NCBI RefSeq assembly: GCF_014651675.1
Contig: NZ_BMXI01000023.1
Span: 1-64,000 of the forward strand
DNA from: Roseibacillus persicicus
Lineage (GTDB): Bacteria > Verrucomicrobiota > Verrucomicrobiia > Verrucomicrobiales > Akkermansiaceae
DNA: 64,000 bases
Direction of reading: 5' to 3'
Program-made: the position numbers and the translations under genes
The notes under the pieces: model-generated
Seen by the model: the letters and a program-made list of their open reading frames with translations, nothing else
Databases searched by the model: none
What the model was told of the DNA's origin: nothing
Shown here: piece after piece, positions 1 to 64,000 of the stretch
Numbering within the stretch: position 1 is the first letter of the stretch
Layout: every line of letters begins with the position of its first letter

Positions 1-88
1 AGAAGGTTTTTCAATCCATCCGAGCGCTCCTCAAGGAACCTGATGTTCTTAAATCAGTCTGCAATCCCTACTCCGAATAACGGCAAGT

Positions 89-775
89 TCATGTGGAAAA
101 CGGTCTATCGGGTTGTTCGAACCAGCCCCCTTTTTCCAAGAGATCGGCTCGCCCATCGCCATTGACATCCCCGACGCCCACACCATGGACATAAGGAGTG
201 TTCGCAACCACCTCCGAGATGGGGTGAAATTTCCAAGGCTGGGTAGTGTCCTCCCAATTGGGCTCCGCGAATCCGAAACGCCCTTTTTCCATGTAAACAA
301 GTTCGGGCCGTCCATCCCCCGTCAAGTCGGTCCACTCCGGACACTCGGTCGCCACTCCTTCGGCCACTCGATGGGCCTCCCATGATGGGCTCGGCTCTTT
401 GCCCGGATTGCGATACCAGGTCGCCTCGTTCCCGGGTCTCGAAACCATCAGAATATCCTCGTGGCCGTCTCCGTCCAGGTCATCGACCCAGCTCAAAAAC
501 GAGTCTTCCGCATAGCCTTTGACCTTCCAAGGGGTGGCTGGTCGGTAAGGAATGGCTTCCGCAAAGTCCGGCCCCGCAAACCAATAGGCTCCTGCCACCA
601 AGTCCGGCTTTCCATCCCCATTCAAGTCCCCGAGAGAAACTCCTTCGGTAAGAAAGTCCAGGGTCAACAACTGCCGCTGCCAAGTCGGCGCCGCCTTTTC
701 CCCCACGAGCGCCCATAGCCCGCCAGCGAGAATGAGAGTGGGAGCCATGAGAGTCAGGGTCGATTTTGTATTCAT
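89..775 (-). CDS. Exported FG-GAP/VCBS repeat protein, C-terminally short
   Basis: A protein of 228 residues with an N-terminal hydrophobic signal or anchor (MNTKSTLTLMAPTLILAG) followed by four DxNxDG-type calcium-binding repeats (LGDLNGDGKPDLV, VDDLDGDGHEDIL, WTDLTGDGRPELV, VGDVNGDGRADLL), as in FG-GAP/VCBS beta-propeller blades. The start at 775 is preferred over upstream options because it opens the signal peptide and has AGGA a few bases upstream. Proteins with this layout usually continue with further blades after a 'GGWFEQP' motif; here a TGA follows almost at once (DRPFST, stop) and none of the three frames stays open for long in the remaining 88 bases. It may therefore be a truncated or decayed copy. 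No function beyond exported propeller-like binding protein can be given. Confidence 0.7.
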   Translation of the reverse strand: MNTKSTLTLMAPTLILAGGLWALVGEKAAPTWQRQLLTLDFLTEGVSLGDLNGDGKPDLVAGAYWFAGPDFAEAIPYRPATPWKVKGYAEDSFLSWVDDLDGDGHEDILMVSRPGNEATWYRNPGKEPSPSWEAHRVAEGVATECPEWTDLTGDGRPELVYMEKGRFGFAEPNWEDTTQPWKFHPISEVVANTPYVHGVGVGDVNGDGRADLLEKGGWFEQPDRPFST

Positions 776-855
776 AGATATCCTGACTGATACGGTCGTC
801 TCTCTCCCGTTCTCGCAACCTTGACGAGGGATAGCAAAGCACCTTGACTGCTCAA

Positions 856-2142
856 ATGCGCAAAGGTCTTTTGGTTCTTGGTGGACTCCTTCTTTTTCTC
901 GCCATCTTCTTTGCGCTCGATGCAGGAAGGTCAAAAGCGGAAGCGAAGCGGGAAAAACTCAATCGACCGAGGCAAGCGAGCAAATCCAATCAAGCCCTCC
1001 GAGCCTCGCAGACCACAACGAAATCCGGCGCGGGAACGAGTCGATTGCTCGCTCTCGTCCCCAGCGAAGGGATCGAACCGTCGGAGAACTTTCCCGATGG
1101 CGGCACACACGAACCCGAACATCTGCCAAAGTTCCACCTTCCGGCCTTCGAAGCGGAAAACGTCAGTCTCCCCGAGTTGGTGCAAATGATTCTCCAATCT
1201 TATATCGACGTTTGCACGGTGACTAAACAAGAGCCTCTCCGATTCTCCGTCAGCTACCCGGACAACCTCGGTGACCGAAAGGACTTTTCTTGGAAAGGCG
1301 GCTCTCTCATCACCGCTCTTCGGATGGCGGGAATCATTTTTGACGCAAGGCTTGAGCGGGCCGAGACCCAACTCCATTTCGAAAGCTTTGATGAAAAATC
1401 GAATTCAACGAGTTCTGAACTCCTCACTCAATCTTTTCGAGTATCTCCCTACATTCGAGATGTCATCCGAGGATTACTACCGAAAGAGATGTCCAATCCT
1501 GATGATTCAGTACCGACTCTTTTAGCAAAAATAGGATTCAATCAACATTCCGACGCCGAAATCCTATTTGACCCAGTCACAGCAAACCTGTTTGTTCATG
1601 ACGATGCCACTCAACTTGAGAAACTCTCTCAAATCATAGAGGAACTCGCGTCAACCAGCACGACTAAGCAAGTCCACGTTACAAGTAAAGTCGTCCAGAC
1701 CAACGAGAGTATCACTGACCTCCAATCCAGAGTGCGAAACGAGGGAATGGAGCTTGTCATGAGGAATTTAGCTCAGCAAAAAGGAACCGATATCATGACG
1801 ATGCCGTCCGTTCTCTCCCGATTTGGAGAAGAGGCTACCATCGAGATTATTCAGGAGAACGGAGACGATTGGACCGGAATCCGCCAGACGGGCAATGTGA
1901 CGGGATATGGTTTTGGAGTGAGCCAACAGATCCATTTCGAAAACCGACCAGGCGAGAACGCGGACGGCCTTTCGAGCCAAGATTGGCAGACTGAAGATGT
2001 CGGACCACAGGGTTTCACGAAGGTTCACCAAGAGACTGATGCCAACGGACTCACCTCCATCCACTTTTCGACCTACCAAGTGATCGATGCCACCGGGAGA
2101 CCGGTCGACCCGATTGGCATGCCCCTCCCCGATACGGAGTAG
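856..2142 (+). CDS. Secretin-like (GspD-type) membrane-anchored protein
   Basis: About 428 residues. An N-terminal membrane anchor (MRKGLLVLGGLLLFLAIFFA) is followed by a basic, low-complexity linker, then an alpha/beta region (from about residue 95, ENVSLPELVQMIL) resembling the STN/N-domains of secretins and a C-terminal segment 'TMPSVLSRFGEEATIEI' that matches the conserved start of the secretin beta domain (APSVxxxxGxxAxIxV). The full secretin barrel is too short or missing, so this is not a normal pore. Verrucomicrobia carry many such secretin-like proteins in type IV pilus/type II secretion settings, but no other secretion gene lies nearby. A TTG at 844 would add four residues; the ATG at 856 is chosen because it opens the anchor. 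Confidence 0.6.
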   Translation: MRKGLLVLGGLLLFLAIFFALDAGRSKAEAKREKLNRPRQASKSNQALRASQTTTKSGAGTSRLLALVPSEGIEPSENFPDGGTHEPEHLPKFHLPAFEAENVSLPELVQMILQSYIDVCTVTKQEPLRFSVSYPDNLGDRKDFSWKGGSLITALRMAGIIFDARLERAETQLHFESFDEKSNSTSSELLTQSFRVSPYIRDVIRGLLPKEMSNPDDSVPTLLAKIGFNQHSDAEILFDPVTANLFVHDDATQLEKLSQIIEELASTSTTKQVHVTSKVVQTNESITDLQSRVRNEGMELVMRNLAQQKGTDIMTMPSVLSRFGEEATIEIIQENGDDWTGIRQTGNVTGYGFGVSQQIHFENRPGENADGLSSQDWQTEDVGPQGFTKVHQETDANGLTSIHFSTYQVIDATGRPVDPIGMPLPDTE

Positions 2143-2225
2143 CTTGGCAAGCTGGCCAGGTGGTCCTCGCCTTGGGAAAGTTGACTCACAATTCGTTCCA
2201 ATTTCGCCCCCCAGCGGAAGTAACC

Positions 2226-2296
2226 GGGGTAGAAAGGCTTCGTCTTCGCGGGGTAGAAAGGCTTCGTCTTCGCGGGGTAGAAAGGCTTCGTCTTCG
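2226..2296. repeat. 24-bp tandem repeat, three copies
   Basis: Unit GGGGTAGAAAGGCTTCGTCT followed by TCGC, at 2226-2249, 2250-2273 and 2274-2296 (the last copy lacks the final C). The copies are identical otherwise, so the array is recent. The unit length is a multiple of three and has no stop in several frames, which creates misleading open frames on both strands (GVERLRLR, REDEAFLP). It lies in the 284-bp gap between 2143 and 2426, which otherwise holds a possible promoter for the next gene: TTGACA at 2376-2381 and TATATT at 2402-2407, with a rather long 20-bp spacer. Confidence 0.9.
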
Positions 2297-2426
2297 GGTT
2301 CAGCAGTCCTCTTCTCTTCTTTGCAATACGAGCAAAGGAGCGGGAGAGGCGCAGACCCAGAATTCAGACGCCAAATTGACACAACAAACGAAACTTTGCC
2401 GTATATTGACCCTGAATCTTCCTAGA

Positions 2427-5312
2427 ATGCTTTCAAAATCCATCCTCACACTTCCAATCGGGTTGCTGACCTTTGGGAACCTTGCAGCCGAGGTCTCTTT
2501 CAACTTCGAGATTCGCCCCATTCTCTCGAAGAATTGCATTGGCTGCCACGGTCCGGATCCTGAGGATAGGAAGGCTGACCTGCGCTTGGACACCTTCGAA
2601 GGAGCGACCGCGGAGGTCCAAGGCTACGCCGCAATCGTGCCCCATCATCCCGAGAAAAGCACTCTCATCGAACGGGTCCGCACCGACGATCCCGATGACG
2701 TCATGCCGCCCCCGGAACATGGCCATACCCTCTCGGAATCGCAGATCGTTTTGCTGGAGACTTGGATCAAAGAAGGAGCCCAATATGAGACCCACTGGTC
2801 CTTCGCCCCCATCGCCGAGCACACTCCTCCAGCCGTGGAGAAACAGGGCTGGGCTGAGAACCCCATTGACGCCTTCATCTTGAAAGGGCTGGAATCCGCA
2901 GATTTGAGCCCGACTGAACCAGCGGATGCGGTTGAGATGATTCGACGTCTCTCTCTGGACCTGATCGGTCTTCCCCCCTCCTTGGACGAAGTCGAGGCCT
3001 TCAAATTGGCTTACGAAAAGAACCCACGCCAGGCGGTTAGCGAGGCCGCCGATCGGCTCTTGGCCTCACCCAATTACGGGGAGCACTGGGCGTCCATGTG
3101 GCTCGATATGGCGCGTTATGCGGACACCGTGGGCTATTCCGGAGACGAGCACCGCGACATTTGGCCTTGGCGAGACTGGGTCATCGAGGCCTTCAACGAC
3201 AACAAGCCCTACGACGAATTCATCATCGAACAGGTGGCGGGAGATCTTCTCCCCGAGGCGACTGAGCAGCAACGACTGGCCACCGCTTTCCATCGCCTGA
3301 CGATGAACAATAACGAAGGTGGAACCAATGACGAAGAGTTCCGCACCATCGCCGTCAAGGACCGCCTGAGCACCACCATCAATACCGCCATGGGGCTGAC
3401 TGTCCGGTGCGCGGAGTGCCATACCCACAAGTATGATCCCATCAGCCATGAGGAGTATTATCAACTCTATGCCTTTTTCAACCAGACGGCGGACGCCGAC
3501 AGGCGGGACGACAATCCCCGCATGGACGTCATGCCCAAGGCCGATGAGAGCAAACTGGCTGAGATTCATGCCAGAATTTCTCAGTTAGAAGAACGAGCCG
3601 TCAGCGAATCTCCCTGGTTTCTGTTGCCTCTGGACGAGGTGCACGCGACCGAGGAAGTCCTTCTTGAGAAAGAGAGCGACGGGTCCGTTATTGCCAAAGG
3701 TCCCAATGCCGATTACCCGACTTACACCTTGGCCGCGCCCACTCCAGTGGAGCCTGTCACCGCGATTCGGCTCGAGTTGCTGCCCGACCGCCGACACAAT
3801 GACAATGTGGGACGCTCTCCATCGGGAGCGATGGTGATGAGCCAGGTCAGGTTGGTCGAAATCTCACCCGACGGCACCCGGACAGTGAGAAAGTTCGCTA
3901 GCGCTGCCGCCGATCATTCCCAACCCAACTATGGAGTTGAAAACCTCATTGGCGACGAGCCCCACGAAAATGGATGGGCGGTCAAGCACGACAAGGAAGG
4001 TTTCCGCGCCAAGAGAACCGCGGTCTTCGAACTTGCCGAGCCACTCACCGCTCCGCAGGGCAGCCGTCTGGAGGTCAAACTGGTCTTCAAATCGCAATGG
4101 CCAAGAATGACCGCGGGACGAGTTCGTCTGGCGACCACCTCGGTGGAGAATCCGGTTGAAAAATTCAAGAACAATACTCTGGAGCCAATCACGGTTGAAA
4201 TCGCCGAACTGAAAAAGCAGCAGACCAAGCCTGTGCGCGTACCCATCGCGCAGGATCTCCCTCCGGACAAGCAGCGCGAGACCCGCATGATGACCCGGGG
4301 ATCATTCATGCAACCCGGGGAGAAAGTCTCACCCGCCCTTCCCGTAGCCTTTGGAAGCCTGCCGGAAGGAGCACCCCGCAATCGTTTGTCCCTCGCCCAA
4401 TGGCTGGTGAACGATGACAACCCCCTTACCGCGCGCGTAGCAGCCAATCGCTATTGGGCTCGCTTCTTTGGGATCGGGATCGTGGAAACCGAGGAAGACT
4501 TTGGCACCCAGGGAACTCTCCCCTCGCACCCCGAGCTTCTCGATTGGCTGGCTAGCGAATATCGCGATAGCGGCTGGGACACGAAGAAATTTCTCAAGCT
4601 CCTCGTGACCTCGGAAGCCTACCGCCAAAGCTCGGTCACCACTCCTGAACGTCTGGAAAAGGATCCTCGCAACATCCTCGTCTCCCGCGGACCGCGCTTC
4701 CGCCTGTCCGCCGAGGTTGTGCGGGATCAGGCTCTTGCGGCCTCGGGGCTGTTGACCAACAAGCTCTATGGCGAGCCCGTCTACCCCCCGTCTCCCATCA
4801 AGACCTTCACCAATGCCTTCTCGGGCTCCACGGTCTGGGTGGAAAGCACCGGTCCGGATCGATATCGACGTGCGATCTACACCTACCTCAAGCGCTCCAA
4901 CCCACATCCTCTCTTCGAGACCTTCGACATGGCTACCCGGGACGTCTGCGTCCTCCGCCGCTTCCGCACCAATACACCATTGCAGTCCTTCATGACCCTG
5001 AACGATCCTGTCTTCGTTGAAGCCTCGCAAGCCTTGGCCCGGATCATGGATGGCCACTCCCCCGACCTCAGGGAAAAGATTCGACAAGGTTACCTCCGGG
5101 TCCTCCTGCAAGAGCCTGGCGAGGAACAGCTCGACGCCTTCGAAGACCTCTATCAGGAGACTCTCCTAGACTATCAGGACTCCCCGCAGGAAGCCCTCAA
5201 ACTGGCCGGCAATACTCCGACTCCAGCCATTCTCGACAACGCGGCCGAACTGGCCAGCCTGACGGTGGTCGCCAACGTCATGCTCAATCTCGACGCCTTT
5301 CTCTGCAAGTAA
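2427..5312 (+). CDS. Exported PSCyt1-DUF1549-DUF1553 c-type cytochrome-like protein
   Basis: 961 residues, typical of the large Planctomycete/Verrucomicrobia 'PSD1' family. A signal peptide (about residues 1-21) precedes the PSCyt1 domain with haem-binding motif CIGCH (C37, C40, H41), the DUF1549 domain (from about 150: NPIDAFILKGLE, LSLDLIGLPP) with a second CxxCH (CAECH, C328-H332), a central jelly-roll-like insert, and a C-terminal DUF1553 domain (from about 650: NPLTARVAANRYWARFFG). The family is always found beside a DUF1501 partner, as here one base downstream, and is thought to act in the periplasm in polysaccharide breakdown; the reaction is not established. Start ATG 2427 is chosen because it opens the signal peptide; the open frame upstream to 2160 runs through the tandem repeat and is not protein-like. 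Confidence 0.93.
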   Translation: MLSKSILTLPIGLLTFGNLAAEVSFNFEIRPILSKNCIGCHGPDPEDRKADLRLDTFEGATAEVQGYAAIVPHHPEKSTLIERVRTDDPDDVMPPPEHGHTLSESQIVLLETWIKEGAQYETHWSFAPIAEHTPPAVEKQGWAENPIDAFILKGLESADLSPTEPADAVEMIRRLSLDLIGLPPSLDEVEAFKLAYEKNPRQAVSEAADRLLASPNYGEHWASMWLDMARYADTVGYSGDEHRDIWPWRDWVIEAFNDNKPYDEFIIEQVAGDLLPEATEQQRLATAFHRLTMNNNEGGTNDEEFRTIAVKDRLSTTINTAMGLTVRCAECHTHKYDPISHEEYYQLYAFFNQTADADRRDDNPRMDVMPKADESKLAEIHARISQLEERAVSESPWFLLPLDEVHATEEVLLEKESDGSVIAKGPNADYPTYTLAAPTPVEPVTAIRLELLPDRRHNDNVGRSPSGAMVMSQVRLVEISPDGTRTVRKFASAAADHSQPNYGVENLIGDEPHENGWAVKHDKEGFRAKRTAVFELAEPLTAPQGSRLEVKLVFKSQWPRMTAGRVRLATTSVENPVEKFKNNTLEPITVEIAELKKQQTKPVRVPIAQDLPPDKQRETRMMTRGSFMQPGEKVSPALPVAFGSLPEGAPRNRLSLAQWLVNDDNPLTARVAANRYWARFFGIGIVETEEDFGTQGTLPSHPELLDWLASEYRDSGWDTKKFLKLLVTSEAYRQSSVTTPERLEKDPRNILVSRGPRFRLSAEVVRDQALAASGLLTNKLYGEPVYPPSPIKTFTNAFSGSTVWVESTGPDRYRRAIYTYLKRSNPHPLFETFDMATRDVCVLRRFRTNTPLQSFMTLNDPVFVEASQALARIMDGHSPDLREKIRQGYLRVLLQEPGEEQLDAFEDLYQETLLDYQDSPQEALKLAGNTPTPAILDNAAELASLTVVANVMLNLDAFLCK

Positions 5313-5313
5313 C

Positions 5314-6783
5314 ATGAACACCATCGACCCACTCAACGAACTCGCTTTCACCCGTGCCAGCGCGCTGACCCGGCGGCACTTTTTGCAACGCTGCAATGCT
5401 GGACTGGGAGCGCTCGCTCTCGGGCAACTGATGGGCCAGAGCGCCTCTGCGGCCGACACCAAGCCCTCTGCGGAGATGCAGCTCCCAATGTATGCGCCCA
5501 AGGCCAAGCAGGTGATCTACCTCCACATGGCCGGCTCCCCTCCGCAGCACGAGATGTTCGATTACAAGCCCGAGCTGATGAAGCATCACTTGAAGCCCTG
5601 TCCCCAGGAGTTCATCGAGGGCAAGACTTTCGCCTTCATCAAAGGACGCCCCAAGCTCTTGGGTTCGATCTACGACTTCCAGCAATATGGCGAATCCGGG
5701 GCTTGGGTCAGCGAGACCATGCCGCATCTGGCAAAGCATGTCGACGACCTGTGCTTCATCAAATCGATGCATACCGATCAATTCAACCATGCTCCCGCCC
5801 AGCTCCTTCTCCACACCGGAAGCTCGCAGTTCGGGGGAGCTTCCATGGGCTCTTGGATCACATACGGACTCGGCTCGATGAACAACAATCTCCCCGGATA
5901 CATGGTCATGGTGTCCGGCGGAAAGAACCCTTCCGGCGGAAAATCCCTGTGGGGCAGCAGCTTTCTCCCCTCCGTTTATCAAGGCGTGCAATGTCGCGCG
6001 AAAGGCGATCCCATTCTCTATGTCTCCAATCCCGAGGGAATGTCCCGCAAGGTCCGCCGCAAGAGTTTGGATGCACTCAGTAAACTCAACCGCTTGGAAC
6101 TTCAGCAATATCAAGACCCCGAAACCTTAACTCGCATCGAGCAATATGAGTTAGCTTATCGCATGCAAGTTTCCGTCCCCGGAGTAATGGATATATCAAA
6201 AGAAAGCCCGGAGACTCTTTCCAAATATGGAGCGAAACCCGGTGAAGCCTCTTTTGCAAACAACTGCTTGTTAGCTCGTCGTCTGATTGAGCAAGGCACC
6301 CGCTTCGTGCAGCTCTTCGACTGGGGCTGGGATATCCACGGAACAGCGAAAGTGGACGATCTGGAAACCCAGTTTCCGCAAAAATGCCGCGAGACGGATC
6401 AGCCTATCTCAGCTCTGTTGACCGACCTGAAAGAACGGGGACTTTTGGAGGAGACTCTCGTGATTTGGGGAGGTGAATTTGGCCGCACTCCCATGAACGA
6501 AGCCCGTGGAGGCTCTAAATTCCTAGGTCGCGATCACCATCCGGATTGCTTCACAACCTGGATGGCTGGAGGCGGAGTCAAGCCGGGAATCACTTACGGA
6601 ACCACTGACGACTTGGGCTACTCGGTCGTCGACAACCCGGTTCACGTGCGGGACTTCCAGGCAACTATCCAACACCTGCTCGGGCTCGACCCGCACAAGC
6701 ACAGCTTCCCGTATCAGGGATTGAATCAACGGCTCATTGGGCCGACGGCTTCACCTAAAGTGGTCCACGACATATTGGCATAA
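5314..6783 (+). CDS. DUF1501 exported protein (sulfatase-like fold)
   Basis: 489 residues. The N-terminus carries a Tat-type signal (TRRHFLQRCNAGLGALALG). The body matches DUF1501, a family related in fold to alkaline phosphatases and sulfatases: 'VIYLHMAGSPPQHEMFDYKP' near the start, 'RRLIEQGTRFVQLFDWGWDIH', and a C-terminal 'VIWGGEFGRTPM' and 'GRDHHPDCFTTWMAGGGVK'. The start codon lies one base after the stop of the PSCyt1/DUF1553 gene, so the two are one transcription unit and probably one complex. Periplasmic role in breakdown of complex carbohydrates is inferred from genomic association only; no enzymatic activity is established. Confidence 0.93.
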   Translation: MNTIDPLNELAFTRASALTRRHFLQRCNAGLGALALGQLMGQSASAADTKPSAEMQLPMYAPKAKQVIYLHMAGSPPQHEMFDYKPELMKHHLKPCPQEFIEGKTFAFIKGRPKLLGSIYDFQQYGESGAWVSETMPHLAKHVDDLCFIKSMHTDQFNHAPAQLLLHTGSSQFGGASMGSWITYGLGSMNNNLPGYMVMVSGGKNPSGGKSLWGSSFLPSVYQGVQCRAKGDPILYVSNPEGMSRKVRRKSLDALSKLNRLELQQYQDPETLTRIEQYELAYRMQVSVPGVMDISKESPETLSKYGAKPGEASFANNCLLARRLIEQGTRFVQLFDWGWDIHGTAKVDDLETQFPQKCRETDQPISALLTDLKERGLLEETLVIWGGEFGRTPMNEARGGSKFLGRDHHPDCFTTWMAGGGVKPGITYGTTDDLGYSVVDNPVHVRDFQATIQHLLGLDPHKHSFPYQGLNQRLIGPTASPKVVHDILA

Positions 6784-6873
6784 CTCCCCTCCCGGCAAAA
6801 CATTACCGATTCATCAAACTCAAAAAAATACATTAAATAACAATCTCTCACATAACTTTCACACAACTTTTTC

Positions 6874-6903
6874 TCGACACCCAACGCGCACTAAAGTTGT
6901 ATA
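6874..6903 (+). promoter_or_regulatory. Possible promoter abutting the start codon at 6910
   Basis: TCGACA at 6874-6879 resembles a -35 box and TGTATA at 6898-6903 a -10 box, with an 18-bp spacer. Transcription would begin at about 6909-6910, that is at the ATG itself, giving a leaderless mRNA. The surrounding 126-bp gap (6784-6909) is AT-rich and holds nothing else. Weak call from sequence alone. Confidence 0.3.
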
Positions 6904-6909
6904 GGAAAC

Positions 6910-8271
6910 ATGAGAGCTTTTTTGGGTCTTTTCTTAACGGTTTCCACTTTCGTCCAAGCAGAACAGGAGTCCCCCTCTCCTAAAAAGCTCGACGAGCTGC
7001 TGCTCTCCCCGAGCCTCTGGGAACAAAAGCTAACGGATGTAAAAGGCCAATTTGGCGCGGCCGAGACGAAGGAAGACGAGCCGATCAGAGGAATTTCTCC
7101 CGCGGACCTCGAGCGCCTGAAGAAGCACGGAGTCAACATCTCAAAATACGAAGTTGTTCTCCCCGAATTGGATTGGCTTTCCTCTGCCCACAAGGGCCTC
7201 CGTTCCGAGCGCGGAGGCTACTCTCTGGATGAAAAGGAACTGGGAGAAATCGTCATCCGGGGGACAGGCAACGGCCTCTCCGGAGTCACCATCTCCCTCT
7301 ACAATCGTGGTGATGATTCGGAAATTGGGCCGACCAAATACCAAACCGAGCTCGACGCTTGGAAGGCGAGCTTGGACCGATTGCTCGAAGTCCGACCCAA
7401 ATCCCGCGACCAGCGGGGGGCACTCCCCATTACCGGCTGGATCTGGCAGAAAGGAAATTCCGCCTACCTCCTCGAAGGCTCCATCAACCGGCGCGAAAAG
7501 AGACCCGAGTTCATCCGCCTCCGCATCGCCCCTCTCAATGCCACCTCGGACACCAAGACCACCGTTCGTCGCGATGACTTGGCGGACCGGGTCAAAACCG
7601 AAGGCAAGTCGACCTTTCTGGAAGGAGTTCCCATGGTGGACCAAGGTAGTAAAGGCTACTGTGTGGTCGCGACGATCGAACGGGTGATTCGCTTCTATGG
7701 GCGCGACTTTGACCAGCATGAAATGGCCCGCCTGGCGGACACCTCTGCTGGCGGAGGCACCTCGATGGAAGCGATGGAAAAGGCCTTCCGTTCCATCACC
7801 GGCAAGGCCAACGTCCGGACAATCAAAATCATCGAGTTCGACGAGAACCAGTTCAAGCGGGACATCCGCTACTACAACCGCGCCGCCAAGAAGGCGGAGA
7901 AAGCGACTTTCGATTACGACCTCGACGAATGGATCATCTCCCCCACCATGTTCTGGTCACGTGTCGATCCCGAGATTTTCCGTGAGGTGAAAGCGGACCA
8001 GAACGGCTTCGAGTTCTTCAACAACAAGATTAAGGAGTATATCGACCAAGGGGTGCCATTGTGTTGGACGCTCTATTTGGGAATGTTCAAGGAAGGCGAC
8101 CTCCCCCAGTCTCACGGCGGGCATATGCGCCTCATCATTGGCTATGACGAGGCAACCCAAGAAATCATCTACTCGGACTCTTGGGGCGAAGGCCACGAGA
8201 AGAAGCGTATGAGAGCGGACGAAGCCTTCTGCATGACGACAGCCATCTACGCGATGCTGCCGACACGCTAG
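6910..8271 (+). CDS. Exported papain-like (C39-type) cysteine peptidase
   Basis: 453 residues with a signal peptide (MRAFLGLFLTVSTFVQA, cleavage before EQES). Residues from about 235 form a papain-like C39 family 2 domain: 'VPMVDQGSKGYCVVATI' with nucleophile C251, and 'SHGGHMRLIIGYDE' with H405 as the expected catalytic histidine, followed by YSDSWG, which supplies the third polar residue. The N-terminal 230 residues are unassigned and may be a binding or pro-domain. It is a single-gene unit: the convergent helicase gene ends 15 bp downstream. Peptidase activity is inferred from the Cys-His arrangement; the substrate is unknown. Confidence 0.72.
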   Translation: MRAFLGLFLTVSTFVQAEQESPSPKKLDELLLSPSLWEQKLTDVKGQFGAAETKEDEPIRGISPADLERLKKHGVNISKYEVVLPELDWLSSAHKGLRSERGGYSLDEKELGEIVIRGTGNGLSGVTISLYNRGDDSEIGPTKYQTELDAWKASLDRLLEVRPKSRDQRGALPITGWIWQKGNSAYLLEGSINRREKRPEFIRLRIAPLNATSDTKTTVRRDDLADRVKTEGKSTFLEGVPMVDQGSKGYCVVATIERVIRFYGRDFDQHEMARLADTSAGGGTSMEAMEKAFRSITGKANVRTIKIIEFDENQFKRDIRYYNRAAKKAEKATFDYDLDEWIISPTMFWSRVDPEIFREVKADQNGFEFFNNKIKEYIDQGVPLCWTLYLGMFKEGDLPQSHGGHMRLIIGYDEATQEIIYSDSWGEGHEKKRMRADEAFCMTTAIYAMLPTR

Positions 8272-8286
8272 GTTCCAAGCGGTCGC

Positions 8287-10065
8287 TTAACGCCGGCCGC
8301 CCTGCCCGCGGTAGGGCTTCTTGCCACCGTGGCCCCCGTCGATTCCGCCTGGGGCTCCGGTGTTTTTGTCAAAGTCGAGGCGGAAGGGCTTGCCGCGCAA
8401 TTTGGCGTCCTTCGAGACCGCGATGGCATCTTCCACCACGTCACTGCGCACTTCGATGAGGCAATGCTTGGGGAACATGTGGATTCGGCCTACTGAACCC
8501 GGAGGCAGATTGGCCTCATTATAGAGGAGCCCGGCGATATCCTTGGGCTGGAGGTGAAGGGCCTTCCCCATATTGAGGAAAAGACGGGTCATCCCCTGCT
8601 CGGCCTCGCCGCTATCGTCCCGGCTGCGACGGGGACCGCGCTCATTGCGCTCCCCGCGGTCTCCCCGCACGTTGCGCTCGCGACGGTCACCGCCCATCTC
8701 GCCGCCACGGTCGCGTGGTTCGCGCTCACGACGACGGCCGGGGCGATCTTCGTCGATCTCCTGGCCCTCGCGACCTGACTTTTCTGAAAGCATGTTGAAC
8801 AGGACCGAAGCGATATCGGTTCCGGTGTGCCCTTGATCGAGAAGACGGTCGATTTGCTCGGAGTAGTCTTTCCACTCCCCCGCTTCCAACTTCTCACGCA
8901 CGCTCTCGAAGAGTTGGTCCGCGATTTTGCCGCCCACTTCTTCCAGAGAAGGGATGCGACCGCGTGGGATGCGCTGCTTGGTGTAGCGCTCGACGTTCTG
9001 CAGGCGGTAGATATCGCGGCCATAGACAAAGGTCACGGCCCGGCCTTTGCGCCCCGCGCGACCAGTCCGGCCGATTCGGTGCACATAGTCTTCGGGGTCC
9101 TGGGGAAGGTCGTAGTTGGCAACGAGGTCAATCTCGTCGATATCGATGCCTCGCGCCGCCACATCAGTCGCGACGAGAACCTCGACAGTGCCTTTGCGGA
9201 AGCGGGCCAAGGTGCGCTCGCGCTGGTCCTGGGAAATGTCGCCATGAAGTCGGTCAGCAGAATAACCGCGCGCGTTCAGGGTCTCGGTGACCTCGTCCAC
9301 CACGCGACGGGTGTTGCAGAAGACCACCGCGAGACGGGGCTCGTCCATATCGAGGATACGGGAAAGAACTTCCACGCGGGAGCGATTGCGCACCTCGTAG
9401 GAAACTTGTTCGATGGCCTCCACGGTCAGAGTCTTGCGCTCGATCTCGATGGTGCGCGGATTGTTGCCAAACTTGCGAATCAGCCCGCCCACGGCTTTGT
9501 TCATGGTAGCGGAGAAAAAGAGGGTCTGATGCTCATCGGGCATTTCCGAGAGCAATTCCTCCATTTCCTCGCGAAACCCCATGTCCAACATCCGGTCGGC
9601 CTCATCGAGAACGACGGTGCGGATATTCTTGGGGTCGAAGGTGCCGCGGCGCAGGTGATCCTGAAGGCGCCCCGGAGTTCCCACAATGACATGAACCCCT
9701 TTGCGCAAGGCGCGCAACTGACGGTCGATGGGAGCACCGCCGTAAACCGGCAAGGCGCGGAAACCCGGCATGAACTTGGCCAAGTCATGGACTTCCTCAC
9801 AAACCTGGTTGGCCAACTCGCGGGTCGGACAGACGATGAGGGCCTGGGGAGACTCGTCCGCCAAATCAATGCGCGCCAAAACCGGCAAAGCAAAGGCCGC
9901 GGTCTTTCCGGACCCGGTCTGGGAAAGGCCGATGAGGTCTTCCCCTGTCATCGCAGCCGGAATGGCGGATGCTTGAATAGCGGATGGATTTTCATAACCC
10001 AACCCCTTGACTGCCTGTAAAAGATTCTCCGGCAGGCCCAACTCTTGAAACGATAACTCACTCAT
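8287..10065 (-). CDS. DEAD-box ATP-dependent RNA helicase (DeaD/DbpA type)
   Basis: 592 residues. Q-motif and Walker A (SQTGSGKT, 48-55), PTRELA (80-85), DEAD (154-157), SAT, and the helicase C domain with [13 protein letters not shown]. After about residue 440 comes an Arg/Gly/Asp-rich linker, then a C-terminal DbpA-like RNA-binding domain ([20 protein letters not shown] to PFRLDFD) and a Gly-rich basic tail. This layout is that of CsdA/DeaD helicases, which unwind RNA during ribosome assembly, mRNA decay and cold adaptation. The start at 10065 is chosen for the canonical [11 protein letters not shown] opening and GGGGA about ten bases upstream; the in-frame ATG at 10110 would add 15 non-conserved residues. 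The 238-bp leader region upstream (10066-10303) holds no gene. Confidence 0.95.
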
Positions 10066-10193
10066 GGTCAATATCCCCACGATGACTTGAAGTTCCAAAA
10101 TGCCTTTCAAAGAAGGCGTTCAAGGCGCTGCGGGGGCCGAGGGCCTTAGCAGGGACCTATGAGAAAAGAAATAGAAATCGGGATTATTAGTGG

Positions 10194-10224
10194 ATGGGTC
10201 ACATCTTTGTCACATCTAACCCAT
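10194..10224. promoter_or_regulatory. Inverted repeat enclosing a direct repeat, possible operator
   Basis: ATGGGT (10194-10199) and ACCCAT (10219-10224) are inverted around two copies of GTCACATCT (10198-10206 and 10209-10217). It lies between the divergent helicase and PEP-CTERM genes and could bind a regulator or act as a small hairpin. Nothing else is evident in this gap. Confidence 0.25.
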
Positions 10225-10303
10225 TCCATCTTGGCTCACCCCGTGCTTCTTATCCCCCGCTACGAAAAAACAAGGTGAGCTCCCCTGCTGCTTCCAACCG
10301 ATT

Positions 10304-11041
10304 ATGAAAACCACGATCCCACTATTCCTACTTGCTTTCACCGCTTCTTTTCAAGGGGCTGCCGGAGTTGTTCTGAGTGAATTCGAACCCAATCCCGCCG
10401 GAGGCGACCCAACATCATCTTCGATCGAGCTGTCTGGAGGAAGTCCTTTGGACACTTTCGATCTCTGGATTCTCTCCCTTGAGAATGATACCAACTCTGC
10501 TCTAGGAACTGTAGACCGAGCTTCCAATGTCACGGGTTCCTACGATGCGAATGGTTTTGCCACGGTTGCCATTCCAGACTTCGAGAACCCTTCTTTCACC
10601 GTCATTCTTACTGACGCCTTCACTGGCACTATCGGTGATGATTTGGATCCGACAGACAATGGAACAGTAGACCTGAGTTCTCTCGGCACCGTTTTCGACG
10701 CCGTTGGCGTTTCTGATAGCACTGATGACGATACTGCTCTCTACGGAGCAACGTTGGGAGGGACCGATATCCTTTTCAACGGAGAGTTTGAACCTTTGCT
10801 CGTCTTCAGGGATGGAACGACCGGAGATTGGTTCCAGACCGTAACCATCGATTTCGGCTTGGTAGACGAGCGCGTTGGAGCTTTTGCCGCAGCTGGAGGG
10901 CCTGAACTTGTCCCGAGCGACTTCGATTCTGGTTCACTTGCTCCAACTTACGGGAGCGTCAACCCCTCCTTCATTCCAGAACCCTCTGCAGCCCTCCTCG
11001 GAGGCCTCGGATTTCTCGCTCTCCTGCGCCGTCGCCGTTAA
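10304..11041 (+). CDS. PEP-CTERM sorted extracellular protein (lamin-tail-like)
   Basis: 245 residues. Signal peptide (MKTTIPLFLLAFTASFQGAA), a beta-rich, acidic, Asp/Thr-rich body that begins 'VVLSEFEPNPAGGDPTSSSI' and resembles the lamin-tail domain, and a C-terminal PEP-CTERM signal: PEPSAALLGGLGFLALL then RRRR. PEP-CTERM proteins are processed by an exosortase and are linked to extracellular polysaccharide. The next gene has the same layout and nearly the same C-terminus, so the two form a paralogous pair. No catalytic motif is seen. Confidence 0.85.
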   Translation: MKTTIPLFLLAFTASFQGAAGVVLSEFEPNPAGGDPTSSSIELSGGSPLDTFDLWILSLENDTNSALGTVDRASNVTGSYDANGFATVAIPDFENPSFTVILTDAFTGTIGDDLDPTDNGTVDLSSLGTVFDAVGVSDSTDDDTALYGATLGGTDILFNGEFEPLLVFRDGTTGDWFQTVTIDFGLVDERVGAFAAAGGPELVPSDFDSGSLAPTYGSVNPSFIPEPSAALLGGLGFLALLRRRR

Positions 11042-11195
11042 TAATAAGAAACTTAACAATCCCAACTATTGGCGGCTTCTTTAAGACTTTGTCACCGAAT
11101 TTGCTTCCATTATTGGCTCAATAACTGCTTCATTCCTTAAATTCTTAATAGCTAAGAAAAAGAGAATTGGCATCCAAACCCAACCAGTGTCCCCA

Positions 11196-11849
11196 ATGAA
11201 ACAACAATTATTTCTATCCGTCATCGCCTGTAGTCTCTCCAATTTCTGCTCGGGAGCCCTTATTATATCCCAATATGTCGAGACTGACTCCGGCTCTACG
11301 CCAAAAGGAATCGAGCTCTTCAATACTGGCTCATCCACAATCGACTTCTCATCGACCGCACTAACCGTTCTAAAGGGGACCAATGGTGCAGCTCTTTCGA
11401 CAGATTTCACACTCAGCTCTGGAAGCCTAGCTGCTGGCGAAGTTCTTGTTATCGGAACATCGGACATCGGTGACTACCTTGATGCGACCTTCGGCGTTGG
11501 TGTGATTCAATTTCACGAGGAATCATTTACCTTTAATGGCGATGATGCTCTGCAGATTCAGCTCGACGGAAATGTTGAGGACACCTTTGGAGTTCCAGGG
11601 TCAGACCCCGGCGCAGCTTGGGTTGGAGTCAATGTAGAAACTAGAAATTCTAACATTGCATTGAAGGACGGAATCACTACTGGAGACGTGGACGGCTTTG
11701 CTGATCCCGATGAGCGATTTGTTGTCGTTAGCACTACCCCCTCTGCGACAGGTGGTTTGGAAGGTTTTGGAGTTGCTCCCGTTCCCGAACCTTCCGCAGC
11801 CCTTCTCGGTGGCTTGGGTCTCTTGACCCTTCTTCGTCGCCGTCGATAA
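11196..11849 (+). CDS. PEP-CTERM sorted extracellular protein (lamin-tail-like)
   Basis: 217 residues from ATG 11196 (a GTG three codons upstream is possible). Signal peptide ending near FCSGA, then a lamin-tail-like domain (ALIISQYVETDSGSTPKGIE, IELFNTGSSTIDF, GEVLVIGTSD, DALQIQLDG) and a PEP-CTERM signal PEPSAALLGGLGLLTLL plus RRRR. Probably exported and anchored or released by an exosortase. It is a diverged paralogue of the preceding gene; a strong terminator follows at once. Confidence 0.85.
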   Translation: MKQQLFLSVIACSLSNFCSGALIISQYVETDSGSTPKGIELFNTGSSTIDFSSTALTVLKGTNGAALSTDFTLSSGSLAAGEVLVIGTSDIGDYLDATFGVGVIQFHEESFTFNGDDALQIQLDGNVEDTFGVPGSDPGAAWVGVNVETRNSNIALKDGITTGDVDGFADPDERFVVVSTTPSATGGLEGFGVAPVPEPSAALLGGLGLLTLLRRRR

Positions 11850-11873
11850 GATTGAATTACGACCAGATTTTTT

Positions 11874-11905
11874 AAAGCAGCCTCATCGCGAGGCTGCTTT
11901 TTTTT
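11874..11905 (+). terminator. Rho-independent terminator of the PEP-CTERM gene
   Basis: Perfect 11-bp stem AAAGCAGCCTC (11874-11884) / GAGGCTGCTTT (11890-11900), loop ATCGC, followed by a T run to 11905. Confidence 0.93.
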
Positions 11906-11945
11906 GGCCGTGACCCTTGGGATTTCCCTGAGTTCACTGCTCACC

Positions 11946-13367
11946 ATGATACGCACTTTCCTTCTTTTCCTCTCCTTCGGCTCGGCTCTGGCGGCTCAGA
12001 AGCCCAATATTCTGATGATTCTCGCCGATGATATGGGCTACGGAGATTTGGGCTGTATGGGTTCGGAGGTCATCAAGACTCCGCATATCGACAGTCTGGC
12101 GACGAACGGGATTCTTTGTCCCCAAGGCTACGTTCCCTCCTCGGTCTGCTCACCTTCGCGTGCGGGGATTCTGACCGGACGAGACCCCCGCCGCTTTGGC
12201 TATGAGGGCAATCTCAACAAGCCCGCGCCGGGCTACCCCACCCGTCCGGAACTTCTTGGTCTGCCTACCAGCGAGCACACCTTGGGAGATCACCTCAAGG
12301 CTGCAGGATACGCGACTGCCCTCATTGGCAAGTGGCACCAGGGTATGGCGGAGCCCTTTCATCCAAACGCCCGGGGATTCGACCACTTCCTGGGCATGCT
12401 CAATGGCAGCCACGGCTACTTTCCCACGGTGGACCAGAATCATTTGGAAGAAAACGGCACCCCGCTGACTGAGTTCCCTTCGCCCTACCTCACCGACCTT
12501 TTCACCGATGAAGCGCTGGCTTGGTTGAAGGAAAAGCGAGAGCAACCCTGGTTCCTCTTCGCCTCCTTCAACGCGCCCCATACTCCGATGGAGGCGACCA
12601 GGGAGGACCTCGCACTCTACCGACACATCTCGAATCCGAAGAGGCGGACTTATGCCGCGATGATGCATGCGCTGGACAGAGGGGTGGGACGGCTTTTGGA
12701 GCACTTGCAAGCGTCGGGTGAACTCGAAAACACCCTCATTGTCTTTTTCTCAGACAACGGTGGGGCGACCAACAATGGCTCCTGGAATGGCCCCCTCGCA
12801 GGTCGAAAGGGATCCTTGCGGGAGGGCGGTGTCCGGGCGCCTTTCCTATTCAGTTGGCCAGCTCGCTTGCCGCAGGGAGCAGTCTATTCCGAGGCCGTTT
12901 CGGCGATGGATCTCCTGCCCACCTTCCTGGCGGCAGCGGAGGCCGAACCTCTCCCGCTCAAGCCCGCGCCCTCCTACGAGGACCAACGCAACCGCAACCG
13001 TTCGAACCAAACATACGGTCCCTACGACGGACAAAATCTTCTGCCCTTTTTCCAAAAGAAATCCGAAGAAAAGCCAGCGGAACGCCTTTTCTTTTGGCGG
13101 CTTCAGGGGCAATCGGCAGTGTTGGCCGGGGATCGGAAACTCATCAAGCTCTCCCACCGGCCGGCGCAACTTTTCGCCCCGGCGGCCGATCCTGGCGAGC
13201 GGAATGACCTCGCGACATCGGAGCCAGAGGAACTCGCAAAGCTCTTCCGTTTGCTAGGCGATTGGGAGTCTTCGCTGGCGACAGTTCCCCTCTGGGACTC
13301 CTCGCCTTTCTGGAGCAAGGACTCGGCGAAAATCTATGACACGGCGCCAATCGAAGAACCGAAGTAG
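11946..13367 (+). CDS. Exported Cys-type sulfatase
   Basis: 473 residues with a signal peptide (MIRTFLLFLSFGSALA). The type I sulfatase core is clear: 'KPNILMILADDMGYGDLG' with the metal-binding DD (28-29), the active-site motif CSPSRAG with C68 to be converted to formylglycine, 'GKWHQG' (K and H ligands of the sulfate), and 'FFSDNGG' metal ligands. It hydrolyses sulfate esters, probably on algal polysaccharides, in the periplasm or outside. Maturation needs a formylglycine-generating enzyme or anSME. The SUMF1-domain protein at 18043-19227 lacks the catalytic cysteines and is unlikely to do this. Start 11946 is used because it opens the signal peptide. Confidence 0.95.
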   Translation: MIRTFLLFLSFGSALAAQKPNILMILADDMGYGDLGCMGSEVIKTPHIDSLATNGILCPQGYVPSSVCSPSRAGILTGRDPRRFGYEGNLNKPAPGYPTRPELLGLPTSEHTLGDHLKAAGYATALIGKWHQGMAEPFHPNARGFDHFLGMLNGSHGYFPTVDQNHLEENGTPLTEFPSPYLTDLFTDEALAWLKEKREQPWFLFASFNAPHTPMEATREDLALYRHISNPKRRTYAAMMHALDRGVGRLLEHLQASGELENTLIVFFSDNGGATNNGSWNGPLAGRKGSLREGGVRAPFLFSWPARLPQGAVYSEAVSAMDLLPTFLAAAEAEPLPLKPAPSYEDQRNRNRSNQTYGPYDGQNLLPFFQKKSEEKPAERLFFWRLQGQSAVLAGDRKLIKLSHRPAQLFAPAADPGERNDLATSEPEELAKLFRLLGDWESSLATVPLWDSSPFWSKDSAKIYDTAPIEEPK

Positions 13368-13415
13368 AACTCTCTTATTCATTCGCAAGGTGGGAAAGAT
13401 GGGGTAAACTGCACA

Positions 13416-14414
13416 ATGTCGATCTTTCTTCAACAAGCGTATTTGGGTTCACTAGCTGCCGATGCCCTTTCGATGCCGGTGCATTGGTATTATGACCGCG
13501 AGGCCTTGCGCGAGGACTACGGTGTTGTCGACCACTACATGGCGCCCGACAACCCTCACCCGGACAGTATCCTCTGGCGCTCACAATACAGTCCCGTCAA
13601 TGAACGCGGAGAGATTCTCCATGAGCAGGCCCAATATTGGGGAGCTGAGCGAGGAATTCACTACCATCAATTTTTAAAGGCTGGCGAGAACACCATCAAC
13701 TTGCAGCTCGCGACTTTGCTTCACCGGCAGGTTGCCACCACCGGGCACTACGATCCCGGCTTGTGGTTGGATATCTATATCCAATTCATGTTGAACCCGG
13801 GCAGTCACAACGACACCTATTTGGAAGAGTATCATCGGGGATTTTTCACGAACTATTCCAATGGAAAGAACAGGCGGAAGTGCGGAATCAAGGACGAACA
13901 CATTGGCGGTTTGGCACAGGTCCCCGCCCTTCTGGCTTCTCTTCCCGAGGATGCTGACTGGCGCACCGCGGTGAAGGAACACGTCGCCCTCACCCATCGG
14001 CACTCGAATGTTTTACGTGCGGCGGATTGTTTAGCCAGATTGCTCAAGGCGATGGAAAACGGGGTTCCCATGCGCGAGGCCATTGCCAAAGCGGCAGGCG
14101 ACTGGTTCTCCACCGCCAAAGCCCAGCGCTGGTCCATTCGCCCGGACGACGTGATTATCGGAAGAGTCCTCAGTCCCGCCTGCTACATTGCGGAGGCATT
14201 TCCTGCCGCACTCTATCTCGCTTGGAAGTATCACGACGATTTCGATGCCGGTATTACAGCCAACGCTCAGGTTGGCGGCGACAACTGTCACCGCGGGGTG
14301 ATCGTTGGAGCGCTGCTCGGAGCAAACAACGGAGTGGACCCAAAGTGGGTCGATGGCCTTTATAGCCTTTCCAAGAATGCGGATCGGATCTCGGAGACTC
14401 GTTCGGAGGTGTAG
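13416..14414 (+). CDS. ADP-ribosylglycohydrolase family protein
   Basis: 332 residues. Matches the ADP-ribosylglycohydrolase fold: N-terminal 'AYLGSLAADALSMPVHWYYD', and the C-terminal 'ITANAQVGGDNCHRGVIVGALLGA', where the GGDxD-like signature normally supplying magnesium ligands reads GGDNCH. Family members remove ADP-ribose from proteins or small molecules using two magnesium ions; the acidic residues are partly altered here, so the substrate is open. It lies 48 bp after the sulfatase. Its last 55 bp overlap the convergent HIT gene end to end. Confidence 0.8.
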   Translation: MSIFLQQAYLGSLAADALSMPVHWYYDREALREDYGVVDHYMAPDNPHPDSILWRSQYSPVNERGEILHEQAQYWGAERGIHYHQFLKAGENTINLQLATLLHRQVATTGHYDPGLWLDIYIQFMLNPGSHNDTYLEEYHRGFFTNYSNGKNRRKCGIKDEHIGGLAQVPALLASLPEDADWRTAVKEHVALTHRHSNVLRAADCLARLLKAMENGVPMREAIAKAAGDWFSTAKAQRWSIRPDDVIIGRVLSPACYIAEAFPAALYLAWKYHDDFDAGITANAQVGGDNCHRGVIVGALLGANNGVDPKWVDGLYSLSKNADRISETRSEV

Positions 14415-14767
14415 GATTGCTTCGCATCGCAGCTCCAGACCACCCCCGGCCAGGCGGGGTCGTGGGGTGTCCGGCCTACCACGTGGAGATGCATCTGACG
14501 GACTTGATTGCCGATGCAGGCCACGTTGAGCTTTTCCGGTTGAAAATACTCGCTTACGAATTGAGATACCTCGCGCACCAGCGACATTACCTCTGCCGCG
14601 CGCTCCTCGGTCAGCTGGTGAAGGTCCTCTTCCCCATTGGCCACTTCGGGCACGATGAGGAACCAGGGGAAATGGCTGTTGTCCTTTAAAAGAACATGAC
14701 AGCTCTTCCGCTGTGCGAGTTCAAAGGAACTTTTCAGGAGACGGGGATGGACTTCGAAGGGCGTCAT
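14360..14767 (-). CDS. HIT-family nucleotide hydrolase
   Basis: 135 residues. Contains the histidine triad region QMHLHVVGR (H93, H95) followed by 'DPAWPGVVW', the signature of the bacterial HIT subfamily in which the first His of the triad is Gln. HIT proteins hydrolyse or transfer nucleotidyl groups, for example AMP from diadenosine polyphosphates. The start lies 12 bp after the cinA stop, so the two form an operon; both could act in nucleotide salvage or clean-up. The 3' end overlaps the convergent ADP-ribosylglycohydrolase gene by 55 bp. Confidence 0.88.
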   Translation of the reverse strand: MTPFEVHPRLLKSSFELAQRKSCHVLLKDNSHFPWFLIVPEVANGEEDLHQLTEERAAEVMSLVREVSQFVSEYFQPEKLNVACIGNQVRQMHLHVVGRTPHDPAWPGVVWSCDAKQSYTSERVSEIRSAFLERL

Positions 14768-14779
14768 GGGATGGCTGGA

Positions 14780-16021
14780 CTATTCGCCATGAACCACCCG
14801 ACGGCGAACCAAATCGAGGGCGAGCTGACTGACCTGTTGTTTGAAGGAGAGACGATTTCGGGGGTCGCACTTTGTGAGAACAAAGGTCTCCTTTCCCTTC
14901 TGAGCCAGACCGACGAAAACCGTTCCGATTGGCTTCTCATCACTCCCTCCACCGGGACCCGCGATCCCAGTGACCGCGATTGCCAAGTCGGACCCACTGG
15001 CCGCGAGGGCTCCCTCCGCCATTTCCCGGCAGACTTCTTCACTGACGGCTCCGACCTTCGCCAAGGTTTCCTCTTTGACCCCCAGCACGCCGACCTTGGC
15101 CTCGTTGGCATACGTCACAAAGCCGTGGGTCAAAACCGCACTGGAACCCGGAACGTTCGTCACGCGGTTGGCGATTAACCCGCCGGTGCAACTTTCCGCT
15201 GTTGCCAGCTTCAAGCCTCGTGAGGCCATCTCGCGCACCACGACCTCTTCCAGGCTGGAACCGTCATCGCTCACGTATTGCTTCGAAAAGGACTTCGCTA
15301 CCAAGTCGCGGGCCGCGGTGATGGCATCATTTCCCCCAATGAGCCGAAGGTCGAGTTCGCCCAAGCGAGCGCAGTAGCCAAACTCCAAGCCTTCGATAGC
15401 CTGCAGGTCCTCGTCAATCCCATCCGCAAATGAGCTCTCGCCGATCCCCACAAACTTTAGCTCCACAGCCTCGCCCGCATCCTCGATCCCAGCGAGAGCC
15501 CGCAAACGGGGGGCGGCCTCTTCGTGAAACATCGGCCGCAGCTCGCTGGGAGGCCCGGGCAAAAGAAAAATGGCACAAGCGGAAGCCTGACCCAAACGTG
15601 GAGGAACATAGATCCCCGGCGCGGTTCCGTTGGCATTGGGCAGCACATCGGCTCCCACAGGGACGAGAGCCTGTTTCCGGTTTCCCTCAGGCATCGCGGC
15701 ATAACCTCGGGCACGGAAAAACTCGCGCATGGTTCGCACCGCCTGCTCGTCCTCGATCATCTCGATCCCCAGGACTTCGGCGGTTGCCTCCCGGGTGAGG
15801 TCATCACTGGTCGGCCCGAGACCTCCGGTGACTATGAGCGCGTCGCTACGCATCACGGACTCCCTCATGGCCTCGTGAATCGCTTCTCCATCAGGAACCG
15901 TGGTCTGCCGTTGAACCCGCAGCCCCATCTTCAGTAGCTCCTGCCCCATCCAATGTCCGTGGGTATTCAGTGTTGAACCCAGTAAGAGCTCAGTTCCAGT
16001 ATTGAGAATTTCGATTCGCAC
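14780..16021 (-). CDS. cinA: CinA-like protein (MoaB-like domain plus nicotinamide nucleotide amidase)
   Basis: 413 residues. The N-terminal half is a MoaB/MogA-type domain (RIEILNTGTELLLGSTLNTH, IVTGGLGPTSDDLT), which in CinA proteins carries ADP-ribose pyrophosphatase activity. The C-terminal half is the CinA amidase domain (LATAESCTGGLIANRVTNVP, 'AVTGIAGPGGG', 'KPIGTVFVGLA') that deamidates NMN in the pyridine nucleotide cycle. GTG 16021 is chosen as start because the family begins M-R/K-x-E-I and a GGTGGAAG sequence lies just upstream; GTG 16036 is the alternative. Operon with the downstream HIT gene. Confidence 0.92.
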   Translation of the reverse strand: MRIEILNTGTELLLGSTLNTHGHWMGQELLKMGLRVQRQTTVPDGEAIHEAMRESVMRSDALIVTGGLGPTSDDLTREATAEVLGIEMIEDEQAVRTMREFFRARGYAAMPEGNRKQALVPVGADVLPNANGTAPGIYVPPRLGQASACAIFLLPGPPSELRPMFHEEAAPRLRALAGIEDAGEAVELKFVGIGESSFADGIDEDLQAIEGLEFGYCARLGELDLRLIGGNDAITAARDLVAKSFSKQYVSDDGSSLEEVVVREMASRGLKLATAESCTGGLIANRVTNVPGSSAVLTHGFVTYANEAKVGVLGVKEETLAKVGAVSEEVCREMAEGALAASGSDLAIAVTGIAGPGGGSDEKPIGTVFVGLAQKGKETFVLTKCDPRNRLSFKQQVSQLALDLVRRRVVHGE

Positions 16022-16079
16022 GCTGGCAGCTTCCACCCTTTTCCAGATTCCTCAAATAGGGATTTGGAGAAAATCGGTT

Positions 16080-16499
16080 CTACTCGAGAACTTTCCCCCT
16101 CAGGCTGGCAGGCGGCAGGGTGCATTCCTCCGATGAGCCCCACCATCTCCGTCGATTTCGCGCGATGAAATTGTAGCTGGCGTCTCTCAGAAAACGGGGC
16201 ATCCAGGACATCAGAACTCCCACACCCGCCCAGATGCCACCCAGCTCCCGCAACATCTGAATCGCCCCGTCACTGCGAAAGAATACTTCGCCCTTTTCCT
16301 GATTCCAAAAAGCAAAAGTCTCTGCCCCCTCACCGGGGTCAGGCAAACCGAGCTCGCTCCGGTGCTTGGCCGCAAAGCTGCTATCGAGAGCCGCAAACCA
16401 AATGCGCTCGTGCCGATCCATGCGATGGCACCATTGAACCACCCCCGAACAAAGCAGGCAGCCCCCATCAAAGAACACGACATTTTTTCCCGAATCCAT
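16080..16499 (-). CDS. DCC-family thiol-disulfide oxidoreductase-like protein (DUF393)
   Basis: 139 residues from ATG 16499. The DCC motif is VVFFDGGCLLCSGVVQWCHR, with the redox-like pair C14-x2-C17 and a further Cys in VQWC; 'FWNQEKGEVFFRSDGAIQML' and 'DASYNFIARNRRRWWG' are also typical of the family. The usual family length is about 130-140, which supports this start over upstream in-frame codons. Function is thought to be thiol-disulfide exchange but is little tested. It is divergent from the Gfo/Idh/MocA gene; the 164-bp gap between them has no other feature. Confidence 0.88.
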   Translation of the reverse strand: MDSGKNVVFFDGGCLLCSGVVQWCHRMDRHERIWFAALDSSFAAKHRSELGLPDPGEGAETFAFWNQEKGEVFFRSDGAIQMLRELGGIWAGVGVLMSWMPRFLRDASYNFIARNRRRWWGSSEECTLPPASLRGKVLE

Positions 16500-16663
16500 C
16501 GTCTGATAAGCTAACCCCTGAAACCCAATCTGGCGAGAGCCGACCAGGGGGAAAAAATGGTCATCGAACTGAAACTGACCCTCTCTAAAAAATATGACAC
16601 CTCGGAAAGTTTTATCGACAGAAAGGGCATCTCTTAACAGTATTTCACCAAAGTAACTTCCAT

Positions 16664-17959
16664 ATGAATATTCCAACTACTCGCCGCCAAGTTCTCAAAA
16701 CTGCCACTGCTGCCGGGACCCTGGCTGCCATGGGCATGCCCCACATCGCCAACGCCCAAGCCGGAAACAACGATACCATCAAGGTTGGAATCATCGGTTG
16801 TGGAGGCCGTGGCTCGGGGGCCATCGTGCAAGCTCTCAAGGCGGATCCCAACGTCAAGGTGTGGGCCGCTGGCGACGCCTTCCAAGCGCCCATGGACCGC
16901 TGCCTCAAGAATATCGCTTCCCTGGGTGAGCGCGCCATCGTTCCCCCCGAGCGTCAGTTCACCGGCATCGATTGCTACAAAGAAGTGATGGATTCCGGCA
17001 TCGACGTCGTGCTTCTCACCGCCGCTCCCGGCTTCCGCCCCCGCCACATCGCGGCGGCAGTGGAAAAGGGCATTCATATGTTTGTCGAGAAGCCCATGGC
17101 AGTCGACCCTGCGGGTCTTCGCTCGGTGCTCGAGTCGGTCAAGAAAGCCAAGGAGAAGAACCTCTCCATCCAACACGGCTTCTGCTGGCGCTTCCACCCG
17201 GCGGTGAAGGAAGCGTATGGCAAGATCACTTCCGGCGAGTATGGTCGCGTGAAAGCGGTTTGGGGCACCTACCTAGCCAGCCCTGTTCGCCCCTTGGCCA
17301 ATGACGCCAAGAAGCCTGAAGGCATGGGCGACGTCGAGTGGCAGGTCGCCAACTGGATCAACTTCGACTGGCTCTCCGGAGGCGCCCTTCTCGAGCAGGC
17401 GATTCACACCACCGACAAGGTGGCTTGGGCTATGAACGATGCCCAGCCCATCGCAGCCATCGGCACCGGCGGCAAAGTCGGCCGCACCGATCCCGGCAAT
17501 GTCTACGACCACCACAATGTGGCCTACGAATATGCCGACGACGTCTTTTGCCACGTCTCCCAGCGCCAGATTCAGGGTGTTCACAACGAGGTCATCGACC
17601 GCGTGACTTGTGAAGAAGCCACCGTCTTTGGCCCCGGTCGTTGCTACGCCAAGGACGTTGCTGGTAAAATGATCTGGCGCTCCAAGCCCAAGCCCGGCGA
17701 GGTGCAGGACATGTATCAGGTAGAGCACAATGAACTCTTCGCAGCCCTTCGTGCTGGCAAGCGCATCGATGGTGGCGATCACATGATTCGCTCCACCGCT
17801 CACTGTCTCTTGGGAGCTTACGCGGCCCAGACAGGCAAGAAAGTCACTTGGGACGACCTCTGGGGTTCCGAGCTCGACCTCGCGCCTGACCACCTGAAGT
17901 TCAGCGACGACTTTCAGCCACAGAGCATGCCGATCCCGGGCCAATTCACTCTCGCCTAA
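16664..17959 (+). CDS. Tat-exported Gfo/Idh/MocA-family oxidoreductase
   Basis: 431 residues. Twin-arginine signal (TTRRQVLKTATAAGTLAAMG, processed near IANA), then a Rossmann NAD(P)-binding domain (VGIIGCGGRGSGAI) with the conserved EKPMAVD motif and a C-terminal alpha/beta substrate domain (DWLSGGALLEQAIHTTDKVAW). These enzymes oxidise or reduce sugars and inositols. Export of a cofactor-bound enzyme by Tat is common in Verrucomicrobia and Planctomycetes and fits the polysaccharide-degrading theme of the window. A terminator follows at 17992. Confidence 0.93.
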   Translation: MNIPTTRRQVLKTATAAGTLAAMGMPHIANAQAGNNDTIKVGIIGCGGRGSGAIVQALKADPNVKVWAAGDAFQAPMDRCLKNIASLGERAIVPPERQFTGIDCYKEVMDSGIDVVLLTAAPGFRPRHIAAAVEKGIHMFVEKPMAVDPAGLRSVLESVKKAKEKNLSIQHGFCWRFHPAVKEAYGKITSGEYGRVKAVWGTYLASPVRPLANDAKKPEGMGDVEWQVANWINFDWLSGGALLEQAIHTTDKVAWAMNDAQPIAAIGTGGKVGRTDPGNVYDHHNVAYEYADDVFCHVSQRQIQGVHNEVIDRVTCEEATVFGPGRCYAKDVAGKMIWRSKPKPGEVQDMYQVEHNELFAALRAGKRIDGGDHMIRSTAHCLLGAYAAQTGKKVTWDDLWGSELDLAPDHLKFSDDFQPQSMPIPGQFTLA

Positions 17960-17991
17960 ACTCGGAAAGCTCTTTAAGGCATTTTAGAATG

Positions 17992-18021
17992 AAAGGCTCG
18001 CTTGATCAGCGGGCCTTTTTT
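17992..18021 (+). terminator. Rho-independent terminator of the Gfo/Idh/MocA gene
   Basis: Stem AAAGGCTCGC / GCGGGCCTTT with one G-U pair, loop TTGATCA, then a T tract. It lies inside an apparent N-terminal extension of the next reading frame, which argues that the next gene starts at 18043. Confidence 0.88.
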
Positions 18022-18042
18022 CCGACCTCTCCCTTTCCCATC

Positions 18043-19227
18043 ATGAATTTCCATCCCTTTTTCCTGGCCTCCCTGTTGCCCTGTCTAGCCCACTGCGAGG
18101 AACAACCAACTGCTCCCGAAGACTCCAGCAAGAGCTCCGAGGCTAAGGACTATACCGTCACCGTCTTGCCAGCAGCGCCCGCCACATTGCCGGTTGCCGA
18201 CCAACTGGAGCTCACCAAGAGGATCCACGCTCTGATTGTGGAAAAAGCCAAGGAGGAAGGCCATGAAGCCTATCAACTTGCGATTCCCAAGGCCGCAGAT
18301 GCCCCCCTCAAGCTGGTGGCCATCCCCGGAGGGGAGTTTCAGATGGGCGACCCAGCCGCCGATCAACCCAAGATCAAACTTTCTCCCTTCTGGATGTCGG
18401 CCACCGAAGTCACTTGGGCACACTACAACCCCTTCTATCTCAACGACCCAAAGTTTGATAAACCCCGGAACAAAGACGGCAGCCGCGATCTCGACAACGA
18501 CCGCTACACCTCCGAGCAACCGGATTTGGACAAGTCGACTCTCGTGGACGCGGTTTCCCAGCCCACTATCCAGTATCACGACATGTTCATGAGCGGGAGC
18601 TTCGCCAACGAAAAGGACTACCCCGCGATGGATATGACCAACCATGCCGCCGCCAAGTTCTGCCAGTGGCTCTCAGCCCAAACGGGCCACTTCTATCGCC
18701 TTCCCACCGAAGCCGAGTGGGAATACGCCTGCCGCGCGGGAACAACTACCACCTATTCATTCGGTGACGACGCGAGTCAGCTCGGCGACTACGGCTGGTA
18801 TATCGACAACAGCGACTTCACGTATCAAAAGGTCGGTCAGAAGAAGCCCAACCCCTGGGGCCTCTACGACATGCACGGCAATGTCGCGGAATGGACCATC
18901 GATAGCTTCGAGATCGACGCTCTGAGCAAGCTCAAGGACGGCACGGAGAATCCCTGGTTCTTTCCCTCCAAACGCTACCCGCGGGTGATTCGAGGAGGGT
19001 CTTGGGATGATGACGCCGAGATGCTGGCTTCTGCCGCCCGCGTCGCTTCCCACAAGGACCTCAAGATGCAAGACCCCCAGAATCCAAACTCAGTCTGGTA
19101 TCATACCAATGGCCAGCACATTGGTTTTCGGGTGGTGCGTCCGGTGGCTATTCCTTCCGTTGAAGAGATGCATCTCTTTTGGAACACCGACTTCATTTCG
19201 CCCGAGCGCACTGCTGAGGATTTTTAG
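18043..19227 (+). CDS. Exported SUMF1/FGE-domain protein lacking catalytic cysteines
   Basis: 394 residues. Signal peptide (MNFHPFFLASLLPCLAHC), a linker, then a formylglycine-generating-enzyme-type domain from about residue 85: 'LKLVAIPGGEFQMGD', 'FWMSATEVTWAHYNPF', 'LPTEAEWEYACRAGT', 'GLYDMHGNVAEWTID', 'PRVIRGGSWDDDAEML'. In true FGE two cysteines sit just after the RGGSW motif; here this stretch reads DDDAEMLASAARVA with none, so oxidase activity is not expected. Such catalytically silent SUMF1 proteins often serve as binding modules or extracellular partners. The codon at 17989 would place the start in the upstream terminator and was rejected. Confidence 0.88.
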   Translation: MNFHPFFLASLLPCLAHCEEQPTAPEDSSKSSEAKDYTVTVLPAAPATLPVADQLELTKRIHALIVEKAKEEGHEAYQLAIPKAADAPLKLVAIPGGEFQMGDPAADQPKIKLSPFWMSATEVTWAHYNPFYLNDPKFDKPRNKDGSRDLDNDRYTSEQPDLDKSTLVDAVSQPTIQYHDMFMSGSFANEKDYPAMDMTNHAAAKFCQWLSAQTGHFYRLPTEAEWEYACRAGTTTTYSFGDDASQLGDYGWYIDNSDFTYQKVGQKKPNPWGLYDMHGNVAEWTIDSFEIDALSKLKDGTENPWFFPSKRYPRVIRGGSWDDDAEMLASAARVASHKDLKMQDPQNPNSVWYHTNGQHIGFRVVRPVAIPSVEEMHLFWNTDFISPERTAEDF

Positions 19228-19280
19228 GCTTTCGCTCGGGAAGGCCGAACCACTCTGTTTTTTAGTTTTTCCATAGATCT

Positions 19281-19307
19281 AAAAAGGCAGCCCGTGCGGA
19301 CTGCCTT
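19281..19307 (-). terminator. Terminator of sodA (possibly bidirectional)
   Basis: AAGGCAGCCC / GGACTGCCTT inverted repeat with one mismatch and loop GTGC. Read on the minus strand it is followed directly by TTTTT, so it best fits the end of sodA; it may also stop transcription of the convergent SUMF1 gene. Confidence 0.82.
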
Positions 19308-19333
19308 GATAAAGTCTTTTTCGGAAAGAGCGC

Positions 19334-19963
19334 TTACTTCGCGGCCGCGTAGTTGGCAGCGACCACGTCCCAGTTGACCACGTTCCAGAAAGCGGAGATG
19401 TAGTCCGGGCGACGGTTCTGATAGTTCAGGTAGTAAGCGTGCTCCCAAACATCGAGTCCGAGAATCGGAGTGCAACCACAAGTTCCAGCGGCCTTGCCCA
19501 TGAGAGGGCTGTCCTGGTTCGGAGTCGAGTTCACGCAGACAGTGCCGTCAGCCTTCACACCCAACCAAGCCCAGCCGGAGCCGAACTGAGTCGCGCCCGC
19601 GTTGGCGAACTTCTCCTTCATCGCGTCGAGAGAGCCGAAAGCAGCGTTGATAGCTTCCAGGAGTTCACCGCTCGGCTCGGAAGCACCGCCGGGAGCGATG
19701 ACTTTCCAGAAAAGGCTGTGATTGGCATGTCCGCCGCCGTTGTTGCGCACCGCGCCGCGGATGTCTTCAGGAACAGCATCGAGGTCGGAGATCAGCTCCT
19801 CGATACTCTTGGCCTCGAGGTCAGCCTTGCCTTCGATGGCAGCGTTGACCTTAGAGATGTAGGCTGCGTGGTGCTTGCTGTGGTGAATCTCCATAGTGCG
19901 CGCATCGATGTGCGGCTCCAGGGCGTCGTATGAGTATCCCAATTCGGGTAGTTCGTAAGCCAT
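19334..19963 (-). CDS. sodA: Superoxide dismutase, Mn-type
   Basis: 209 residues. Contains the metal ligands expected in Fe/Mn dismutases: His in the N-terminal '[10 protein letters not shown]', His in [12 protein letters not shown], and Asp/His in [19 protein letters not shown]. The active-site glutamine sits in the C-terminal half (NQDSPLMG) and the equivalent of the Fe-type Gln near the second ligand is Gly (GGGHANH), the pattern of Mn enzymes. It is cytoplasmic, with no signal peptide, and disproportionates superoxide to oxygen and peroxide. Divergent from rmuC across a 107-bp gap; a terminator follows at 19281. Confidence 0.96.
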
Positions 19964-20070
19964 GATCTGTTTTCTGTGTCAGTTTCGTTTTGCCAGCGTC
20001 TCGACCTTATGTCAAAACGCTCTCCCGCGAAGCAAAGCATGCCAATCGTTTTGCGCAAGTGACAATCACC

Positions 20071-21711
20071 ATGGTTTCCCTTTCATTTTCCATTCCCTTC
20101 CTTGCCCTTTTCTCTTCCAACGAGGCGGCCATCATCTCCTATCAGCTGGCTTGCGGGCTTTTCGGCTTCGTGGCCGGTCTCTTCATGATGTGGCTCATCC
20201 TACGGGCCAAATTCGCCACCCTCCGCGTTCGCCAGGAGGAGCAGGCCAGGTCCGCTAAAAAAGCCATCGCCTCTCTCGAAGCCGGTTCTGCAAATCTGGA
20301 GGCCGAGCTGACCGAACTTCGCAATACCGAAGTCATCCTCCTCAAGCGTCAGGGCGAACTGGAAGCGACCCTGAGTGGACACAAGCGCCGCCACGTCGAG
20401 CAGCAGCAGCTCCTTTCCGATATGGAGGCTCGCTTCGCCAACACCTTCCGCACCCTTTCCACCGACGCCCTGCGCAGCAGCCAGCAGCAATTCGTAACCC
20501 TCGCCCAACAAGCCCTCCGCGCCCAGCAGGAGGAAGCGCAGGGAATCTTCGACAAGCGTCACGTCGCCGTCGAACAACTGGTCTCTCCGGTCGCGCAGTC
20601 TTTGGAAAAAATGCAGTCCCGCGTCGGCGAGATCGAACAGGCTCGCGAGAACGCTTACACCTCTCTCTTGGAACAGGTCCGCCATCTGGCCGAGTCCCAG
20701 GCCTCGCTCAACAAGGAGACCCACCGCCTCGTGCGTGCCCTGCGTCAGCCCAGCGGCCGCGGTCAGTGGGGTGAGATGCAGCTGAAGCGCTGCGTGGAGA
20801 TGGCCGGCATGCAGGAGCACTGCGAGTTCCTCAACAATAGCCAGGACCCCAGCAACAAGGAAGCCGAAGTCACGGGTGCCCAACTCCATCCCGACCTGCT
20901 CGTCAAACTGCCGGGTCACCAACAGGTGGTCGTCGACACCAAAGCGCCAATGGGTGCCTACCTGGATGCCCTGGAAGCGGAGGATGATCAGGAGCGCGAC
21001 ACCCTTTTGATCCGTCACGCCCAGCAAATCAGCGAGCACATCCAGAAGCTGGCCTCTCCAGACTACCTGCGCCAGTTCGAGTCCGCTCCGGAGTTCACCG
21101 TCCTTTTCCTCCCCTCGGAATCCTTCTTCTCGGCAGCTCTCAATCACGATCCTTCCCTCATCGAAAAAGGGGTCGACCAAGGCGTGATTCTCGCGACCCC
21201 GACAACATTGATTGCTCTGCTGCGCGCCGTGTCCTACGGCTGGCGCCAAGAAGCACTTGCCGAGAACGCACGCCAAATCTCGATCCTCGGCGGCGATCTC
21301 TACAAGCGCCTGACCAATCTCACCGACAACTTCACCAATCTGGGACAATCCCTCGACAACACCGTGAAGGTCTACAACTCCGCGATGTCCTCGCTGGAGA
21401 CCAAGGTCCTGCCCGGAGCGCGTAAGTTCGAAGAGTTGGGAGCGGCAAACATCGAACAACCGATTGCCGAAATCCCCCGCTTGGAAATCCAGGCCCGCAA
21501 CCTCACCTTCGCGGCAGCGGACAGTGACTCCGACGAGTTCGACAAGTTACTGGAAGCCACCCCCGAAGTTGCGCCAGAAGACAAACAGTTCGAGGGCTTC
21601 ACCGTCGAGACGCCCGAACCAGAGCCCGAGCCCCCCAAGGGCGAGGACAAGGACAGCAAAGCCAACGCCGCCGCCGAAGATTTGCGCGCCGCCCTCGGGG
21701 AAGCCGGCTAG
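20071..21711 (+). CDS. rmuC: RmuC-family DNA recombination protein
   Basis: 546 residues from ATG 20071. An N-terminal membrane segment (about residues 20-42, YQLACGLFGFVAGLFMMWLI) is followed by a long coiled coil (about 45-240, rich in Glu, Gln, Leu) and the RmuC nuclease-like domain (GRGQWGEMQLKRCVEMAGM, LVKLPGHQQVVVDTKAP, FTVLFLPSESFFSAAL). RmuC limits inversions at short inverted repeats in E. coli and is a predicted PD-(D/E)xK nuclease; the E-x-VVVDTKAP strand carries the catalytic Asp/Lys. The Glu/Pro-rich tail after about 500 is not conserved. An in-frame ATG at 19990 would add 27 residues without family support. Confidence 0.93.
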   Translation: MVSLSFSIPFLALFSSNEAAIISYQLACGLFGFVAGLFMMWLILRAKFATLRVRQEEQARSAKKAIASLEAGSANLEAELTELRNTEVILLKRQGELEATLSGHKRRHVEQQQLLSDMEARFANTFRTLSTDALRSSQQQFVTLAQQALRAQQEEAQGIFDKRHVAVEQLVSPVAQSLEKMQSRVGEIEQARENAYTSLLEQVRHLAESQASLNKETHRLVRALRQPSGRGQWGEMQLKRCVEMAGMQEHCEFLNNSQDPSNKEAEVTGAQLHPDLLVKLPGHQQVVVDTKAPMGAYLDALEAEDDQERDTLLIRHAQQISEHIQKLASPDYLRQFESAPEFTVLFLPSESFFSAALNHDPSLIEKGVDQGVILATPTTLIALLRAVSYGWRQEALAENARQISILGGDLYKRLTNLTDNFTNLGQSLDNTVKVYNSAMSSLETKVLPGARKFEELGAANIEQPIAEIPRLEIQARNLTFAAADSDSDEFDKLLEATPEVAPEDKQFEGFTVETPEPEPEPPKGEDKDSKANAAAEDLRAALGEAG

Positions 21712-21826
21712 CTCTTTTCCCTGAACTCAGGGCGTCATTTTGCTGAAAACTGGATTTTTTCGGGGAATTTTCCAATTTCAGTGCGACTCTTATCGCTAAG
21801 CGGCGTTTATAAGCCATCCCTGTTTC

Positions 21827-23422
21827 ATGAAAATCAAACCGCTAGAGCTGACCCTGATCTCCGTTTTTCTGGTCCTCGCTGTGGTTGGTGGCTGGCTCTT
21901 GGTCAGCGATGTGGCGGGGCGAACTGCTCAAAAGAAGGAAAAGTCCGAGTCGCGCACTCCCGTTTTGGTCCAAAGCCATCCGACTGCTCGCAGCAGCGGA
22001 AATGCCCCCACCCGCTCCCGCCCCGACACCCAGGGAGATCCTCTTTTTTCCATCCCCAATCAACGACTTGTTCAATTCGACAATGAGGAAGATTACCGGA
22101 AATTTCTAGCTTCCCTCGCTGATTCCGACCTCCGCCTTCTCGGCTCCATCGACGCCCTCCGCACGGCTTTGGTCGGCTTTGACAGGCTCAGCGATTTCGA
22201 CGGCCTCCTCGACTCAGAGGAGATGGGCTACAACTATCTGGTGACCCTTCCCCTGCCTCCAGGAGAAGGTGAGGTGCAAGCCGGAGCGGTCGGATTCCAC
22301 GGAAATGCCCTCGAGTGGCTCGGCATCACGGGTGACAACAGCACCTGGGGCAAAGGGGTGATCGTGGCCATCATTGATACCGGCGTCACCAACCACGAGG
22401 CCCTTACCGGGAGCATTCGCCACATCAATTTGGTGGAGGGCGATGACTCCGCTGACACTTGGCACGGCCACGGCACTGCAGTTGCGTCGCTCATCGCTGG
22501 CACCAGCGCCTTGACCCCCGGGGTCTCGCCGGGGGTGTCTCTCTTGGACGTGCGGGTGGCCGATGTGAACGGGGACTCCACCTCCTTCAAACTCGCGGAA
22601 GGAATCGTGGCCGCGGTTGATGCCGGGGCGCAAATTCTCAATATCTCCATGGGCAGCTATGGAGACAGTCTCCTTGTTAGAAACGCAGTCGAGTATGCCT
22701 ATACCAACGGCGCAGTGATCGTAGCATCATCCGGCAACGAAGGATACGACCAGCCAGCCTTCCCCGCGGACTACGCCCAAGTCACCGCCGTGGGAGCGGT
22801 CGATCAGGAGGGCACCGTGATCAATTTCTCCAACTACGGAGAGAACCTCGACATGACGGCGCCGGGCCTGGAAGTCTATGCGGCGTGGACAAACGACCGC
22901 TACATCGAGTTCACCGGAACTTCCGCCAGTGCTCCCTATGTGACCGCCGCCGTCGCAGCCGCGATGAGCGAATACGAGCTCAACGCGAACAACGCGATGA
23001 ACCTAGTGACCCAGAACTCGAACGAAGCGGGTGACCCAGGGGCGGACTCATACTACGGCGTTGGCCACCTGGATGTCGGTCGAGTGGTCAATTCTGGCAC
23101 GAGTGGCATCTACGACATCGCTGCGGTCTCCAATCTCATCACGACCGATGACGGCAACATGGTTCTCGCGGTGGTGCAGAATCAAGGCACGGAGGCTATT
23201 ACCGGAGCGAAAGTGACCATTACCACTCCCTACTCTTCCGTTCCATTGCAGGTGCAGACTCTGAGCCCCGGCGATATCCAGACCTTCGAAATTCCGACTG
23301 CACTCCCAGCGAATGGAGACTTTGAAGTGAGCACTTCGGTCAGCCTCAATTCATCCTTCCAAGATGTCGATCCAAAGAACAATATCAGGAGCAACGTTTT
23401 CGAATTCAACTCCAGTCAGTGA
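21827..23422 (+). CDS. Membrane-anchored S8 subtilisin-like serine protease
   Basis: 531 residues. N-terminal membrane anchor (about 5-27), a propeptide-like region, then a complete peptidase S8 domain: D184 in VAIIDTGVT, H215 in HGHGTAVAS, N in ASSGNEG, and S366 in GTSASAPYVTAAVAAAM. The C-terminal 110 residues (from about 425) look like a CARDB-type beta-sandwich (MVLAVVQNQGTEAITGAKVT). It is probably anchored and faces the periplasm or exterior. Its TGA stop overlaps the GTG start of the next gene (GTGA), so the two proteins are translationally coupled. Confidence 0.94.
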   Translation: MKIKPLELTLISVFLVLAVVGGWLLVSDVAGRTAQKKEKSESRTPVLVQSHPTARSSGNAPTRSRPDTQGDPLFSIPNQRLVQFDNEEDYRKFLASLADSDLRLLGSIDALRTALVGFDRLSDFDGLLDSEEMGYNYLVTLPLPPGEGEVQAGAVGFHGNALEWLGITGDNSTWGKGVIVAIIDTGVTNHEALTGSIRHINLVEGDDSADTWHGHGTAVASLIAGTSALTPGVSPGVSLLDVRVADVNGDSTSFKLAEGIVAAVDAGAQILNISMGSYGDSLLVRNAVEYAYTNGAVIVASSGNEGYDQPAFPADYAQVTAVGAVDQEGTVINFSNYGENLDMTAPGLEVYAAWTNDRYIEFTGTSASAPYVTAAVAAAMSEYELNANNAMNLVTQNSNEAGDPGADSYYGVGHLDVGRVVNSGTSGIYDIAAVSNLITTDDGNMVLAVVQNQGTEAITGAKVTITTPYSSVPLQVQTLSPGDIQTFEIPTALPANGDFEVSTSVSLNSSFQDVDPKNNIRSNVFEFNSSQ

Positions 23423-24183
23423 AGCTCCTTCTCCTCTTACTCCTCAGTCTGTCGCCGACGTATGGACAGATTCTTGACATCTCGGCGGCCAACCGGGAGT
23501 TTGACTATGTCGATCAGAAAAATGGCGTGGGCAATTCCTGCGGGCCCGCGTCCTTGCTCAATTCGTTCGGCGCCGGTACCGAAAGATGGCAAAAGGCCTA
23601 TCTACAAATTCCCGGGTCCAGCGACCGGGCCCGAATCGCATCCGTGATCAAATCCTGGGGACTCCAACCGTCCACCACCTTCACCAACCGCTCCAGATGG
23701 CAACAACGCGGTGGAGTTAATTTTGAAGACTTGGCTGCAATGGCGGAAGACATGCGCAAGATTCATTGGACGCTCCCCAAGGTGAAGTCCGAACTCTTCT
23801 TCTCGCCCCCCGGGACAGAGAGCGTCGGTCAGCTGAAGCTTGCCCACAAGCGATTGAGCAAGTCCTTTGACAAAGGCATGCCCCCCATTCTTTCGGTCCG
23901 TCGCTTTGTTCTGCGCAAGGGCATTTGGCAGAGTGTTCATGGACACTTTGTGGTTCTCACTGCCATGCCTTCCAAACTCAACCGTGGGGAAACCTCCTTT
24001 CCCGTTACTCTCGTAGACCCGGTCGGAGCCAAGTCCTTCGTCGGGACCGTGACCATCGCGGACAGCAGAACGTCTCTTCCTTGCCTCATTCTGAACTGTC
24101 CCACAAATCCCGTGGGTAAGACTGCAGTTCAATCCGGAGAACGACACGCCCTTGGCTTGGCAGGCGCAATAGGAGCTTGGTAA
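23419..24183 (+). CDS. Exported papain-like (C39-type) protein coupled to the subtilase
   Basis: 254 residues, start GTG 23419 overlapping the subtilase stop by four bases. Signal peptide MKLLLLLLLSLSPTYG, then a papain-like fold: nucleophile C41 in GNSCGPASLLNSF, H176 in VHGHFVVLTAM and D200 in TLVDPVGA, a plausible Cys-His-Asp set. The role is unknown. The strict coupling suggests a partner in the same exported process as the subtilase, for example as substrate, pro-region processor or second peptidase. The dtd gene begins 11 bp after its stop. Confidence 0.72.
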   Translation: MKLLLLLLLSLSPTYGQILDISAANREFDYVDQKNGVGNSCGPASLLNSFGAGTERWQKAYLQIPGSSDRARIASVIKSWGLQPSTTFTNRSRWQQRGGVNFEDLAAMAEDMRKIHWTLPKVKSELFFSPPGTESVGQLKLAHKRLSKSFDKGMPPILSVRRFVLRKGIWQSVHGHFVVLTAMPSKLNRGETSFPVTLVDPVGAKSFVGTVTIADSRTSLPCLILNCPTNPVGKTAVQSGERHALGLAGAIGAW

Positions 24184-24194
24184 GTCCCCTCCTC

Positions 24195-24647
24195 ATGCGT
24201 GCAGTCATCCAAAGAGTTAAAAAAGCATCCGTTCATAGCGAGGGAGAGCTTCTCGCCGAACAAGGTCCCGGCCTCCTCATCTTGCTGGGCGTCTCCCACG
24301 AAGACGTGGAAACCGATCGCGATTGGCTGGTGCGCAAAGTCGTCGCCATGCGCCTCTTTGAGGATGAAGAGGGCAAGATGAACCGCTCGATTCTCGATAC
24401 CGGCGGCGAGATTACCGTGGTCTCCCAGTTCACCCTCTTCGCCTCGACCAAGAAAGGAAACCGACCCTCCTATCTGGGAGCCGCGCGGCCGGAGAAAGCC
24501 AATCCCGACTACGAAAGCTTCTGCCAAGCCCTATCCGAGGCCTTGGGCAAGCCGGTGGGCCAAGGCCGCTTTGGAGCGATGATGGAGGTCTCGCTCATCA
24601 ACGACGGCCCCGTGACCATCACCATTGATTCCCGCGATCCCGCCTAA
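24195..24647 (+). CDS. dtd: D-aminoacyl-tRNA deacylase
   Basis: 150 residues, the usual family length. Opens with MRAVIQRVKKASV and has the active-site SQFTL motif (77-81), 'KGNRPSYLGAARPEKA' and the Gly-cisPro-type motif NDGPVTITID near the C-terminus. The enzyme removes D-amino acids (and glycine mischarged on tRNA-Ala) from tRNA in the cytoplasm. ATG 24195 is chosen; a TTG at 24177 would overlap the preceding gene. It lies 11 bp after the papain-like gene and may be cotranscribed with it. Confidence 0.96.
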   Translation: MRAVIQRVKKASVHSEGELLAEQGPGLLILLGVSHEDVETDRDWLVRKVVAMRLFEDEEGKMNRSILDTGGEITVVSQFTLFASTKKGNRPSYLGAARPEKANPDYESFCQALSEALGKPVGQGRFGAMMEVSLINDGPVTITIDSRDPA

Positions 24648-24659
24648 CAATTCTCGGGA

Positions 24660-25343
24660 CTACTTCTTCGTCCGCACCGCCGTACCGCAAAACATACAGC
24701 GGAACCACTTGAACAAAAGCACATGCAAGGCAGTGCTGACGATCGGACCGGTGAATAAAAAGCGATGGGTGTTCCGATGCTTGTTCGCCCGACTGGGGAT
24801 AAATTCCTTCTGCCCACACACCCGACATCGCGCCTGTTGCGCGGTGATCAGGTGCAAGAACCCGGCAAGCGGCAGCAAGCCGAACCAAGCTAGCATCAGC
24901 CCGTCCACCTCGATCTTTTCAAAAAGGATCAAGGCTCCAAAAACCAAGCTGGCGACGAAAACGAGCCGAAAGACGATAACGAAAAAGGCCGCAGAGAGAA
25001 TCTTGAAAGGCGCGGGGTGCAGAATTCCCCTCACAAAGGTTCTCGAGTTCGGGTTTTTCCCCCGGTTTGTAGACTCCAAGGCCTTCCGATTGATAGAGGC
25101 CGGTTGCTTGGCAATCGGCTCCGGTCGCGGCGCCCGCCGAGGCGCAGGCCGCGAACCCGAGGACTCCCCTTGCTCTTCCTGCTCCGGCTCTTCTTCCAGT
25201 TCTTCCTCCGGAAAAATCACCTGCTTCGTCTCGCTGGTTAGACGAGCCTTGGGCAAATCCTGAAGCTCCACCCGCACCTTGCGCAAAGTCTCGCGCGGCA
25301 TGGGGATGGCTTCTGGGATTTCGTTGGATTCTTCCGGGGGCAT
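24660..25343 (-). CDS. Membrane protein with two C-terminal CxxC pairs
   Basis: 227 residues, function not recognised. The N-terminal 100 residues are polar and very acidic, then proline-rich and basic (cytoplasmic, likely disordered). Two or three hydrophobic segments follow (FKILSAAFFVIVFRLVFVAS, FGALILFEKIEVDGLMLAWF). The tail has two CxxC pairs, CRVCGQ and CMFCGT, separated by a hydrophobic stretch, which may form a zinc ribbon. It starts 22 bp after valS on the same strand and is probably cotranscribed. Its 3' end faces dtd 12 bp away. Confidence 0.65.
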   Translation of the reverse strand: MPPEESNEIPEAIPMPRETLRKVRVELQDLPKARLTSETKQVIFPEEELEEEPEQEEQGESSGSRPAPRRAPRPEPIAKQPASINRKALESTNRGKNPNSRTFVRGILHPAPFKILSAAFFVIVFRLVFVASLVFGALILFEKIEVDGLMLAWFGLLPLAGFLHLITAQQARCRVCGQKEFIPSRANKHRNTHRFLFTGPIVSTALHVLLFKWFRCMFCGTAVRTKK

Positions 25344-25365
25344 GGGACTGGCAAATCAGATTGAG

Positions 25366-28053
25366 CTACTCGGCATCGAGGGCGGCATGAAGCTCCCGCA
25401 GTTGCTTCAGCTTCTCCAACCAAGTCGCGTGACGATCTTTTTCCACCGCCACGACTTCAGGTTTGGCATTTTCCACAAACTTGGGATTCTGCAGCTTTTT
25501 CAGAGACTTTTCGACCTCTTTCTCCACCTTCGAGATTTCTTTGGAAAGGCGGTTCTTTTCAGCATCGACGTCAATCAGTCCATCCAGAGGAAGGACGAAC
25601 TCGCCCGCATTGGTCACCGCAGTTGGAGTTCCTTTGTTGACGACAAAGTCTTGATCGATTTCGACCTTCTCGGCACCGACCAGCAACGCCAGCACATCGG
25701 CTTCTTCCGCCAGCCAGTCGACCGCGTTTTTCACCACGAAGCGCACGTCCTTGCGCGTTGCGAGTTGGTATTCGGCCTTCAAGTTGCGCAAGCGACCGGC
25801 GACCTCGTAGACCACTTCCGCCCGCGAGACTCTGTCGGGAACATCTGCCAGAAGAGGTTCGCCCGGCAGAACCTCGTTCATCAAAAAGACTCCCTTGTCC
25901 ACGTAGCCCATGCGCGAGGAGAGTTCCTCGGTAAGGTGCGGCATGAAGGGGTGCAAGGCTTGCAGATAGCGCTGCATGATTTGGTCGAAGACCGCCAGCG
26001 TGACCGCCTTGGACTCCGAACCATCATCAGCTCGCAGATCTTTCTTAACCGCTTCCAGGAAACGGTCACAGAACTCACTCCAGAGGAATTCATAGAGCAG
26101 CGATCCCAACTCATTGAAGCGATATTCGCTATAGGCCAACGTGAGGTTCTCGGCCATTCGATCGCACTTTTGCAAGACGTCCAGGTGATAGGGTCGCAGC
26201 TTGGACACCTCAGGGAGGGACTGCGCGACCGTTCCGCCAGCCATCAACCGCAAGCGGCAGGCATTGTAGAGCTTGTTGGCAAAGTTGCGCCCCTCTTCCA
26301 CCAACGATTCGTCGAAACGGACATCGGAACCCACTGGTGCGGTTCGTAGCAAGCCAAAGCGCAAGCCGTCCGCCCCATACTTGTCCATCAGGTCGATCGG
26401 GTCGGGCGAGTTACCAAGAGACTTGCTCATCTTGCGCCCCTTGATGTCGCGAATGATAGAAGTGAAAAAGACATTGCGGAAAGGCAACTCCCCCTTGAAG
26501 TGAAAACCAGCCATCACCATCCGGGCGACCCAGAAGAAGATGATATCCGGGCCCGTCACCAAGTCGTTGGTCGGGTAGAATTTTTTCAATTCAGGACTTT
26601 CCTCACCCAACTTGGTCATGGTCGCAAAAGGCCACAACCAGGAGCTGAACCATGTGTCCAGCACATCGTCATCGCGAACCCACTCGCCCTCAGACGGAGC
26701 CTCTTCTCCCACGTGAATTTGCCCCGACTCCATATCGGCCAATGTCAGGGACTCGGCGTCTTTAAGTTGAGCCACTTGTTCGGCGCGGTACCACACCGGG
26801 ATGCGGTGTCCCCACCAGAGCTGGCGCGAGATGCACCAGTCCTGGATGTTCTCCAGCCAGTGCGCATAGGTCTTGGCCCAGCGCTCGGGTCGGTAGGAGA
26901 TATCGCCATCTGCCACTGCGGCCTTGGCCTCGTCCACCGCAGGATACTTGAGAAACCATTGCATGGAAATCCGAGGCTCAATAGGCACATCCGCCCGCTC
27001 GGAATATCCGACATTGTTCTCGTATTCCTCCACTTTCAGGAGCAGTCCCATCTCCTCCAACTTGGCCGCAGCCTTGCGGCGGGCAACGAAGCGGTCAAGA
27101 CCGTCGAACTCCGGCATATCCGGCAGATTCATCGTCCCATCGGGATGGAGGGTATCGATGATCTCCAAATTGTTTCGAACCCCGATCTCGAAGTCAGCCT
27201 TGTCGTGGGCAGGCGTAATCTTGAGCGCGCCAGTTCCAAACTCCGGGTCGACATGCTCATCAGCGATGACTGGAATTTCAGCTTCGGGGAAAGGACGACG
27301 CACGGTGCGACCGACATATTTGCCCCAACGTTCGTCCTTGGGAGTCACCGCCACGGCCACATCGCCCATCAGAGTTTCGGGTCGGGTTGTCGCGATCTCA
27401 ATGAACTCCCCGGGAGCGTCCACCACCTCATACTTCATGTAAAAGAGCTTGGAACGCTGGGCCTTCATGATGACTTCTTCATCCGATAGGGCGGTCAAAG
27501 AAACCGGACACCAGTTCACCATACGCTTGCCTCGGTAGATGAGCCCCTGTTTGAAAAGCTCGCTGAAGACGTGGCTCACCCACTCGGAGTAATCCTCATC
27601 CATGGTGAAGCGCTCGCGGCTCCAATCGCAAGAGCAACCCAAGCGCTTGAGCTGTTTGATAATGATTCCCCCGTGCTTTTCCTTCCAATTCCACACGCGC
27701 TCGAGAAAGGCCTCGCGCCCCAAGTCACGCCTGGTGGTGCCCTCCTCGTCACGAATCTGACGTTCCACTTTCGTCTGGGTCGCAATGCCAGCGTGATCGG
27801 TCCCGGGCAACCAGAGCACTTCCTTCCCCTCCTGCCGCGCCCGACGCGCCAAGACATCCTGGATAGTGTTGTTGAGCACGTGGCCCAAGTGAAGAATTCC
27901 CGTTACATTGGGTGGTGGAATGACGATCGAATACCCCTCTTTTTCAGAATGAGGGTCGGCGGTGAAGCACCCTTGCTCCAGCCATGCTTCATACCAGCGC
28001 TTTTCGACCTCCTGCGGCTCATAGGCTTTGGACAATTCCATTTCGTCAGACAT
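25366..28053 (-). CDS. valS: Valyl-tRNA synthetase
   Basis: 895 residues, typical length. Class I signatures: the HIGH box as GILHLGH after PPNVT near residue 50 and KMSKS at 541-545 (GRKMSKSLGNSPDPIDLMDK). The editing domain (ETLMGDVAVAV, ITPAHDKADFEIG), the anticodon-binding domain and a C-terminal coiled coil (DAEKNRLSKEISKVEKEVEK) typical of ValS are all present. It attaches valine to tRNA-Val and edits threonine. The 87-bp upstream gap shows no obvious T-box. Downstream is the CxxC membrane protein. Confidence 0.98.
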   Translation of the reverse strand: MSDEMELSKAYEPQEVEKRWYEAWLEQGCFTADPHSEKEGYSIVIPPPNVTGILHLGHVLNNTIQDVLARRARQEGKEVLWLPGTDHAGIATQTKVERQIRDEEGTTRRDLGREAFLERVWNWKEKHGGIIIKQLKRLGCSCDWSRERFTMDEDYSEWVSHVFSELFKQGLIYRGKRMVNWCPVSLTALSDEEVIMKAQRSKLFYMKYEVVDAPGEFIEIATTRPETLMGDVAVAVTPKDERWGKYVGRTVRRPFPEAEIPVIADEHVDPEFGTGALKITPAHDKADFEIGVRNNLEIIDTLHPDGTMNLPDMPEFDGLDRFVARRKAAAKLEEMGLLLKVEEYENNVGYSERADVPIEPRISMQWFLKYPAVDEAKAAVADGDISYRPERWAKTYAHWLENIQDWCISRQLWWGHRIPVWYRAEQVAQLKDAESLTLADMESGQIHVGEEAPSEGEWVRDDDVLDTWFSSWLWPFATMTKLGEESPELKKFYPTNDLVTGPDIIFFWVARMVMAGFHFKGELPFRNVFFTSIIRDIKGRKMSKSLGNSPDPIDLMDKYGADGLRFGLLRTAPVGSDVRFDESLVEEGRNFANKLYNACRLRLMAGGTVAQSLPEVSKLRPYHLDVLQKCDRMAENLTLAYSEYRFNELGSLLYEFLWSEFCDRFLEAVKKDLRADDGSESKAVTLAVFDQIMQRYLQALHPFMPHLTEELSSRMGYVDKGVFLMNEVLPGEPLLADVPDRVSRAEVVYEVAGRLRNLKAEYQLATRKDVRFVVKNAVDWLAEEADVLALLVGAEKVEIDQDFVVNKGTPTAVTNAGEFVLPLDGLIDVDAEKNRLSKEISKVEKEVEKSLKKLQNPKFVENAKPEVVAVEKDRHATWLEKLKQLRELHAALDAE

Positions 28054-28140
28054 CGCGCCTGCAATGCCTCAAAGGAGCCGGTTTGTAAATAGTGGCGAGC
28101 GATTTGCCGCGACTTGCAAGGGGGCCGCAGCCGCCACCCT

Positions 28141-29214
28141 CTACTCCGAAGACGGCAGAACCCACTCGGAAGCAACGTATTCCTGAATCTGGAACTCATC
28201 CTCGCGGAAACCTTTGGCGTTCGTTAGCCGGACCGTCGCCCGCAAGTAGTCTTTCCGTTCTCCAATCAAACGACCGTAGTTCAACTCTTTGCGCAAAGCC
28301 TCATCAATCGCATCACCCCGGGTGCAATAGGCCCACACGAAGTCCACCTTGTTCGGAGAAAGAATCTGATACCAAGAGAATAGGCGCTCATCACTGCGAG
28401 CATCGAAATGAGGCTCTTTGGCCAACCAACAACGCATCAGCACGGGCTGGGTCAAGGTCTGGCCCGGCAGCTCGATAACGGGTATGTCGGAGCGTGCTTC
28501 GGTGGCATCGACATCCATCAACACCTCACCCTCATCCCGGACGAAGTAGGCTCTAAAGTCGTGAAAGTCCTTCTTTTGCCCCATCAAAACCATGAATCCC
28601 GCATCGCCCGAAGACCCGTAGTCCCAAACCAGATCCGTTGGCACGCTGGTATCGAAGGCCACCCATTCTCCGGCACGTTCCAGTTGAACCAAGCGCTCGG
28701 CTTGCTCGGGACTGCGCACCAATGGCGAAACTTCCTCCAGAGTGAAACCCTCCTGGCTGACCGTTTCGAGAGTATTGAGACCGATTTCAAAGGCCTCGCC
28801 CGGATTCTTGATAAACCAATCTTCCGCTTCAACCTGACCCGCTCCACTCAGGACATCGAAATCCAGACCCATTCCGCTATTCCCGGATGCCGTCTTGCCA
28901 CGCTTGCCACCGCTCACGATCATCAGGCCCACCAGAACCACGGGTATGGCCAGACCGAGAATCGCCCACAACATCCACGGACTCCCTTTGCGTCGCTTTT
29001 CCTTGGAGCCCCAATCCTCCTCCTTGGTGCCCTCGCTGCCGGCATTCTTCAAGGTCTCTACCTGCTCGCGCACGTTGATCGGCCGGAGCTCTTCCGTCGA
29101 TTGCATTTCACGCAAGAGCTGCTGCCGCTTCAGATAGAGCGTCTCACGATTGGAATTGCTTTTACTAACGCGACGCCCCTCGGGCAGGTTGGATGGATTT
29201 TCTGGTTCACTCAT
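28141..29214 (-). CDS. Hypothetical single-pass membrane protein, paralogue of the upstream gene
   Basis: 357 residues. A polar, charged N-terminus of about 85 residues, one membrane helix (PWMLWAILGLAIPVVLVGLM), then a soluble, presumably periplasmic domain. That domain is similar in order to the gene just upstream: 'VWDYGSSGDAGFMVLMGQK' against VVWDGGKSGPVEAVFVKV, and 'LRATVRLTNAKGFREDEFQI' against RRATVELEWVQDPVTGEE. It starts seven bases after that gene, so they form a tandem paralogous operon. ATG 29214 is used because upstream residues overlap the neighbour. No known domain recognised. Confidence 0.75.
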   Translation of the reverse strand: MSEPENPSNLPEGRRVSKSNSNRETLYLKRQQLLREMQSTEELRPINVREQVETLKNAGSEGTKEEDWGSKEKRRKGSPWMLWAILGLAIPVVLVGLMIVSGGKRGKTASGNSGMGLDFDVLSGAGQVEAEDWFIKNPGEAFEIGLNTLETVSQEGFTLEEVSPLVRSPEQAERLVQLERAGEWVAFDTSVPTDLVWDYGSSGDAGFMVLMGQKKDFHDFRAYFVRDEGEVLMDVDATEARSDIPVIELPGQTLTQPVLMRCWLAKEPHFDARSDERLFSWYQILSPNKVDFVWAYCTRGDAIDEALRKELNYGRLIGERKDYLRATVRLTNAKGFREDEFQIQEYVASEWVLPSSE

Positions 29215-29221
29215 AGTGACT

Positions 29222-30457
29222 CTATTCTTCGGTGGACTCCCCTGATGCGGCATTTTCCACATCCAAGCTACGCCAATGTTCGGACAAAAGCTTCTGAATT
29301 ACCATTCTTTCTTCACCGGTAACGGGGTCTTGGACCCACTCCAGCTCCACGGTTGCACGCCGCAGTTCCTCGGGGTCTCTGGACCACAACTCGGAATAGC
29401 CCTCGCTCTGGCCTTCGCGGTCGGCAAAAAGGTGCACGAAATCGGAAACAATTCCATCCGTCCCCTCCAGGAGGATAGCCTGACTCGCTTCCCGACGACG
29501 CCGCTCCCGATTGCGGTAGGGTGGCTGAATTCTGACTTTGAGCCACTGGCTGAAATCCGAGCCTTCCCCTTCGGAAACCTTTTCCACATAAACCCGAAAG
29601 ACCCCTTTCCTGGTGCCTCCGATTCTTTGCCGGAAGACGGTCCAGCTTTCCGTGGAGTAACGGGCGAAATGCTCCCAATCGACTACCCAAGAGTCATCAA
29701 CCTTCACAAAGACAGCCTCGACCGGACCACTCTTTCCCCCATCCCAAACCACCTCGACGAAACCGGGACTTTCCTCGAATGCGACATTCCAAAAAGTCGG
29801 GTTCCCCTTCAAATCCGAGGCCGAGAACTTGCGTGAATTCTCCTTGAAGTAACGAGTCATCTTTCGGTCGAGCTGATTGGCCTTCAGGGCGAACTCCGCC
29901 ATCTGACTCGTCGAACGCGCTTCGAGGAAATTGCGGAACGTTCTCGTGATGAGGGGATACTCCTGTTTGTAAAACTCTCTCTCCTCCCCGGACAGCCGCT
30001 CTTCAACCGTTGGAGCATTCTTGTTGTTGGCTGCAAACTGCTTTTGCAAATTGGATACCACAAAGAGGACCAAAGCCACCGCGCCCAGCCACAAGATCCC
30101 CCAGCCCAAGTAGACTTTGACCGCAGGCTGATTCTTCTTCTTGAGCCGTTTGCGTCGCTCACCCCGCTCCCGCTGGACGTCCTCGATATCCTTGGTAGGC
30201 ACGACGGGTTCTGGAATCTTTTCCACGCTGCCGAATTGCTCCGCTCCCCCCTTGGGCTTGAGCGCAATATTCCGCTGGATCGCATTCGACGAGGAGGCAG
30301 GAAGCACAGGCGATGGCGCCAAGACCTTTTGCTCGACCTTCTTTGGCAGCTCAAACTTCCCCTGACATTCGGAACAACTCGCGAAGCCATCCCCTGTAGC
30401 AGCAGACGGCCCCCCGCAGTCCGGACAAATGAAGATGCCCCTCGCCTTATCAATCAT
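29222..30457 (-). CDS. Zinc-ribbon membrane protein, hypothetical
   Basis: 411 residues. The N-terminus has a zinc-ribbon-like set (CPDCGG and CSECQG, spaced about 17 residues), then a linker rich in Pro/Ser/Lys, a basic stretch (RGERRKRLKKKNQ), one membrane helix (YLGWGILWLGAVALVLFVVS) and a soluble C-terminal domain of about 240 residues shared with the downstream paralogue. The architecture suggests a cytoplasmic metal-binding sensor domain joined to an external domain; the function is unknown. It lies upstream of its paralogue with a seven-base gap and 50 bp after the Hsp70 gene. Confidence 0.75.
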   Translation of the reverse strand: MIDKARGIFICPDCGGPSAATGDGFASCSECQGKFELPKKVEQKVLAPSPVLPASSSNAIQRNIALKPKGGAEQFGSVEKIPEPVVPTKDIEDVQRERGERRKRLKKKNQPAVKVYLGWGILWLGAVALVLFVVSNLQKQFAANNKNAPTVEERLSGEEREFYKQEYPLITRTFRNFLEARSTSQMAEFALKANQLDRKMTRYFKENSRKFSASDLKGNPTFWNVAFEESPGFVEVVWDGGKSGPVEAVFVKVDDSWVVDWEHFARYSTESWTVFRQRIGGTRKGVFRVYVEKVSEGEGSDFSQWLKVRIQPPYRNRERRRREASQAILLEGTDGIVSDFVHLFADREGQSEGYSELWSRDPEELRRATVELEWVQDPVTGEERMVIQKLLSEHWRSLDVENAASGESTEE

Positions 30458-30507
30458 TGGGAAAAAGTCTCTCTTACTCCTTCCTTCGCTGCAAGCCTTG
30501 AGAGCCC

Positions 30508-32214
30508 CTACTGCCCCATCATGGCACGTTCGACGACCAAAGCGGCCAACTCCTCGGTGGCTTGGTCCAATTCTTCCACCGCAGCCTTCAAGAGCGGTCC
30601 GCTCTGTTGCTCGGCCCCCAGCTGTTCACGGACCTTCGTCTCAGCCTCTCTCACCTTCTCCAAATCATCCGCAGACAAAGCCTCACCCAGCTCGGCCAAA
30701 GCCGGAACCAAAGCCCCCAAGAGCTCTTCCGCCTTCAGCTTGGCTTCCACAAACACCCGCGCGCTCATATCGGCAAAGGCATGGTCGACACTCTCCGAGA
30801 CCATCTGCTCGACCCGAGCATCAGCCACATCCACGGCGGAACTTTCGATGGTCAAGACAGTGTCTTTCCCCGTCGCGGTATCCCGGGCCAAAACCTCCAA
30901 CAAACCACTGGCATCCAGCGAAAACTGCACCCCGACCCGGGCCTGCCCCTTGGCCGCCGCTTCGAAGGGGACCTCGACCATCCCCAGTTCCCAATTGTCT
31001 TTCGCCAACTCGCGCTCGCCCTGCAAGATTCGGATCCGCATCGCCGTCTGACCAGCCACCGCATTGGTGAACATTTCGCCGGCCTTGCAGGGAATGGTGG
31101 TGTTGCGCGGGATGAGCACATTCATCAATCCGCCAACGGTCTCAATCCCCAAACTCAGGGGGGTGACATCCAACAAAACCACCTCCCGAACTGCCCCGCT
31201 GATGATTCCCGCTTGAATCGCGGCACCTAGCCCCACCGTCTCATCCGGGTCCACGCCCTCAACCGCAGACCGCCCGAAGATGGTCTCCACGCGAGCTTTG
31301 ACCGCCGGAACCCGGGTGCTGCCACCCGCCAGCACTACCGCTTCAATCTCTTCAGGCCGCACCCCGGCATCGGACATCGCACGCCGACAACACGCTTCTG
31401 TTTTTTTCAAGAAAGACTCAATACTCGCTTCGAAATCCTTTCTGCGAATCACCTTCTCCACCCCTTGCCCGAGCAAGAACGGGACTCGAAAGACCGCCTC
31501 CTCGTCCTCACTGAGCGCAAATTTGACTCGCTCGGCCTCTTCCAAAACTCGCCCGCGCTCTCCTTCGTCCAGTTCATCCAGCCTGACCCCGGCGGCTTTC
31601 ACAATCGCCTCGTCAAAATCGTCACCCCCCAGGCGCGTGTCCCCGGCAGTCGCGAGAACCTCAAATTGTCCGGACCGGATTTCCAGAATCGATACATCGA
31701 AAGTCCCCCCGCCCAAATCGTAAACCACTACCCTCTTGTCCTCCCCCAGCTTGTCCAGACCGTAGGCCAAGGCCGCCGCAGTCGGCTCACTGAGCAAACG
31801 CACAACCTCCAGGCCCGCCAGTTCACCCGCCCGATGGGTTGCTCCCCGCTGCCCTTCGTTGAAGTAGGCGGGGACCGTTATCACCGCCTTCTTCACCTCG
31901 ACGCCCAGGCGTTCTGACGCAATCTCTTTCAACTCCTTTAGAATCTCGGCACTCACCTCTTCAGGACTCCGCCCTCCCACCGTCTGCGAGGTGCCCATCA
32001 GTCTTTTCACACTGGTCACCACGCCCCCCATTCCGCGACGACGCTTGGCACGAATTCCCACCTCGACTTCTCCCTCACCGCCATACCAAACCGCGCTCGG
32101 GGTCAAGCGGCTGCCGGCGGAATCGGCCAGCAAGATGGGAAAACCCGACTCCACTACACCTACCGCCGAATTGGTTGTTCCCAAGTCGATTCCTAAAATC
32201 ACCTCAATGCTCAT
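30508..32214 (-). CDS. Hsp70-family chaperone, HscA-like
   Basis: 568 residues, shorter than DnaK (about 640). The nucleotide-binding domain opens with 'ILGIDLGTTNSAVGVVESG' and has VVYDLGGGTFDVSILEI and 'AVVLAGGSTRVPAVK'; the substrate-binding domain begins 'LLDVTPLSLGIETVGGLMN'; the lid is short. It is co-located with a J-domain protein (13 bp upstream) and an IscA/ErpA-type protein, the arrangement of Fe-S assembly chaperones, so an HscA-like role handing clusters from a scaffold to targets is likely. iscS and iscU are not in the window. ATG 32214 gives the canonical N-terminus. Confidence 0.9.
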   Translation of the reverse strand: MSIEVILGIDLGTTNSAVGVVESGFPILLADSAGSRLTPSAVWYGGEGEVEVGIRAKRRRGMGGVVTSVKRLMGTSQTVGGRSPEEVSAEILKELKEIASERLGVEVKKAVITVPAYFNEGQRGATHRAGELAGLEVVRLLSEPTAAALAYGLDKLGEDKRVVVYDLGGGTFDVSILEIRSGQFEVLATAGDTRLGGDDFDEAIVKAAGVRLDELDEGERGRVLEEAERVKFALSEDEEAVFRVPFLLGQGVEKVIRRKDFEASIESFLKKTEACCRRAMSDAGVRPEEIEAVVLAGGSTRVPAVKARVETIFGRSAVEGVDPDETVGLGAAIQAGIISGAVREVVLLDVTPLSLGIETVGGLMNVLIPRNTTIPCKAGEMFTNAVAGQTAMRIRILQGERELAKDNWELGMVEVPFEAAAKGQARVGVQFSLDASGLLEVLARDTATGKDTVLTIESSAVDVADARVEQMVSESVDHAFADMSARVFVEAKLKAEELLGALVPALAELGEALSADDLEKVREAETKVREQLGAEQQSGPLLKAAVEELDQATEELAALVVERAMMGQ

Positions 32215-32227
32215 ATCAAAAAAATTC

Positions 32228-32788
32228 CTAAACCAGTCCCTCCCACAACTTCCCATAGCAGCTCTGCAACTGCGCCTTCCACTTGCGCAAGAAACCCAAT
32301 TCCCCGCGAACCCGGAGCGCTTCCTCGAACTCCCCCAGACGAGCCTGGCCCTCCAGTTTCGAGAAAGAAGCGGTCACCCTTTCCTTCCAATCATTGACTT
32401 CTTGCAAAAGCTCTTCCACCCGCGACTTCCACGCGAACCCCTCCTTCTGCCACAGGGCTTTTCCCAGAGCCGAACTCACCGCGCCCCCTTTGCCCAACCA
32501 GTCATCGACGCCTGCCAGCACCTCACTGACCCGGGCAAACATCCCGCCCACCTCCTCCGAGACCGCTCCCGAGTGAGCCACCGCGACCTCGTGCACCCGT
32601 AACCATTGCTCCAGACGCTGGTAGTCATCCCGCAAGCCATCATAAGCTTCCCGAAGGCGCTCGAACTGACCGCGCTCTCCCCCCGCATCCGGATGAGCTC
32701 CCTCGCTCGCCACTCGAAAGGCCGCTTCAACCTCCGCTGACGCCACCGCCAGTTGGACCGGGATCCCCAGCACTTCCCAATGGTTCAT
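32228..32788 (-). CDS. J-domain co-chaperone, HscB/DnaJ-like
   Basis: 186 residues. The N-terminal 70 residues form a diverged J domain: MNHWEVLGIPVQL, the HPD tripeptide in EGAHPDAGGERGQFERLREA, and a following helix. The rest is a helical, charged domain like the target-binding part of HscB. It would stimulate the ATPase of the adjacent Hsp70. Its ATG overlaps the stop of the IscA-type gene by four bases (ATGA), which indicates translational coupling. ATG 32788 is used because the nine residues upstream are not conserved. Confidence 0.85.
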   Translation of the reverse strand: MNHWEVLGIPVQLAVASAEVEAAFRVASEGAHPDAGGERGQFERLREAYDGLRDDYQRLEQWLRVHEVAVAHSGAVSEEVGGMFARVSEVLAGVDDWLGKGGAVSSALGKALWQKEGFAWKSRVEELLQEVNDWKERVTASFSKLEGQARLGEFEEALRVRGELGFLRKWKAQLQSCYGKLWEGLV

Positions 32789-33144
32789 GCCGCAAAACTT
32801 TCCCCACAGGAACAAGTCACCAGCGCATTGGGATTCTGCACCTTGAAGCCACCCTGCTGCAAATCATCGGAGTAGTCCAATTCACTCCCACTGACAAAGA
32901 GCGCGCTCTTGGGGTCGATCACCACCTTCACGCCATTGCTCTCCACCAGAACGTCGCGATCTCTGGGACCATCGACCAAATCCATCTGATATTGAAGGCC
33001 ACTACAACCGCCTCCCACCACCGCTATCTTTAAAGCACCCTGCTCCCGTCCTTGCTTTTCCAACAATGAACGCAAATGGGAGGAGGCTCCATCGAGAACC
33101 TTCACCAGCTTTTCATTCCCAACCGTATACTTGACCGTTGCCAC
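32785..33144 (-). CDS. IscA/ErpA-type iron-sulfur carrier (HesB family)
   Basis: 119 residues. Three conserved cysteines of A-type carriers: C47 in VVGGGCSGLQY and C111/C113 in ALVTCSCGESF. A-type proteins receive Fe-S clusters from the scaffold and pass them to apo-enzymes. It is the first gene of the operon with the J-domain protein and Hsp70. The 170-bp region separating it from the divergent rpsU gene contains the promoters of both. Confidence 0.95.
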   Translation of the reverse strand: MATVKYTVGNEKLVKVLDGASSHLRSLLEKQGREQGALKIAVVGGGCSGLQYQMDLVDGPRDRDVLVESNGVKVVIDPKSALFVSGSELDYSDDLQQGGFKVQNPNALVTCSCGESFAA

Positions 33145-33314
33145 GGCGGGATACTAGCGCAATCGCACCGCCCCACAACCCCTGACCGTGCTTTGCGAGC
33201 GAAGAAAAGACGTTTTTAAGCGCCACGACTTGAAAATAGTTGTCGAAAGAAGCAAATTACCCTCTTGACGTCCAGCGTCAGGGCCCCTAGCCTCCGCGCC
33301 CCTAAGAAAAACTG

Positions 33315-33569
33315 ATGGCAACTATGGCAAACGATAATTTCCGCGGAGTCGAGATGAAAAAAGGAGAGCCCGTCGACCGTGCTCTCAAGCGACTCAAAAC
33401 CAAGCTCGATACCGAGGGAATCTTGGAGGAGATGCGTCGCCGTCGTGCTTTCGAGACTCCTACTCAGAAGTTCCAACGCAAGCTCCGCACCGCTTCCAAG
33501 CGTAACAAAGTGCGTTGGCAATACTCCAGCCGCACTCCTGAGAAGGAAGGCGAAACCAGCGAAGATTAA
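33315..33569 (+). CDS. rpsU: 30S ribosomal protein bS21
   Basis: 84 residues: VEMKKGEPVDRALKRLKTKL then 'LEEMRRRRAFETPTQKFQRK', the basic bS21 signature. A short acidic tail (EKEGETSED) is an unusual addition. bS21 sits near the anti-Shine-Dalgarno end of 16S rRNA and helps initiation. ATG 33315 or ATG 33324 could be the start. Single-gene unit with a strong terminator at 33597. Confidence 0.96.
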   Translation: MATMANDNFRGVEMKKGEPVDRALKRLKTKLDTEGILEEMRRRRAFETPTQKFQRKLRTASKRNKVRWQYSSRTPEKEGETSED

Positions 33570-33596
33570 TTTTCTTCCAAAATCAATTTTTCAAAG

Positions 33597-33621
33597 AGGC
33601 GTCCAATCGGACGCCTTTTTT
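33597..33621 (+). terminator. Rho-independent terminator of rpsU
   Basis: Perfect 8-bp stem AGGCGTCC / GGACGCCT, loop AATC, then TTTTT. Confidence 0.95.
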
Positions 33622-33697
33622 GTGGGTAGTTGACTCGCTCCAAGCAGGACCTCAAGAACACTTGTGAACCCGACCGCCAATGTCCAAGCAAAGAAGA

Positions 33698-33716
33698 AGC
33701 TGCGGCAAGCGCAGCT
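33698..33716 (-). terminator. Hairpin downstream of the ABC exporter gene
   Basis: Perfect 7-bp stem AGCTGCG / CGCAGCT with a 5-base loop. On the minus strand it is followed by a pyrimidine-rich stretch (CTTCTTCTTTG), so it may end the ABC transporter transcript. The T tract is broken, hence modest confidence. Confidence 0.45.
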
Positions 33717-33752
33717 ATCTGATGGACACAAAGCGCCCCGCCCCCGCCGGCA

Positions 33753-35546
33753 CTACAGCAACTGGGTCTCAGCCAAGAGACGGTAGGTTCCATTGGCCGC
33801 CAGCAACTCATCGTGGGAGCCGCTTTCCACGATTTGCCCGCCGCTCAAGACGTGGATGCGGTCGCAGGTGCGCACCGTTCCCAGACGATGGGCAATGATC
33901 AAACTCGTGCGACCTTGCATGAGCTTCTCCAATGCCTCCTGCACCAGTCTCTCGCTCTCCGAGTCCAGCGCACTTGTGGCCTCATCCAACATCAATATTT
34001 TCGGATCGGCCAGAATCGCCCTCGCGATGGCAATTCGCTGACGCTGCCCTCCGCTCAGACGCATTCCTCTCGGCCCCACCACCGCTTCGTACTTTTCGGG
34101 AAAGCCTTCAATGAAGTCAGCAGCATTGGCCTCGCGCGCCGCATGCTCAATCTCCTCCTGACTCGCGCCAGGTTTTCCGTAGGCAATATTTTCCGCAATC
34201 GTTCCGCCAAACAGATGCACATCCTGCGGCACGACCGCGATGGCCGAACGAAGATCTTCCAGCGACCAGTCGGTCAATAGCTTGCCATCCAGAGAAAGCT
34301 CTCCGCCGGTGACTTCATGGAATCGCTGCAACAAGGCAAACAAGGTCGACTTCCCACCCCCACTCGGACCGACGAAGGCGACCTTTTCCCCTGCCGCCAC
34401 ATCGAAGGACAGTCCCTTGATCACCTCCACATCGGGTCGGGAAGGATAGGCAAACCGAATCTCTTTCGCCGCAAGGCGCCCCTCCACCTCGTGGCTCTCA
34501 CTTCCGCCTTCATCCTCGGGCTTCTCGTCGAGAATCTCGCGCAAGCGCTCGGTCGCACCGTTGGCCTTTTGCACCTGGCTTACAATCTCGGGGAAAGAGC
34601 CGAGGGAAGCCCCTACGAAGACGCTGAAGAGGATAAACGCTACAAAGCCCTGTTGGGTAATCTCGGCTCGCGCCAACATCCCGGCCCCAAACCACGCCAC
34701 TACCGAAATTGTTCCAAAGAGCACAAAGATAATGAAGGCAATGAAGGCCGCGCGAGCCTTGGCACCCTTGAGAACCACGGATAGATACTCCGAGAGTGAT
34801 TCTTCGTAGCGATTCTCTTCAAAAGTCTCGTTGCGAAAAGACTTCACCTCGGAAATTCCCTGAGTGCTCTCCTCAATCACAATCGAACTTGCGGCGAGAG
34901 AATCCTGCGCGGACTTGGAATAGCCCCGCACCTTGCGGCCGAAAAACGCCACCGCCAGCACCACCACCGGAATGATGGCCAACATAAAGAGCGCGAGCTT
35001 CCAGGACGTTACGAAGATGAAAACCAAGCCCCCGATGAGAATGACAGTCTGACGAATCATCTGCGGCACGGTGGTCAGAAGAGTTTCCCGCAAGACCGAA
35101 AGATCAGCCGCCACGCGACCGGAAAGCTCTCCCGCCCGGCTCTTTTCGTAAAAGTTCATCGGGAGATGGACGAGATGACTGAAGACCTCCCTCCGAATAT
35201 CATTCAAGGCACTTTCCCCGGCCTTGATAAAGCCTCTTACCCGCCAATAGGAGACGAAGGCTTGCAGCGCGAGCACCGCAATCAAAGTCAGGACCGTACG
35301 GTTGATCCCCTCGGTCACCCGCTCGACATCGAGCATCTCAGCCTCACCGAATTTGACCCCGCCGATCAATTGACTCAGGAAAAAAGGAAAAGCGAGAGAG
35401 AGCCCGGCCGTGATGAACAACGCAACCAGAGCCGGATAGAAAGTCGATTTGTAATTCCCCAGATAGCTGTAGAACCCCATAACCGGCAGCTTCTTACCCG
35501 ACTTCCCCTTTTCCGATTCGCCCGACTTGGCCTTACGCTTCCGCAT
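33753..35546 (-). CDS. ABC exporter, fused permease and ATPase (MsbA/lipid-exporter type)
   Basis: 597 residues. Six membrane helices in the N-terminal half, beginning 'FYPALVALFITAGLSLAFPF', then an ABC ATPase domain: Walker A GPSGGGKST, Q-loop VPQDVHLFGG, signature LSGGQRQRIAIARA, Walker B ILMLDEATSALDS and switch His in IAHRLGTV. This is a half-transporter that works as a homodimer. The closest well-known types are MsbA and multidrug exporters; the substrate cannot be read from the sequence. The first 22 residues are very basic and could be cytoplasmic, with MGFYSYLGNY an alternative start. Confidence 0.93.
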   Translation of the reverse strand: MRKRKAKSGESEKGKSGKKLPVMGFYSYLGNYKSTFYPALVALFITAGLSLAFPFFLSQLIGGVKFGEAEMLDVERVTEGINRTVLTLIAVLALQAFVSYWRVRGFIKAGESALNDIRREVFSHLVHLPMNFYEKSRAGELSGRVAADLSVLRETLLTTVPQMIRQTVILIGGLVFIFVTSWKLALFMLAIIPVVVLAVAFFGRKVRGYSKSAQDSLAASSIVIEESTQGISEVKSFRNETFEENRYEESLSEYLSVVLKGAKARAAFIAFIIFVLFGTISVVAWFGAGMLARAEITQQGFVAFILFSVFVGASLGSFPEIVSQVQKANGATERLREILDEKPEDEGGSESHEVEGRLAAKEIRFAYPSRPDVEVIKGLSFDVAAGEKVAFVGPSGGGKSTLFALLQRFHEVTGGELSLDGKLLTDWSLEDLRSAIAVVPQDVHLFGGTIAENIAYGKPGASQEEIEHAAREANAADFIEGFPEKYEAVVGPRGMRLSGGQRQRIAIARAILADPKILMLDEATSALDSESERLVQEALEKLMQGRTSLIIAHRLGTVRTCDRIHVLSGGQIVESGSHDELLAANGTYRLLAETQLL

Positions 35547-35722
35547 GGGTGCAGTGGAAAGCAGCAGGCTTCATCCGTCAAACAACAAGGCTGGCGATGC
35601 CGAAATAGAAGTGGATACGATCCGAATGAAACCAACCAGCTTGGCGCCGACCGACGACGGAAAGGAACAAAGTTTGCACTTGGGTCTCTCGAGGTTCTAG
35701 TTGAGATTCCCGCACACAAATT

Positions 35723-36499
35723 ATGTCCGAAGTCGATGCCCAGCCACCCAAAGAGAACCCGCTTACCAATATCCTGGTCAATGTTCTCATTCCCGTCATC
35801 GCCCTCAGCAAGCTCAGTAAAGATGCCGCCTTGGAGGCCGACCCCAAGCTCTGGCACGTGGGGCCTATCTGGGCTCTGGTCATCGCGTTGGCTCTACCCC
35901 TCGGCTACGGCATCTGGTTTCTGTTCAAGCACCGCAAACTCAACTTCTTCTCCGTTGTCGGGCTTGCCTCAGTCTTGCTCACCGGTGGCTTGACCCTCTT
36001 TCTTTGGAACAAGGACGGTTCGGTCAACCCCTCTGCCCCCCTTCTCTTTGGACTGAAGGAAGGCTCGATTTCCTTTATTCTCGGCATGGCTGTTTTGGTC
36101 TCCCATTGGACCAAGACCCCACTCCTCAACACCTTCCTCTACAATGATCAGATCTTTGACCTGAAGCGCATCAATGGGAGGATTGAGGAAAACTCCAACC
36201 AGGAGTCCTACGCGAAGCTGCTTTTCCATTGCACCCTCATCTTCACCTCCTCCTTCTTCATCTCGACCGTGTTGAACTTTTTCGTCGCCCAATACTTTCT
36301 CAGCCCGGACAAGATTGACTACTCCGCCGTCAACGCCCGCGAACTTTACAACAATGCGGTAGGCAAAATTACCTGGTGGGGTTTCCTCGTCATTGGCCTT
36401 CCCATGACCGCCTTTCTCGTCTGCTGCATGCTCTACCTACTCAAGGGCCTGCGCCGCTTGACCGGGCTGAAAAATGACGAGCTGATGCTTCCGCGATAA
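35723..36499 (+). CDS. Six-helix membrane protein, VC0807-like
   Basis: 258 residues with about six hydrophobic segments (for example LTNILVNVLIPVIALSKLSK, PIWALVIALALPLGYGIWFL, ISFILGMAVLVSHW, TLIFTSSFFISTVLNFFVA). The pattern of a short cytoplasmic N-terminus, 'GPIWALVIALALPLGYG' and a long loop before the fifth helix recalls the VC0807 family of integral membrane proteins, whose function is not known. It stands alone between the divergent ABC exporter and the convergent OmpA gene. Confidence 0.68.
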   Translation: MSEVDAQPPKENPLTNILVNVLIPVIALSKLSKDAALEADPKLWHVGPIWALVIALALPLGYGIWFLFKHRKLNFFSVVGLASVLLTGGLTLFLWNKDGSVNPSAPLLFGLKEGSISFILGMAVLVSHWTKTPLLNTFLYNDQIFDLKRINGRIEENSNQESYAKLLFHCTLIFTSSFFISTVLNFFVAQYFLSPDKIDYSAVNARELYNNAVGKITWWGFLVIGLPMTAFLVCCMLYLLKGLRRLTGLKNDELMLPR

Positions 36500-36509
36500 G
36501 GCCCGGCCC

Positions 36510-37682
36510 CTAGTCAACCGGCAGAGCGCGCAAAGGCTTGGGCTCCTGCTCTTCCTCGTCTTCCACCTTGAGAGCCTTCAACGGCTGCCTCTCAGCGGGG
36601 GAAGGAACCGGCACGGGCAAGGCCTCTTGCACCTCGGGTTTCACTTCTGCGGCGGGCAAATCCTTGCGCATGAGGATATCAACGCGCCGGTTGATGGCCT
36701 GCTCCTCAATCGAGCCCTGCATCACCTTGGGCTGGGTGCTTCCGTATGCCCGAACGATGATCCGCTCTCCATCGAGCCGCATAGAGTCGACCAGCCAGCT
36801 CTTAACAGCCTGAGCCCGCTGGCGCGAAAGATTCATGTTATAACTCCTGTCGCCAAAGAGGTCCGAATGGCCTTCCAAGATACAAAACATCTGGGGATTT
36901 CGGTCGATCAGCATGGCGAGCTTCATCAGTCCCAGCCGGGCCGTTTCCCGCAACTGGGCGCTATCATATTCGAACAAAAGGTCGCTGGGCAAAGCGGCAC
37001 GGCTCCGACTGAGTTCACCGGTAGCCATCCGTAAAAGGCCATCGATACTGGCATACCCCGACGGCAAACCATCCTCGGACAACCCACCGCTCCCCTTACT
37101 GGCCATGTCCTTGAGATACTCGTCCGGGTCCACGATATCAGCCTTCACCGAGCCCTCCTCGACCATCACCTGCCCCGTGGCCGCCTCTTCGAAAAGATTC
37201 TCCGTCCGCCCAATCTGGTCCAAAACGTGATCGACCTTCGGAGCGGCAACCGGCTCCAGCAATTCGCCGAAATCCTCCCCCGCATCCAGCGGAATACTCG
37301 CTTCCAGTGCCACTTCGGGTTGGGCAATGTCGGGAGAAATATCGAGCTCGGTATCATCCAGCTCGGGAATCAACTCCTCCACCTCCGCAAGCAATTCTGT
37401 GGCATCGGCGGTGGTCTCCGGAACGATGACTTCGTCCTCGATCTCAGGCGGCGGCTCCGTTGCAATTTCAACCTGCTCGAGATTGAAGGCCTTGCTCTTG
37501 ATTTCCAGCGGCTCGACAATCCCCAACCACACCTTGAGCTCGCTCATCCCGAAGAGCAGCGCACCAAAAAGGCTCACCCCGATGATCACGGAGAGAAGAA
37601 CCGAAAAACCATAGCCGACGCCGCCCCCCTTGGATGAGCCGCCATCGTAACCACCGTTTTCCCACTGATATGCTTTCGCCAC
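36510..37682 (-). CDS. OmpA-family protein with N-terminal membrane anchor
   Basis: About 390 residues. One membrane segment near the N-terminus (GYGFSVLLSVIIGVSLFGAL), a long acidic Glu/Pro-rich linker, and a C-terminal OmpA peptidoglycan-binding domain (LFEYDSAQLRETARLGLMKL, EGHSDLFGDRSYNMNLSRQR, SIEEQAINRRVDILMRK). The linker likely spans the periplasm so that the OmpA domain binds the cell wall. No ATG is available; GTG 37682 has a GGGGGTGAG stretch upstream, and GTG 37721 is an alternative, so the start is uncertain. Convergent with the six-helix protein (11 bp apart). Confidence 0.82.
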   Translation of the reverse strand: MAKAYQWENGGYDGGSSKGGGVGYGFSVLLSVIIGVSLFGALLFGMSELKVWLGIVEPLEIKSKAFNLEQVEIATEPPPEIEDEVIVPETTADATELLAEVEELIPELDDTELDISPDIAQPEVALEASIPLDAGEDFGELLEPVAAPKVDHVLDQIGRTENLFEEAATGQVMVEEGSVKADIVDPDEYLKDMASKGSGGLSEDGLPSGYASIDGLLRMATGELSRSRAALPSDLLFEYDSAQLRETARLGLMKLAMLIDRNPQMFCILEGHSDLFGDRSYNMNLSRQRAQAVKSWLVDSMRLDGERIIVRAYGSTQPKVMQGSIEEQAINRRVDILMRKDLPAAEVKPEVQEALPVPVPSPAERQPLKALKVEDEEEQEPKPLRALPVD

Positions 37683-37905
37683 GTCGCAAGTATAACGTCG
37701 CTCACCCCCTACGCAATTCACGGTTTGTTCAGTTTTTGCTAAAAAAACGGCAAATTGCAGTCAGCTCATCCTTATAAACTCTCTGAGGCCAGCACTCTTC
37801 TCCCCATCCAAACGGCTTCTGACAGCTCGCCTGATTCACTCGCCCTTCCGTCCCCTTTCGATTCCTGCTTTACAAGGCGGGGAGGACTTTCATTGCTTAC
37901 AGCAC

Positions 37906-38919
37906 ATGAAAACACCCCTATTATTCAGTGTTTTACTCGGATCGCTCCTCGCGGATGAGCTTCCCCCGACAAGCATCGTGTCCCACGATCCGTCGTTCGA
38001 CAAGCTGATCGCAAAGGACGCCGAAATTGAGGTTTTGGCCTCTGGATTCAGCTGGTCCGAGGGTCCGGTGTGGGACTTTTCTGAAAGTCGGCTCCTCTTC
38101 TCGGATGTGCCCAACAACGTGGTTCACTCGTGGTCGGAAGAGCGGGGCCTGGAGGTTTACTTGAAGCCCTCGGGCTTCACGGGCGTCGCCAAGCATTCCA
38201 GAGAACCGGGCTCCAATGGTCTGGCCTTCGACTCCACCGGACGCCTTCTCACTTGCGAGCACGGGGACCGTCGGCTTTCGGTCCTGACCCCCAGCGGCGG
38301 AAAGATGACTTTGGCGGACAACTATCAAGGCAAGCGCTTCAACTCCCCGAACGACCTCGTGGTCCACTCGTCAGGCTCCATCTTCTTCACCGACCCACCC
38401 TACGGTCTGCCCAATCAGGGAGAAGGCCCCGAGCGGGAAATGCCTGAAAATGGCGTCTATCGCTGGGACCCTGACGGCAAGGTCACACAAGTGATCGTTG
38501 ACTTGGTCCGCCCCAATGGCGTTACTTTATCCCCCGACGAAAAGACCCTTTATATCGCCCAATCCCATCGCGAGGCTCCGCACATCATCAGCTATCCGGT
38601 CGACGCGTCCCTCCAGCCCGGAGAACCGAATGTTCTCTTCGACTCTTCCCAGCTAACGCCCAAACTGCCAGGCCTGCCTGACGGGCTGAAAGTTGACCGC
38701 GAGGGCAACATCTGGTCCAGTGGACCCGGAGGGGTGATTGTGCTCAACCCCGAAGGAAAATTGTTAGGCCAAATATTAACCGGCCGTCGCACTGCCAATC
38801 TCGCTTGGGGAGGGAGTGACCGCGCAACCCTCTATCTAACAGCGAACCATGACTTACTGAGAGTCAAAACAAAGACTGCAGGCCCCACTCCAAGACATAC
38901 AGAAAAAGAGAAGACTTAA
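37906..38919 (+). CDS. Exported SMP-30/gluconolactonase-like protein
   Basis: 337 residues. Short signal peptide (MKTPLLFSVLLGSLLA), then a six-bladed propeller of the SMP-30/gluconolactonase/LRE family: 'FSWSEGPVWDFSESRLLFSD' with the metal-binding Glu, 'NGLAFDSTGRLLTCEHGDRR', 'SPNDLVVHSSGSIFFTDPPY' and 'PDGLKVDREGNIWSSGPGG' with further metal ligands. It probably hydrolyses a sugar lactone in the periplasm using a divalent cation. GGGGAGG lies upstream. It fits the sugar-oxidising, carbohydrate-degrading theme. Confidence 0.92.
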   Translation: MKTPLLFSVLLGSLLADELPPTSIVSHDPSFDKLIAKDAEIEVLASGFSWSEGPVWDFSESRLLFSDVPNNVVHSWSEERGLEVYLKPSGFTGVAKHSREPGSNGLAFDSTGRLLTCEHGDRRLSVLTPSGGKMTLADNYQGKRFNSPNDLVVHSSGSIFFTDPPYGLPNQGEGPEREMPENGVYRWDPDGKVTQVIVDLVRPNGVTLSPDEKTLYIAQSHREAPHIISYPVDASLQPGEPNVLFDSSQLTPKLPGLPDGLKVDREGNIWSSGPGGVIVLNPEGKLLGQILTGRRTANLAWGGSDRATLYLTANHDLLRVKTKTAGPTPRHTEKEKT

Positions 38920-38974
38920 AAGTAACTGGTCCGCTGACTCAAACTGCTACATGAATGGGCCCAGACGATTGACC

Positions 38975-40216
38975 ATGACTTCAAAAATCAACGATGTGAT
39001 CATTATAGGTGCCGGGCTGGCAGGCTTGTCCTGCGGCTTGGAACTTTTGAAGAACGGACTTAGGCCTCTCGTCTTGGAGAAGGCCGACCGCCCCGGCGGG
39101 CGAGTGGCGACTGATGAGTATGAGGGCTTTCTGTTGGACCGGGGCTTCCAAGTGTTCCTGGATGCCTACCCAGTCTCAGGTGAACTGCTCGATCTCGAGG
39201 CCCTTCAACTCCGTGCCTTCGAACCTGGAGCCAAGGTTTATCTGTTAGATGAATTATATCGAGTTATGGATATATTCCGCAGACCTAAACATTTTCTCTC
39301 TAGTGCCTTTGCTCCAGTCGGCAATCTCTTCGACAAGGCTTTGGTTGCCCGCCTGAGACTGCAAATGGGAAAGTCTGAGCTGGAGGACATCAACGATCGC
39401 GAAGACATGACCACGGTGGAATACCTTCGTCGCTTCGGCTTCAGCGAACGAATGGTCGATGACTTCTTCCGAAGCTTCTACGGCGGAATCTTTCTGGAAA
39501 GAGAGCTCCGCACTTCGAGCCGGATGTTTGAGTTCACTTTCAAAATGTTCGCAAAAGGAAGTGCTACCTTGCCAGCCAAAGGCATGGGCGAGATCCCAAA
39601 ACAACTCGCAAGCCGATTCCCGGAAGACTGCATTCAGTATCACTCCCGCGTGTCCTCGATTAATGGCAACACTGTGAAAATCGCAACAGGCGAAACCTAC
39701 ACCGCAGAGCACGTCGTCATCGCCGCCCCATCTCCGAAGTCTTTTCTCCCGGATCTCAAGTATCCCGAAATCGAGTGGAGATCGGTCACCAATCTTTATT
39801 TCGCAGCTCCTCAATCGCCATTGAACGAGCCTCTGCTCGCTCTCAATGGAACCAGTGAAGGAATCGTCAACAACGTGGCCGTGGTCAGCGATGTCGCTCC
39901 AGCATACGCGCCCGAAGGTCAATCGCTCATTTCGGTCTCTTTGCTGGGTCTCTACCCCCAGCGGGATCTCGTGGACCGGGTAAAGTCCGAGTTGAAGGAG
40001 TGGTTCGGAGAAGAGGTCGCCCAATGGAAATTTCTCCGGACCTATGAGATTCCCAAAGCGCTTCCAGTTCAGCGTCCCGACGATATCCCGCCCCCCCAGC
40101 CCGATGCCCCTTACCATCTTTGCGGAGACTTCATGAATTCAGCCTCCATTGAGGGTTCCATTGTATCGGGACAAAACACCGCCCGGCGCATCCTTGAAGG
40201 GTTAACAAACTCTTAA
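38975..40216 (+). CDS. FAD-dependent amine oxidase/phytoene desaturase-like protein
   Basis: 413 residues from ATG 38975 (ATG 38951 is an alternative). Rossmann FAD motif 'IIIGAGLAGLSCGLELLKNG' with downstream 'EKADRPGGRVATDEYEG', a central substrate domain, and a C-terminal FAD contact 'GDFMNSASIEGSIVSGQNTA'. These features place it in the flavin-containing amine oxidase and phytoene desaturase/protoporphyrinogen oxidase superfamily; the substrate is not predictable. No carotenoid genes are nearby. It precedes the selenoprotein candidate by 48 bp. Confidence 0.85.
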   Translation: MTSKINDVIIIGAGLAGLSCGLELLKNGLRPLVLEKADRPGGRVATDEYEGFLLDRGFQVFLDAYPVSGELLDLEALQLRAFEPGAKVYLLDELYRVMDIFRRPKHFLSSAFAPVGNLFDKALVARLRLQMGKSELEDINDREDMTTVEYLRRFGFSERMVDDFFRSFYGGIFLERELRTSSRMFEFTFKMFAKGSATLPAKGMGEIPKQLASRFPEDCIQYHSRVSSINGNTVKIATGETYTAEHVVIAAPSPKSFLPDLKYPEIEWRSVTNLYFAAPQSPLNEPLLALNGTSEGIVNNVAVVSDVAPAYAPEGQSLISVSLLGLYPQRDLVDRVKSELKEWFGEEVAQWKFLRTYEIPKALPVQRPDDIPPPQPDAPYHLCGDFMNSASIEGSIVSGQNTARRILEGLTNS

Positions 40217-40264
40217 CCATTTCTTTCGCAACGATTGGTCGAGAGGAGAGTTTCTTCCCTCGAC

Positions 40265-41308
40265 ATGAAAACCATCGCTCTCCTTCTACTCGCCTGCTCG
40301 ACAGCCTTTTCCCAAGGCCCACGTCCAGAACAATTGGAGGCTTCTCCCCAGGCCGTCGGAGAGGCCGGGCTCGTCTGGTATACCACTTGGGAAACCGCAC
40401 TCGCGGAGGCCAAGCGCTCCAACCGCCCCATTTTCTTCATGGCTGCGGCAGCGACCTGCAATGGCATTCCCGGGGTCTTCTGACCGGGCTACACCAAGAC
40501 GCAGAACAGTTTGTTCTCGCAAAAAGAGTTTATCGCCGCCAGCCGCCAGTTCGTCTGTGTCCGCCTCGAGTCCTACGAGTCCGAGGAACACCAGAAGATG
40601 GTGCGCAAATTCCTCGGAGGAAGCTTCGCCAATACCGCGTTCGCCATCCTCGCCCCCGATGGCGAAACTCAGCTTTCGCGCAGCGGACGGAGCCCCCATG
40701 TGCTGTTGGGTCGAAGAGGGCGCACTGAAGACGCGGCGCCCGCTGAGGTGATTCAGGAACTCACCCGAATCGCCGCGAACTATCAGCCTAAGGGAAATGC
40801 CTCAGAGGCGACCCTACCGGACTTCCATACAACCCGACAGGCCCTAAACGTAGCCGCCGGGGATCAACGCCTTCTCGTCCTGACCGTCGCCTCCGGAAGG
40901 TCGCTCCTGATGGCAAAGACCACCTTGCGCACGGTTCTCAATGATTCCGAACTCATCGGACGCTTCCATCACGACTTCGCGGAAAAAGAGTCAGCTCCGG
41001 AATGGACGAAACTTTTGGAAGGCGAAAAAGAGACCAGCGGATTCCTCGTGATAGCCCCGGATTCATTTGGCCTCAAAGGGAAAGTCATGGCGCAACTTCC
41101 GCTCACCGCCAGCGTGGACATACTCAAGAATACCCTCATTGCAAAGAACAAAATCTACTCCAACGAAACCGAGCGGACAAACTACAGCGAACACGTGCGC
41201 GAAGGGCGGCAGAAGAAGGTCTACTTCCCCAACGCGATGCCCTATGGCGAAGACCGCGATGGGGACGGCGTGATCGACAAGCGCGCGGAACGCGGCCCTC
41301 GTCGCTAG
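40265..41308 (+). CDS. Candidate selenoprotein: exported thioredoxin-fold protein, in-frame TGA as Sec73
   Basis: Read with TGA at 40481-40483 as selenocysteine this gives 347 residues; a stop there would leave 72. Signal peptide MKTIALLLLACSTAFS; then 'WETALAEAKRSNRPIFFMAA', typical of thioredoxin-like proteins, C65-x7-U73 (CNGIPGVF, U, PGYTKTQN) and continuing 'LFSQKEFIAASRQFVCVRLE'. The frame stays open for 275 more codons with coding-like composition to TAG. The TGA aligns with the TGA in 56174-57310. A SECIS-like hairpin lies at 40503-40517. The likely role is a periplasmic redox protein. The alternative, a pseudogene with one nonsense mutation, is disfavoured by the second homologous case. 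Coordinates given for the read-through product. Confidence 0.78.
40503..40517 (+). promoter_or_regulatory. SECIS-like hairpin downstream of TGA 40481
   Basis: AGAAC (40503-40507) pairs with GTTCT (40513-40517); the closing A-T at 40508/40512 can extend the stem to six pairs with loop GTT. The first loop G is 26 nt beyond the TGA, within the spacing known for bacterial SECIS elements, which need a G near the start of the apical loop. The stem has the same sequence as the hairpin at 56521-56538. Confidence 0.65.
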
Positions 41309-41311
41309 GAT

Positions 41312-41875
41312 CTACTCTGCTTCGCGACGCTGGGCGCCGGGCCCGACTTGGAAATCCGCTTTCAATTCGGCGAGTTTTGCATGCTCCTCAGCGAGACCGC
41401 TCAAGGTCAGGTGGCATTCGAAGGTGTCGTGGGCTCCTTCCTGGTAATAGACCCTCAAGGTGCGGCGAATGGCCTCAATCGTCATGCTGACAATTTGCCT
41501 CGGGGTGAGCTCAACTGTCTCGGGAACTTTCAAGTCGGCACAATCCAGTACTACCTCGATGGAATTTTCGGAACGAGTGACTTCCAGCGCCAACCCACAG
41601 ATGAGGAGCAAATTGACTTCTTCGACTTCGTATGTCGGATTGTTAGTAGGCAGGCGATGGGGCATCGCCACGCTCTTGACCAAGTCTTCCGGGAAGGCCC
41701 CCGAGAGAACAACCGGCCGATCCACCACTGCAGCCTGCACCAACTGCCCCTTCACCCCGTACTCACTGGCACTATCGGTATCGTGATACGAGACGGGCTG
41801 GAATACCCTCACCACCTCTTTGGTTACCCCGCTGACCGAGCCCAGCATCAGGAGCGAGAGGAATATGACTTTCAT
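41312..41875 (-). CDS. Hypothetical exported protein
   Basis: 187 residues, not recognised. Signal peptide MKVIFLSLLMLGSVSG, then a mixed alpha/beta body with 'VYYQEGAHDTFECHLTLSGL' and a charged C-terminus. Two cysteines (near LDCADL and FECHL) could form a disulfide in the periplasm. It faces the selenoprotein candidate (3-bp gap) and is divergent from the Hsp33 gene. The opposite strand stays open through this region, but that frame lacks protein-like character until the Hsp33 start. Confidence 0.62.
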   Translation of the reverse strand: MKVIFLSLLMLGSVSGVTKEVVRVFQPVSYHDTDSASEYGVKGQLVQAAVVDRPVVLSGAFPEDLVKSVAMPHRLPTNNPTYEVEEVNLLLICGLALEVTRSENSIEVVLDCADLKVPETVELTPRQIVSMTIEAIRRTLRVYYQEGAHDTFECHLTLSGLAEEHAKLAELKADFQVGPGAQRREAE

Positions 41876-41974
41876 GGTTTAAATTCTCTTCACAATCGAC
41901 CGAGAGAACCAGCTGAATCAACGTCTTCTATCTTGTTTCTTGACTCTACCAGCCCGTTTGGGTCCCTCTTGGAC

Positions 41975-42751
41975 ATGCCCATCGCGTCCGACCGTACCCG
42001 CGTCGAATCCATTTTCATCCGCCATCGCAACACCTTGATGGTGCGAGCCAATTTCACGGACATCTTCACCGATTATTACCTGCATCTCGCCGATAACAAT
42101 CTGCGTTATCCACCGGAGCTGGATCATAAGCTCAAGGAGCTCCTTGCCGTCCTCACGCTGCACTCTGTCGCCCGCCCGTGGTCGGAAGTGCACGCTTGGA
42201 CGGTCAATCTACGTGCCCCCAGAGTGAACTTCTTTGCCACGGCCTCATCCACTGGTGAAAATGTCACCGGTCGGGTCTTCACGGAAGATGTGCGCGAGCC
42301 GCCCCAGAACCTCCTTTACTCCCAAGTCAACGACACGAGTGCCGGAGGCGGACCGCGACGTTCCACCGTGGCGGTGGAAAACGAGAATCCTCTGGATTGG
42401 CTGAGCCACTACTACTCGCAGTCCGAGCAGCGTCCCGGGAAAGTCTTTGAGCTCCCCGATGAGAACTTTGTTCTGGTGGCCGCCCAACCCGATTACGACG
42501 AGGAATGGTTCGAGAGCCTGACCCCGGAAATGGTGGCGGCGTTCCCCGAGACCGAATCACTTTCACCCTTGGAAAATCGGGCCTTCCACTTTCACTGCGG
42601 CTGCACCCGCGAGCGCATCATGCCAGCCCTCGCAGTCTGGTCTGACAAGCTGGACGAACTTTTCCAAGGTGCGCAGCACGTCAAGGTCCAGTGCCCCCGT
42701 TGCGCGGCCAAGTATGAAATCACCCGCGAGGACTTTGCCTCAAACGACTAA
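41975..42751 (+). CDS. hslO: Hsp33-family redox-regulated chaperone
   Basis: 258 residues from ATG 41975. N-terminal 'IRHRNTLMVRANFTDIFTDY' and a C-terminal redox switch: CxC in FHFHCGCTRERI and CxxC in VQCPRCAAKYEI, the four cysteines that bind zinc when reduced and form disulfides under oxidation and unfolding stress. It holds unfolding proteins in the cytoplasm. The open frame extends upstream to 41348 but that part is antisense to an exported protein gene. Its stop overlaps the end of the convergent methyltransferase gene by four bases. Confidence 0.9.
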   Translation: MPIASDRTRVESIFIRHRNTLMVRANFTDIFTDYYLHLADNNLRYPPELDHKLKELLAVLTLHSVARPWSEVHAWTVNLRAPRVNFFATASSTGENVTGRVFTEDVREPPQNLLYSQVNDTSAGGGPRRSTVAVENENPLDWLSHYYSQSEQRPGKVFELPDENFVLVAAQPDYDEEWFESLTPEMVAAFPETESLSPLENRAFHFHCGCTRERIMPALAVWSDKLDELFQGAQHVKVQCPRCAAKYEITREDFASND

Positions 42752-43458
42752 ACGGGAGGAGAAAAGCCGGTGTAAACAGACGCAATGCCTCCGCTGAGGG
42801 GCTGCGCGGTCACCTGCTCCAACCCGCTTTTTTCAAACAGTTCAACCATGGCCTCTCCACTGGGAAACTTTTCAATCGTGCCTGCCAGATACTCGAAGGC
42901 CTGGGCTTGTCCCGTGAGCGCGCCCGCTATCTTCGGCAAAACTTTGTCGAGATAGAATCCATACGGTTTTCCCAGGACACCCTTGGGAAGCGAGAAATCC
43001 AAAACAAGCACGTGCCCGCCCTGGCACACCCGGGCCATCTCACGCAATCCGCCTTCCCAGTCCGCCATGTTCCGGAGTCCAAAAGCTACGGTAACGGCGT
43101 CGAACGAGCCATCCTCATACGGAAGGTTGAGGGCATCAGCGACCTTGGTTTCCTTGATTCCCCGCCGACTGGCATGAGCCAACATCTCCGCGCAAAAGTC
43201 GGTCGCCACCAACTCCGCCTCGGGGCAGACTTTCTGCATTTCCAAGGCCAGGTCACCCGTCCCGGTCGCAACATCAAGAATCCGTTTCGGCTCCCAGGCC
43301 TTAACCATTCGGGCGACCTTTCTCCGCCAAAGAATATCAGTTCCCGCGCTGAGCACGTGATTGGTCACCACGTAGCGGTCGGCGATTTTAGCAAAGGCCT
43401 CCCGAACGAATCCGGCATCCTGGCCTCCACTTTGAGCGCGCTCTCTTCCTTCTCCCAT
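42748..43458 (-). CDS. ubiE: Demethylmenaquinone methyltransferase (UbiE/MenG family)
   Basis: 236 residues. SAM-binding motif I ILDVATGTGDLALEM, 'ATDFCAEMLAHASRR', motif 'ALNLPYEDGSFDAVTVAFGL' and the family signature 'RNMADWEGGLREMARV', then the C-terminal 'EYLAGTIEKFPSGEAMVELF'. It methylates demethylmenaquinone in menaquinone synthesis (also the ubiquinone step in proteobacteria; menaquinone is the expected quinone here). It starts two bases after the stop of the upstream GNAT gene, so they are one operon. Confidence 0.95.
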   Translation of the reverse strand: MGEGRERAQSGGQDAGFVREAFAKIADRYVVTNHVLSAGTDILWRRKVARMVKAWEPKRILDVATGTGDLALEMQKVCPEAELVATDFCAEMLAHASRRGIKETKVADALNLPYEDGSFDAVTVAFGLRNMADWEGGLREMARVCQGGHVLVLDFSLPKGVLGKPYGFYLDKVLPKIAGALTGQAQAFEYLAGTIEKFPSGEAMVELFEKSGLEQVTAQPLSGGIASVYTGFSPPV

Positions 43459-43460
43459 AA

Positions 43461-43949
43461 CTAAGCTTCGGTCGGGGGTTCGGGGAGAATGTCCTGATAG
43501 ATTCCCGGATCACTTCCAGGCACCTCGATTGCGCCACAGGCCTTTTCGTAGAACTCGCGCGGTCCCACTCCACCGATGAATCCGTAGGCATAACCCGTGT
43601 CCCGCAGACCTTCGAGGGCCTTGTAGAGCAAGGCCTTGCCCACCCCTTTGCCGCGGGCGGCCTCCCCCACTCCGGTGGGACCGAAGTAGGCCTTGCAGGT
43701 CGTGTCGTAACAAGCAAAGCCGAGAATCTCCTTATCCTTCGTCGCTATGAAGCAAGTGACTGGCTGCCGGGTCATCGCGACCTCGACCTCGCTCACCCAC
43801 TTGGGAGAAAAATGCTCGCCCACCCACTGGGCCACCAAGTGCTTTTCATAAACCCCGGGACGCCGCAGAATAATCCCCTCACTGGCAACCTTCTGGTAGG
43901 CGACTTCGGTTTCCGGCAAATCATAGAGCCGGACGAGCATGTCAATCAT
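43461..43949 (-). CDS. GNAT-family N-acetyltransferase
   Basis: 162 residues. Acetyl-CoA-binding motif A reads 'VGEAARGKGVGKALLYKALE' (Q/RxxGxG/A form R-G-K-G-V-G), preceded by 'ILGFACYDTTCKAYFGPTGV' and followed by 'GYAYGFIGGVGPREFYEKAC'. The acceptor is unknown. ATG 43940 (MLVRLYDLPETE) is an equally likely start. It is the first gene of the operon with the menaquinone methyltransferase, spaced by two bases. Confidence 0.88.
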   Translation of the reverse strand: MIDMLVRLYDLPETEVAYQKVASEGIILRRPGVYEKHLVAQWVGEHFSPKWVSEVEVAMTRQPVTCFIATKDKEILGFACYDTTCKAYFGPTGVGEAARGKGVGKALLYKALEGLRDTGYAYGFIGGVGPREFYEKACGAIEVPGSDPGIYQDILPEPPTEA

Positions 43950-44062
43950 GGCGGGAGATTAGTCCACCTTTGCCTGGCCGCAACGCCAATTCCCGCCAGC
44001 CGAATGATGCTGGGCCAGGTTTTCCCGTTTGCGCTTCACGCGAGAGCCTTTAGGATCCCCTC

Positions 44063-44380
44063 GTGATTCCCGAAGACGAAAGTCGCCCTCTTCCACCCGA
44101 CGCCAGACTGGATGCCACCCTCCGTGTCGTCGTGGGAGCGGTCATTCTGATTGGAGGAGGCTTCCTTTTACTGGAATTCGTGCACTGGCTGGCCAACGGG
44201 GGTTTGAGGCCCTTTCTGATAGGGGCGGCCTTTACTGCAATCTTCTTTTTCCTCCTCGTTCTCTGGTCCCGGCTACTCTCGCAGGGCGGCCGGGCTCTTC
44301 AGAAACGCCCCTCCCTTTATGCGGTGTTGGGGGCGCTGACCGCAGTGGGGATCTTGATTCAGCACTTCATGGCGCGATAA
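44063..44380 (+). CDS. Small membrane protein, hypothetical
   Basis: 105 residues from GTG 44063. A charged N-terminus (MIPEDESRPLPPDARLDATL) is followed by about three hydrophobic helices (VVVGAVILIGGGFLLLEFV, FLIGAAFTAIFFFLLVLW, LYAVLGALTAVGILI). Not recognised. It sits alone between divergent GNAT and FadL genes; the composition and helix spacing suggest it is real. Confidence 0.6.
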   Translation: MIPEDESRPLPPDARLDATLRVVVGAVILIGGGFLLLEFVHWLANGGLRPFLIGAAFTAIFFFLLVLWSRLLSQGGRALQKRPSLYAVLGALTAVGILIQHFMAR

Positions 44381-44419
44381 TTAGTTAGCTTTTACTGACA
44401 ATCTCTATATTCTGACGTC

Positions 44420-44449
44420 TTGACCAGCTGAGAGCCTTTCAGGCATACT
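44420..44449 (+). promoter_or_regulatory. Possible promoter of the FadL gene
   Basis: TTGACC (44420-44425) and CATACT (44444-44449) with an 18-bp spacer, 40 bp before the ATG at 44490. It matches sigma-70 consensus at 5 and 4 of 6 positions. No other feature is seen in the 109-bp gap. Confidence 0.35.
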
Positions 44450-44489
44450 CTTGGATCAACAGAATTGTCATTCTGCTCACATCTCACCC

Positions 44490-45755
44490 ATGAAAATCTA
44501 TCACAATCGATTAGCCCAATCCGCGATCCTTGGATCTCTTTTCGCAGCCCCCAACCTTTTAGGAGCCGGATTTCAACTGGCAGAACGCTCTGCCTCCGGA
44601 CTGGGGCGGGCCTTTTCGGGCGAAGCCTCCATTGCCGACGACGCTTCGGTGGTCTCCTCCAACCCAGCGGCGATGCTCATGTTGGGCGGCGACTGGAACT
44701 TTTCGGTTGGCGGCGGCTATATCAATCCCGGCGCCGACGCCACCCTCTACCCGGCGGTTACGGGAGGGAATGCCGGTCCCGTGCTCAAGGACGATGACAT
44801 CGCCGAATCGGCCTTTGTCCCCTACCTCTACCTCACCAAACGAATGAGCGAGGACATTGCGGTAGGCCTGGGAGTTTACTCTAACTTCGGACTCCGCACG
44901 AACTATAGCGATTCCGTGGCCGACCTGGTCGGAACCAATTACTCGGATATCACCACCATAAATTTCAGCCCGAGCATTGCCTACCGCATCAATGAGATGA
45001 TCAGCATCGGAGCAGGCTTGGACGTCGTCTATGCCGAAGGAGAACTAACCGCCAACGCGGTGGCTGGCACTCCCGCCCCCTCTTTCAAGCTGAAGGGTGA
45101 TGACGTGGCCTTTGGCTACAATCTCGGTATTTTGCTCAACCTTTCGGAGAGCACCCGGGTGGGAATCAATTATCGCTCGAGGGTGGAACTCGCGCTGGAC
45201 GGTTCCGCTTCGGGCTCCCCCTTTGGCGGAGCCAGCGTCCCCGGCGAGCTTGATGTTGATTTGCCAGCCAGCGCCGAAGTCAGCATTTTCCATCAGTTGA
45301 ATGACAAGTGGGCGGTTCACGGCGATATCCTTTGGGCCCAATGGAGCTCCTTCGACACCTTGGAACCCATGGTCAGCACCGGAAATCCTGCTTTGGACGC
45401 GGGGGTTAACGCCGGTTTGCGCACCGTTGAGAACTGGGACGACACCTTCCGCTACTCGCTCGGTGCCACCTACCAAGCCAACTCACAGCTCACTCTTCGG
45501 GGAGGGGTTGCCTACGACTTCAGCCCGGTGGATGACGAATACCGCACACTTCGGATTCCCGATGGAAACCGGCTCTGGCTCAGCATCGGGGGCAGCTATG
45601 CTCTCAACGAGAATCTTAAAGTCGACGCCGGCTACTCACTCATCTTTGTTGATAAAGTCAAATTGGGTGAGAACGACAATGGCTTGATTGGCACGAACAG
45701 TCGTGGCGAAGGAAACATCCATCTCTTCGCACTCGGTCTCAGCGGCAGTTTCTAA
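44490..45755 (+). CDS. FadL/OmpP1/TodX-family outer membrane transporter
   Basis: 421 residues. Signal peptide ending near LLGAG; FadL N-terminal signature 'GFQLAERSASGLGRAFSGEA' with the following 'SNPAAMLML', then alternating amphipathic strands (for example 'YRINEMISIGAGLDVVYAEG', 'LRGGVAYDFSPVDDEYRT') and a terminal aromatic residue (SGSF), typical of a 14-stranded barrel. It takes up long-chain fatty acids or other hydrophobic compounds through the outer membrane. A fatty acid desaturase follows downstream after the terminator. ATG 44490 opens the signal peptide. Confidence 0.93.
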   Translation: MKIYHNRLAQSAILGSLFAAPNLLGAGFQLAERSASGLGRAFSGEASIADDASVVSSNPAAMLMLGGDWNFSVGGGYINPGADATLYPAVTGGNAGPVLKDDDIAESAFVPYLYLTKRMSEDIAVGLGVYSNFGLRTNYSDSVADLVGTNYSDITTINFSPSIAYRINEMISIGAGLDVVYAEGELTANAVAGTPAPSFKLKGDDVAFGYNLGILLNLSESTRVGINYRSRVELALDGSASGSPFGGASVPGELDVDLPASAEVSIFHQLNDKWAVHGDILWAQWSSFDTLEPMVSTGNPALDAGVNAGLRTVENWDDTFRYSLGATYQANSQLTLRGGVAYDFSPVDDEYRTLRIPDGNRLWLSIGGSYALNENLKVDAGYSLIFVDKVKLGENDNGLIGTNSRGEGNIHLFALGLSGSF

Positions 45756-45778
45756 CAAAATAACGCCAATTTTCTTCG

Positions 45779-45813
45779 AAAGCGGGCCCTCAGCAGTGAG
45801 GCCCGCTTTTTTT
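45779..45813 (+). terminator. Rho-independent terminator of the FadL gene
   Basis: AAAGCGGGCC(C)TCA pairs with TGAGGCCCGCTTT, one bulged C, loop GCAG, then TTTTTT. Confidence 0.95.
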
Positions 45814-45865
45814 AGTCTGACATGTAGGTGTTTTGAACTAAAGTGACCGTGTTCAGATAAAGATA

Positions 45866-46930
45866 ATGTCTACACTTTCTCGAAATCTTCTTAGACGCAG
45901 GACCTACGCTTCACTGGTCGAAGAGGGCATTAGGCCAAACTTGCGGGATGTCCTTCCGGAGTGGCTGCGCACGATCAATGTGTTTCGCTATCAAGAGGCT
46001 TGGGCCACTTGGGTCTGGCTGAGCCAGCATCTATTGGGGCTCGTGTGTGGGGTTCTCTTCTTCACCCACTTCTTTTCCTGGACAGGGGTTCTCTGGTGGT
46101 TGGGCTTTGCGCTCGTTCACGCGCACTTTTTCCATACCTTTTGGTATCACCGCTATTGCTCTCACCGCGCTTTCCGCTTTCGGCACCTCTGGGTGGCGCG
46201 GCTGATTTATTGGCTCAATCCTCTAATGATCAAGGAGGAGACCTACGTCATCCCCCACTTTGTTCACCACAAGATTTCCGACACCCCCGGCGATCCCTAC
46301 GGCCCCCGTAACGGCTATTGGGGCACGGTTTCCGCCACCGAGTCGGCGAACTTCTTCAACCGCCAGATGTCGCAAAAGGAATTCAACTTTTGCGACCGCT
46401 TCCTCGCCCACATTCCGTCGTTCTGGAACAGCGAAGACCGATTCAGAGCCACTGGTTCTTTTGAGAAACGCTGGCTCTACCCTCTGCGATTCTTGGTCTG
46501 CAACGGTTTCTGGTTTACCCTCTTTCTCGCTATCGGAAGGCCGGACTTGCTGATGGCGTTCTACTTTGCCGCTTTGACCTTTCTCCTCATCATGCGCGAT
46601 TTCAACTACCGCGGCCACGATGAGCATAGTGAGCACGAGCCCAAGCTCGATACCAAGTCTCTTGCGGTGAACCAATGGTTCTACGGAATCGTTGCCAGTG
46701 AGTGGCATGACAATCACCACCGCTTCAGCACCAGTGCCAAAGCGGGATTCGAGCGCCTCGAACTCGATGTCAGCTTTGCCATCACCCGTTTGCTCCACAA
46801 GCTCGGGATCCTCGAGTCCTATGTCGATAGCAGCCGCGGCTATGAACGAGAGATCGTCAAGGTCATCGCCGGACGCAAAGCACGCCAAAATAGCGAAGCA
46901 TTCTCGACAACCGTTCATCCGAGGGAATAG
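45866..46930 (+). CDS. Membrane fatty acid desaturase
   Basis: 354 residues. Three histidine boxes of membrane-bound di-iron desaturases: HRYCSH (95-100), HFVHHK (followed by ISDTPGDP) and EWHDNHH, with hydrophobic helices between them (VWLSQHLLGLVCGVLFFTHF, LRFLVCNGFWFTLFLAIG, LMAFYFAALTFLLIM). It introduces a double bond into acyl-CoA or acyl-lipid chains; position is unknown. It is the first gene of a three-gene run: hprK starts eight bases after its stop. Confidence 0.9.
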   Translation: MSTLSRNLLRRRTYASLVEEGIRPNLRDVLPEWLRTINVFRYQEAWATWVWLSQHLLGLVCGVLFFTHFFSWTGVLWWLGFALVHAHFFHTFWYHRYCSHRAFRFRHLWVARLIYWLNPLMIKEETYVIPHFVHHKISDTPGDPYGPRNGYWGTVSATESANFFNRQMSQKEFNFCDRFLAHIPSFWNSEDRFRATGSFEKRWLYPLRFLVCNGFWFTLFLAIGRPDLLMAFYFAALTFLLIMRDFNYRGHDEHSEHEPKLDTKSLAVNQWFYGIVASEWHDNHHRFSTSAKAGFERLELDVSFAITRLLHKLGILESYVDSSRGYEREIVKVIAGRKARQNSEAFSTTVHPRE

Positions 46931-46938
46931 CCTCAGGA

Positions 46939-47898
46939 GTGAAAACGAAAATCGTCCAGTCCATCACCGTGGGAGAATTCTATTCGCGGCATAAGGACGA
47001 ACTGGAGCTGAGCCTGGTTGGCGAGGAGTATGGATTCGATGAACCGATTCGGGAACCCGCCCCCAATCGGCCGGGTCTCGCTCTCGCGGGTTTCTTCACT
47101 TATTTTGCGAAGAAAAGAGTTCAGGTGCTCGGAAACTCGGAGCTGTCCTATCTCCGAAAACTCGACGATCGCACGCGGGCCAAACGATTCGAGGCCTTTT
47201 GCAAACAGCGCCCTCCCTGCCTCATCCTGGCTCGTAGCCATCCCTTTCCCCCCGAGCTCATCGACCTCGCGAAAGAGCACCAGATCCCTTTGTTTGGTTC
47301 ACCCATGGTGACCATGAAATTCCTGAACCTGGCTACCCGCTGTCTTGAATCGGACTTTGCCTCGACCACCACGATGCACGGCGTCATGGTCGACTATCGC
47401 GGCATCGGTATCCTCCTCATGGGCAAGTCGGGAGCAGGCAAGAGCGAGACTGCCATCGGGATGCTCGAAAAGGGCGCGGCCCTGGTGGCTGACGACATGG
47501 TGCACATCCAGAGCCTCGGCGGCGAACTGATCGCCAGCTCTCCCGAGCTTTCGCGCGGATACATCGAGATGCGGGGCATCGGCATCATCAACGTCGCCAA
47601 CCTCTACGGCCTCTCTGCCATTCGCCCCCAGAAACGACTGGACCTGATCATTACCCTCAAGAGCCAAGCCGACCTCAACGAAGTCGATCGCCTCGGCATC
47701 CGGCGCAAAACCTACCCCATCCTGGACCTCAAAATCCCCAATGTCGAAATCCCCGTCGCCCCCGGCCGCGATACCGCCCGTCTGGTCTCGGTTGCCGCTC
47801 TCGATCTGCAGCTGCGCAAGCTCGGCTACGACATGGCTGATGAGTTCAACCAAAGACTGTTGGCAAAGATGAACCCAGACCTTAAGGACAGGCCGTGA
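46939..47898 (+). CDS. hprK: HPr kinase/phosphorylase
   Basis: 319 residues, start GTG 46939 with AGGA upstream. N-terminal MurF-like domain (about 1-130) and a C-terminal kinase domain with Walker A MGKSGAGKSE (about 161-170) and the HprK signature EMRGIGIINVANLYG (from 210). The enzyme phosphorylates and dephosphorylates Ser46 of HPr and related proteins according to ATP and phosphate levels. It starts eight bases after the desaturase and overlaps ygfZ by four (GTGA). No ptsH or PTS enzyme gene is in the window. Confidence 0.95.
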   Translation: MKTKIVQSITVGEFYSRHKDELELSLVGEEYGFDEPIREPAPNRPGLALAGFFTYFAKKRVQVLGNSELSYLRKLDDRTRAKRFEAFCKQRPPCLILARSHPFPPELIDLAKEHQIPLFGSPMVTMKFLNLATRCLESDFASTTTMHGVMVDYRGIGILLMGKSGAGKSETAIGMLEKGAALVADDMVHIQSLGGELIASSPELSRGYIEMRGIGIINVANLYGLSAIRPQKRLDLIITLKSQADLNEVDRLGIRRKTYPILDLKIPNVEIPVAPGRDTARLVSVAALDLQLRKLGYDMADEFNQRLLAKMNPDLKDRP

Positions 47899-48695
47899 GC
47901 ACCTCCTTCATCCTGACCCAGCTGACCCACCTCCGCTTCCGTGGCCCCGATGCCGAGCGTTACCTGAGCGGACAAATCACCCAGCAGGTCTCAGATCTTC
48001 CACTCGATTGCTCTCGGTACACCTTCGTCTGCGACGCCAAGGGACGCATTCTCTTCGACGCTCACGTGCGGCGCGATGAGCAAGGCTTTCTTCTCAGTGT
48101 ATGCGGCGGTGACAAGGATGAAATCTTCGCCCGCATGGACCGCTACCTCATCGCCGACGACTGCGAATTGAGGGATGAGAGCGATGAGTGGGTCGTGCGG
48201 CACACCCTGCTCGATGGAAAAGAAGAAGGCGCGGTCAATCGCTTTGGCTCATGGGGCCGCGATGAGTATCTGCGAGGAGAAGAACAAAACGACATGACCG
48301 GTTGTGACCCGGACCAACTCGAAATTCTTCGAATCAGCAACGGTGTCGCCCGAATCCCAGACCTTGTCGGGGCCTTGCCGGCAGAAACGGGTCTCGAAGA
48401 CGAGGCGATCTCTTTTCACAAGGGCTGCTATCTCGGCCAGGAGGTCATCTCGCGGATGAAACGAGCCGGACGGACAAACCGGAAACTCGTTTCTTTCTTC
48501 CTGGAAAAACCAGCAGAAGAACTCCCCCTGTCCTTCTACGCCGAGCCTCAAAAGAAGGCATTGTTGGAAGTCACTTCAGCCACCACCGAGGGCCTCGATG
48601 GCAAATTTCCCGCACTAGCGTACCTCAGCTCCCGCTACGAGCCCGGCACTTCGCTGCAAAGCTCTGCGGGAAACTCGGTAATTGGTCTTTCTTAG
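47895..48695 (+). CDS. ygfZ: YgfZ/GcvT-like folate-binding protein for Fe-S assembly
   Basis: 266 residues, start GTG 47895 overlapping the hprK stop. The YgfZ signature K-G-C-Y-x-G-Q-E is present at 176-183 (HKGCYLGQEVISRMKRAG), with the essential Cys178. It has the GcvT-like fold (FRGPDAERYLSGQITQQVSD, 'YTFVCDAKGRILFDAHVRRD') and binds folate. In E. coli YgfZ supports Fe-S enzymes such as MiaB. It is the third gene of the desaturase-hprK-ygfZ operon and faces the LysM gene with a 3-bp gap. Confidence 0.93.
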   Translation: MSTSFILTQLTHLRFRGPDAERYLSGQITQQVSDLPLDCSRYTFVCDAKGRILFDAHVRRDEQGFLLSVCGGDKDEIFARMDRYLIADDCELRDESDEWVVRHTLLDGKEEGAVNRFGSWGRDEYLRGEEQNDMTGCDPDQLEILRISNGVARIPDLVGALPAETGLEDEAISFHKGCYLGQEVISRMKRAGRTNRKLVSFFLEKPAEELPLSFYAEPQKKALLEVTSATTEGLDGKFPALAYLSSRYEPGTSLQSSAGNSVIGLS

Positions 48696-48698
48696 CTC

Positions 48699-49520
48699 TT
48701 ACTTAAAGTCCTCTTCACCCCAGACCATCGCATTGCGCATGGCGTAAGCCAGACAGGTGTGAACCCGTGTGATACGGGAATTGCTGCGCCCCAAGTCGCC
48801 GTTTTTCATTGCCGAGAACTGGTCGACCACATTCTTACACTGCGCCAGAAGACCGCTGGCGTACTCCTGAACGCCGGGGCGCTTAACGAGGAAGCCTGCG
48901 TGAATCTTTTTAGCGGTTGCGTGCATTTCGCTCAGAGTGTCCTTGAGCTCGTCGCTCGGGCTCCCTTCACAGGCGCGGAGCTTGGGCTCGATGGCCATAT
49001 AGTCGTCCCGCAACTGCAGCATGGCGGTCATCTCCTCGGGATAACGTGCCAGGACCTTGGCCCCCTTGACCTTTACGATCGTTGCGATGCTAGGCGTTTT
49101 GATCACCTGTCCGACGTAGATCTTGGTCGCATTCACCCCGTTCCAGTGCTCAATGACCGGGAAATATTGTGAACTGCCATAGCGGTCGGCGGCAATCGCT
49201 CCCAAGGTTCCTCCGGACTCGATCGTATAAGAGTCCCGACCGGCCGATTCCCCCGCCAGGCGAAGGCTTTCCGGGTCGATCAAGGGGTCTTTTTTAGCCG
49301 CTTCTATCGCAGCCTGCTTTCGCTCTTCTTCCAACCTCTTGGCTTCTTCCTCCAATCGGATTTGCTCCAGGCGAGCTTCCTCCTTTAACCTCTCCTCTTC
49401 CGCGGAGGCCCGCAAGTCGTCTAGATTGGGTTTGACGAGGTCGTGGATTCCGTCGGCTGAAAGCGGGTACATTTGTGCAACCGTGAGGGCAGCAAAAAGC
49501 AGGGGGATATGAGTTTTCAT
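48699..49520 (-). CDS. Exported LysM-domain protein with coiled coil
   Basis: 273 residues from ATG 49520. Signal peptide (MKTHIPLLFAALTVAQMYPL), a charged coiled coil (about 36-77, repeated EE/RLEEE), a LysM-like domain (about 98-143: SYTIESGGTLGAIAADRYGS, 'VYVGQVIKTP'), and a C-terminal helical region with two or three Cys (ACEGS, AQCKN, HTCLA). LysM binds peptidoglycan glycan chains. The protein probably tethers to the cell wall. The 141-bp region between it and the divergent DUF1080 gene (49521-49661) holds the promoters. Confidence 0.8.
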   Translation of the reverse strand: MKTHIPLLFAALTVAQMYPLSADGIHDLVKPNLDDLRASAEEERLKEEARLEQIRLEEEAKRLEEERKQAAIEAAKKDPLIDPESLRLAGESAGRDSYTIESGGTLGAIAADRYGSSQYFPVIEHWNGVNATKIYVGQVIKTPSIATIVKVKGAKVLARYPEEMTAMLQLRDDYMAIEPKLRACEGSPSDELKDTLSEMHATAKKIHAGFLVKRPGVQEYASGLLAQCKNVVDQFSAMKNGDLGRSNSRITRVHTCLAYAMRNAMVWGEEDFK

Positions 49521-49661
49521 GGTCAGGAAAGTCTCTTTGAACACTGCCCTAAGGCGGACACAAGTTCAATTTCATTCAGTTTTTCTGACAATACTCATCA
49601 AGTCCTGAACGATACGCATTTTTAACTCGTATCTTGAAACCCATTTTCAAGACTAGCGCCA

Positions 49662-52355
49662 ATGAAACTCATTCTAACGACATTTATAATATCAGCGGCC
49701 TCCTTGGCGGCTCAAGAGACCACTATTTTTCCAGACCAAGTCGGTGATTGGAAAATGGCGGGGCCCGGAGAATTCGTCGTTGACGACGGAACCGCCACCG
49801 CCAAGGGTGGAATGGGTCTCTGGTGGTATTCCAAGGAAAAGTTTGAAAACGCGACCCTCAGCCTCGAGTTCAAAATGGATGATCCTTCCTATAATTCGGG
49901 AGTGTTCGTCCGCTTTCCCGAGCCCGGTAATGACCCTTGGGTAGCGGTCAAGGAGGGCTACGAGGTCCAAATCTCAGGCCGGGGAGTGGACGATGTTTCT
50001 ACCGGAGCAATCTACAAACTGCAGGCAGCAGTCGCCAATCCCCTCAAGCCAGACGGCGAGTGGAACAAGATGGAGATCCACACCTTGCGAAACGAGATCG
50101 CAGTGGTCCTCAACAACCAGTTGGTCAACGTCTTCAAAACGGAAAAGGGCCGTGGCGACAAGGAAGGGTATTTCGGAATCCAGAATCATGACGACGGCTC
50201 GCCGGTGCAGTTTCGCAACATCACCGTCACCCCCCAACATCCCAAGGCCCGCCTTCGCAACTTGACGCCCCGGAGTGCGGAGACCGTCTATGAGCTGAAG
50301 CGCAACCCTGAGACCAAGAAGAAAAAAGAATGGTTCGATGACGCCGACTTTGGTCCGGCCTTCATTCAGACTTGGGGAGACTTCTACAATGATGAGTATC
50401 GCCCCGACGCGGCCCTCAAGGGGATGCTTCTACGCCCGGATCCCAAAGCTCACAATCTAGTCGCACTTTATAACCTCGAGACCATGCAGGTCGTGACCGC
50501 CACCGACCGGGGGGTCTCTCTCGACAACACCCCCTTCGGCGGGAATCACGGGACGCAGAACAAGGTGATGAACTTGGGCAACCCCATGTTCAATAGTGAG
50601 ACCGGCCCCGCTTGGGCTGATGCGGATGGCTCGTTCGAGGACTCGCGCGAGACTCCAGGCCACGGCAACTTCGACCACTTGGAATTCAAAGGTTACTTCC
50701 GCCACGGACATCGCATTGTCCTCGACTACACAGTCAACGGTCAGGACCTCCTGGAATCGGTGAAGATTGGAGACGACAACGATTTCGTTCGTGTTCTCGA
50801 CAAGTCTGCGGTTGAAAAGCCAGAGCTCCTAAAGGCCGCTCCCTCCCCGGTGAAAATCGTTGAGGGTGAGCTGAAGGCTCTCACGGAAGGCGGCCCTGCC
50901 ATCTATCCCGAAACCTTCGAGGTCACCCCAAAAATCGCGACTGGCGATGACCCTTTCCTCGTCGATCAGATTCCTCTTCCCCCCGTCTTGAAGGACTCAC
51001 CCTACAAGAACAAGGTTCGCCTCACTGACTTCGACTTCTTCTCGGATGGAGATCGGGCTGCCCTCTGCACCTGGGACGGCGACGTCTGGCTTCTTTCGGG
51101 CCTGAAGGAATTCAAGACTCTCACCTGGAAGCGTTTTGCGGCCGGACTCTTCGAGCCCCTGGGCCTGAAGATCGTGGACGACGTTATTCACCTCAATGCC
51201 CGCGACGGCATCTGGCAGGTCATCGACCTGAACGGCGATGATGAAGCGGACCACTTCAAGGTCTTCAACTACGACGTGGTCATCACCGACAACTTCCACG
51301 AATTCTCCTTTGGCTTGGAGACCGATAGCGAAGGCAACTTCTACTTTGCGAAAGCTTCCCCCGTGAAGCCCGGAGGTCGCAACTTTGACAAGATCCTCAA
51401 GCACAACGGAACGTTTCTCAAGCTCACCCCCGATGGCAAGGAATTGACTGTGGTCGCGACAGGTCTGCGTGCACCCGGCGGAATCGGGGTCGGCCCCAAT
51501 GGCGAGCTGACCAGTGGCGAGAATGAAGGAACCTGGCAGCCTTGCTGCAAGTTGAACTACTTCACCAAGGACGAGCGTCCTGTCTTCCTGGGCACCGAGC
51601 AAGCCCGCCACGAGGTCACCAAGGATTTCAAAGAGCCTCTCTGCTACTTCCCTATGGACGTCGACAACTCCGGCGGTCAGCAGGCGTGGATCCCAGATTT
51701 CGCCAAAGTTGGCCTTCAGGCAGGCGAGATGCTTCACCTCTCCTACGGTCAATCCTCAGTGTACCGCGTCCTTCCCCAAGAGCTGGAGAGCGGACAAATG
51801 CAGGGTGGAGTCGTCAGACTGCCCATCACTCTCTCCTCATCAGCTCAGCGCGTGAACTTCCACCCCGAAGGCTCGATGTATATCTGCGGAATGCGCGGCT
51901 GGCAGACCAACGCCGCCAGCGATGCTGGAATCCAGCGCGTCCGCTACAACGAGGGAACTCCCCTCAACCTGCCTGAGGCCATGAGCGTGAAGGGCGACAA
52001 ACTCACCCTCGTGTTCGACAGCGAATTGGACGAAGAGCTCGCCACTGACCCTGAGTCCTTTTCCATCAAGCGTTGGAAGTATATGCGCACTCCCCAGTAT
52101 GGTTCCGGGCAGTTCTCCATCGACAATCCCGATCTCGAAGCCGAAGCCAATGCTCAGAAGCAAGAGAGCAAGGGTCACAAGCAACAGGATGACGTCGAGG
52201 TAACGGCCGCTGAATTGGGTGAGGATGGCAAGACCATCATTCTCACCATCCCGACTCTCAAGCCAGCCCAGCAAATGAAGATCGATTATGACCTCGAGAC
52301 CCTGGACGGCGATGTTGTGATCGGCACCATCTACTCGACCATTCACAAGAACTAG
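49662..52355 (+). CDS. Exported DUF1080 / DUF6797-type multidomain protein
   Basis: 897 residues. Signal peptide (MKLILTTFIISAASLA), a DUF1080 concanavalin-like domain (about 22-190: KMAGPGEFVVDDGTATAKGG, LEFKMDDPSYNSGVFVRFPE, GIQNHDDGSPVQFRNITVTP) of the 3-keto-disaccharide hydrolase group, then a long region (about 215-720) like DUF6797 and sorbosone/glucose dehydrogenase-like beta-propellers (DGTFLKL-like repeats, 'TGLRAPGGIGVGPNGELTSG'), and a C-terminal beta-sandwich. It probably acts on sugars in the periplasm. No CxxCH haem motif is present, so it is not one of the cytochrome fusions of this group. Confidence 0.85.
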   Translation: MKLILTTFIISAASLAAQETTIFPDQVGDWKMAGPGEFVVDDGTATAKGGMGLWWYSKEKFENATLSLEFKMDDPSYNSGVFVRFPEPGNDPWVAVKEGYEVQISGRGVDDVSTGAIYKLQAAVANPLKPDGEWNKMEIHTLRNEIAVVLNNQLVNVFKTEKGRGDKEGYFGIQNHDDGSPVQFRNITVTPQHPKARLRNLTPRSAETVYELKRNPETKKKKEWFDDADFGPAFIQTWGDFYNDEYRPDAALKGMLLRPDPKAHNLVALYNLETMQVVTATDRGVSLDNTPFGGNHGTQNKVMNLGNPMFNSETGPAWADADGSFEDSRETPGHGNFDHLEFKGYFRHGHRIVLDYTVNGQDLLESVKIGDDNDFVRVLDKSAVEKPELLKAAPSPVKIVEGELKALTEGGPAIYPETFEVTPKIATGDDPFLVDQIPLPPVLKDSPYKNKVRLTDFDFFSDGDRAALCTWDGDVWLLSGLKEFKTLTWKRFAAGLFEPLGLKIVDDVIHLNARDGIWQVIDLNGDDEADHFKVFNYDVVITDNFHEFSFGLETDSEGNFYFAKASPVKPGGRNFDKILKHNGTFLKLTPDGKELTVVATGLRAPGGIGVGPNGELTSGENEGTWQPCCKLNYFTKDERPVFLGTEQARHEVTKDFKEPLCYFPMDVDNSGGQQAWIPDFAKVGLQAGEMLHLSYGQSSVYRVLPQELESGQMQGGVVRLPITLSSSAQRVNFHPEGSMYICGMRGWQTNAASDAGIQRVRYNEGTPLNLPEAMSVKGDKLTLVFDSELDEELATDPESFSIKRWKYMRTPQYGSGQFSIDNPDLEAEANAQKQESKGHKQQDDVEVTAAELGEDGKTIILTIPTLKPAQQMKIDYDLETLDGDVVIGTIYSTIHKN

Positions 52356-52368
52356 ACTCTTCCATTCA

Positions 52369-52400
52369 GCCAGGCGGAGACGGAAAAATCTCCGCTTGGC
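52369..52400 (+). terminator. Long hairpin after the DUF1080 gene
   Basis: GCCAGGCGGAGA (52369-52380) pairs with TCTCCGCTTGGC (52389-52400): 12 pairs with one G-T, loop CGGAAAAA. It lacks a T tract on the plus strand, so it is either a weak or factor-dependent terminator, or an mRNA-stabilising or regulatory structure for the following lipoprotein gene. Confidence 0.5.
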
Positions 52401-52438
52401 GAAAATCGGCTATCGCAGCAGGAAAAACGTTCTATCCT

Positions 52439-53194
52439 CTGAGCATCAGAGCTGAACGTTACCTGCTGCTTCTTTTTTTAGGTCTACTCCCAATTCTCCT
52501 TTCCTCATGCATTGAGGGAGAGGAAGAGATTTGGGTCAATGCCGATGCCTCGGGGCGCGCCCACTTCACCCTCTCCGCTCCGACCCTCCTGTTTGCCAAA
52601 TTCGGTGGCGTCGAACAGATCGTTCTGGATGCCCGCTCCGGAGCTGAAGCATCGGACAACATTGCACTCACTGCCATTGAAGCCAAAGAGTCTGGCACCC
52701 GGACCACTTTGCGCGCGGAAGTCACCTTCGACGATGCCAGAGGCGTGGGCAATTTTCTCAAAAGCTTTCGCGATCCTCGCAATCCTTCCGTAGAGAGCAC
52801 GGAGGAAATTGTGCTGGGTAGCCCGAACCTCGAATTCAACTTTCCCGACCTCAACTTCTCCCGGGAGGTCGACATCTCCTCCCTCGTTCCTCCTGAAAGC
52901 AACAACCTGCTAACAAAGAAGCTCCTCGGCAACGCTGCGATCAAATACCGCATCCACCTCCCGACCCCCGCAGCCAACCACGATGCCAAGCAAGTCTCCG
53001 CCGATGGCAAAACCCTGGAATGGGAATTTCCCGTGGCCACAATGATGGATGGTCCCGTCGAGATGAACCTGACCGCTCCGCTTCCCAGATTATCACTCTA
53101 CTTGACGCTGGCAGGAGTCGTGCTTCTCTTACTCGCGATTGCATTTCTTGCTTTTCTCAAACTCCGATCGCGACCTCCTTCAACCCAATTATGA
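52439..53194 (+). CDS. Lipoprotein with C-terminal membrane segment, non-standard start codon
   Basis: About 252 residues. The frame is open and protein-like from 52439: SIRAERYLLLLFLGLLPILL then the lipobox SSC (Cys at 52508), 'IEGEEEIWVNADASGRAHFT', 'LRAEVTFDDARGVGNFLKSF' and a C-terminal membrane helix (LSLYLTLAGVVLLLLAIAFL) with a basic tail. No ATG, GTG or TTG precedes the lipobox in this frame; CTG 52439 or ATC 52445 are the only candidates, so the start is uncertain. It overlaps the next gene by ATGA (53191-53194). The domain is not recognised; a DUF3153-like lipoprotein is possible. Confidence 0.72.
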   Translation: MSIRAERYLLLLFLGLLPILLSSCIEGEEEIWVNADASGRAHFTLSAPTLLFAKFGGVEQIVLDARSGAEASDNIALTAIEAKESGTRTTLRAEVTFDDARGVGNFLKSFRDPRNPSVESTEEIVLGSPNLEFNFPDLNFSREVDISSLVPPESNNLLTKKLLGNAAIKYRIHLPTPAANHDAKQVSADGKTLEWEFPVATMMDGPVEMNLTAPLPRLSLYLTLAGVVLLLLAIAFLAFLKLRSRPPSTQL

Positions 53195-53823
53195 GCGGAA
53201 TCCATATCCCCGAGCTCTGCGGAGCCATTCTCCTGCCCGATACAGTCCTCTTCCCACACGGAGCACTACCGCTGCACATCTTTGAAGACCGGTATCGCGA
53301 AATGCTGGAGGACGCCTTGGAAAGCGACTGCATGATCTGTGTTGGAACTCTGCTCGAGGAAGAATCTAACAACTACGCCCAGTGCGTGAACCCCATCGGC
53401 ACAGTGGGACTCATTCGAACCTCCCGCGAGATGGAGGATGGTCGCTCAAACCTCGTGCTTCATGGCGTCTATCGCGTGAGGTTCTCGGCTTGGCCCGGCG
53501 GCAAAAACTATCCCTACGCCCACATTGTCCCCATGAGTGCGGATCCCTTCCCATCAGACAAAGGCCCCGCCATGGCTAAAAAACTGCGCGGCAAAGTCAA
53601 CGAAGTGCTGACCGTGTTTCCCGAAGAAGTGAAACGCGAGATCAACCTCGTGCTCGACCGCGCCCAATGCGAACCGGCCATTTTGGCCGACGCGATTTCG
53701 CAACAATTCGTGCAGGACCCTGAAGTGCGCTTGCAACTCCTCGGCGAACCCGCCATCGACGCACGCTACGAAATCCTCTTCCGCTACCTCACCCAGATTC
53801 GCGAGAACTGGCAACAGAACTAA
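53191..53823 (+). CDS. LON-substrate-binding-domain protein (stand-alone)
   Basis: 210 residues. The LON N-terminal domain is evident: 'GAILLPDTVLFPHGALPLHI' and FEDRYREMLEDALES, then a helical C-terminal part. It lacks the AAA and protease domains of Lon; stand-alone versions exist in many bacteria, with an unclear role as adaptor or binding protein. Its ATG overlaps the stop of the lipoprotein gene by four bases, so translation is coupled. Confidence 0.88.
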   Translation: MSGIHIPELCGAILLPDTVLFPHGALPLHIFEDRYREMLEDALESDCMICVGTLLEEESNNYAQCVNPIGTVGLIRTSREMEDGRSNLVLHGVYRVRFSAWPGGKNYPYAHIVPMSADPFPSDKGPAMAKKLRGKVNEVLTVFPEEVKREINLVLDRAQCEPAILADAISQQFVQDPEVRLQLLGEPAIDARYEILFRYLTQIRENWQQN

Positions 53824-53910
53824 CAATCAGCTGTTAGATTTTATTGGGCTGCGTCCCCCATCCTCTTTATCCAAAGCGATATCGCCACGGTGGCGAGGCG
53901 ACAATTGAAC

Positions 53911-54825
53911 TCACTCCTCGCCTTGCTTCAGGAGATAGAGAACCGCCATTCGCACCGCGATGCCATTTTCCACCTGCTGGTTGATCAAGCAGCGTTCGTA
54001 ATCCATCGCGGCATCACAGAGCTCCACCCCGCGATTAACAGGCCCGGGATGCATCACCCAAAGCCCTTCCTCGCTGATTCGGCGGAACCGGTCTTCAGTG
54101 ATTCCGTAGAGCTTGTGATACTCACTGACACTCGGGAAAAACTGACACCCCTGGCGTTCCTTCTGAACCCGCAGCATATAGAAGACATCCGGCTTCCACT
54201 GCCACGCCTCTTCAAAGTTGGTGAAACGCGCAATCCCCGGCACCTCCGGCACCAGCGACCCCGGCCCCAGATAGGCCACCTCGTATCCCAGCTTTTTCAA
54301 GACCGTGCTCGTCGAACGCGCCACCCGACTGTGGCGAATATCTCCCGCAATCAGCACGCGCTTTCCTTCCTCGGTGGGATAGACTTCGCGCAAAGTGAAA
54401 GCATCTAACAGACCTTGGGTCGGATGGGCATGGGCCCCATCACCTGCACTGATGACGCTGGCTTTGGTCATCTTTGCAATTCGGCCGGGCAACCCGGGCA
54501 TCTGATGGCGCACCACGATGTAGTCCGCCTGCATGGCCTGCAAGGTGTCGACGGTGTCCCGCACGCTCTCCCCTTTGACCACCGAGGAACTCGGAACGTC
54601 GAAGACCGTGACATCCGCCCCCATCCGCTTGGCCGCGACCTCGAAGGAGCTGAGGGTCCTCGTGCTGGGCTCATAGAAAAGCATCAGCACGGTTTTTCCC
54701 TTCAGGGCTGGAAACTTCTTCACCGACCGCTGGAAAACCTCCTTCAGCGGCTTGGCTTGCTCCAAAATTTCCTCCGTCTCCTCCCGCGAAAGCGAGGCCA
54801 GGTCCAGCAAATCCTTTCTTACCAT
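53911..54825 (-). CDS. pyrB: Aspartate carbamoyltransferase catalytic subunit
   Basis: 304 residues. Carbamoyl-phosphate site FYEPSTRTLSSFE (STRT 54-57), 'SVVKGESVRDTVDTLQAM', 'HAHPTQGLLDAFTLREVY' and the C-terminal HPGPVNRG motif. It makes carbamoyl aspartate in pyrimidine synthesis. It starts four bases after pyrR, as in the pyrR-pyrB arrangement regulated by PyrR. No pyrI regulatory subunit or pyrC is in the window. A short palindrome TCGCCAC-G-GTGGCGA lies downstream (53882-53896). Confidence 0.97.
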   Translation of the reverse strand: MVRKDLLDLASLSREETEEILEQAKPLKEVFQRSVKKFPALKGKTVLMLFYEPSTRTLSSFEVAAKRMGADVTVFDVPSSSVVKGESVRDTVDTLQAMQADYIVVRHQMPGLPGRIAKMTKASVISAGDGAHAHPTQGLLDAFTLREVYPTEEGKRVLIAGDIRHSRVARSTSTVLKKLGYEVAYLGPGSLVPEVPGIARFTNFEEAWQWKPDVFYMLRVQKERQGCQFFPSVSEYHKLYGITEDRFRRISEEGLWVMHPGPVNRGVELCDAAMDYERCLINQQVENGIAVRMAVLYLLKQGEE

Positions 54826-54829
54826 CTCT

Positions 54830-55351
54830 TTAGTCGTTCGATTCCAAAATCACCGAGTCCTCGCCATCGGTTCCCTGCAAATTCACCACCACCCGGTCCA
54901 GCCGTTTGGTCTCTAACACCTTGCCCACATAGGTCGGCTCAATCGGCAGTTCACGCCAACCGCGGTCAATCAGAACCGCCAGCTCCACCTTCTGCGGACG
55001 GCCATAATCCGTCAAAGCATCCAGCGCGGCCCGAATGGTCCGACCGGTGAAGAGCACGTCGTCGACCAGAATGACGTGCGCGCCATCCATCGGGAAAGAG
55101 ATCTCGCTACTTTGCAGCTTGGGATTCTGCTTCAAATGCTCGAGGTCATCGCGATAAAGCGAGATATCAAGCACGCCATACTGCAACTCGCGGTCGGTCT
55201 CCGCCAAGCGATTGCAAACCCGCTCCGCCACTTCATCCCCACGACTGCGAATCCCGACGATACAAACCGGGCCCTCGCCACTGGCCATGATTTGGTCCGC
55301 CAAACGGTCCACAGCCTCCGCTATTTCTTCCTCATTGAGCAATATCGCCAT
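54830..55351 (-). CDS. pyrR: Bifunctional PyrR regulator/uracil phosphoribosyltransferase
   Basis: 173 residues from ATG 55351. Phosphoribosyltransferase fold with the PRPP motif 'VILVDDVLFTGRTIRAALDA' and the 'IVGIRSRGDEVAERV' loop; the 'GYLDISLYRDDL' type segment (GVLDISLYRDDLEHL) is characteristic of PyrR. PyrR binds pyr mRNA and attenuates the operon when UMP is high, and also has UPRTase activity. Upstream in-frame codons to 55459 give no family match. Being the first gene before pyrB, it probably regulates this operon, although no leader attenuator was identified in 55352-55451. Confidence 0.95.
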   Translation of the reverse strand: MAILLNEEEIAEAVDRLADQIMASGEGPVCIVGIRSRGDEVAERVCNRLAETDRELQYGVLDISLYRDDLEHLKQNPKLQSSEISFPMDGAHVILVDDVLFTGRTIRAALDALTDYGRPQKVELAVLIDRGWRELPIEPTYVGKVLETKRLDRVVVNLQGTDGEDSVILESND

Positions 55352-55451
55352 CTCCCCCGTTCTTAACTGCCGCCCCCAATACCCGCAAGACCCGAAACCG
55401 TTGGCGCGCTTGGATATTTGCATTTCGCGCAAAGAGAGACATCGTGTGGTT

Positions 55452-56078
55452 ATGGCCAACGAATTGATCTCCCCAAAGCCCGCTGTCGGCAGCCTGACTG
55501 TCCATCGTCAGAGCGCCCAGACCGCCGGCTTCGAGTTCATCCCCCTGCCCTTCATCGACGACTGGCTCATCAATCGCGAGCGACGCAATCTGGTCCGCAA
55601 AATTCTCCAACAGCGAGGCATCCAATATGATGCCAAGTCAGTCAAAATCTTAAGCGGTAGCGGCACCAGCCTCTTTGGCAAGCTGGGCGGAATGGCCAAA
55701 GGACTGGTCCTGAAACCCATTATCAAACTCTATCGTTCCGTGCTCTTTTGGCTCACTATTCGTCGCGCGGTGCTCACCTTTGCCGAAACCTATTTTCTCG
55801 CCCGCTTTCTTTCCAAGCCAGAGGTCATCCCGGATGGCACGACCCTCAATCAGGCCGAGGCCAAAAGACTGGCCGATCTCTATCGCAGTGTGGTCACCAA
55901 GCTCGACCGCCGACTCGCCACCGAAGGCACCAAGCATCTCTGGGAATTCATGCGGAAAAAGAAGACCGAAGATCACAACAGCGTCTCCAGCCAAGAAGTC
56001 GCCGATGCCATCGAGAAAGAAGCGCCCGGCATCCTCGCCGACTTCGACCGCCGCGTCACCGCCGCCCTTCAAGCTTAG
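55452..56078 (+). CDS. Conserved hypothetical protein with one hydrophobic segment
   Basis: 208 residues, not recognised. It begins 'MANELISPKPAVGSL'; a basic stretch (NRERRNLVRKILQQRGIQYD) precedes a hydrophobic region around 85-115 (GKLGGMAKGLVLKPIIKLYR, VLFWLTIRRAVLTFAETYFL), and the C-terminal half is helical and charged. It is divergent from pyrR across a 100-bp gap. The gap to the second selenoprotein candidate (56079-56173) shows no gene. Confidence 0.65.
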   Translation: MANELISPKPAVGSLTVHRQSAQTAGFEFIPLPFIDDWLINRERRNLVRKILQQRGIQYDAKSVKILSGSGTSLFGKLGGMAKGLVLKPIIKLYRSVLFWLTIRRAVLTFAETYFLARFLSKPEVIPDGTTLNQAEAKRLADLYRSVVTKLDRRLATEGTKHLWEFMRKKKTEDHNSVSSQEVADAIEKEAPGILADFDRRVTAALQA

Positions 56079-56173
56079 ATAAATTGGGTAGGGCTGTTCT
56101 GAAGAGTAACCCAGGGAGCTTTCTGACAAACTCCTGACAAACATCTTCACCTGGTGGCGCTAGTATCAGGACA

Positions 56174-57310
56174 ATGAAAGCCTTCCTGCCCTTCCTAGCC
56201 CTTGCCCTCACAGTCTTTGCCGAGGAGAACCCACTGGCCTCCGCCGACTCCGCAATAGCTCGCCAAGCCATTGCCTCCGCCATCAAAAAGGGCCCCGCAG
56301 TTCTTCCCGAACTCCGCACCTACGGCAAGTCTGACGACCCGCGCCTCCGTGTTCGCGCCAATGAAGCCATTGGCGGAATCACCGGTCAGTATGGCTCCGA
56401 GGTCGACCTCATCTGGAAACGCTCGGTCAAAGAGGCAATCAACCCGACCAAACCTCTTCTCGTGCTCCACCTCTTCGGCAACTTCGACGAGGAGTTCTGC
56501 TGAGCAAATGGCACTTTAGCGAGAACCGTGACGTTCTCCGATTCCCGTGTCGTCCAATTCATCAACGACAATTTCGTTCCCGTTTGGGAAAGCGTCTCCC
56601 CCGTGCGAACGGTCACCTTCGAGCTCGGCGAAGGCCGCTCCGTCAAAGGCACCATCTCCGGCGAAATCGCGCTCTATTTCTGCACCCCGCAAGGCCACGT
56701 CTACGACATCTTACCAGCCTTGCAATCACCAGCAGCGACTTTGGAGGCCATGAAAGAGGCCGCGGCCTTTCATAGGGGCAGAGTGCTTTCCAGCGAAATG
56801 GATCGAACGCAAAAATTCCACCTCAAGCGGATGGAGGCAATCGCTGGAACCTATTTTGACAAGAAAGAACACAGCCCCGAGGAACTCGAACTCCCCGAGC
56901 CACCTAGACGTCTCGTTCGAGCTTTATTAAAGGCTGAAAATGGAATCACGGCCCGGGACCAACACATCAGCGAGGCCATTGACGAAGCCACGATCGATCT
57001 CCGCATTATGGCCATGTCAAAGGTTGCCATGCCCATGCCAACCGGCTCGCCCCTCATCGTCGTCGAGCCGGGCGGGAAAGACTACTACCGCTGGGAGATT
57101 GCGCGGAGGTTTCAAAATCTAACCCCATGGAAATCCGAACCGAAGGGTTGGAAAGCCCTCGGTCCCCCCGACCCACCCCTCGATCAACGCAGTCCTGATG
57201 AATGGAAAGAAGAACTCTTCGTCCACATCCTCAAGCAGCCCCTCGACCAAGGCCAGGAAGTCACCTACGACTCCGATTCCCTCAAAGCCATCCGCATCAT
57301 CCAAGACTAA
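56174..57310 (+). CDS. Candidate selenoprotein: exported thioredoxin-fold protein, in-frame TGA as Sec110
   Basis: Read with TGA at 56501-56503 as selenocysteine this gives 378 residues. Signal peptide MKAFLPFLALALTVFA, then a helical region and a thioredoxin-like segment: 'PTKPLLVLHLFGNFDEEFC' with C109 followed directly by U110, then ANGTLARTVTFSDSRVVQFI and 'NFVPVWESV'. CU is a frequent redox motif of selenoproteins. The frame continues for 268 codons with protein-like content to TAA. A SECIS-like hairpin lies at 56521-56538. Without read-through the product would stop after Cys109. The alternative is a nonsense pseudogene; the intact downstream frame argues against it. Confidence 0.82.
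56521..56538 (+). promoter_or_regulatory. SECIS-like hairpin downstream of TGA 56501
   Basis: Perfect 6-bp stem GAGAAC (56521-56526) / GTTCTC (56533-56538), loop CGTGAC with G at its second position, 25 nt beyond the TGA. The core AGAAC/GTTCT is identical to the hairpin in the other candidate, although the surrounding sequences differ. Confidence 0.7.
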
Positions 57311-57330
57311 GGCACGGAGCAAGGACATTT

Positions 57331-57354
57331 CAGCCCCTACGGTAGGGCTGTTTT
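57331..57354 (+). terminator. Terminator of the second selenoprotein candidate
   Basis: CAGCCC (57331-57336) / GGGCTG (57345-57350), 8-base loop, then TTTT. It follows the stop at 57310 by 20 bases. Confidence 0.7.
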
Positions 57355-57443
57355 GACAAAACTGCCGCGAATGTTGGGGGAAGGTCCCCAGCCCTCCGGC
57401 AGTCGTCCGCGGGATGGCCATTCGAACACACCTGACCACTCGC

Positions 57444-57464
57444 GGTCCTTTTATCAAAAGGACC
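57444..57464. repeat. Perfect 9-bp inverted repeat before the hydrolase gene
   Basis: GGTCCTTTT (57444-57452) and AAAAGGACC (57456-57464) around ATC. It lies in the 253-bp gap 57311-57563, 100 bp upstream of the next gene. It may be an operator or RNA hairpin; it has no T tract. The rest of the gap shows no gene. Confidence 0.6.
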
Positions 57465-57563
57465 CTATCGAGAGGTCTTCTAACGCGGGGCCCATATTCA
57501 GAGTTCCATTCTTCATCTCCCCTTCATCAACTTTTCACAAAGCTTCTTCATCGTCTCGTCTCG

Positions 57564-58517
57564 ATGAAACGTCGCTACTTCACCATTCCCCTCATTCTCG
57601 CCGCTCTGGTTCTCCTCATCTTTATCCAAAGTGCCAGCAACCGCATCACCTCCCCCGATCGCGCGCGCCTGCGGGACCGCCATTACGAAATCCTCGCCGC
57701 CCCTGCTGAACACGGCATGGAGATCACCTCCCACACCGCACCCGACGGCACCCCTTATCTCCTTTGCCAAGGCCTCCCTGCTACCGGCGAAAAAGGACGC
57801 ACCCTTCGTGGTCAACTGCAACAACGTCAAGTCCCCCTCGCCAGCGACCCCGCCGCCATCCTTCTCCTCCACGGACATGGCAGCCGACGCGAAAGCCAAC
57901 TCGCCATCGCGGAACGCTTCTGCGCGGCTGGGTTCACCTGCCTTCTTCCCGACCTCCCGGGTCATGGTCAACATCCCGACCCCACTGCCACCTTCGGCAA
58001 GCGCGAAGTCCCTCTCCTGCTCCGCCTGCTCGCCCACGCCCGGGCCAAGCATCAAATTCCCGAAAAGGTGGGCCTTTTTGGACTCTCCCAAGGCGGAGCC
58101 ATCGCCTTACAACTTGCCGCCGCCGACCCGCAGCAATTTACCGCCGTCGCCTCCCTTTCCAGCTTCGCCCATCTCAAAAAAGTCATGACCACCACCGCCG
58201 AACGCAAGTCCCCCGCGCTTGCCGCGCTCGTCCCAGCCGTTCAGCTCAATCTCCGTCTGCAACACCGCTTCGACCCCAATGAAATCTCACCCGCCCGAGC
58301 CGCTCAAAAAATATCCATTCCCACCTTCCTAGCTCACGGCGCCAAGGACTCCTTCGTCCCCGCCACCCACGCCCAAACCATTTCTAACAGCCTGCCAGAC
58401 ACCACCCCTCGAAGCCTCCACATCGTCCCCCACGCCACCCACGGCAACGTCCTCCTGTTAGGTCACGAAATCTACGCCGACTTGACCGAGTTTTTCCTAC
58501 TTTCAGAACCCAGCTAA
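57564..58517 (+). CDS. Alpha/beta hydrolase, probably exported or membrane-anchored
   Basis: 317 residues from ATG 57564. Membrane or signal segment (TIPLILAALVLLIFIQSA), oxyanion region ILLLHGHGSRRES, nucleophile elbow GLFGLSQGGAIAL (Ser in GLSQGG), catalytic Asp in KDSFVPATH and His in HATHGNVLL. It is probably an esterase or peptidase of the BAAT/dienelactone-hydrolase-like type; the substrate is unknown. The reading frame upstream to 57414 lies across the inverted repeat and is not used. Codon use is strongly C-rich at third positions. Confidence 0.85.
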   Translation: MKRRYFTIPLILAALVLLIFIQSASNRITSPDRARLRDRHYEILAAPAEHGMEITSHTAPDGTPYLLCQGLPATGEKGRTLRGQLQQRQVPLASDPAAILLLHGHGSRRESQLAIAERFCAAGFTCLLPDLPGHGQHPDPTATFGKREVPLLLRLLAHARAKHQIPEKVGLFGLSQGGAIALQLAAADPQQFTAVASLSSFAHLKKVMTTTAERKSPALAALVPAVQLNLRLQHRFDPNEISPARAAQKISIPTFLAHGAKDSFVPATHAQTISNSLPDTTPRSLHIVPHATHGNVLLLGHEIYADLTEFFLLSEPS

Positions 58518-58659
58518 AACATCCTTGCTCAAGACGAACAACACAATGTCCTTCAAAAAATTTCTCTCCAGCTTCCGAGAGCGTCCTTGCCCCGATTTCT
58601 CTGCTGGAACGATTTTGCGTGATGGAAGAAGACCGCGAACAATTTCTTATCCCGACAAG

Positions 58660-59712
58660 CTAGCGGCCGAAATCAACTTTCTGAATACTGCCGTCCAGAG
58701 TCTTGCGGGTGCCCGCCCAACGGGTGCCACCTCCGGCTGATTTTTTCTCCAGACTCCAAACCGCAAGTGCGTTCCCACCCTCGGCGGCATCAGTCTCAAC
58801 AAGGAAAAGTTTGCCTTGAGAATAATTATGGCCGGTCAAGATCCGCTCGCCAATCTTCCCGCGCACAAAGCGAGTGTCGTGCCACTCCAATCCGATCTCC
58901 AGCTCCTCGGTGTCCAGAAGGCCGGTATACCGGGTCAACGCAACGTCATAGGAAACAGGATTGGGCTGCTTGCGGAGCTTAAGCACAATAGGAGACTCAC
59001 GACGTCGCTCGTCAAAAAAGCGACCACGCAAATCACCATCTTCATCGCGTACGAAACCACGGCCGATTCGAGTGCCCTCTTGCCAAGCCTCAAAGACCAC
59101 CCCGCCTCGCTCCATCTTTCCCCCATAGAGGACGATGGAATCTCCCCGGTCGGCCAGAAACACCCCACGCCAAAGTTCCTCTCCGCGCCACTGACCACCC
59201 AAGACTCCGCTCACTCCTTCGATCTCGGCCTCATACAACGCGACCGTCGCAGCCGACGGCTCGTCCCCCACTTCGTTCTTCCAATCTCGCGCCGAGCTAT
59301 TGCCTGAACTGGAGGCACTCTCCGTGCTGCTCGCGACGTCGCCCCGAACGCCAATTTTTTCCGCCTGCAACCGCTGCAAGCAACCTTCCAGCACCCGGGT
59401 CCGGTAACGGGTCAGCTCCCGCATGGTCTGAAAATAGGACTGGGGATACTTCGCCTCACCGCTAACCCCGTCGGCATCGGCCTGGGCCTGCTCCTTGACG
59501 TATTTAATCCACTCGTTTTGGGCCCGGCGGAACATCTTTCCCCTTTCACTTTCCTTTCCGACGATGGTGAGGATCTCGTCGAAGGTCGTCTCCATGATTT
59601 TACGTTCAGCCTCAGCAGAACTGGCAGCTTGCTCGTTGCCATTGACTGCATTCTGGGCGCTAACAGAACCAGCCATCAAGAACAGGCTGGAAAAAAGGAT
59701 ACGGAAAGTCAC
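58660..59712 (-). CDS. Exported protein with LprI-like N-terminal domain
   Basis: 350 residues. Signal peptide MTFRILFSSLFLMAGSVSA, then an LprI/DUF1311-like helical region (about 30-115: 'FRRAQNEWIKYVKEQAQADA', 'YFQTMRELTRYRTRVLEGCL'), which in other bacteria is linked to lysozyme inhibition, a Ser-rich linker, and a beta-rich C-terminal domain (LGGQWRGEELWRGVFLADRG, 'YTGLLDTEELEIGLEWHDTR'). Function unproven. It lies 57 bp downstream of the thioredoxin-like lipoprotein gene on the same strand. The 142-bp gap before the hydrolase end (58518-58659) has no supported gene. Confidence 0.78.
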   Translation of the reverse strand: MTFRILFSSLFLMAGSVSAQNAVNGNEQAASSAEAERKIMETTFDEILTIVGKESERGKMFRRAQNEWIKYVKEQAQADADGVSGEAKYPQSYFQTMRELTRYRTRVLEGCLQRLQAEKIGVRGDVASSTESASSSGNSSARDWKNEVGDEPSAATVALYEAEIEGVSGVLGGQWRGEELWRGVFLADRGDSIVLYGGKMERGGVVFEAWQEGTRIGRGFVRDEDGDLRGRFFDERRRESPIVLKLRKQPNPVSYDVALTRYTGLLDTEELEIGLEWHDTRFVRGKIGERILTGHNYSQGKLFLVETDAAEGGNALAVWSLEKKSAGGGTRWAGTRKTLDGSIQKVDFGR

Positions 59713-59769
59713 GCCGCAGTCTTTGTGGCAAAATGAGTTCCGTCAAGACTGCGCCCTGTTCGGCTCAGC

Positions 59770-60741
59770 CTAGCCGCGCTTTTCCTTTTGCTCTTCGATC
59801 CACAATCGGTCTTCTGCCGACAGATTGCTCTCCTTTGTCTCATAGCGCACCCCGTTGGGCGCTATCAAGATCAGGTTCCCATCCTTATAAGCTGCGAGCC
59901 GGGCCAGAATTTTCAGGTCATTCTTTCCCGTCCATCTGCGATATCCTTTTTTCTGAAGCTTTTCCTCGAATTTCTTTTGCCGAGCCTTGCTGGTCTCCAA
60001 TGCAGTCCGCAGCAGACCCCAGGTGAATTCGGAATTCCCACTCCGGTAACCACGGACGTGCTGCACGACCGAACCATCGGTAGCGACCACGATGAGAGCG
60101 GGAAATCCCCCCACCTTGTAGCGTTTCTTTAGGGAAAGAAGATACTTCTCCTTCGCCAAAGCGATGCTCTGACGAGCCGTGTCGGCCGACTTCCGGTCCT
60201 TGACATTGAAATCGAGCTTCAAGCGGACAAAGTTCTCTCCAGCCCAATCTGCAAAATCCGAACGGGCGATCAGCTCGCTTTCCAAACGAGCCGCAGCGGG
60301 ACTCCCTCCGCTTTGCGGACTCGGTGTGTCAGTGAAAAAAATCAGGAGGGGCTTGGACTCCACCAGAGAAAGGTTTTTGGCAACGGTATGACTTTCCTGC
60401 CAGTCCTTTCGAGCGACACCGAAGAGACCCTGGATGGCGGCTTCCGACCCTTCGAAATCGTCGGGGTTGGTGAAAATAATATCATCTTCGGACGGCAGAC
60501 CCGCTACCCCGCCTTGACTTGCAGCCAAGGAGGCAGGATCGACTCCCGCCGCCACCAAACGCTCTTCGGTCGGCTCCACCTTGGCTGTCGCGCTACCGCC
60601 AGCGCGCAAGTGAGCGGGAACTTCCGGAACCTTTCCAAAATTATCCTCTTCTTCTCCGGGCTTCATCTTGGAAATCAATCCTCCCACTTGCCCGCAGGAA
60701 GAGAGACAAAGAAGCGAAAGTAAAACTGAATACCGAACCAT
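59770..60741 (-). CDS. Thioredoxin-like lipoprotein without redox cysteines
   Basis: 323 residues. Lipoprotein signal MVRYSVLLSLLCLSSCGQ with the lipobox LSSC (Cys16), an acidic linker, and a thioredoxin-like domain from about 125: 'SKPLLIFFTDTPSPQSGG', 'NFVRLKLDF', 'KKRYKVGGFPALIVVATDGS' (the cis-Pro strand), 'HVRGYRSGNSEF'. The position of the usual CxxC is TPSPQSGG, with no cysteine, so it is not a disulfide enzyme of the normal type. Layout resembles the two selenoprotein candidates, which makes it a Cys/Sec-free relative. Probably outer-membrane anchored. Confidence 0.82.
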   Translation of the reverse strand: MVRYSVLLSLLCLSSCGQVGGLISKMKPGEEEDNFGKVPEVPAHLRAGGSATAKVEPTEERLVAAGVDPASLAASQGGVAGLPSEDDIIFTNPDDFEGSEAAIQGLFGVARKDWQESHTVAKNLSLVESKPLLIFFTDTPSPQSGGSPAAARLESELIARSDFADWAGENFVRLKLDFNVKDRKSADTARQSIALAKEKYLLSLKKRYKVGGFPALIVVATDGSVVQHVRGYRSGNSEFTWGLLRTALETSKARQKKFEEKLQKKGYRRWTGKNDLKILARLAAYKDGNLILIAPNGVRYETKESNLSAEDRLWIEEQKEKRG

Positions 60742-60881
60742 GGGGACGAACGCTAACCTGCTTTAATCAGAATGACAATCTCGCCGCCTGACTGACAGAA
60801 GACCGCATTTTCGAAGGCATATCGTCCAGTTTCGCTTGCCTTCCTCTCCCTGAAACGGCAAGTCTGCCGCCCTCGCAAGTC

Positions 60882-62552
60882 ATGTCCGGTCTACTTCGTT
60901 CTCTCATTCTTTTCGTATTCCTTTTTCTGCCCACTTCGCTGTCCGCTGCAGGCGGCGGTCACGAGGTCGAACCCTACTATCCCGAGAACAAGGAACTCCA
61001 TCAAAAGGCTCAATACTCCCAGTTCCCGATCCCAACCTACAAGTTGCCTTCGGAAAAGAACGCCGATGGCTCGCTCAACCTCGGCGCTACTCTGGGAGCT
61101 CGCATCAAAGCCGACCCTTTCAATCTGGTTGCCTCCCTGATCTTCCTTCTGGCGATCTGCCATACATTCATGGCTGGCTGGTTCAATAAAATGGCCCACG
61201 AAGCTGAGGTTGAACACCACAAGAAGATTCACAAACTCGGACTCACTGCTGCCGCCAAGCCCCAGCCGGACGCTCAGGATGACGTCTCCTTCAAGGCGAC
61301 CATCTTGCACTTTTTTGGAGAAGTCGAAGCGATCTTCGGGATCTGGATCATCGCCTTGGCTGCTGCCGCCATCGGATTCTACGACTGGGAAGCCTTCAAA
61401 CTCTACGTGGGACATGACCGCGAGTTCGTCGAACCTGCATTCGTGGTGATCATCATGGCAATTGCAGCATCTCGCCCAGTTCTTCGCTTCGCGGAAATCC
61501 TCATGGCTTACGCCGCCAAACTGGGTCACGGCTCCCCTGCCGCGTGGTGGCTCTCGGTCATGACCGTTGCTCCCATTCTAGGCTCCTTCATTACCGAGCC
61601 TGCCGCGATGACCATCGGAGCCCTTCTTCTCGCCAAGAAATTCTACAAACACAAACCGAACGCCGTTTTCGCCTATGCGACCTTGGGATTGCTATTCGTC
61701 AACGTCTCCGTTGGAGGAACTCTCACCCACTTCGCCGCCCCTCCTGTGCTGATGGTAGCTGGCACTTGGGATTGGGATATGGCCTTCATGTTCTCTCACT
61801 TTGGTTATAAGGCGGTCATCGCCATCTTTATCGCCAACGTTCTGTTCTACTTCAAGTTCCGCGGCGAACTCACCCGCCTGGCCGATAGCGCCGACGGGGT
61901 GGAAGATGGCATCCAGCACCCCATTGCTTGGCATGAGCGCGAGGACCCTATCCCTGCCTGGGTGATTTCGGTCCACGTTTTCTTCCTGGCTTGGACCGTG
62001 GTCAACGTTCACGACCCCATTCTCTTCATCGGTGGATTCTTGTTCTTCCTCGCCTTCGTGGCAGCAACCCGCCATCACCAGAATGCAATTTCCATGAAGG
62101 GGCCTCTTCTGGTCGGATTCTTCCTGGGAGCTCTCATCATTCATGGTGGATGTCAGGCTTGGTGGATTGACCCCATTATCGTGTCCCTCAACGATTCCCC
62201 CAACCTTCTCCGTCTGGGAGCAACCATTCTGACCGCTTTCAACGACAATGCCGCGATCACCTACCTCGCCTCTCAGGTTTCTGGAATCGGATTTGATGCC
62301 AAACATGCGGTCGTCGCAGGAGCGGTTGTTGGAGGCGGTCTGACCGTAATCGCCAACGCCCCCAACCCTGCAGGTCAGTCTATCCTTTCCAAGCACTTCG
62401 TTGGAGGAATCTCTCCGCTCAAATTGGCAGCAGGAGCCCTTGTCCCCACCGTGATTTGCTACCTCTGCATGACCTTCCTCCCCAACCTCGACAGCTTGAC
62501 CAGCAAGTCCAAGCCAACCACTCCAGAGGTTGAGCACGTCGAATCCCACTAG
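60882..62552 (+). CDS. Putative Na+/H+ antiporter (Na_H_antiport_2-like)
   Basis: 556 residues with a signal peptide or first helix (LRSLILFVFLFLPTSLSAAG) and about ten to twelve further membrane helices. The conserved features are 'PILGSFITEPAAMTIGALLL', 'SVGGTLTHFAAPPVLMVAGT', 'GATILTAFNDNAAITYLAS' and 'GGGLTVIANAPNPAG', which match the putative sodium/proton antiporter family close to ArsB/NhaD-type ion transporters. It exports sodium in exchange for protons, in keeping with a marine habitat. ribE follows after nine bases and may be cotranscribed. Confidence 0.85.
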   Translation: MSGLLRSLILFVFLFLPTSLSAAGGGHEVEPYYPENKELHQKAQYSQFPIPTYKLPSEKNADGSLNLGATLGARIKADPFNLVASLIFLLAICHTFMAGWFNKMAHEAEVEHHKKIHKLGLTAAAKPQPDAQDDVSFKATILHFFGEVEAIFGIWIIALAAAAIGFYDWEAFKLYVGHDREFVEPAFVVIIMAIAASRPVLRFAEILMAYAAKLGHGSPAAWWLSVMTVAPILGSFITEPAAMTIGALLLAKKFYKHKPNAVFAYATLGLLFVNVSVGGTLTHFAAPPVLMVAGTWDWDMAFMFSHFGYKAVIAIFIANVLFYFKFRGELTRLADSADGVEDGIQHPIAWHEREDPIPAWVISVHVFFLAWTVVNVHDPILFIGGFLFFLAFVAATRHHQNAISMKGPLLVGFFLGALIIHGGCQAWWIDPIIVSLNDSPNLLRLGATILTAFNDNAAITYLASQVSGIGFDAKHAVVAGAVVGGGLTVIANAPNPAGQSILSKHFVGGISPLKLAAGALVPTVICYLCMTFLPNLDSLTSKSKPTTPEVEHVESH

Positions 62553-62561
62553 GCGAATCTG

Positions 62562-63161
62562 ATGTTTACCGGACTAGTCGAAGCTGTTGGCACTATAACC
62601 CGGCGGGAAGAAAGAGGCGAGCAGGCCCGGCTAACAGTGGCCCTGCCATTCGCTGGTGAACTTTCCCTGGGGGACTCCGTGGCCGTCAACGGATGCTGCC
62701 TGACAGTGACCCAAATTTCGATCTACGAAGCGTCCTTCGACATTCTGGCACAAACCATGGAGGTCACTTCGCTGGGTCAGTTGGAAGAAGGAGCCCAGGT
62801 CAATCTCGAACGGGCCCTCCGGGTAGGAGACCGATTGGGTGGACATTTTGTGCAAGGCCACGTTGATGCGACTGGGGAAATTCGCGATTGGTCCGAACAC
62901 GGCCAAGACCATCGCCTGGAGGTTAGTCTCCCCCCTGATATCCGGCAGCTTTGTATTCCGAAGGGCTCCTTGGCAATCGACGGAATTTCTCTGACCTTGG
63001 CCGACCTCACCGAGGATTCGGCGATTTGTTGGATTACCCCGCATACGGTATCTGCCACTCATCTCGGAACCGCTCAAATTGGGCAGAAGGTGAATTTGGA
63101 AGGCGACCTTCTGGCAAAGTACGTGCGCCAGCAACTTCCATCGACTGAAACGAACAAGTAG
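62562..63161 (+). CDS. ribE: Riboflavin synthase alpha subunit
   Basis: 199 residues. Starts MFTGLVEAVGTI and shows the two tandem lumazine-binding domains (residues about 1-95: 'DSVAVNGCCLTVTQI'; about 96-190: 'GHFVQGHVDATGEI' and 'GSLAIDGISLTLADL'). It dismutates two 6,7-dimethyl-8-ribityllumazine molecules to riboflavin. No other rib gene or FMN riboswitch is in the window. It lies nine bases after the antiporter gene. Confidence 0.97.
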   Translation: MFTGLVEAVGTITRREERGEQARLTVALPFAGELSLGDSVAVNGCCLTVTQISIYEASFDILAQTMEVTSLGQLEEGAQVNLERALRVGDRLGGHFVQGHVDATGEIRDWSEHGQDHRLEVSLPPDIRQLCIPKGSLAIDGISLTLADLTEDSAICWITPHTVSATHLGTAQIGQKVNLEGDLLAKYVRQQLPSTETNK

Positions 63162-63213
63162 TCAGAAAAATCGATTCGCCCTTTTCGGTGAGCCTGCTTT
63201 TATTGCTCTCCAC

Positions 63214-64000
63214 ATGAGCACCGCAAACGTCGAAATCATCGGAGCAGACCGATTGCCCACCACTGGAACCCTCTTGATTCCAGGCAATCTTAGTCTTTCT
63301 CAGCTGCTGGCTTTGGAGTCCAAGCTCGCCGACCGACGCGTCACCTTCCTAATTGAAGAGAATCTGGCAATTGATCCAGAGGTTCAGAAGCACCTCGACC
63401 GCCCCCAGGTCAATGGCGCGGTTTTTTCCCGCAATGACAATCCGATTACTGTCGCCGGAGCTTTGGCAGGAGCTTTGGCCAATAATGGCGTGGTCCTCTT
63501 CGTTCCCGGCGTGGCCAATGCCCGCCCCGGGACCCCCACTGTCGTTCCTTCTGCAATTCTCAAATTCCTCTGCCTGCTTGGACTAAGCGTCACTCCGGTG
63601 GCCATTCACGTCCCTTCCCAGTGCAAACTCAGTGTGGAACCTTCGGCTTCGCTTCCGGACTCCATCATTACCTTCGGGATCCCCTTGGCTGCGGGAGAAG
63701 CCAGCTTGCCAGCCTACCAAGAATCTTTGTTCGAAGCCTCTGAGGCCGCATTTTCCAGCCGCGAATTCCTCAACGGCTCTCTGGCAGTGGCTCTCTTGAA
63801 GGGTCTCAAACTCCATGCCAACACCTCCGTCCTCCACGATGGGACCGACGACTCGGAACTTCCTTTTTCCAAAATTCTCGGAGTCGCCATTGCTTTTTCC
63901 AAGGAAATTGCGAAGGCAACCACCAAGAAACGGGTGGGAATTCTCCTTCCTCCGGGCAAAGGCGGTATGATTGCGAACCTCGCGGTCCTCTTTGCGAACA
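63214..64000 (+). CDS. Acyltransferase/AMP-dependent acyl-ACP synthetase, 5' part only
   Basis: Partial: 262 codons from ATG 63214, open to the window end. The N-terminal half (RLPTTGTLLIPGNLSLSQLL, 'ALESKLADRRVTFLIEEN', 'GVVLFVPGVANARPGTPTVV') looks like a PlsC/LPLAT acyltransferase domain, and the end ('KATTKKRVGILLPPGKGGMI') is the start of an AMP-binding domain. The layout resembles Aas (2-acylglycerophosphoethanolamine acyltransferase and acyl-ACP synthetase). The HX4D catalytic motif of acyltransferases is not visible; a degenerate domain is possible. Confidence 0.7.
   Translation, partial: MSTANVEIIGADRLPTTGTLLIPGNLSLSQLLALESKLADRRVTFLIEENLAIDPEVQKHLDRPQVNGAVFSRNDNPITVAGALAGALANNGVVLFVPGVANARPGTPTVVPSAILKFLCLLGLSVTPVAIHVPSQCKLSVEPSASLPDSIITFGIPLAAGEASLPAYQESLFEASEAAFSSREFLNGSLAVALLKGLKLHANTSVLHDGTDDSELPFSKILGVAIAFSKEIAKATTKKRVGILLPPGKGGMIANLAVLFAN

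Follow-up and report, generated by a model that had tools for sequence, protein, structure and literature searches.

A reading frame on the forward strand of Roseibacillus persicicus contig NZ_BMXI01000023.1 raises the question of how an internal TGA is read. Within the 64,000-nucleotide stretch analysed here (the window), the frame at 40265-41308 (+) runs from an ATG at 40265 through 347 codons to a TAG stop at 41306-41308, interrupted once, by a TGA at codon 73 (40481-40483, +). The initial annotation had proposed that this codon is read as selenocysteine (Sec, U). Its description of the locus was borne out: the TGA is the only one in an otherwise open frame, the frame begins with a signal-peptide-like sequence (MKTIALLLLACSTAFSQ), and the flanks of the codon are thioredoxin-like, giving a C65-x7-U73 arrangement (CNGIPGVF-U-PGYTKTQN). 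The proposed read-through was likewise supported by conservation of the TGA, by the presence of Sec machinery, by a downstream RNA signal and by co-occurrence with selB. Together with coding signal on both sides of the TGA, these lines leave us highly confident that the gene encodes a 347-residue selenoprotein, predicted to be exported and to contain tandem thioredoxin folds, with UGA codon 73 decoded as Sec.

Conservation of codon 73

Homologues were collected by protein and profile searches over roughly 880 distinct genomes, with phyla other than the source phylum covered by one scan of genome contigs. The gene was found in 90 genomes, all of the class Verrucomicrobiia: 43 in the source organism's own family-rank group, 34 elsewhere in its order and 13 in another order. 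Codon 73 was TGA in every match that spanned the site in these 90 genomes; matches that did not span it were contig-edge fragments or generic thioredoxin proteins. Read at the level of bases, the codon was TGA in 77 of 77 distinct sequences and never TAA or TAG. No version with Cys, Ser or any other non-TGA codon at this position was found in the roughly 880 distinct genomes searched, so that the residue on which the initial annotation had wanted homologues compared is never Cys or Ser in the sampled family. Nor did homologues diverge beyond the TGA, an outcome that would have spoken against read-through; identity in the near subfamily was 49-60%. Because the TGA is kept at its exact position, together with an RNA signal, in 90 related genomes, it is very probably read as Sec.

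These data bear directly on the possibility that the TGA is a nonsense mutation in a pseudogene or a base-call error. A single genome could not have excluded an error, and we found nothing that supports either version. The same TGA occurs in 90 separately assembled genomes, which in effect excludes a sequencing error, and divergence among homologues is biased to third codon positions both before and after the TGA. We regard the probability of this explanation as negligible. Annotations of the genomes that carry it probably list the gene as truncated or broken.

The homologues form two subfamilies, named here UPGY and UPGK after the residues at the site, that are only about 33% identical to each other. 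A maximum-likelihood tree separated UPGY (67 rows) from UPGK (15 rows, including one from genome G020 of the source organism's own family) by a long joining branch. C65 (TGC, 40457-40459, +), U73, P74 and G75 are invariant in both subfamilies; C65 is the sole cysteine invariant across both, and C98 is nearly so. In the tree, the UPGK copy in G020 (L107/L143) clusters with genes from another order and may reflect either a transfer or an old paralogue. On contig 275 of genome G874, two UPGK-subfamily copies lie in tandem (L151/L160), both with the TGA. A search of a plasmid collection for the gene gave no match.

Several candidate Cys orthologues were considered and set aside. Those in G128, G041, G502, G688, G209 and G380, and L055 from Planctomycetota, were weak matches, mainly to the thioredoxin core. 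Those that were read, L055, L062, L063, L104 and L149, look like ordinary Trx_7/DsbH-like proteins outside the UPGY/UPGK family.

The same alignment addresses whether the UGA is a true stop, ending a 72-residue peptide ahead of a separate downstream gene that starts at an internal TTG or GTG. A TTG-initiated frame does exist at 40511. However, the PG codons immediately after the TGA are invariant, the predicted helix alpha-2 described below spans the junction, and in 77 sequences the codon was never exchanged for TAA or TAG. A true stop is thus highly unlikely, and read-through as Sec remains the preferred reading.

A comparison of 18 flanking loci revealed no conserved operon partner. The cluster that recurred most often was the gene's own pre-TGA part, and those ranking next occurred in at most five loci at varying distances. 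In the window, a 187-residue ORF without a Pfam match (41312-41875, -) is convergent with the selenoprotein gene, and a 467-residue frame (41348-42751, +) lies antisense to that ORF.

The candidate SECIS hairpin and the Sec machinery

The hairpin that the initial annotation had placed 20-34 nt after the TGA, with a loop G at +26, is present. It consists of AGAAC (40503-40507), the loop AGTTT (40508-40512) and GTTCT (40513-40517), with the G at 40509; the full candidate SECIS element, GC-AGAAC-AGUUU-GUUCU-c-GC, occupies 40501-40520 (+), and its loop carries G40509-U40510. Published rules for bacterial SECIS elements call for an apical loop of 3-9 nt, a stem of 4-16 bp, a distance of 16-37 nt from the UGA and a G at loop position 1 or 2, with G or U as the usual next base (PMC13188914). 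The window hairpin agrees on loop, stem, G and distance, with a 5-nt loop (AGUUU) that starts after 24 nt and a 5-bp stem. The same model sets a minimum free energy threshold of -7.5 kcal/mol or lower (PMC13188914); the hairpin gave -7.0 kcal/mol over 39 nt, just short of that value, and -9.4 over 60 nt, and relatives ranged from -3.8 to -16.

Such a hairpin by itself is weak evidence and not beyond chance. A hairpin of at least 4 bp with a loop G at an allowed distance accompanies 62% of the TGA triplets in the window, and for 23% its stability equals or exceeds that of the SECIS candidate. What exceeds chance is conservation, in the form of the shared TGA, an invariant loop GU with a covarying stem, and a dip in synonymous diversity. 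The apical loop read xGU in 77 of 77 distinct sequences. Synonymous diversity fell to 0.21 of expected at codons +5 to +12, the deepest dip in the gene, compared with 0.94 before the TGA, 0.90 at +13 to +40 and 0.95 beyond. The inner stem GAAC/GUUC is replaced by CAGG/CCUG in the UPGK subfamily, through compensatory pairs. In 18 segments hand-picked for diversity, 22 paired cells were doubly changed; shuffles gave 8.3 ± 1.9 such cells and slid controls 0-7. From the same 18 segments RNAalifold recovered the hairpin unaided, with compensatory changes in five of six pairs. The covariation count on a redundant set of 63 segments exceeded all 500 shuffles for most measures; RNAalifold on this full, highly similar set returned no structure. 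Scanning the window against Rfam gave no hits.

The source genome (5.28 Mb, 92 contigs, 97% complete) contains the machinery whose absence would have argued against Sec insertion. All four components named in the initial annotation were recovered: selA (459 bits), selB (324 bits), selD (374 bits) and a tRNA-Sec gene with anticodon TCA. The last lies on a contig other than that of the window, in which ARAGORN detected no tRNA. SelB and tRNA-Sec would be the factors that decode UGA73, directed by the hairpin, with its loop beginning 24 nt downstream of the UGA. The selD gene (L057, C13:136723-137652) carries an in-frame TGA of its own (SSCAGUASKL), a known Sec form. Directly 3' of selA (C21:40942-42222) lies a gene for a VPGU-type thioredoxin-like selenoprotein (LFQEVPGUGPC; L101, C21:42306-42689). 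Its relatives in G015 and G018, which have no full-score selB, carry Cys instead (VPGCAGC and VPGCLTC), so that the VPGU protein provides a natural Sec/Cys control within one clade.

Presence of the gene tracked that of selB in two samples that do not overlap. In the source organism's own family-rank group, full-score selB was found in 38 of 43 gene-bearing genomes and 25 of 102 others (p = 5e-13), and in the rest of the order in 26 of 34 and 21 of 125, respectively (p = 1e-10), both p-values being inflated by shared ancestry. The comparison covered the gene-bearing genomes of the source organism's own order. Thirteen of these showed no full-score selB. They are without exception draft assemblies; a partial selB is present in G079 and G613, but G521 and G587 have completeness ratings of 92-95%.

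A frame that stays open past a TGA would also be seen in a recoded genome, and the UGA might then be read as Trp, Gly or Cys through suppression or a changed genetic code. In the window, however, TGA is the ordinary stop for 9 of 51 long frames, and several copies of the selenoprotein gene themselves end in TGA. The link with selB and the conserved SECIS-like element also argue against this explanation, which we consider extremely improbable beside decoding as Sec.

Predicted fold and active site

The probable signal peptide (40265-40315, +) was judged by eye and coincides with low pLDDT at residues 1-16; homologues share the N-terminal pattern, followed by a conserved Q-GPRP. Two AlphaFold2 models (mean pLDDT 84-85) predicted two tandem thioredoxin folds for the presumably exported product. 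The first domain, at about residues 34-177 (40364-40795, +), carries the Sec and is of the Thioredoxin_7/DsbD-gamma/DsbH/AGR2 type; in VIA-align searches with the first model, residues 34-177 matched DsbD-gamma, DsbH and AGR2/3 at Z 10-11. The second domain, at about residues 181-301 (40805-41167, +), has no CxxC and is presumably not redox-active for that reason. Its residues 181-300 matched thioredoxins at Z of about 9 in the same searches. At the sequence level, the Thioredoxin_7 profile (PF13899) scored 19.9 bits, below the Pfam gathering score of 27, and the predicted fold nonetheless agrees with it; 23 of 24 family members matched this profile at E ≤ 0.1. A PDB sequence search with the family profile gave chance matches only. 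A C-terminal motif, EDRDGDGVID (residues 329-338; 41249-41278, +), shows little or no variation within the UPGY subfamily, is absent from UPGK, and resembles the DxDxDG loops that bind calcium.

The site reads F/W-U-P-G-Y/K where relatives have WCxxC, with Tyr or Lys at the +3 position that is normally Cys. In the second model, for which both subfamilies were used as input, helix alpha-2 comprised residues 74-84 with pLDDT of about 90 there; the first model gave this stretch lower confidence and omitted the early turns. A helix at 74-84 would make U73 its N-cap, as is the attacking cysteine of thioredoxins. This helix and a gap-free alignment C-terminal of U73 lead us to prefer U73 as the counterpart of the first, nucleophilic Cys of WCxxC. 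Counting from the preceding strand had suggested C65 for that position instead. With U73 as the predicted nucleophile, C65, eight residues upstream within an elongated active-site loop, probably resolves it by forming a selenenylsulfide. Such an active site would be unusual for a thioredoxin fold, with the likely resolving residue upstream (C-x7-U) instead of at +3.

Our best guess at function, drawn from the fold, the predicted export and the Sec residue, is reduction in the periplasm: the protein may act on a periplasmic substrate through thiol/disulfide or peroxide/sulfoxide chemistry, and its second domain may serve as a binding platform. Sec insertion could be real and yet the UGA act mainly as a selenium-dependent expression switch, with a residue that is not catalytic. 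The catalytic role of U73 is so far predicted, which leaves some room for such a switch. However, U73 lies at the canonical position of the nucleophile, close to an invariant Cys, and is never replaced across subfamilies of about 33% identity. We consider a switch very unlikely and favour a catalytic U73.

An apparently Sec-only family and its relation to known systems

The UPGY/UPGK proteins appear to form a new, apparently Sec-only family of the familiar thioredoxin-fold selenoprotein kind. No selenoprotein model in NCBIfam release 20 matched any of 24 family members at E below 0.001. Among the 119 prokaryotic selenoprotein families of a 2026 catalogue, none is listed with a C-x7-U or UPGY/UPGK thioredoxin-like site; the string that comes closest is UPGQ, from PrdC, an unrelated protein (PMC13188914). 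The open-licence literature yielded nothing on a UPGY/UPGK protein, which may have been named elsewhere.

One Sec site kept across two diverged subfamilies with no Cys form suggests, tentatively, that the family could be obligately Sec-containing, a reading to which we give slightly less than even weight. If so, the protein would perform chemistry that cysteine cannot do in the C-x7-U setting. Cys homologues exist for nearly all known selenoproteins, and homology-based finders rely on them, as is stated in a study that itself filters candidates by known homologues with Sec or Cys (PMC12013277). A Sec-only family without Cys homologues falls into the blind spot of these finders, and families of this type are nearly invisible to any method that requires such homologues. 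This suggests that more Sec-only families may lie hidden in Verrucomicrobiota and elsewhere. The present family could serve as a natural model in which to study why Cys never replaces Sec.

Of the known selenoproteins, the VPGUxxT family (NF041382/NF041383; OS_HP5) shares the Thioredoxin_7 type, Sec at the first CxxC-like position and an upstream PG. However, the UPGY protein scored 15.3 bits against NF041382 (cut-off 350), and its motif is IPGVFUPGY, not VPGUxxT. In the VPGU proteins encountered here the motif is VPGUxxC, and relatives that lack a full-score selB carry Cys forms of them, whereas the UPGY/UPGK family has C-x7-U, UPGY/K, a second thioredoxin domain and no Cys form that we could find. 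The Trx7/PDZ domain (seleno)protein (NF041199) likewise has a Thioredoxin_7-like domain with Sec, but by name and catalogue entry it combines CxxU with a PDZ domain, and the UPGY protein reached 13.4 bits against a cut-off of 300.

Among known structures, the DsbD C-terminal domain, DsbH and AGR2/AGR3 resemble the first domain in fold, with Z 9-11 over 105-124 residues, but they are Sec-free, 11-23% identical and match one thioredoxin domain only. Protein disulfide isomerases and other tandem-thioredoxin proteins (3wt2, 1a8l) share the tandem folds (Foldseek E 6e-5 to 1e-3). Their active-site motif differs, and the low overall TM-score of 0.2-0.3 points to a different arrangement of the two domains in the UPGY/UPGK family.

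Follow-up and report, generated by a model that had tools for sequence, protein, structure and literature searches.

Why does a reading frame of Roseibacillus persicicus run on through a TGA codon? The frame occupies positions 56174-57310 on the forward strand of the window, which is the whole 64,000-nucleotide stretch of contig NZ_BMXI01000023.1 analysed here. It begins with an ATG at 56174, ends with a TAA at 57308-57310, and contains a single in-frame TGA (56501-56503, codon 110). The triplet immediately 5' of this TGA, at 56498-56500, is the Cys codon TGC. The 268 codons that follow, starting ANGTLARTVTFSDSRVVQFI, continue without interruption up to the TAA. An earlier note, made from the sequence alone, described this arrangement accurately and proposed that the gene encodes an exported selenoprotein. 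With the TGA read as selenocysteine (Sec), the product has 378 residues and an adjacent Cys-Sec pair, C109-U110.

Whole-genome searches with the read-through protein identified homologues in a few related genomes. Six genomes carry TGA at the identical codon: that of the window (G000), G004, G012, G024, G078, and G753, in which the contig ends soon after. These genomes span five genera in two families of one order. The six proteins are 45-74% identical and share the motif E-F/Y-C-U-A-N-G, with C-U-A-N-G as its core. Because this TGA recurs in five other genomes, the assembly error that the earlier note had raised as an objection to its own reading can be set aside; so can its other objection, that homologues might end at Cys109, since they continue past this residue. 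Downstream of the TGA, the protein is conserved and its codons have diverged: only 36% of codon pairs for conserved residues are identical.

What do relatives that lack the TGA have in its place? Cys was found at the Sec110 column in all five such homologues recovered with no motif required (G086, G074, G092, G772, and G859), as the earlier note had expected; two of the five come from genomes without SelA. A pattern search of named genomes then provided 46 loci of the Cys family, most of them with the motif S-C-A-N-S and a few of them the same records as genomes in the first set, from the Acidobacteriota, Cyanobacteriota, Myxococcota, Planctomycetota, and other phyla. All 46 have Cys at the column, but the search required it; these loci therefore document how widespread the Cys family is, and are not independent proof of Cys at this position. 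Searching 388 genomes of the phylum with a profile yielded just one further match, in G427, which was marginal (E 4e-4) and was not confirmed by its motif.

The host genome encodes the machinery for Sec synthesis and insertion. The search for sel genes that the earlier note had suggested located SelA (380 bits), SelB (324 bits) and SelD (374 bits), the latter two exceeding their cut-offs (curated, for SelB), together with a tRNA-Sec with anticodon TCA. The SelD gene itself (L025, G000:C13:136723-137652) has an in-frame TGA, as in Sec-containing SelD proteins. SelA is present in 4/4 other Sec-form genomes tested, and absent from two of the three Cys-form genomes tested within the order. Two observations fit the selenoprotein reading less well: the third Cys-form genome, G086, keeps SelA yet uses Cys, and the selenoprotein gene is missing from three congeneric genomes that encode SelA.

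A hairpin follows the TGA. As previously noted, it has a perfect 6-bp stem and a 6-nt loop (GAGAAC-CGTGAC-GTTCTC, 56521-56538); it starts 17 nt, and its loop 23 nt, after the TGA. As stand-alone evidence the hairpin was rejected. The region folds no better than shuffled sequences (z = -0.67), and by the same rule 65 of the 861 TGA triplets on the forward strand of the window precede a hairpin about as good. Alone, the structure would not have justified the selenoprotein claim; it counts as evidence because of comparison across genes.

Five Sec genes could be compared over this region. The codons for residues 116-121 (GCG AGA RCC GTG ACG TTC) and the following TC are identical at every synonymous site, and the hairpin is placed identically in 5/5 genes. 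Codons for invariant residues are identical across all five genes at 5/5 positions in the hairpin versus 4/110 elsewhere, for which the naive chance, ignoring relatedness, is about 6e-8. Counted as pairs, identical codons make up 54/54 in the hairpin versus 36% over the gene. The sole variable residue, 118 (Thr or Ala), converts an A-U pair to G-U and so keeps the pair; this is one one-sided change, and double-sided covariation was not found in the hairpin. The hairpin sequence occurs in 0/46 Cys homologues, which at the aligned arginine use other codons, mostly CGN and never AGA. The frozen stem codons and their absence from the Cys homologues thus mark what appears to be a working bacterial SECIS.

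A published model sets limits on the spacing, stem length, loop, and energy of bacterial SECIS elements (PMC13188914). The loop position (23 nt), stem (6 bp), and loop G of the hairpin fit these limits. The bare hairpin has an energy of -5.7 kcal/mol, and comes within the limit on energy only when flanking sequence is included; local folds of 40 nt in the five Sec genes range from -7.7 to -9.1, with the minimum in G012 and G024 being a different fold. Rfam, searched at gathering score, gave no match in the window.

Together, the TGA shared by six genomes, the Cys homologues, the Sec machinery, and the frozen SECIS codons strongly support the selenoprotein reading; judged from these comparisons, Sec is almost certainly inserted at UGA 110. 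SelB and tRNA-Sec would decode this codon, directed by the stem-loop just 3' of it.

What kind of protein would result? The amino-terminal sequence, MKAFLPFLALALTVFAEE, resembles a signal peptide, as do homologue starts; the signal-peptide-like segment, MKAFLPFLALALTVFAE, probably extends over 56174-56224. Export, the other part of the original proposal, is therefore supported as a prediction. The full-length AlphaFold model is good for most of residues 20-200 and poor past about 238. Two long helices (residues 20-70, 56231-56383) appear HEAT-repeat-like, with alpha-repeat and TOG proteins among the structural matches and HEAT_2 (PF13646) found in 4/43 family members. They are followed by a predicted thioredoxin-fold domain (residues 77-204, 56402-56785) and a carboxyl-terminal region (residues 205-378, 56786-57307). 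The latter is mostly of low confidence in the model, and contains the conserved blocks VVEPGGxxY and KQxLxxGxVxYxSxSLxAIxxI.

Modelled alone with 47 sequences, domain 77-204 is predicted to adopt a thioredoxin fold (pLDDT 81.5) that matches 3f9u_B with Z 14.1 (104 residues, 2.2 A), DsbD-gamma with Z 12.1, and DsbH with Z 10.7. Foldseek E-values for the domain are modest, the best being 1.2e-3, and Sco proteins are among the weaker matches. Weak similarity to Thioredoxin_7 (PF13899) occurs in 10/43 family members (best E 2.9e-4); two members scored singly gave 16.2 and 13.1 bits, below the gathering score of 27 bits. The selenoprotein itself has no match in Pfam, none in NCBIfam at E up to 10 (including the Trx7/PDZ and VPGUxxT models), and, either alone or as a profile, no usable match among sequences of solved structures. 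Gene context offers no guide: neighbours common to the Sec genes, or consistent partners around the Cys genes, were not found.

In the model, the first active-site helix begins at residue 111, which gives Sec110 the position that the first of the two catalytic Cys residues occupies in thioredoxins. That Sec is inserted and also forms part of a thioredoxin-type redox site is, taken jointly, highly probable, and the protein is most likely a periplasmic thiol/selenol oxidoreductase. It would consist of amino-terminal helical repeats, the thioredoxin-fold domain, and the conserved carboxyl-terminal region, with Sec110 predicted to cap the first active-site helix, as the leading Cys does in CxxC thioredoxins. 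Acting as the attacking group, the selenolate of Sec110 may reduce a disulfide or a peroxide-type substrate.

How oxidised Sec110 would be resolved is a more delicate matter. The active site contains neither CxxC nor UxxC/CxxU, but reads U-A-N-G in Sec forms and C-A-N-S in Cys forms. Since the usual position of the second Cys is Gly, and Cys109 is the sole thiol neighbouring Sec110, Cys109 probably plays the resolving role if a local thiol does so: it would form a vicinal selenenylsulfide with Sec110, after which a periplasmic thiol reductase would re-reduce the pair. Distribution fits this proposal, in that residue 109 is Cys in 6/6 Sec forms and Ser in all 37 aligned Cys forms; a C-C sequence at 109-110 occurs in G092 (L020/L072), the sole Cys form with Cys109, and its frame breaks shortly after. 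Residue 113 varies likewise, being Gly in the Sec clade and Ser in the Cys family. Although Cys109 thus changes together with Sec, as expected for a redox pair, the co-change was possibly one historical event, and the resolving pair is accordingly put forward tentatively. The earlier description of a redox-active Cys-Sec pair therefore stands for Sec, at the catalytic position of the predicted fold; the partnership with Cys109 is a suggestion.

A different solution is that Sec110 acts as a single chalcogen, like the active site of CxxS monothiol thioredoxin relatives, with an outside thiol resolving it and Cys109 standing outside the cycle. Ser109 and Ser113 flank a lone Cys110 in nearly all Cys relatives, so that the chemistry of the family needs no second local thiol and can do without a resolving Cys. 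Set against this is the invariant Cys109 of the Sec forms: a Cys gained beside Sec suggests a role, with the proviso that the Sec forms are one clade and the gain maybe a single event. (No direction of change is claimed, because the tree has no fixed root and the branches between Sec and Cys groups are very long.) We regard single-chalcogen catalysis as plausible yet short of probable. It is a variant of the oxidoreductase reading preferred here, and confidence in the two overlaps.

Might the adjacent thiol and selenol instead bind soft metals, for example copper or mercury, in the manner of thioredoxin-fold chaperones of the Sco type? The Sco proteins among the weaker fold matches hint at this, and known CU selenoproteins include the metal-linked MbdU, SaoL, and HgcA (review table). 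However, only one Cys is present at the site in the Cys relatives, the domain alignment contains no invariant His, the best fold matches are oxidoreductases of the DsbD-gamma/DsbH type, and no consistent neighbourhood of metal genes was found. A metal role is thus unlikely.

Far less probable is that the TGA is an ordinary stop, yielding a 109-residue protein followed by a decayed frame or a separately started gene. A 260-codon ORF could start with GTG at 56528, and deleted or partial copies do exist: that in G761 (L079) is missing its central part, and with it the CU region, and that in G589 (L076) keeps the hairpin sequence and lacks the CU motif. Both copies possibly represent decay or assembly faults, and degraded or incomplete copies (in G761, G589, G687, and G702) were left out of the Sec and Cys counts. 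Against a stop, the same TGA lies within one continuous conserved domain in six genomes; Cys homologues continue past it without a break; codons 116-121 are conserved at the RNA level; and the parts before and after the TGA jointly form one thioredoxin fold. These comparisons in effect refute it. Translation of the TGA as another residue (Trp or general read-through), or a sequencing error, is hardly credible: the open frame would accommodate it, but homologues have Cys and never Trp at the column, six genomes share the TGA, and the genome has the full Sec system.

The preferred reading, Sec within an oxidoreductase of thioredoxin type, invites comparison with known systems. The exported proteins DsbD-gamma, DsbH, and Thioredoxin_7 are similar in fold, in export, and in having a reactive residue where the first active-site helix begins. 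They differ in that their active site is CxxC rather than CU-A-N-G (or S-C-A-N-S in the Cys relatives), and the selenoprotein adds the amino-terminal helical repeats and a long carboxyl-terminal region. Relative to DsbD-gamma, it presumably has about six extra residues before the active site. The Trx7/PDZ (NF041199) and VPGUxxT (NF041382/NF041383) selenoproteins likewise are thioredoxin-like with Sec near the active site, but their motifs, CxxU and VPGU respectively, are distinct from CUANG, and the Cys relatives match NF041199 only at E 0.03-0.16.

Adjacent CU motifs have precedents. The review table lists SaoL, SaoC, MbdU, KCU-star, HgcA, and Csac_0668, each with Cys directly before Sec; these belong to other domains, for example a MerB-like lyase, a copper-chaperone-like protein, and a corrinoid protein. 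The S-C-A-N-S proteins (e.g., L029, L040, and L046) share the fold region (26-35% domain identity) and the invariant residues W, G, D, E, C/U, A, N, R, and GDGR or GEGR, but carry Cys at the Sec position, have Ser at 109 and 113, and lack a SECIS. This family (L029-L074) has no confident match in Pfam or NCBIfam.

Is the family new? No CUANG or UANG family appears among the 119 prokaryotic selenoprotein families of the 2026 review table, and a literature search on Verrucomicrobia selenoproteins, the motif, and a Cys-Sec thioredoxin variant found nothing on it. Judged by Pfam, NCBIfam, and the review table, the protein seems to represent an uncatalogued family of a familiar kind, the thioredoxin-like bacterial selenoproteins. 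A stronger formulation, plausible though short of probable, is that of an undescribed family whose thioredoxin fold dispenses with the second active-site Cys and uses the adjacent Cys-Sec pair as redox centre; where the widespread single-Cys family has Ser109, Cys110, and Ser113, it would have Cys109, Sec110, and Gly113.

The prokaryotic selenoproteome would thereby gain one family. Because conventional gene prediction would truncate it at residue 109, the gene would go unrecognised or be annotated wrongly in every Sec-form genome. Side by side, the Sec clade and the Cys family of many phyla lend themselves to two questions: why a thioredoxin fold should carry Sec at one of its residues, and whether an adjacent Cys-Sec pair can replace CxxC.

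Further genes for thioredoxin-like proteins lie in the window or elsewhere in the genome. Near the selenoprotein gene, at 59770-60741 on the reverse strand, is an ORF for an exported thioredoxin-like protein that has no evident CxxC. Another clear selenoprotein gene is present in the window at 40265-41302 on the forward strand (TGA at 40481-40483); its product is exported, with a thioredoxin-like start and the motif G-V-F-U-P-G-Y-T. It has matches in 25 related genomes, the main match spanning one in-frame TGA in each, and U-P-G is found at the same place in 4/4 loci examined; its similarity to NCBIfam models is weak (NF041382, E 0.009). Finally, a VPGUGPC thioredoxin-like selenoprotein is encoded directly after selA on contig C21 of the same genome (G000; L001, about 2460-3488), and matches NF041383 with 325 bits.
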